Translations under genes and position numbers: made by a program
Assembly (NCBI GenBank): GCA_030625925.1
Contig: DAOUPY010000020.1
Span: forward strand, 1-11,382
Length of the DNA stretch: 11,382 bases
Reading direction: 5' to 3'
Source: Fusobacteriaceae bacterium
GTDB lineage: Bacteria > Fusobacteriota > Fusobacteriia > Fusobacteriales > Fusobacteriaceae
Notes under the pieces: generated by a model
The model's database searches: none
Told to the model about the DNA's origin: nothing
What the model saw: only the letters and a program-made list of their open reading frames with translations
Part shown: piece by piece, positions 1 through 11,382 of the stretch
Numbering within the stretch: the stretch's first letter is position 1
How the letters are laid out: each line of letters starts with the position of its first letter

Positions 1-33
1 ATTTGACAGTTTTAAATTTTTATATAAATCGAA

Positions 34-957
34 TTAATAAAATATACCGCTGGAAAGATATCTTTCTCCTGTATCCATAATGAGAGTTAAGATTTTTTTA
101 CCTTTATTTTCAGGACGTTTAGCCAGGTTTAAGGCAGTAGCTAAGTTTGCCCCGGAAGAGATTCCACCTAGAACTCCCTCCTCCTTAGCTAACCTGTTGG
201 TGATCTCTTGAGCTTCTTCATAGGAGATAGTAGCTATCTCATCCATAACAGACGGGTCAAATGTAGAAGGAATAAATCCGGCACTCATACCCATCCCCTG
301 GATATCGTGGGGACCACTAACTCCTGTAGAGATGAATGGAGCTCTCATCGGTTCCACAGCAACAGTATAAATATCCTTATTTTTTTCTTTTAAATATTTT
401 GCGACCCCTGAAAAACTTCCGCCAGTTCCTGTCCCGCAAACAAAGATGTCTAATTCATCTTTAAAAGTTTCCCAGATCTCAGTTCCGGTAAAATCGTAGT
501 GTGCCATAGGGTTAGCCGGGTTTGAAAATTGATCAGGAGCAAAACTATTAGGATGCTGCTTCATTAATTCATCGAGTTTACATAGGCAGCCTTTCATCCC
601 TTGAGATCCGTCAGTTAAAACTAATTCAGCACCATAGGCGTTTAAAAGCTGTCTTCTCTCTACACTTACGCAGTCAGGCATTACAATGATTAATTTATAT
701 CCTTTTACGGCACAGACCATAGCGAGGCCGATTCCTGTATTTCCACTAGTTGATTCGATAATTGTATCGCCTTTTTTTAATTGTCCATTTTTTTCAGCGA
801 CTTCTATCATGTTTAGAGCTACTCTGTCTTTTACAGAACCAGCAGGGTTAAAAGATTCTAATTTTATATAGATATCTGCATGGGTATCGTTGATATTATT
901 TATTTTTAAAATTGGAGTTCTTCCAACAGTTTCTAAGATATTATTTAATATTTTCAT
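34..957 (-). CDS. cysK: Cysteine synthase (O-acetylserine sulfhydrylase)
   Basis: This 307-residue enzyme of the fold-type II PLP family makes L-cysteine from O-acetylserine and sulfide in the cytoplasm. The PLP lysine is K43 in the N-P-A-G-S-V-K-D-R motif (residues 37-45). The substrate-binding loop T-S-G-N-T-G is at 70-75. The phosphate-cradle loop G-T-G-T-G-G lies near 175-180, and G-I-S-S-G-A-N near 264-270 completes the active site. Length is normal for CysK (about 305-310). The ATG at 955-957 is preceded on the minus strand by GAGGTGG (about 964-970), which fixes the start. It is transcribed away from the WYL gene and is separated from it by 570 bp. No terminator fits in the 33 bases visible after the stop. 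CysM or a cystathionine beta-synthase-like enzyme cannot be wholly excluded, but the motif set and length favour CysK. Confidence 0.95.
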   Translation of the reverse strand: MKILNNILETVGRTPILKINNINDTHADIYIKLESFNPAGSVKDRVALNMIEVAEKNGQLKKGDTIIESTSGNTGIGLAMVCAVKGYKLIIVMPDCVSVERRQLLNAYGAELVLTDGSQGMKGCLCKLDELMKQHPNSFAPDQFSNPANPMAHYDFTGTEIWETFKDELDIFVCGTGTGGSFSGVAKYLKEKNKDIYTVAVEPMRAPFISTGVSGPHDIQGMGMSAGFIPSTFDPSVMDEIATISYEEAQEITNRLAKEEGVLGGISSGANLATALNLAKRPENKGKKILTLIMDTGERYLSSGIFY

Positions 958-998
958 TTTTATCCACCTCTATAATAGTATTTGTTAATTCCAACAAC

Positions 999-1027
999 AG
1001 TATATCATCTATAGATAGAACATTGAA
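999..1027 (-). promoter_or_regulatory. Possible cysK promoter
   Basis: On the minus strand TTCAAT (1022-1027) and TATACT (999-1004) are separated by 17 bases, upstream of the cysK Shine-Dalgarno site. The -35 match is weak. The call rests on spacing and position only. Confidence 0.3.
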
Positions 1028-1184
1028 GTATCAAAAATAAATATTTTTTGTTCTATGAATATATTGAAAAATATTGAAAATAAAGGTATTATATAATTAT
1101 AAATGTTCATAAAAATGGAATTAGTTATTGAAAATAAAAAAATTAAAACCTTTGTCACGAATAGCATAAATAAAAATTGAATTT

Positions 1185-1415
1185 TTGACACGGATATCAC
1201 AGATTAAAATGGATTAACACAGAAAAAACTTAATCACAAAGTAATCGTAAGGATTATAACCAAAGAACTATTAATTTATTCTATAAATATAGAACTTTGA
1301 GAATGAGAGAACACTAAGAAAAACTTTTATGTAACTCTTTTTCTTTTTTCTTAGTGCTGAAAAGAATTTTGAAATCTGTGAAAATTAGATTCTAAAATTG
1401 TTTAATCTGTGTCAA
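1185..1415. repeat. Palindromic intergenic repeat element, copy A
   Basis: This gene-free element has imperfect inverted ends: TTGACACGGAT (1185-1195) and ATCTGTGTCAA (1405-1415) match at 10 of 11 positions when one is reverse-complemented. ACAGATTAAA follows the left end and TTTAATCTGT lies inside the right end. An inner perfect 12-bp inverted repeat, CACTAAGAAAAA (1312-1323) with TTTTTCTTAGTG (1345-1356), sits in the right half. A related module, CACGAAT, occurs just outside at about 1155. The rest of the 958-1527 gap is plain AT-rich sequence with no credible gene. Similar ACACAGATTAA words recur in copy B on the far side of the WYL gene. It could be a MITE-like element or an old palindromic repeat. 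No transposase or clear target-site duplication is visible. Confidence 0.55.
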
Positions 1416-1476
1416 GTGTTTTGACTTTAATTAGGTTTTATTAGCGATATTGGCGGTTTCAAAAAAGGTATTAAAT

Positions 1477-1482
1477 TATAAT
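1477..1482 (+). promoter_or_regulatory. Possible -10 element for the WYL gene
   Basis: A perfect TATAAT lies 45 bases before the ATG at 1528. No good -35 stands at 16-18 bases upstream. A TTGACT at 1421-1426 could serve a separate upstream promoter. Confidence 0.3.
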
Positions 1483-1527
1483 TAAGGACAATTTATTTAT
1501 TGGTTTTTGCATAGGGGGCAAGGAATT

Positions 1528-2361
1528 ATGAAAAAAATAAGAGTTACTATCCCAAAGTATATGGGAGACATATTAAAGTATGATGCTCTAGAATTTGGTC
1601 TAAGTAAAAATTATCTGTTAAATTATTTGGTAAAAAACTATAGTCTGTTAAAAGGGAAAGATATACCTGGATTTGAAGGTGAAAAGGAAATTATTCAATT
1701 TAATTTGAATAAAGAAAACGAGGACTTTTATACAGAAGTATATAATAGGAGTGAGTTTGAAACAGAAGCTTCCCTCATAAGAACTTTAATATATGGATAT
1801 ATTTCTCAATCTAAGGTAATAAGGGAGAGATTTATATTTGAAAAATTAATAGAAAAAATTCAAAGGGGTATTAAAAATAAAAAGAAGATAAAGATTAAGT
1901 TTGAAACAGCCGAAAAAATTGTGAGTCCATATAATGTTTTATATTCTAGTATGGAAGTAAGTAACTATTTGTTTTGTTATTCAGAGGAAGATGGAAATTA
2001 TAAAAACTATAGATTATGTAATATTAAATATGTATACATATTAGATGAAAGCGGATACCCGGGGGAGGCAAAATATCTTAGGAGAGTAAGGGAAGACTTT
2101 GACCCGTTTTTATCCTATGGCCTGTCAGTGGTCATAAGATTAAGCGAAAATGGGAAGGAAAAATATAATAGGATAAAGACTAATCGACCTAAATTGATCG
2201 AAAAATTAGATGATCGATGGATAATAGAAGGGTCCGAGGAAAAAGTGAAGAGGTATTTCTCTTACTTTATGAGTGATGTAGAGATAATATCTCCTCTAAG
2301 CCTAAGGAAATGGTTTTCTACTGAAGCCAAGAAAATGATAGAAATGTATGAATATAAGTAA
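1528..2361 (+). CDS. RHH-RHH-WYL domain transcriptional regulator (predicted)
   Basis: This 277-residue protein is a predicted DNA-binding regulator with a ligand-sensing WYL domain. Residues 1-40 look like a ribbon-helix-helix: a short basic strand (K-I-R-V-T-I-P), then two helices around a G-L-S turn. Residues 53-92 look like a second one (strand I-I-Q-F-N-L, then two helices). Residues about 108-172 fit a WYL domain, with strand I-K-I-K-F, a V-S-P-Y element, N-Y-L-F-C-Y in place of the usual W-Y-L, and Y-R-L-C-N-I-K-Y-V matching the R-L-x-x-I-x-x-V strand. Residues about 198-275 fit the WYL C-terminal extension, ending in S-P-L-S-L-R-K-W-F. I chose the ATG at 1528 over the upstream TTG at 1507 because GGGGGCAAGGA sits just before it. 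It stands alone, with repeats on both sides. Such regulators are known near phage-defence and CRISPR loci, but no such system is visible here. Its target and ligand are unknown. Confidence 0.7.
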   Translation: MKKIRVTIPKYMGDILKYDALEFGLSKNYLLNYLVKNYSLLKGKDIPGFEGEKEIIQFNLNKENEDFYTEVYNRSEFETEASLIRTLIYGYISQSKVIRERFIFEKLIEKIQRGIKNKKKIKIKFETAEKIVSPYNVLYSSMEVSNYLFCYSEEDGNYKNYRLCNIKYVYILDESGYPGEAKYLRRVREDFDPFLSYGLSVVIRLSENGKEKYNRIKTNRPKLIEKLDDRWIIEGSEEKVKRYFSYFMSDVEIISPLSLRKWFSTEAKKMIEMYEYK

Positions 2362-2399
2362 TAAAGAGTTAGGGATTAATAGAAAAAAGAATTTTTTTT

Positions 2400-2655
2400 A
2401 GTCGCAGATTGCACAGATTGACGCAGATTAAAAAAGGATGTTTTTAAAAAAAATTAAAGAAGAGGTAGAGAATTAACACGATTTATCCCTTGCTGCAGAA
2501 GACTCATTAATATGAACTTTAGTTTTAATAATAGACATTATAAAATTTCTAAAGATAGCAGACTATGACTACAAAATTTAACTGCGGTTCACACTCTCTA
2601 TTCGTGTTAATTAGCATAATTCGCGGTAAAAAAATAAGGTTCTAGTCTGTGTCAA
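2400..2655. repeat. Palindromic intergenic repeat element, copy B
   Basis: This element fills most of the 390-base gap after the WYL gene. Three tandem-like words (CGCAGATT, CACAGATT, CGCAGATT) occupy 2403-2429. Nested inverted repeats follow: GACGCAGATTA (2420-2430) pairs with TAGTCTGTGTC (2643-2653) at 9 of 11 positions, and AATTAACACGA (2471-2481) pairs perfectly with TCGTGTTAATT (2602-2612). The right half also carries ATTCGTG...AATTCGCGG (about 2600-2625). Words of the ACACAGATTAA and TTCGTGTTAATT types are, as I recall, common dispersed intergenic repeats in several bacterial phyla. No open reading frame of interest lies inside. Confidence 0.55.
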
Positions 2656-2681
2656 AAAAGAGAGTCGAAAGACTCTCTTTT
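2656..2681 (-). terminator. Rho-independent terminator of the flavodoxin gene
   Basis: A perfect 11-bp stem (2656-2666 with 2671-2681) closes a 4-base loop (GAAA on the plus strand). On the minus strand it is followed by a run of Ts (2654-2659 are A on the plus strand). It lies 70 bases after the flavodoxin stop. The right arm ends in TTTT on the plus strand, so it may also stop transcription coming from the WYL gene. Confidence 0.85.
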
Positions 2682-2751
2682 AATAAACTAATAATATTTA
2701 TATGATTTTAAGAAAGCCCATTTTTCTCTTTAAACTATAGTTATGAATTTA

Positions 2752-3240
2752 TTACATCTCTTTTTTTAATTGTTCTACCCAATTTTCAATTCTTGTAGAA
2801 GTCATGTCATCTTGATTATTTATATCTAATGCAAGTCCCATTAAATTATTATTTTTCAAGGCTCTACTATCACTAAAATTATAGCTGTCTCTAGAAGTGA
2901 ATCCTATTATTTGACCGCCAGCCTCGGTAACAGCTTCACCGATGATACCTAAAGCATCACAAAAAGTATCTGCATATGCATCTTGGTCACCAGTTCCAAA
3001 GATTCCTACTTTTTTCCCTGCTAGATTCATTTTTTTTAAATTCTCTATTTCATCGTTCCATTCATCTTGAAGATCTCCGTATCCCCACGTAGAAGATCCT
3101 AATAAGATTAGATCAAAATTCTCTATATTTGTTAGACCTTGGGAGATGGGAACAGCCCCTACATTAAAAATTTCACCTAATTTTTCTGCTATTAAAGCTG
3201 TGTCACCCATTGTACTTCCATAATAAATTCCTACCTTCAT
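2752..3240 (-). CDS. fldA: Flavodoxin, long-chain type
   Basis: This 162-residue FMN protein is a soluble low-potential electron carrier that can replace ferredoxin. The phosphate-binding loop G-S-T-M-G-D-T is at 8-14. The first isoalloxazine loop, S-S-T-W-G-Y-G-D-L-Q-D-E-W, is at 49-61 and contains the expected tryptophan (W52). The second, F-G-T-G-D-Q-D-A-Y-A-D, is at 81-91 and contains the stacking tyrosine (Y89). The insertion after the fifth strand (about 115-140) marks the long-chain class, and the length is usual for it (about 160-175). The ATG at 3238-3240 is preceded by GGAGGATAAG on the minus strand. It has its own terminator at 2656-2681 and is divergent from the chorismate synthase-like gene. 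The partner reductase or oxidoreductase is not in the window. Confidence 0.95.
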   Translation of the reverse strand: MKVGIYYGSTMGDTALIAEKLGEIFNVGAVPISQGLTNIENFDLILLGSSTWGYGDLQDEWNDEIENLKKMNLAGKKVGIFGTGDQDAYADTFCDALGIIGEAVTEAGGQIIGFTSRDSYNFSDSRALKNNNLMGLALDINNQDDMTSTRIENWVEQLKKEM

Positions 3241-3321
3241 CTTATCCTCCTTCTTATTTTTTTTACAAAAAGATTATGAAATTTAGTATATTCTTTGGAA
3301 AAACAAAGCTTTTCTAAAGAT

Positions 3322-3348
3322 ATTATAGTGTTGTATTTTGATTTTCAA
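3322..3348 (-). promoter_or_regulatory. Candidate flavodoxin promoter
   Basis: On the minus strand TTGAAA (3343-3348) and a perfect TATAAT (3322-3327) are separated by 15 bases, somewhat shorter than the optimum. This would give a leader of about 75 bases. The -35 overlaps the left arm of the dyad at 3347-3382. Confidence 0.4.
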
Positions 3349-3382
3349 ACCTTTTGTATAATGGAATTATATACAAGGGTTT
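3347..3382. promoter_or_regulatory. Long dyad between two divergent genes (possible operator)
   Basis: AAACCTTTTGTATA (3347-3360) and TATACAAGGGTTT (3370-3382) pair over 13 positions with one G-U pair and one bulged T, around a 9-base centre. The core is TTGTATA...TATACAA. A TATAAT (3357-3362) reading towards the CS-like gene lies within it, and the candidate flavodoxin -35 overlaps its left edge. No T-run follows on the plus strand, so an operator is more likely than a terminator. I cannot assign it to a known regulator family. Confidence 0.45.
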
Positions 3383-3464
3383 AAATTTTGTCAAGAGAAA
3401 AATAAATATAGTTTAACTAGGATATATAGATTCATTTAGAATTTTAGGAGGTATCAGCAAAAAA

Positions 3465-3473
3465 TGTTATAAT
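3465..3473 (+). promoter_or_regulatory. Extended -10 promoter for the CS-like gene
   Basis: TGTTATAAT is a TGn-TATAAT extended -10 element. It would start transcription near 3480, leaving about 27 bases before the ATG at 3507 with the GGAGG at 3496-3500 inside the leader. No strong -35 is present, as is common for extended -10 promoters. Confidence 0.45.
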
Positions 3474-3506
3474 TTGTTATAAAATTATAGATAACGGAGG
3501 AATAAG

Positions 3507-4187
3507 ATGAAATTTGGTAAAAATATGACAGTGGAGATAGTTAAGATAGAAAATGGAGTTAAGTTAAGGGTAGGAGGAGTAAAGAAAGGGATATCTATTA
3601 CACCTACAGATTTTGGAATGGATCTGCATAGGAGAAAGATGGAAGGTGTCACGGTAGATCCCAGAGAAGAGATCGATGTAGTCCAAGGAATAAAAGATGA
3701 GATGACTACGGGAGAAGATGTTATTTTTGAATATTTACATGGAGATGAATTATCCGCTGTAGTCTTGGCTGGAACCATAGCAAAGAAACATATACCATAT
3801 GAATTGAAAGCATTAGCTGTAGAGATAGGTGGGATAAGTGCAGTGGAGCAGAACAAGGAATATATAACTATAGCTATCCAAAAAATGTTAGGGACAAATG
3901 ACTCTATAGGTGGAGCTGTGGAATGTATTCTTCCATATAACTTAGATTTAAATCCTATTAAAGGTGAGTTTTCATGGATCATCCATAATCTTATGAAAGA
4001 GGTAAGTGCCATTGAATTTGGCAATGGTGTAAAAGACAGCCGGTCAAATGCAAAGGAGTATCAATTAAGTAAGAATAAAATCTTGGTAACCTTTGGACCC
4101 CATATGAAAGATATGAATAAAATTCCATGTTTAGCAGGAGTTAGAGATGTAATAGTAGACTCTATTTTGGCCGTTGTGTTGTTATAG
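3507..4187 (+). CDS. Chorismate synthase-like protein, short and probably non-catalytic
   Basis: I read this 226-residue protein as a divergent homologue of chorismate synthase (AroC), from a manual comparison with remembered family motifs. Collinear matches are G-V-x-x-G-I-S-I-T (24-32), D-L-H-R-R-K (39-44), R-E-E-I-D-V-V-Q-G then M-T-T-G (53-69; family R-x-E-x-D-x-V-x-x-x-S-G...T-T-G), L-A-G-T-I-A-K-K (87-94), E-I-G-G-I (106-110), D-S-I-G-G-A-V-E (132-139), and I-P-C followed by V-R-D-V...L-A-V-V-L (206-225; family H-D-P-C...R-A-V-P). AroC is usually 350-400 residues. Missing here are the F-G-E-S-H-G histidine motif (K-I-E-N-G instead), the R-P-G-H-A-D block with the second histidine, the flavin-binding G-G-I-S-N-G region, and the aspartate of R-H-D-P. 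The frame is intact, which argues against a dead gene. GGAGG at 3496-3500 sets the ATG. Its role is unknown. Confidence 0.6.
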   Translation: MKFGKNMTVEIVKIENGVKLRVGGVKKGISITPTDFGMDLHRRKMEGVTVDPREEIDVVQGIKDEMTTGEDVIFEYLHGDELSAVVLAGTIAKKHIPYELKALAVEIGGISAVEQNKEYITIAIQKMLGTNDSIGGAVECILPYNLDLNPIKGEFSWIIHNLMKEVSAIEFGNGVKDSRSNAKEYQLSKNKILVTFGPHMKDMNKIPCLAGVRDVIVDSILAVVLL

Positions 4188-4243
4188 TGTTTTAAGAGCG
4201 AAAACAGGTCATCATATAAGGAAATAGAAAAACTATTATATAT

Positions 4244-4264
4244 ATAATGAATGCTTATCATTAT
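4244..4264. promoter_or_regulatory. Small dyad upstream of the glm operon
   Basis: ATAATGA (4244-4250) and TCATTAT (4258-4264) form a perfect 7-bp inverted repeat around a 7-base centre. The half-sites resemble those of Fur-type boxes, but the spacing is wrong for a canonical one. It lies in the 352-base gap between the CS-like gene and glmS. That gap otherwise holds the terminator and promoter listed below and no credible gene. Confidence 0.3.
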
Positions 4265-4383
4265 TTGAGATGAAAAAAATGGGGCGTCAAATGTTACATT
4301 GTGTTGATTTATCAAATAAAACGAATTAAAAGCAAACAAAAGAGGGTTAGCTTAGAATTATATAAGAAAAATTAAGAACGACT

Positions 4384-4437
4384 AAATACCAAGTATATAC
4401 TAGATAAATAATTAGTATATTTTGGTATTTTTATTTT
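4384..4437 (+). terminator. Hairpin terminator upstream of glmS
   Basis: AAATACCAA plus ATATACTA (4384-4402) pair with TAGTATAT plus TTGGTATTT (4413-4430). This gives 17 base pairs with a small internal loop (GT opposite T) and a 10-base loop. A T-rich tail, TTATTTT, follows. It lies 196 bases after the CS-like stop and just before the glm promoter. It therefore most likely insulates the operon from upstream transcription, although an attenuator role is possible if a further upstream promoter exists. Confidence 0.65.
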
Positions 4438-4452
4438 GTATATTTCCATGTA

Positions 4453-4481
4453 TTGTATTTTGTTTTGAAATTGATTAGAAT
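4453..4481 (+). promoter_or_regulatory. Promoter of the glm-gltS-murI-mal operon
   Basis: TTGTAT (4453-4458), a 17-base spacer and TAGAAT (4476-4481) make a good sigma70-type promoter. The predicted start near 4488 gives a leader of about 52 bases ending in TGGAGG before glmS. It lies directly after the hairpin terminator. Confidence 0.55.
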
Positions 4482-4539
4482 GGTTACACAAAGAGAAAAT
4501 AAAAACAAAAAACTAATAAATAATTTTTGGAGGTCAAAA

Positions 4540-4959
4540 ATGGAAAATGGAAAAACTATAGTAATCGGAGTAATTGGATCGGACTGTCATGCAGTTGGAA
4601 ACAAGATTATTGATCATGTATTAACACAACAAGGATTTAATGTAATCAACGTAGGTGTTATTTCACCACAAGAAGACTTTATAAATGCAGCAGTAGAAAC
4701 AGACGCAGATGCAATCATCATCTCTTCATTATATGGTCATGGAGAATTAGACTGTCAAGGATTTAAAGCAAAATGTAATGAAGCTGGATTACAAGATGTA
4801 AAATTATATGTTGGTGGAAACATCGTAGTTGGAAAGCAAGAATGGAATGCAGTTGAAGCTAGATTTAAAGAGATGGGATTTGACAGAGTATACAAGCCAG
4901 GAACACCTATTGAAGTTACAGCAGAAGATATGAAAAAAGATTTAGGAATGGTTAAGTAA
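4540..4959 (+). CDS. glmS: Glutamate mutase sigma (S) subunit, cobalamin-binding
   Basis: This 139-residue small subunit of adenosylcobalamin-dependent glutamate mutase (EC 5.4.99.1) joins GlmE to convert L-glutamate into (2S,3S)-3-methylaspartate. The base-off/His-on cobalamin signature D-x-H-x-x-G is complete at D15, H17 and G20. The second element, S-S-L, is at 62-64 and the G-G of the third is at 92-93. H17 is expected to ligate cobalt. Length matches the clostridial subunit (137). The reading frame stays open upstream to 4453, but that extra 29 residues would overlap the promoter. The ATG at 4540 has TGGAGG at 4528-4533, so I start there. It is the first gene of the operon, 47 bases before glmL. 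No cobalamin riboswitch is recognisable in the leader. Confidence 0.97.
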
Positions 4960-5006
4960 TTAAAATTAAAAAAAATGATACACTATTAAAATTAGGAGTG
5001 GTAGAA

Positions 5007-6422
5007 ATGAATGCCTACTTATTGATTGACTTTGGAAGTACCTATACTAAATTGACCGCAGTTGATATAGCGACTGAAGAGATACTGGCTACTGCTAAAG
5101 ATGTAACTACAGTTGAAGATGACATAATGATAGGTTTTAAAAAAGCATATCAAAAACTTAAATTGTGGATAGAAGAAGAAAAAAAAATAAAATTTGATGA
5201 TATTAATTTTATTAAAAAAATAGCTTGTTCTTCAGCCGCCGGCGGATTAAAGATGTATGCAATAGGACTTGTTCCTGAACTTACAGCAGATGCCGCTAAA
5301 AAGGCAGCCTTAGGTGCAGGTGCTAGAGTTATGAAAACTTATTCTTATGAATTAAATAAAAGTGAAATTGAAGAAATAAAAAATTCAAATGCCGATATAT
5401 TATTGTTAGCAGGTGGAACAGATGGTGGAAATAAAAAGTGTATCATACATAATGCTAAGTTAATAGCAGATGTAAAGATAGAGATACCTGTGTTGCTGGC
5501 TGGAAATAAAAGTGCTAATGATGAAATTATAGAGATATTTGAAAATGCAAATATAGATTATATAGTAACAGAAAATGTTATGCCAAAATTAAACAAGATA
5601 AATGAAAAACCAACAAGGGAAGCCATAAGAAATATATTTATGACAAAGATAGTAGAGGCTAAAGGGATGAAAAATGCCGAAAACTTTATATCTGGAATAC
5701 TTATGCCTACTCCAGCAGCGGTACTAAAAGCTGCAGAAGTCCTTGCTCTTGGCAGTGACGACGAAGATGGATTGGGGAACTTAATGGTTATAGATATAGG
5801 TGGTGCTACAACGGATATCCACTCATTAGCAGAAGGAGATCCTAGTAATGCAGGTGTAATTCCAAGAGGTTTAGAAGAACCTTTTGCGAAAAGAACTGTT
5901 GAAGGAGATCTTGGAATGAGATACTCTGCACTATCGTTATTAGAAGCAGCAGGAACAAAAAAAATAAGAAGGTATCTGCATGATGATCATAAAGAGATTG
6001 ATGTAAAAGCTCACTGTAATCATAGACACGAAAATATAATGATGGTTCCACAAACATCAGAAGAGATATTTTTCGATGAAGCTATGGCAGGAGCAGGAAC
6101 AGAAATTGCAATGATAAGACATTGTGGATGGCTGGAAAGTGTATTTACCCCAATGGGAGTAATGTACTATCAGCATGGAAAAGACCTTTTAGATGTTAAA
6201 TATGTAATTGGAACAGGTGGAGTACTGGTACACAGTAAAAACCCTAGAAATATACTGGAAGCAGGGGAATTTAATAAAGAACAGCCTGTACATCTATTAC
6301 CTAGAGCACCGAATTATTTAATTGACAGTACATACATATTATCAGCTATGGGACTCCTTGCAGGAGAAAATCCAGATATGGCAGTAAGAATAATGAAAAA
6401 ATATCTTGAGAAAGTTAATTAG
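5007..6422 (+). CDS. glmL: GlmL/MutL, glutamate mutase-associated ASKHA protein
   Basis: This 471-residue protein of the MutL family is encoded between the two mutase subunits. It has the actin/Hsp70/hexokinase ATPase fold, with phosphate-1 loop D-F-G-S-T-Y-T-K at 8-15, a conserved L-L-A-G-G-T-D-G-G-N-K stretch near 133-143, and phosphate-2 loop V-I-D-I-G-G-A-T-T-D at 261-270. It is not needed for the mutase reaction itself. The family is thought to act as a chaperone or reactivase for the cobalamin enzyme, which is inference from fold and linkage. Length is normal (about 460). I chose the ATG at 5007 over the GTG at 4998 because TTAGGAG at about 4992-4998 is correctly spaced from the ATG and overlaps the GTG. 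Its stop codon runs into the AGGAGG of glmE, which suggests translational coupling. Confidence 0.93.
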   Translation: MNAYLLIDFGSTYTKLTAVDIATEEILATAKDVTTVEDDIMIGFKKAYQKLKLWIEEEKKIKFDDINFIKKIACSSAAGGLKMYAIGLVPELTADAAKKAALGAGARVMKTYSYELNKSEIEEIKNSNADILLLAGGTDGGNKKCIIHNAKLIADVKIEIPVLLAGNKSANDEIIEIFENANIDYIVTENVMPKLNKINEKPTREAIRNIFMTKIVEAKGMKNAENFISGILMPTPAAVLKAAEVLALGSDDEDGLGNLMVIDIGGATTDIHSLAEGDPSNAGVIPRGLEEPFAKRTVEGDLGMRYSALSLLEAAGTKKIRRYLHDDHKEIDVKAHCNHRHENIMMVPQTSEEIFFDEAMAGAGTEIAMIRHCGWLESVFTPMGVMYYQHGKDLLDVKYVIGTGGVLVHSKNPRNILEAGEFNKEQPVHLLPRAPNYLIDSTYILSAMGLLAGENPDMAVRIMKKYLEKVN

Positions 6423-6436
6423 GAGGATCATATTAA

Positions 6437-7894
6437 ATGAATATTAAAAATAAAAAGTGGACAGAGGAAGAATTTTTTAAAGTAAGAGAGGAAGTTTTAA
6501 AGCAATGGCCTACAGGTGAACAGGTAGACTTAGCTGAAGGTGTTAAATACCTAAAAGCGTTACCTGATAGTAAGAACTTCGCTAAAAAATTATGGACAGC
6601 TAAGCAAGAAGGAAAAACATTGGCACAACCAAGAGCCGGTGTAGCATTATTAAATGAACATATAGAGTTATTAAACTTTTTATCAAAAGAAGGTGGAGCA
6701 GATTTATTACCATCAACTATAGATTCATACACTAGATTAAATAGATATGAAGAGTGTGAAAAAGGAATTAAAGAATCAGAAAAAGCAGGAAGATCATTAT
6801 TAAATGGTTTCCCAGGTGTAAACTATGGTGTTGTAGGTTGTAAGAGAGTATTAGAATCTGTAGACAAGCCTTTACAAGTAAGACACGGAACTCCTGATGC
6901 AAGATTATTAGCTGAGATCACAATGTGTTCAGGATGGACTTCATATGAAGGTGGAGGAATCTCATATAACTTACCATATGCTAAATCGGTATCTATGGAA
7001 AGAACAATAAGAGACTGGCAATATATAGATAGATTAGTAGGATGGTACGAAGAGCAAGGAGTTTCTATCAATAGAGAACCTTACGGACCATTAACAGGAA
7101 CATTAGTTCCAGTATCAATATCAAATGCAGTACAATTAATAGAGTGTCTATTAGCAGCAGAGCAAGGAGTTAAGAGTATCACTTTAGGATACGGACAATG
7201 TGGAAACTTAGTTCAAGACGTAGCCGCTATAAGAACATTACAGGAGTTAGCTGAAGAATACTGTGAAAAGTTAGGATATGAAAATATGCAATTAACTACA
7301 GTTTTCCATCAATGGATGGGAGGATTCCCAGAAGATGAATCTAAAGCTTATGGTGTAATCTCAAACGGAGCATGTGCAGCTAGATTATCAGGGGCAACTA
7401 AAGTAATCGTAAAGACTACTCATGAAGCTATTGGAATCCCTACAAAAGAAGCTAATGCTAATGCTATAAAAGCAACTAAGATGGTATTAAACTTATTAGA
7501 CGGGCAGACATTACCTGATTCAGAAGAATTAGATAAAGAGATTGCGCAAATAAAAGCAGAGATCAAGTGTATCATGGACAAGGTATATGACCTTGGAAAT
7601 GGAGATTTAGCTCTTGGTACAATTGAAGCAGTTAAGCAAGGTGTAATTGATATTCCATTCGCACCAGCAAATGTAAACTTAGGGAAGATGTTACCGGCAA
7701 GAGACAACATAGGTAGAATTAGATATTTAGAGTGTGGGAACCTTCCATTCACAGATGAGATCAAAGAGTTCAATAGAGCTGAATTACAAAAAAGAGCTGA
7801 TTTTGAAGGTAGAGAGATTGGTTTCCAAATGACAGTAGATGATATATTTGCAGTAGGAAGAGGAAACTTAATCGGAAGACCAGAAAAAAAGTAA
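6437..7894 (+). CDS. glmE: Glutamate mutase epsilon (E) subunit
   Basis: This 485-residue catalytic TIM-barrel subunit of glutamate mutase (EC 5.4.99.1) rearranges the L-glutamate carbon skeleton by a radical route in the dimer interface with GlmS. The substrate arginines known from the Clostridium cochlearium enzyme fall at the same numbers: R66, R100 and R149. E171, Y177 and Y181 also coincide, in [14 protein letters not shown], as do K326 and E330 in V-K-T-T-H-E. Length (clostridial 483) and start are therefore secure. The Shine-Dalgarno AGGAGG at 6421-6426 overlaps the glmL stop. Codon use is strongly biased (TTA, GGA, AGA, with many ATC and AAC), as expected of an abundant fermentation enzyme. 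A hairpin follows at 7936-7964 before gltS. Confidence 0.98.
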
Positions 7895-7935
7895 TAATAA
7901 TAGAAAAAATATGAAAAATTAGGTAAGTTTTTAAT

Positions 7936-7964
7936 GAAAAGGTAGATTTATAATCTGCCTTTTC
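7936..7964 (+). terminator. Intercistronic hairpin between glmE and gltS
   Basis: GAAAAGGTAGATT (7936-7948) pairs with AATCTGCCTTTTC (7952-7964) over 13 positions, including one G-T(U) pair, around a 3-base loop. The tail is CTTGAAAAA, not a T-run, so termination would be partial at best. It may stabilise the 3' end of the glmS-glmL-glmE message or reduce read-through into gltS. Confidence 0.5.
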
Positions 7965-8032
7965 TTGAAAAAAAAGAGAGGGAGAGAAGAGGCACAAAAA
8001 TACATAAATATGTATACTTAAAAGGGGGCAAA

Positions 8033-9229
8033 ATGCAAGTTTTTCAAATGGATCACATATCCACACTGTTTATGGCAATCATTGTATTATTAGTAGGTAG
8101 GTTCGTAAGAAGTAAAGTAGGAGTATTGAGAAGATTCTTTATACCGGTACCAGTTATTGGAGGAGTTATCTTCGCAATATTGACTCTGATAGGTCACTAT
8201 ACAAATACTTTTGAGTTTAGTTTTGACGGGACATTGAAGAGTTTATTTATGATAGCATTCTTCACAACTATTGGATTTATGGCTAGTTTAAAACTCTTAG
8301 CCAAGGGTGGAGTACAAGTTGTAATATTCTTAGTAGCAGCAACAGTTTTAGTAATTCTTCAAGATATAGTTGGAATATCACTAGCTAAAGTATTCGGATT
8401 ACCTCCATTATTTGGACTAGCCGCAGGATCTATACCACTTACTGGTGGACATGGAACTTCAGGTGCATTCGGACCATTATTAGAGCAGGCAGGAGCAGCA
8501 GGAGCTACAGCAGTTGCAATAGCATCAGCTACATATGGTTTAGTTGCAGGTTGTCTAATTGGTGGACCAATTGGTAAAAAACTTATGACTAAGTTTAACT
8601 TGAAGCCAAATGAAGAAGAGTTAAAAGAAGAACATGCTGATATTACAAATGAAGATCAATCAGTAGAAGTTACTGAGCATACATTCTTCAATGCAGCAAC
8701 AGTTATCATTTTATCTATGGGAATAGGATCAGTATTAGTAGGATGGTTAAAGACTGTCGGAATTACTTTACCTATCTATATCGGTCCAATGTTAGTAGCA
8801 GCAGTTATTAGAAACATATCTGACTCGATGAAGAAAGAATTAAATCATAAAGAAATTACGATTATCGGAAATACTTCTCTATCATTATTCTTAGCTATGG
8901 CACTTATGTCTATGAGACTATGGGATCTAGCAGCATTAGCAGTACCATTAGTAACTATATTATTGGTGCAGACTGTATTAATGGCATCATTTGCATACTT
9001 CGTTACATTTAATGTAATGGGTAGAGACTATGACGCAGCAGTAATGGCTTGTGGTCATTGTGGATTTGGAATGGGAGCTACACCAAATGCCATCGCAAAC
9101 ATGGAATCATTTACAGCAGCAAACTATCCATCATTTAAGGCATTCTTCGTAATACCTTTAGTAGGAGCATTATTTATTGACTTTGCCAATGCGTCAATAA
9201 TTACTTTCTTCATGAATATGTTTGGATAA
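8033..9229 (+). CDS. gltS: Sodium/glutamate symporter GltS
   Basis: This 398-residue inner-membrane transporter of the ESS family (GltS type) takes up glutamate with Na+. It is hydrophobic throughout, except for a charged linker at about 186-215 that separates two similar halves. Each half carries a glycine-rich motif expected in a re-entrant loop: P-L-T-G-G-H-G-T-S-G-A-F-G-P at 135-148, and G-H-C-G-F-G-M-G-A-T-P-N-A-I-A-N-M at 341-357. Length matches the family (about 400). The ATG at 8033 follows GGGGG at 8024-8028 with rather short spacing. An internal ATG at codon 6 has no site of its own. Its position right after glutamate mutase points to supply of the fermentation substrate. Several Fusobacteria and Clostridia couple this pathway to Na+ gradients, so Na+ symport fits. 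Confidence 0.95.
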   Translation: MQVFQMDHISTLFMAIIVLLVGRFVRSKVGVLRRFFIPVPVIGGVIFAILTLIGHYTNTFEFSFDGTLKSLFMIAFFTTIGFMASLKLLAKGGVQVVIFLVAATVLVILQDIVGISLAKVFGLPPLFGLAAGSIPLTGGHGTSGAFGPLLEQAGAAGATAVAIASATYGLVAGCLIGGPIGKKLMTKFNLKPNEEELKEEHADITNEDQSVEVTEHTFFNAATVIILSMGIGSVLVGWLKTVGITLPIYIGPMLVAAVIRNISDSMKKELNHKEITIIGNTSLSLFLAMALMSMRLWDLAALAVPLVTILLVQTVLMASFAYFVTFNVMGRDYDAAVMACGHCGFGMGATPNAIANMESFTAANYPSFKAFFVIPLVGALFIDFANASIITFFMNMFG

Positions 9230-9255
9230 ACCTATTAAAATTTTATTAAAAATAG

Positions 9256-9282
9256 TATAATTTTATAAACAATAAAATTATA
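9256..9282. repeat. Perfect AT-only inverted repeat before murI
   Basis: TATAATTTTAT (9256-9266) and ATAAAATTATA (9272-9282) are perfect 11-bp reverse complements around AAACA. The arms contain no G or C, and no T-run follows. TATAAT at 9256-9261 could serve as a -10 for murI, but I see no good -35. An mRNA hairpin 7 bases before the Shine-Dalgarno site could also tune translation. Confidence 0.5.
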
Positions 9283-9303
9283 GTTATTTAGGAGATAGAG
9301 TTT

Positions 9304-10098
9304 ATGATAGAGAGAAGACCAGTAGGTATATTTGATTCAGGGGTAGGAGGATTGACTGTTTTAAAAGAAATAGAAAAAATCTTACCCTCTGAAGATTTAA
9401 TATATTTTGGAGATAATTTAAGAGCACCCTATGGCTCTAGGGATTCAAAAGAAGTTGCCGAATTTTGCTTGAGAATAGGAAAATTTTTAGAAGAAATAGG
9501 GAGTAAACTTTTAGTGATAGCCTGTAATACAGCTACCATAGCAGCTTTGAAGGAATTGCAAGAAAAATTATCGATTCCTGTAATAGGAGTTATAAATCCA
9601 GGTGCAAGAGAAGCACTTAAGGTGACCAAAAACAATAAAGTAGGGGTACTATCGACCCCCCTTACAGCTAAATTAAATGCCTATAGAGATGAGATTAAAA
9701 AAATGAATGAAAGTGTTGAAGTTCATCAGGTAGGATGTAAACCAATTGTCCAGATGATAGAGTCTGGCTGGGAAGATACACCAGAGAATCGTGCTATAAT
9801 TAAATATTATGTAGATAAATTGCCCAAGGATACAGATGTAGTTGTATTTGGTTGTACCCATTTTCCTATTATAAAAGAATATTTTATGAAGGAATTAAAA
9901 GGGAAAGTGATAGTAGATCCAGCCAAGGAGACTGCATTAGAAGTGAAGAAAATTTTGAAAGAGTTAGATCTCCTAAATAAGGGAGAAAAAAATGGAAAAG
10001 TTTCTTTTTACACCTCGGGCAGCATCAGTAAATTTAAAAAATTAGCAGAAAAAATATTGGGGAGACCCATAGAAACAATCAAACAGGCATTAAATTAA
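9304..10098 (+). CDS. murI: Glutamate racemase
   Basis: This 264-residue cytoplasmic, cofactor-independent racemase interconverts L- and D-glutamate. The two catalytic cysteines are present: C74 in I-A-C-N-T-A-T and C184 in G-C-T-H-F-P. The supporting D11-S12 in G-I-F-D-S-G-V-G-G and H186 are also present. Length is normal (about 255-285). AGGAG at 9290-9294 precedes the ATG. The usual role is D-glutamate supply for peptidoglycan. Lying inside the glm-mal operon, it could also feed D-glutamate into fermentation, but that is inference. Codon use differs visibly from its neighbours (more ATA, TTG, GGG and CCC, fewer ATC and AAC), suggesting a lower expression level or a later arrival in the operon. 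Confidence 0.95.
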   Translation: MIERRPVGIFDSGVGGLTVLKEIEKILPSEDLIYFGDNLRAPYGSRDSKEVAEFCLRIGKFLEEIGSKLLVIACNTATIAALKELQEKLSIPVIGVINPGAREALKVTKNNKVGVLSTPLTAKLNAYRDEIKKMNESVEVHQVGCKPIVQMIESGWEDTPENRAIIKYYVDKLPKDTDVVVFGCTHFPIIKEYFMKELKGKVIVDPAKETALEVKKILKELDLLNKGEKNGKVSFYTSGSISKFKKLAEKILGRPIETIKQALN

Positions 10099-10128
10099 AT
10101 TAATCGAATATAAAAGGAGATGTATCAC

Positions 10129-11370
10129 ATGAAAATTATTGATATCATTTGTTCAGCAGGAAAAACAGGATTTTATTTTGACGACCAAAGAGCTATAAAA
10201 GCAGGAGCAGGTCACGATGGATTTGACTACGTAGGAGAAGCAGTTACTGAAGGATTCACAAGAATCAGACAGGCAGGAGAATCTATCTCTGTAATGTTTA
10301 TCTTAGAAGACGGTCAAGTAGCTAATGGAGATTGTGCAGCAGTACAATATTCTGGTGCAGGTGGAAGAGATCCATTATTCTTAGCATCTGATTTTATCCC
10401 AGTTATCAAAAACGAAATAGCTCCAAAATTAATTGGAAGAGATATAAATGAATTTAGATCATTAGCTGAAGAGATAGATACAATGGAATTAAATGGAAAG
10501 AGATTACACACAGCTATCAGATACGGATTAACTCAAACTATCTTAGATGCAGCAGCTAAAGCAAACAAGATGACTATGGCAGAAGTAATCAAAAAAGAAT
10601 ATGCAACTGACGTAACAATCAAAAGATTACCATTATTCACTCAATCTGGAGACGACAGAAAGAACAATGCAGACAAGATGATCATCAAAGGTGCAGACAT
10701 CATGCCGCATGCATTAATCAACCATGTTGAAACTAAATTAGGTAAAGATGGATCTATCTTAAGAGACTACGTAAAATGGTTAAGCGATAGAGTATTAAAA
10801 TTAAGAGAATCTGAAGATTATATGCCTATATTCCACATCGATGTATATGGAACAATGGGAGTAGCATTTGACCAGGATATCACAAAGCAAGCTGACTTAT
10901 TAGCTGAATTAGAAGAAGCTGCAAAGCCATTCCACCTAAGAATCGAAGGTCCTATGGATTTAGAAGAAAGAGAAGGAACAGTAGCTGCATTAGCTGCATT
11001 AACTGCTGAAGTAGACAGAAGAGGAATTAATGTAGAATTAGTTGCTGACGAATGGTGTAACACATTAGAGGATATTAAATTATTCGCTGATAGAAAAGCA
11101 GGACATGTAGTACAAATTAAAACTCCAGATTTAGGAGGAGTAAACAATATAGCAGAGGCAGTTTTATACTGTAATGAAAAAGGAATCGGTTCTTATGTTG
11201 GTGGAACTTGTAACGAAACTAACAGATCAGCTGAAGTAACTACAAACATAGCAATGGCTTGTGGAGCATTACAAGTATTAGCTAAACCAGGAATGGGTGT
11301 AGACGAAGGTATCATGATCGTTGGAAACGAAATGAACAGAGTAGAAGCATTAGTAAATAGCAGAAAATAA
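10129..11370 (+). CDS. mal: Methylaspartate ammonia-lyase (3-methylaspartase)
   Basis: This 413-residue enolase-superfamily enzyme (EC 4.3.1.2) removes ammonia from (2S,3S)-3-methylaspartate to give mesaconate, the second step of the pathway. Every active-site residue I recall for the clostridial enzyme lands on its known number: Q73, Q172, H194, the Mg2+ ligands D238, E273 and D307, Q329, the catalytic base K331 in V-Q-I-K-T, and T360-C361. The length also equals the Clostridium tetanomorphum enzyme (413). The ATG at 10129 is preferred over the in-frame ATG at 10120, because the latter overlaps the Shine-Dalgarno AAGGAG (10114-10119), which is spaced 9 bases from 10129. It follows murI by 30 bases and is the last gene visible. 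Codon bias is strong, like that of glmE. Confidence 0.98.
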   Translation: MKIIDIICSAGKTGFYFDDQRAIKAGAGHDGFDYVGEAVTEGFTRIRQAGESISVMFILEDGQVANGDCAAVQYSGAGGRDPLFLASDFIPVIKNEIAPKLIGRDINEFRSLAEEIDTMELNGKRLHTAIRYGLTQTILDAAAKANKMTMAEVIKKEYATDVTIKRLPLFTQSGDDRKNNADKMIIKGADIMPHALINHVETKLGKDGSILRDYVKWLSDRVLKLRESEDYMPIFHIDVYGTMGVAFDQDITKQADLLAELEEAAKPFHLRIEGPMDLEEREGTVAALAALTAEVDRRGINVELVADEWCNTLEDIKLFADRKAGHVVQIKTPDLGGVNNIAEAVLYCNEKGIGSYVGGTCNETNRSAEVTTNIAMACGALQVLAKPGMGVDEGIMIVGNEMNRVEALVNSRK

Positions 11371-11382
11371 TTAAAAGTTTTA

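Follow-up and report, generated by a model that had tools for sequence, protein, structure and literature searches.

Chorismate synthase (AroC; EC 4.2.3.5; Pfam family PF01264) makes chorismate from EPSP with the help of reduced FMN, and its fold is usually regarded as serving this reaction alone. We take its first catalytic histidine to lie in the GESHG motif, the second in RPGH and the active-site aspartate in RHD, and the TNNNGG..GG..NG loop presumably has a flavin role. According to the part of PMC3509576 drawn on here, AroC is a homotetramer, its core consists of four helices between two four-stranded sheets, and the helical layer and the second sheet form the active site. The same part of that paper names His110 of the S. 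pneumoniae enzyme as the proton donor to FMN N1 and places the active-site aspartate at D339 in S. pneumoniae and at D367 in N. crassa; the part of PMC7144000 drawn on here gives His17 and His106 as the catalytic histidines. No chorismate synthase pseudoenzyme was found in the open-access literature searched.

Here we describe a short AroC-like protein from a marine fusobacterium, whose relatives carry the short gene too. It is encoded in a window of 11,382 nucleotides (the whole stretch of DNA that was analysed) and belongs to a family, hereafter the short family, that was likewise not found in the open-access literature searched. The following features of the window are discussed:

1507..2361, + strand: regulator-like gene with WYL and WCX domains, both just under the Pfam cut-offs (Pfam, neighbourhoods)
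3465..3473, + strand: extended -10-like sequence TGTTATAAT (sequence)
3496..3500, + strand: Shine-Dalgarno sequence GGAGG, 6 nt 5' of the ATG (sequence)
3507..4187, + strand: gene of the 226-aa AroC-core protein of the short family (ORF, homologues, fold, dN/dS)
3561..3725, + strand: codons for residues 19-73, the stretch matched by the Pfam chorismate synthase model (Pfam, alignment)
3828..3887, + strand: codons for residues 108-127, GGI...N116..Y119.....QKM127 (alignment, column counts)

In the ORF listing, the frame opens with the ATG at 3507 and its stop codon ends at 4187, which confirms the position, the length of 226 aa and the intact frame given in a preliminary description of this DNA. 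The good Shine-Dalgarno site reported there was also recovered, and GGAG is kept upstream of the short gene in all eight Psychrilyobacter upstream regions. The extended -10 promoter that had been proposed holds in part: the sequence is present in the window, but the TGTTATAAT box is kept in only three of the eight regions (G000, G056 and G061), and it was not among the two-hexamer promoters found in the promoter scan of the window. These three are exactly the Psychrilyobacter genomes in which a flavodoxin gene (2752-3240 in the window) adjoins the short gene. No flavodoxin gene adjoins it in the compared regions of other genera, the nearest lying 4 kb away in C. ceti, and the flavodoxin neighbour, which had been put forward as either a clue or chance, thus fails as a functional clue. 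A 12-of-12 sigma-70 consensus, TTGACA-17-TATAAT, at 3366-3394 on the minus strand faces the flavodoxin gene, away from the AroC-like gene.

Kinship with chorismate synthase and loss of its active site

By single sequence, the resemblance to AroC is weak. The window protein scores 24.2 bits against PF01264 (cut-off 27) and 17.7 and 14.7 bits against the NCBIfam aroC models NF003793 and TIGR00033, far below their equivalog cut-offs of 321 and 212; both models recognise all 17 AroC proteins used as controls, with 434.8 and 410.4 bits for the one tabulated. Some relatives in the short family exceed the Pfam cut-off, for example the one at L056 with 53.1 bits. By profile, the resemblance is clear: alignment of the short family to AroC with hhalign gave a probability of 99.7 and an E-value of 1.4e-25 over 226 columns, the short protein being collinear over its whole length with an enzyme of about 330-370 aa. 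Residues G6, R47, G69, T75, T76, G77, G138, S209, G211, G255 and P305 of AroC are kept in 13 to 16 of 16 short-family members, and the stretch of residues 19-73 includes R43, a retained invariant AroC arginine, together with the EEID...GI...TTGE signature.

In the predicted model of the window protein, eight strands are combined with five helices, four of them long and one shorter, in the beta-alpha-beta sandwich core fold, and the model of a second family member agrees. Structure comparison, one of the checks proposed in the preliminary description, recovered the chorismate synthase fold: with Foldseek and VIA-align the predicted fold matched chorismate synthases far above all others, PDB searches with the model gave confident matches to chorismate synthases only, and domain searches found no family that matches the window protein better. 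The collinear AroC skeleton read earlier from the letters is therefore borne out by profile and predicted fold, though single-sequence scores are sub-threshold. Taken together, profiles and models show that the short family shares ancestry with chorismate synthase and, as predicted, keeps the whole two-sheet, helix-filled core.

Alignment of 16 short-family and 17 AroC sequences located what has been lost. Measured against the first AroC row, the short family lacks four main stretches, about 41, 24, 26 and 20 residues long. AroC-invariant residues are lost with three of these: the RPGH...RGGG segment, the TNNNGG..GG..NG loop and the residues that run up to the G of GRHD (..Q....G before RHD). 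The 24-residue deletion follows the fifth strand and removes no such residue. At the positions of GESHG and RHD, the short proteins have other residues. The 17 AroC share 73 invariant columns; at least half of the short rows keep 18 of these, while 28 are replaced and 27 deleted. One of the 18, P245, is aligned to a lysine in the window protein, which may reflect an alignment shift. The short family resembles pseudoenzyme paralogues in general in that the fold is kept, catalytic residues are lost and the gene is maintained beside a seemingly active paralogue, and differs from them in that whole active-site segments have been removed, besides point residues.

None of five AroC motifs sought in 60 short-family proteins was found in any. 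The first catalytic histidine motif, searched as G[EAD]SH, occurs in 0/60 short members versus 64/70 AroC-length proteins, the deleted RPGH segment with the second in 0/60 versus 69/70, and RHD in 0/60 versus 70/70, its aspartate being kept in none of the 16 aligned members. The pattern GG..NG is a poor yardstick, absent from all 60 short members but matching just 28 of the 70 AroC-length proteins, and loss of this loop consequently rests on the alignment, where the TNNNGG..GG..NG loop, with six columns invariant in the 17 AroC, is deleted. The catalytic motifs noted earlier as lost are thus missing from all 60 family members, in agreement with the column counts, and the accompanying claim that all flavin motifs are lost stands for the aligned loop but draws no strength from the pattern itself. 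With these loop segments cut out and most remaining invariants replaced, the short protein would be unable to bind FMN and EPSP in the manner of AroC, and from alignment and predicted fold we infer with high confidence that it does not make chorismate.

Family-specific residues and a possible new role

In the alignment of 60 short members, E54-E55-I56, Y76, N116, Y119 and Q125-K126-M127 are invariant or nearly so, and E65 (57/60), K94 (58/60), K152 (59/60) and E165 (58/60) are near-invariant; none of these is conserved in AroC. The segment of residues 108-127 is invariant across the short family, although conservation of its N, Y and QKM does not extend to AroC. Among the 60 members, neither a histidine nor a cysteine is invariant, H199 and C140 being present in the majority only. 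By predicted secondary structure, several of the family-specific residues fall in or near the helical layer or at the ends of strands. These elements build the site in AroC, and the residues may line one pocket.

The preliminary description had proposed a chorismate synthase fold kept without its chemistry, a proposal supported by the fold, the homologues, purifying selection and the lack of a better family. Comparisons of sequences and predicted models show a family of its own in Fusobacteriaceae, conserved and about 226 aa long, which keeps the AroC core but not the active site and occurs in addition to a separate AroC. With moderate confidence, we consider that the short protein has taken a new role. 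The explanation that we tentatively prefer, and would put as a whole a little short of probable, is that it is a neofunctionalised AroC paralogue, a flavin-free regulatory or binding protein. Such a paralogue would still use the cleft that AroC has between its helical layer and second sheet, now lined by R43, E54, E55, Y76, K94, N116, Y119, Q125, K126, K152 and E165, all invariant or nearly so. A small ligand or a partner protein would be bound in this relined cleft, with no flavin involved, and the short protein would act as a regulatory or binding protein and not as a shikimate-pathway enzyme. Small-ligand or partner binding in a regulatory capacity is the least certain part of this explanation.

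The fold of one known reaction appears to have been put to other use, because a small copy without the catalytic and flavin parts is under strong selection. It is possible, if somewhat doubtful, that the fold has gained a second function in Fusobacteriaceae, as a minimal core whose rebuilt pocket would bind or convert some other ligand independently of flavin. A conserved family free of the active site represents a natural minimal version of the chorismate synthase fold and a clear test of its other uses. The family also matters for annotation. Three of its proteins are publicly named 'chorismate synthase' (P0016, P0034 and P0044), with the catalytic motifs absent, and such misnaming could make a genome look chorismate-capable on account of a protein that very probably is not.

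Distribution and relation to full-length AroC

The short gene was found in 24 of 98 Fusobacteriota genomes: 8/8 Psychrilyobacter (g1), 1/2 g2 (C. ceti), 10/12 Cetobacterium (g3), 3/3 g9, 1/1 g10 and 1/1 g14 (Propionigenium maris). The Cetobacterium count is a lower bound, since the absence in G005 falls at two contig ends and G015 is 82% complete. Eleven further Fusobacteriota genomes match the short model through full-length AroC only. Protein searches gave 55 matches, of which 54 belong to the short family and one is an AroC; among the matches listed for a deeper profile, the short family is followed by a gap in E-value from 1.4e-73 to 3.2e-19 and then by full-length AroC. All short-family members with taxon names come from Fusobacteriota. 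One of the 54, P0022, has 285 aa with an alcohol-dehydrogenase-like front and a short-family tail on a 2.4-kb contig, and is probably a chimeric assembly.

A further PF01264 gene is present in 23 of the 24 carriers, near full length in 21 and as a fragment in G000 and G059; none was found in the remaining carrier, G008, a genome that is 67% complete. From these sequences it looks as if carriers keep a normal AroC besides the short protein. In the window's own genome, aroA (EPSP synthase, 322 bits) is followed by the first 70 codons of AroC, with GESHG, and then by the contig end. That no other shikimate genes are in view, as stated earlier, is hence true of the window but not of the genome, and a search for a full-length aroC, also suggested earlier, finds its start, the rest being cut off by the contig end.

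Full-length AroC of Fusobacteriota falls into two types, type A with about 357-368 aa and type B with about 329-355 aa, and the loci L026-L031 and L046:12291-13319 versus L062-L091 make up these two types in the tree. There, type A is found in Psychrilyobacter and g10 and type B in Propionigenium; six AroC of carriers from g2, g3 and g9 are nearest to type B, and all six keep GESHG, RPGH, GG..NG and RHD. The short family forms its own clade (100/100) beside types A and B. The AU test did not reject a common clade of the short family with type B (p 0.352) and only marginally disfavoured one with type A (p 0.07), so that either type may have been the source. Type B, from Cetobacterium and its kin, and the 318-326-aa AroC from metagenomes (P0063-P0074, P0076) are also shorter AroC forms, and P0063-like proteins are the best full-length AroC against the deeper short profile (up to 87 bits among the matches listed). 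Those that were read keep GESHG or GASH, RP[GS]H and RHD, unlike the short family. Six of the seven type-B AroC in the tree read RHDVAF or RHDTAF, where type A reads RHDP. P0063, P0065, P0071, P0074 and P0076 have GASH in place of GESH, and those included in the tree are placed near fusobacterial type B.

Another explanation is that the short protein is a non-catalytic partner of AroC, which would keep the core and perhaps the oligomer surfaces and take a place in the AroC tetramer as a subunit that regulates or stabilises it. The homotetrameric state of AroC (PMC3509576, in the part drawn on here), the kept core fold without active-site loops, the co-occurrence with AroC in 23/24 carriers and the same-strand position of the P. 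maris short gene, 3.7 kb from aroC (L046), are all consistent with this. Co-occurrence says little, however, as 33 of the 37 Fusobacteriaceae genomes without the short gene also have AroC. The presence of two AroC types among carriers (A in Psychrilyobacter and g10, B in Propionigenium and in 6/6 tested from g2, g3 and g9) argues against co-evolution with one partner, and no shikimate genes were recognised beside the short gene in regions other than that of P. maris. We regard such a partner role as unlikely.

Genomic neighbourhood and maintenance of the short gene

The WYL/WCX-like gene lies upstream on the same strand in 7/8 Psychrilyobacter and on another contig in the eighth (G061). It is a possible companion of the short gene, outside the core finding; in G058 and G059 a gap of 25 bases separates the two, which would be compatible with an operon. 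The regulator-like neighbour differs in kind from genus to genus. A divergent S24-domain gene, the helix-turn-helix of whose product scores under the Pfam cut-off, adjoins the short gene in 10/10 Cetobacterium carriers, and a histidine kinase gene is directly upstream in Propionigenium. In C. ceti, the short gene belongs to a tight same-strand run, preceded by an HD-domain gene and followed by a MORN-like gene, an IclR regulator and glutamine synthetase III. No regulator-like gene adjoins it in two g9 regions (L049, L050) or in g10 (L056). HD_3/YfbR-like genes are found just upstream on the same strand in two genera (L051:7406-7996, L056:12346-13542), possibly by chance.

Downstream, at 4453-11370 (+), the window carries a glutamate fermentation run consisting of a B12-binding subunit, a MutL-family protein, MutE, gltS, an Asp/Glu racemase-like gene and methylaspartate ammonia-lyase; the racemase-like gene is odd in such a run. 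The gene for the methylaspartate/glutamate mutase B12 subunit is downstream in 6/6 Psychrilyobacter regions compared, and glutaminase is directly downstream in 6/9 Cetobacterium regions whose downstream side is covered. Context between genera is otherwise not conserved except for gltS, found downstream on the same strand in five Psychrilyobacter and eight Cetobacterium genomes (in the latter within 6 kb in five and about 18 kb away in three, one of these a fragment). The gltS genes of the two focal regions are 63.6% identical, and among 400 random region pairs from the same two genomes, two share any gene at >=60%, although 32 share some family; the 20 carriers with gltS have one to six gltS matches each. 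At the G059 locus the mutase and racemase genes have no gltS between them, and in g9, Propionigenium and g10 the short gene has no glutamate neighbours. The glutamate link is for these reasons a lead of little weight. For the flavin-free binding protein that we prefer, the weakest step would be regulated expression in amino-acid fermentation, which is suggested by the adjoining regulator-like genes and by the glutamate genes near it in two genera.

With synonymous sites often near saturation, dN/dS values are rough; they were 0.062-0.160 for the short gene in 21 Psychrilyobacter pairs (seven more, with G061, left out), 0.046-0.112 for full AroC of Psychrilyobacter in 10 pairs, 0.098-0.461 for the short gene in 55 pairs among ten Cetobacterium and C. 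ceti, and 0.116 in one g9 pair. The short gene is an open frame without stops in all 24 genomes, 47 of 60 members have exactly 226 aa, and 31 positions are at least 96% constant. Conserved homologues and purifying selection, the two things to look for according to the preliminary description, agree with its view of a gene maintained rather than decayed.

Strong purifying selection would also be expected of a new enzyme, in which the emptied cleft was rebuilt for a reaction that needs no flavin and whose substrate may be a metabolite of amino-acid fermentation, related to glutamate or not. The new invariant polar residues, not conserved in AroC, fit such an enzyme, as do the mutase, glutaminase and glutamine synthetase III genes and the gltS common to two genera. 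Against it stand the lack of an invariant histidine or cysteine, the lack of a constant operon partner, the failure of the glutamate link in g9, Propionigenium and g10, and the repeated gltS matches and shared families noted above. A new enzyme seems unlikely, to about the same degree as the partner role, yet both are serious alternatives. That the gene is a decaying remnant of an aroC duplicate, as the loss of the catalytic motifs and of about a third of the length could indicate, can scarcely be entertained and is refuted by the intact frames, the near-constant length and positions, the dN/dS of 0.06-0.16 and the spread over six genus groups.
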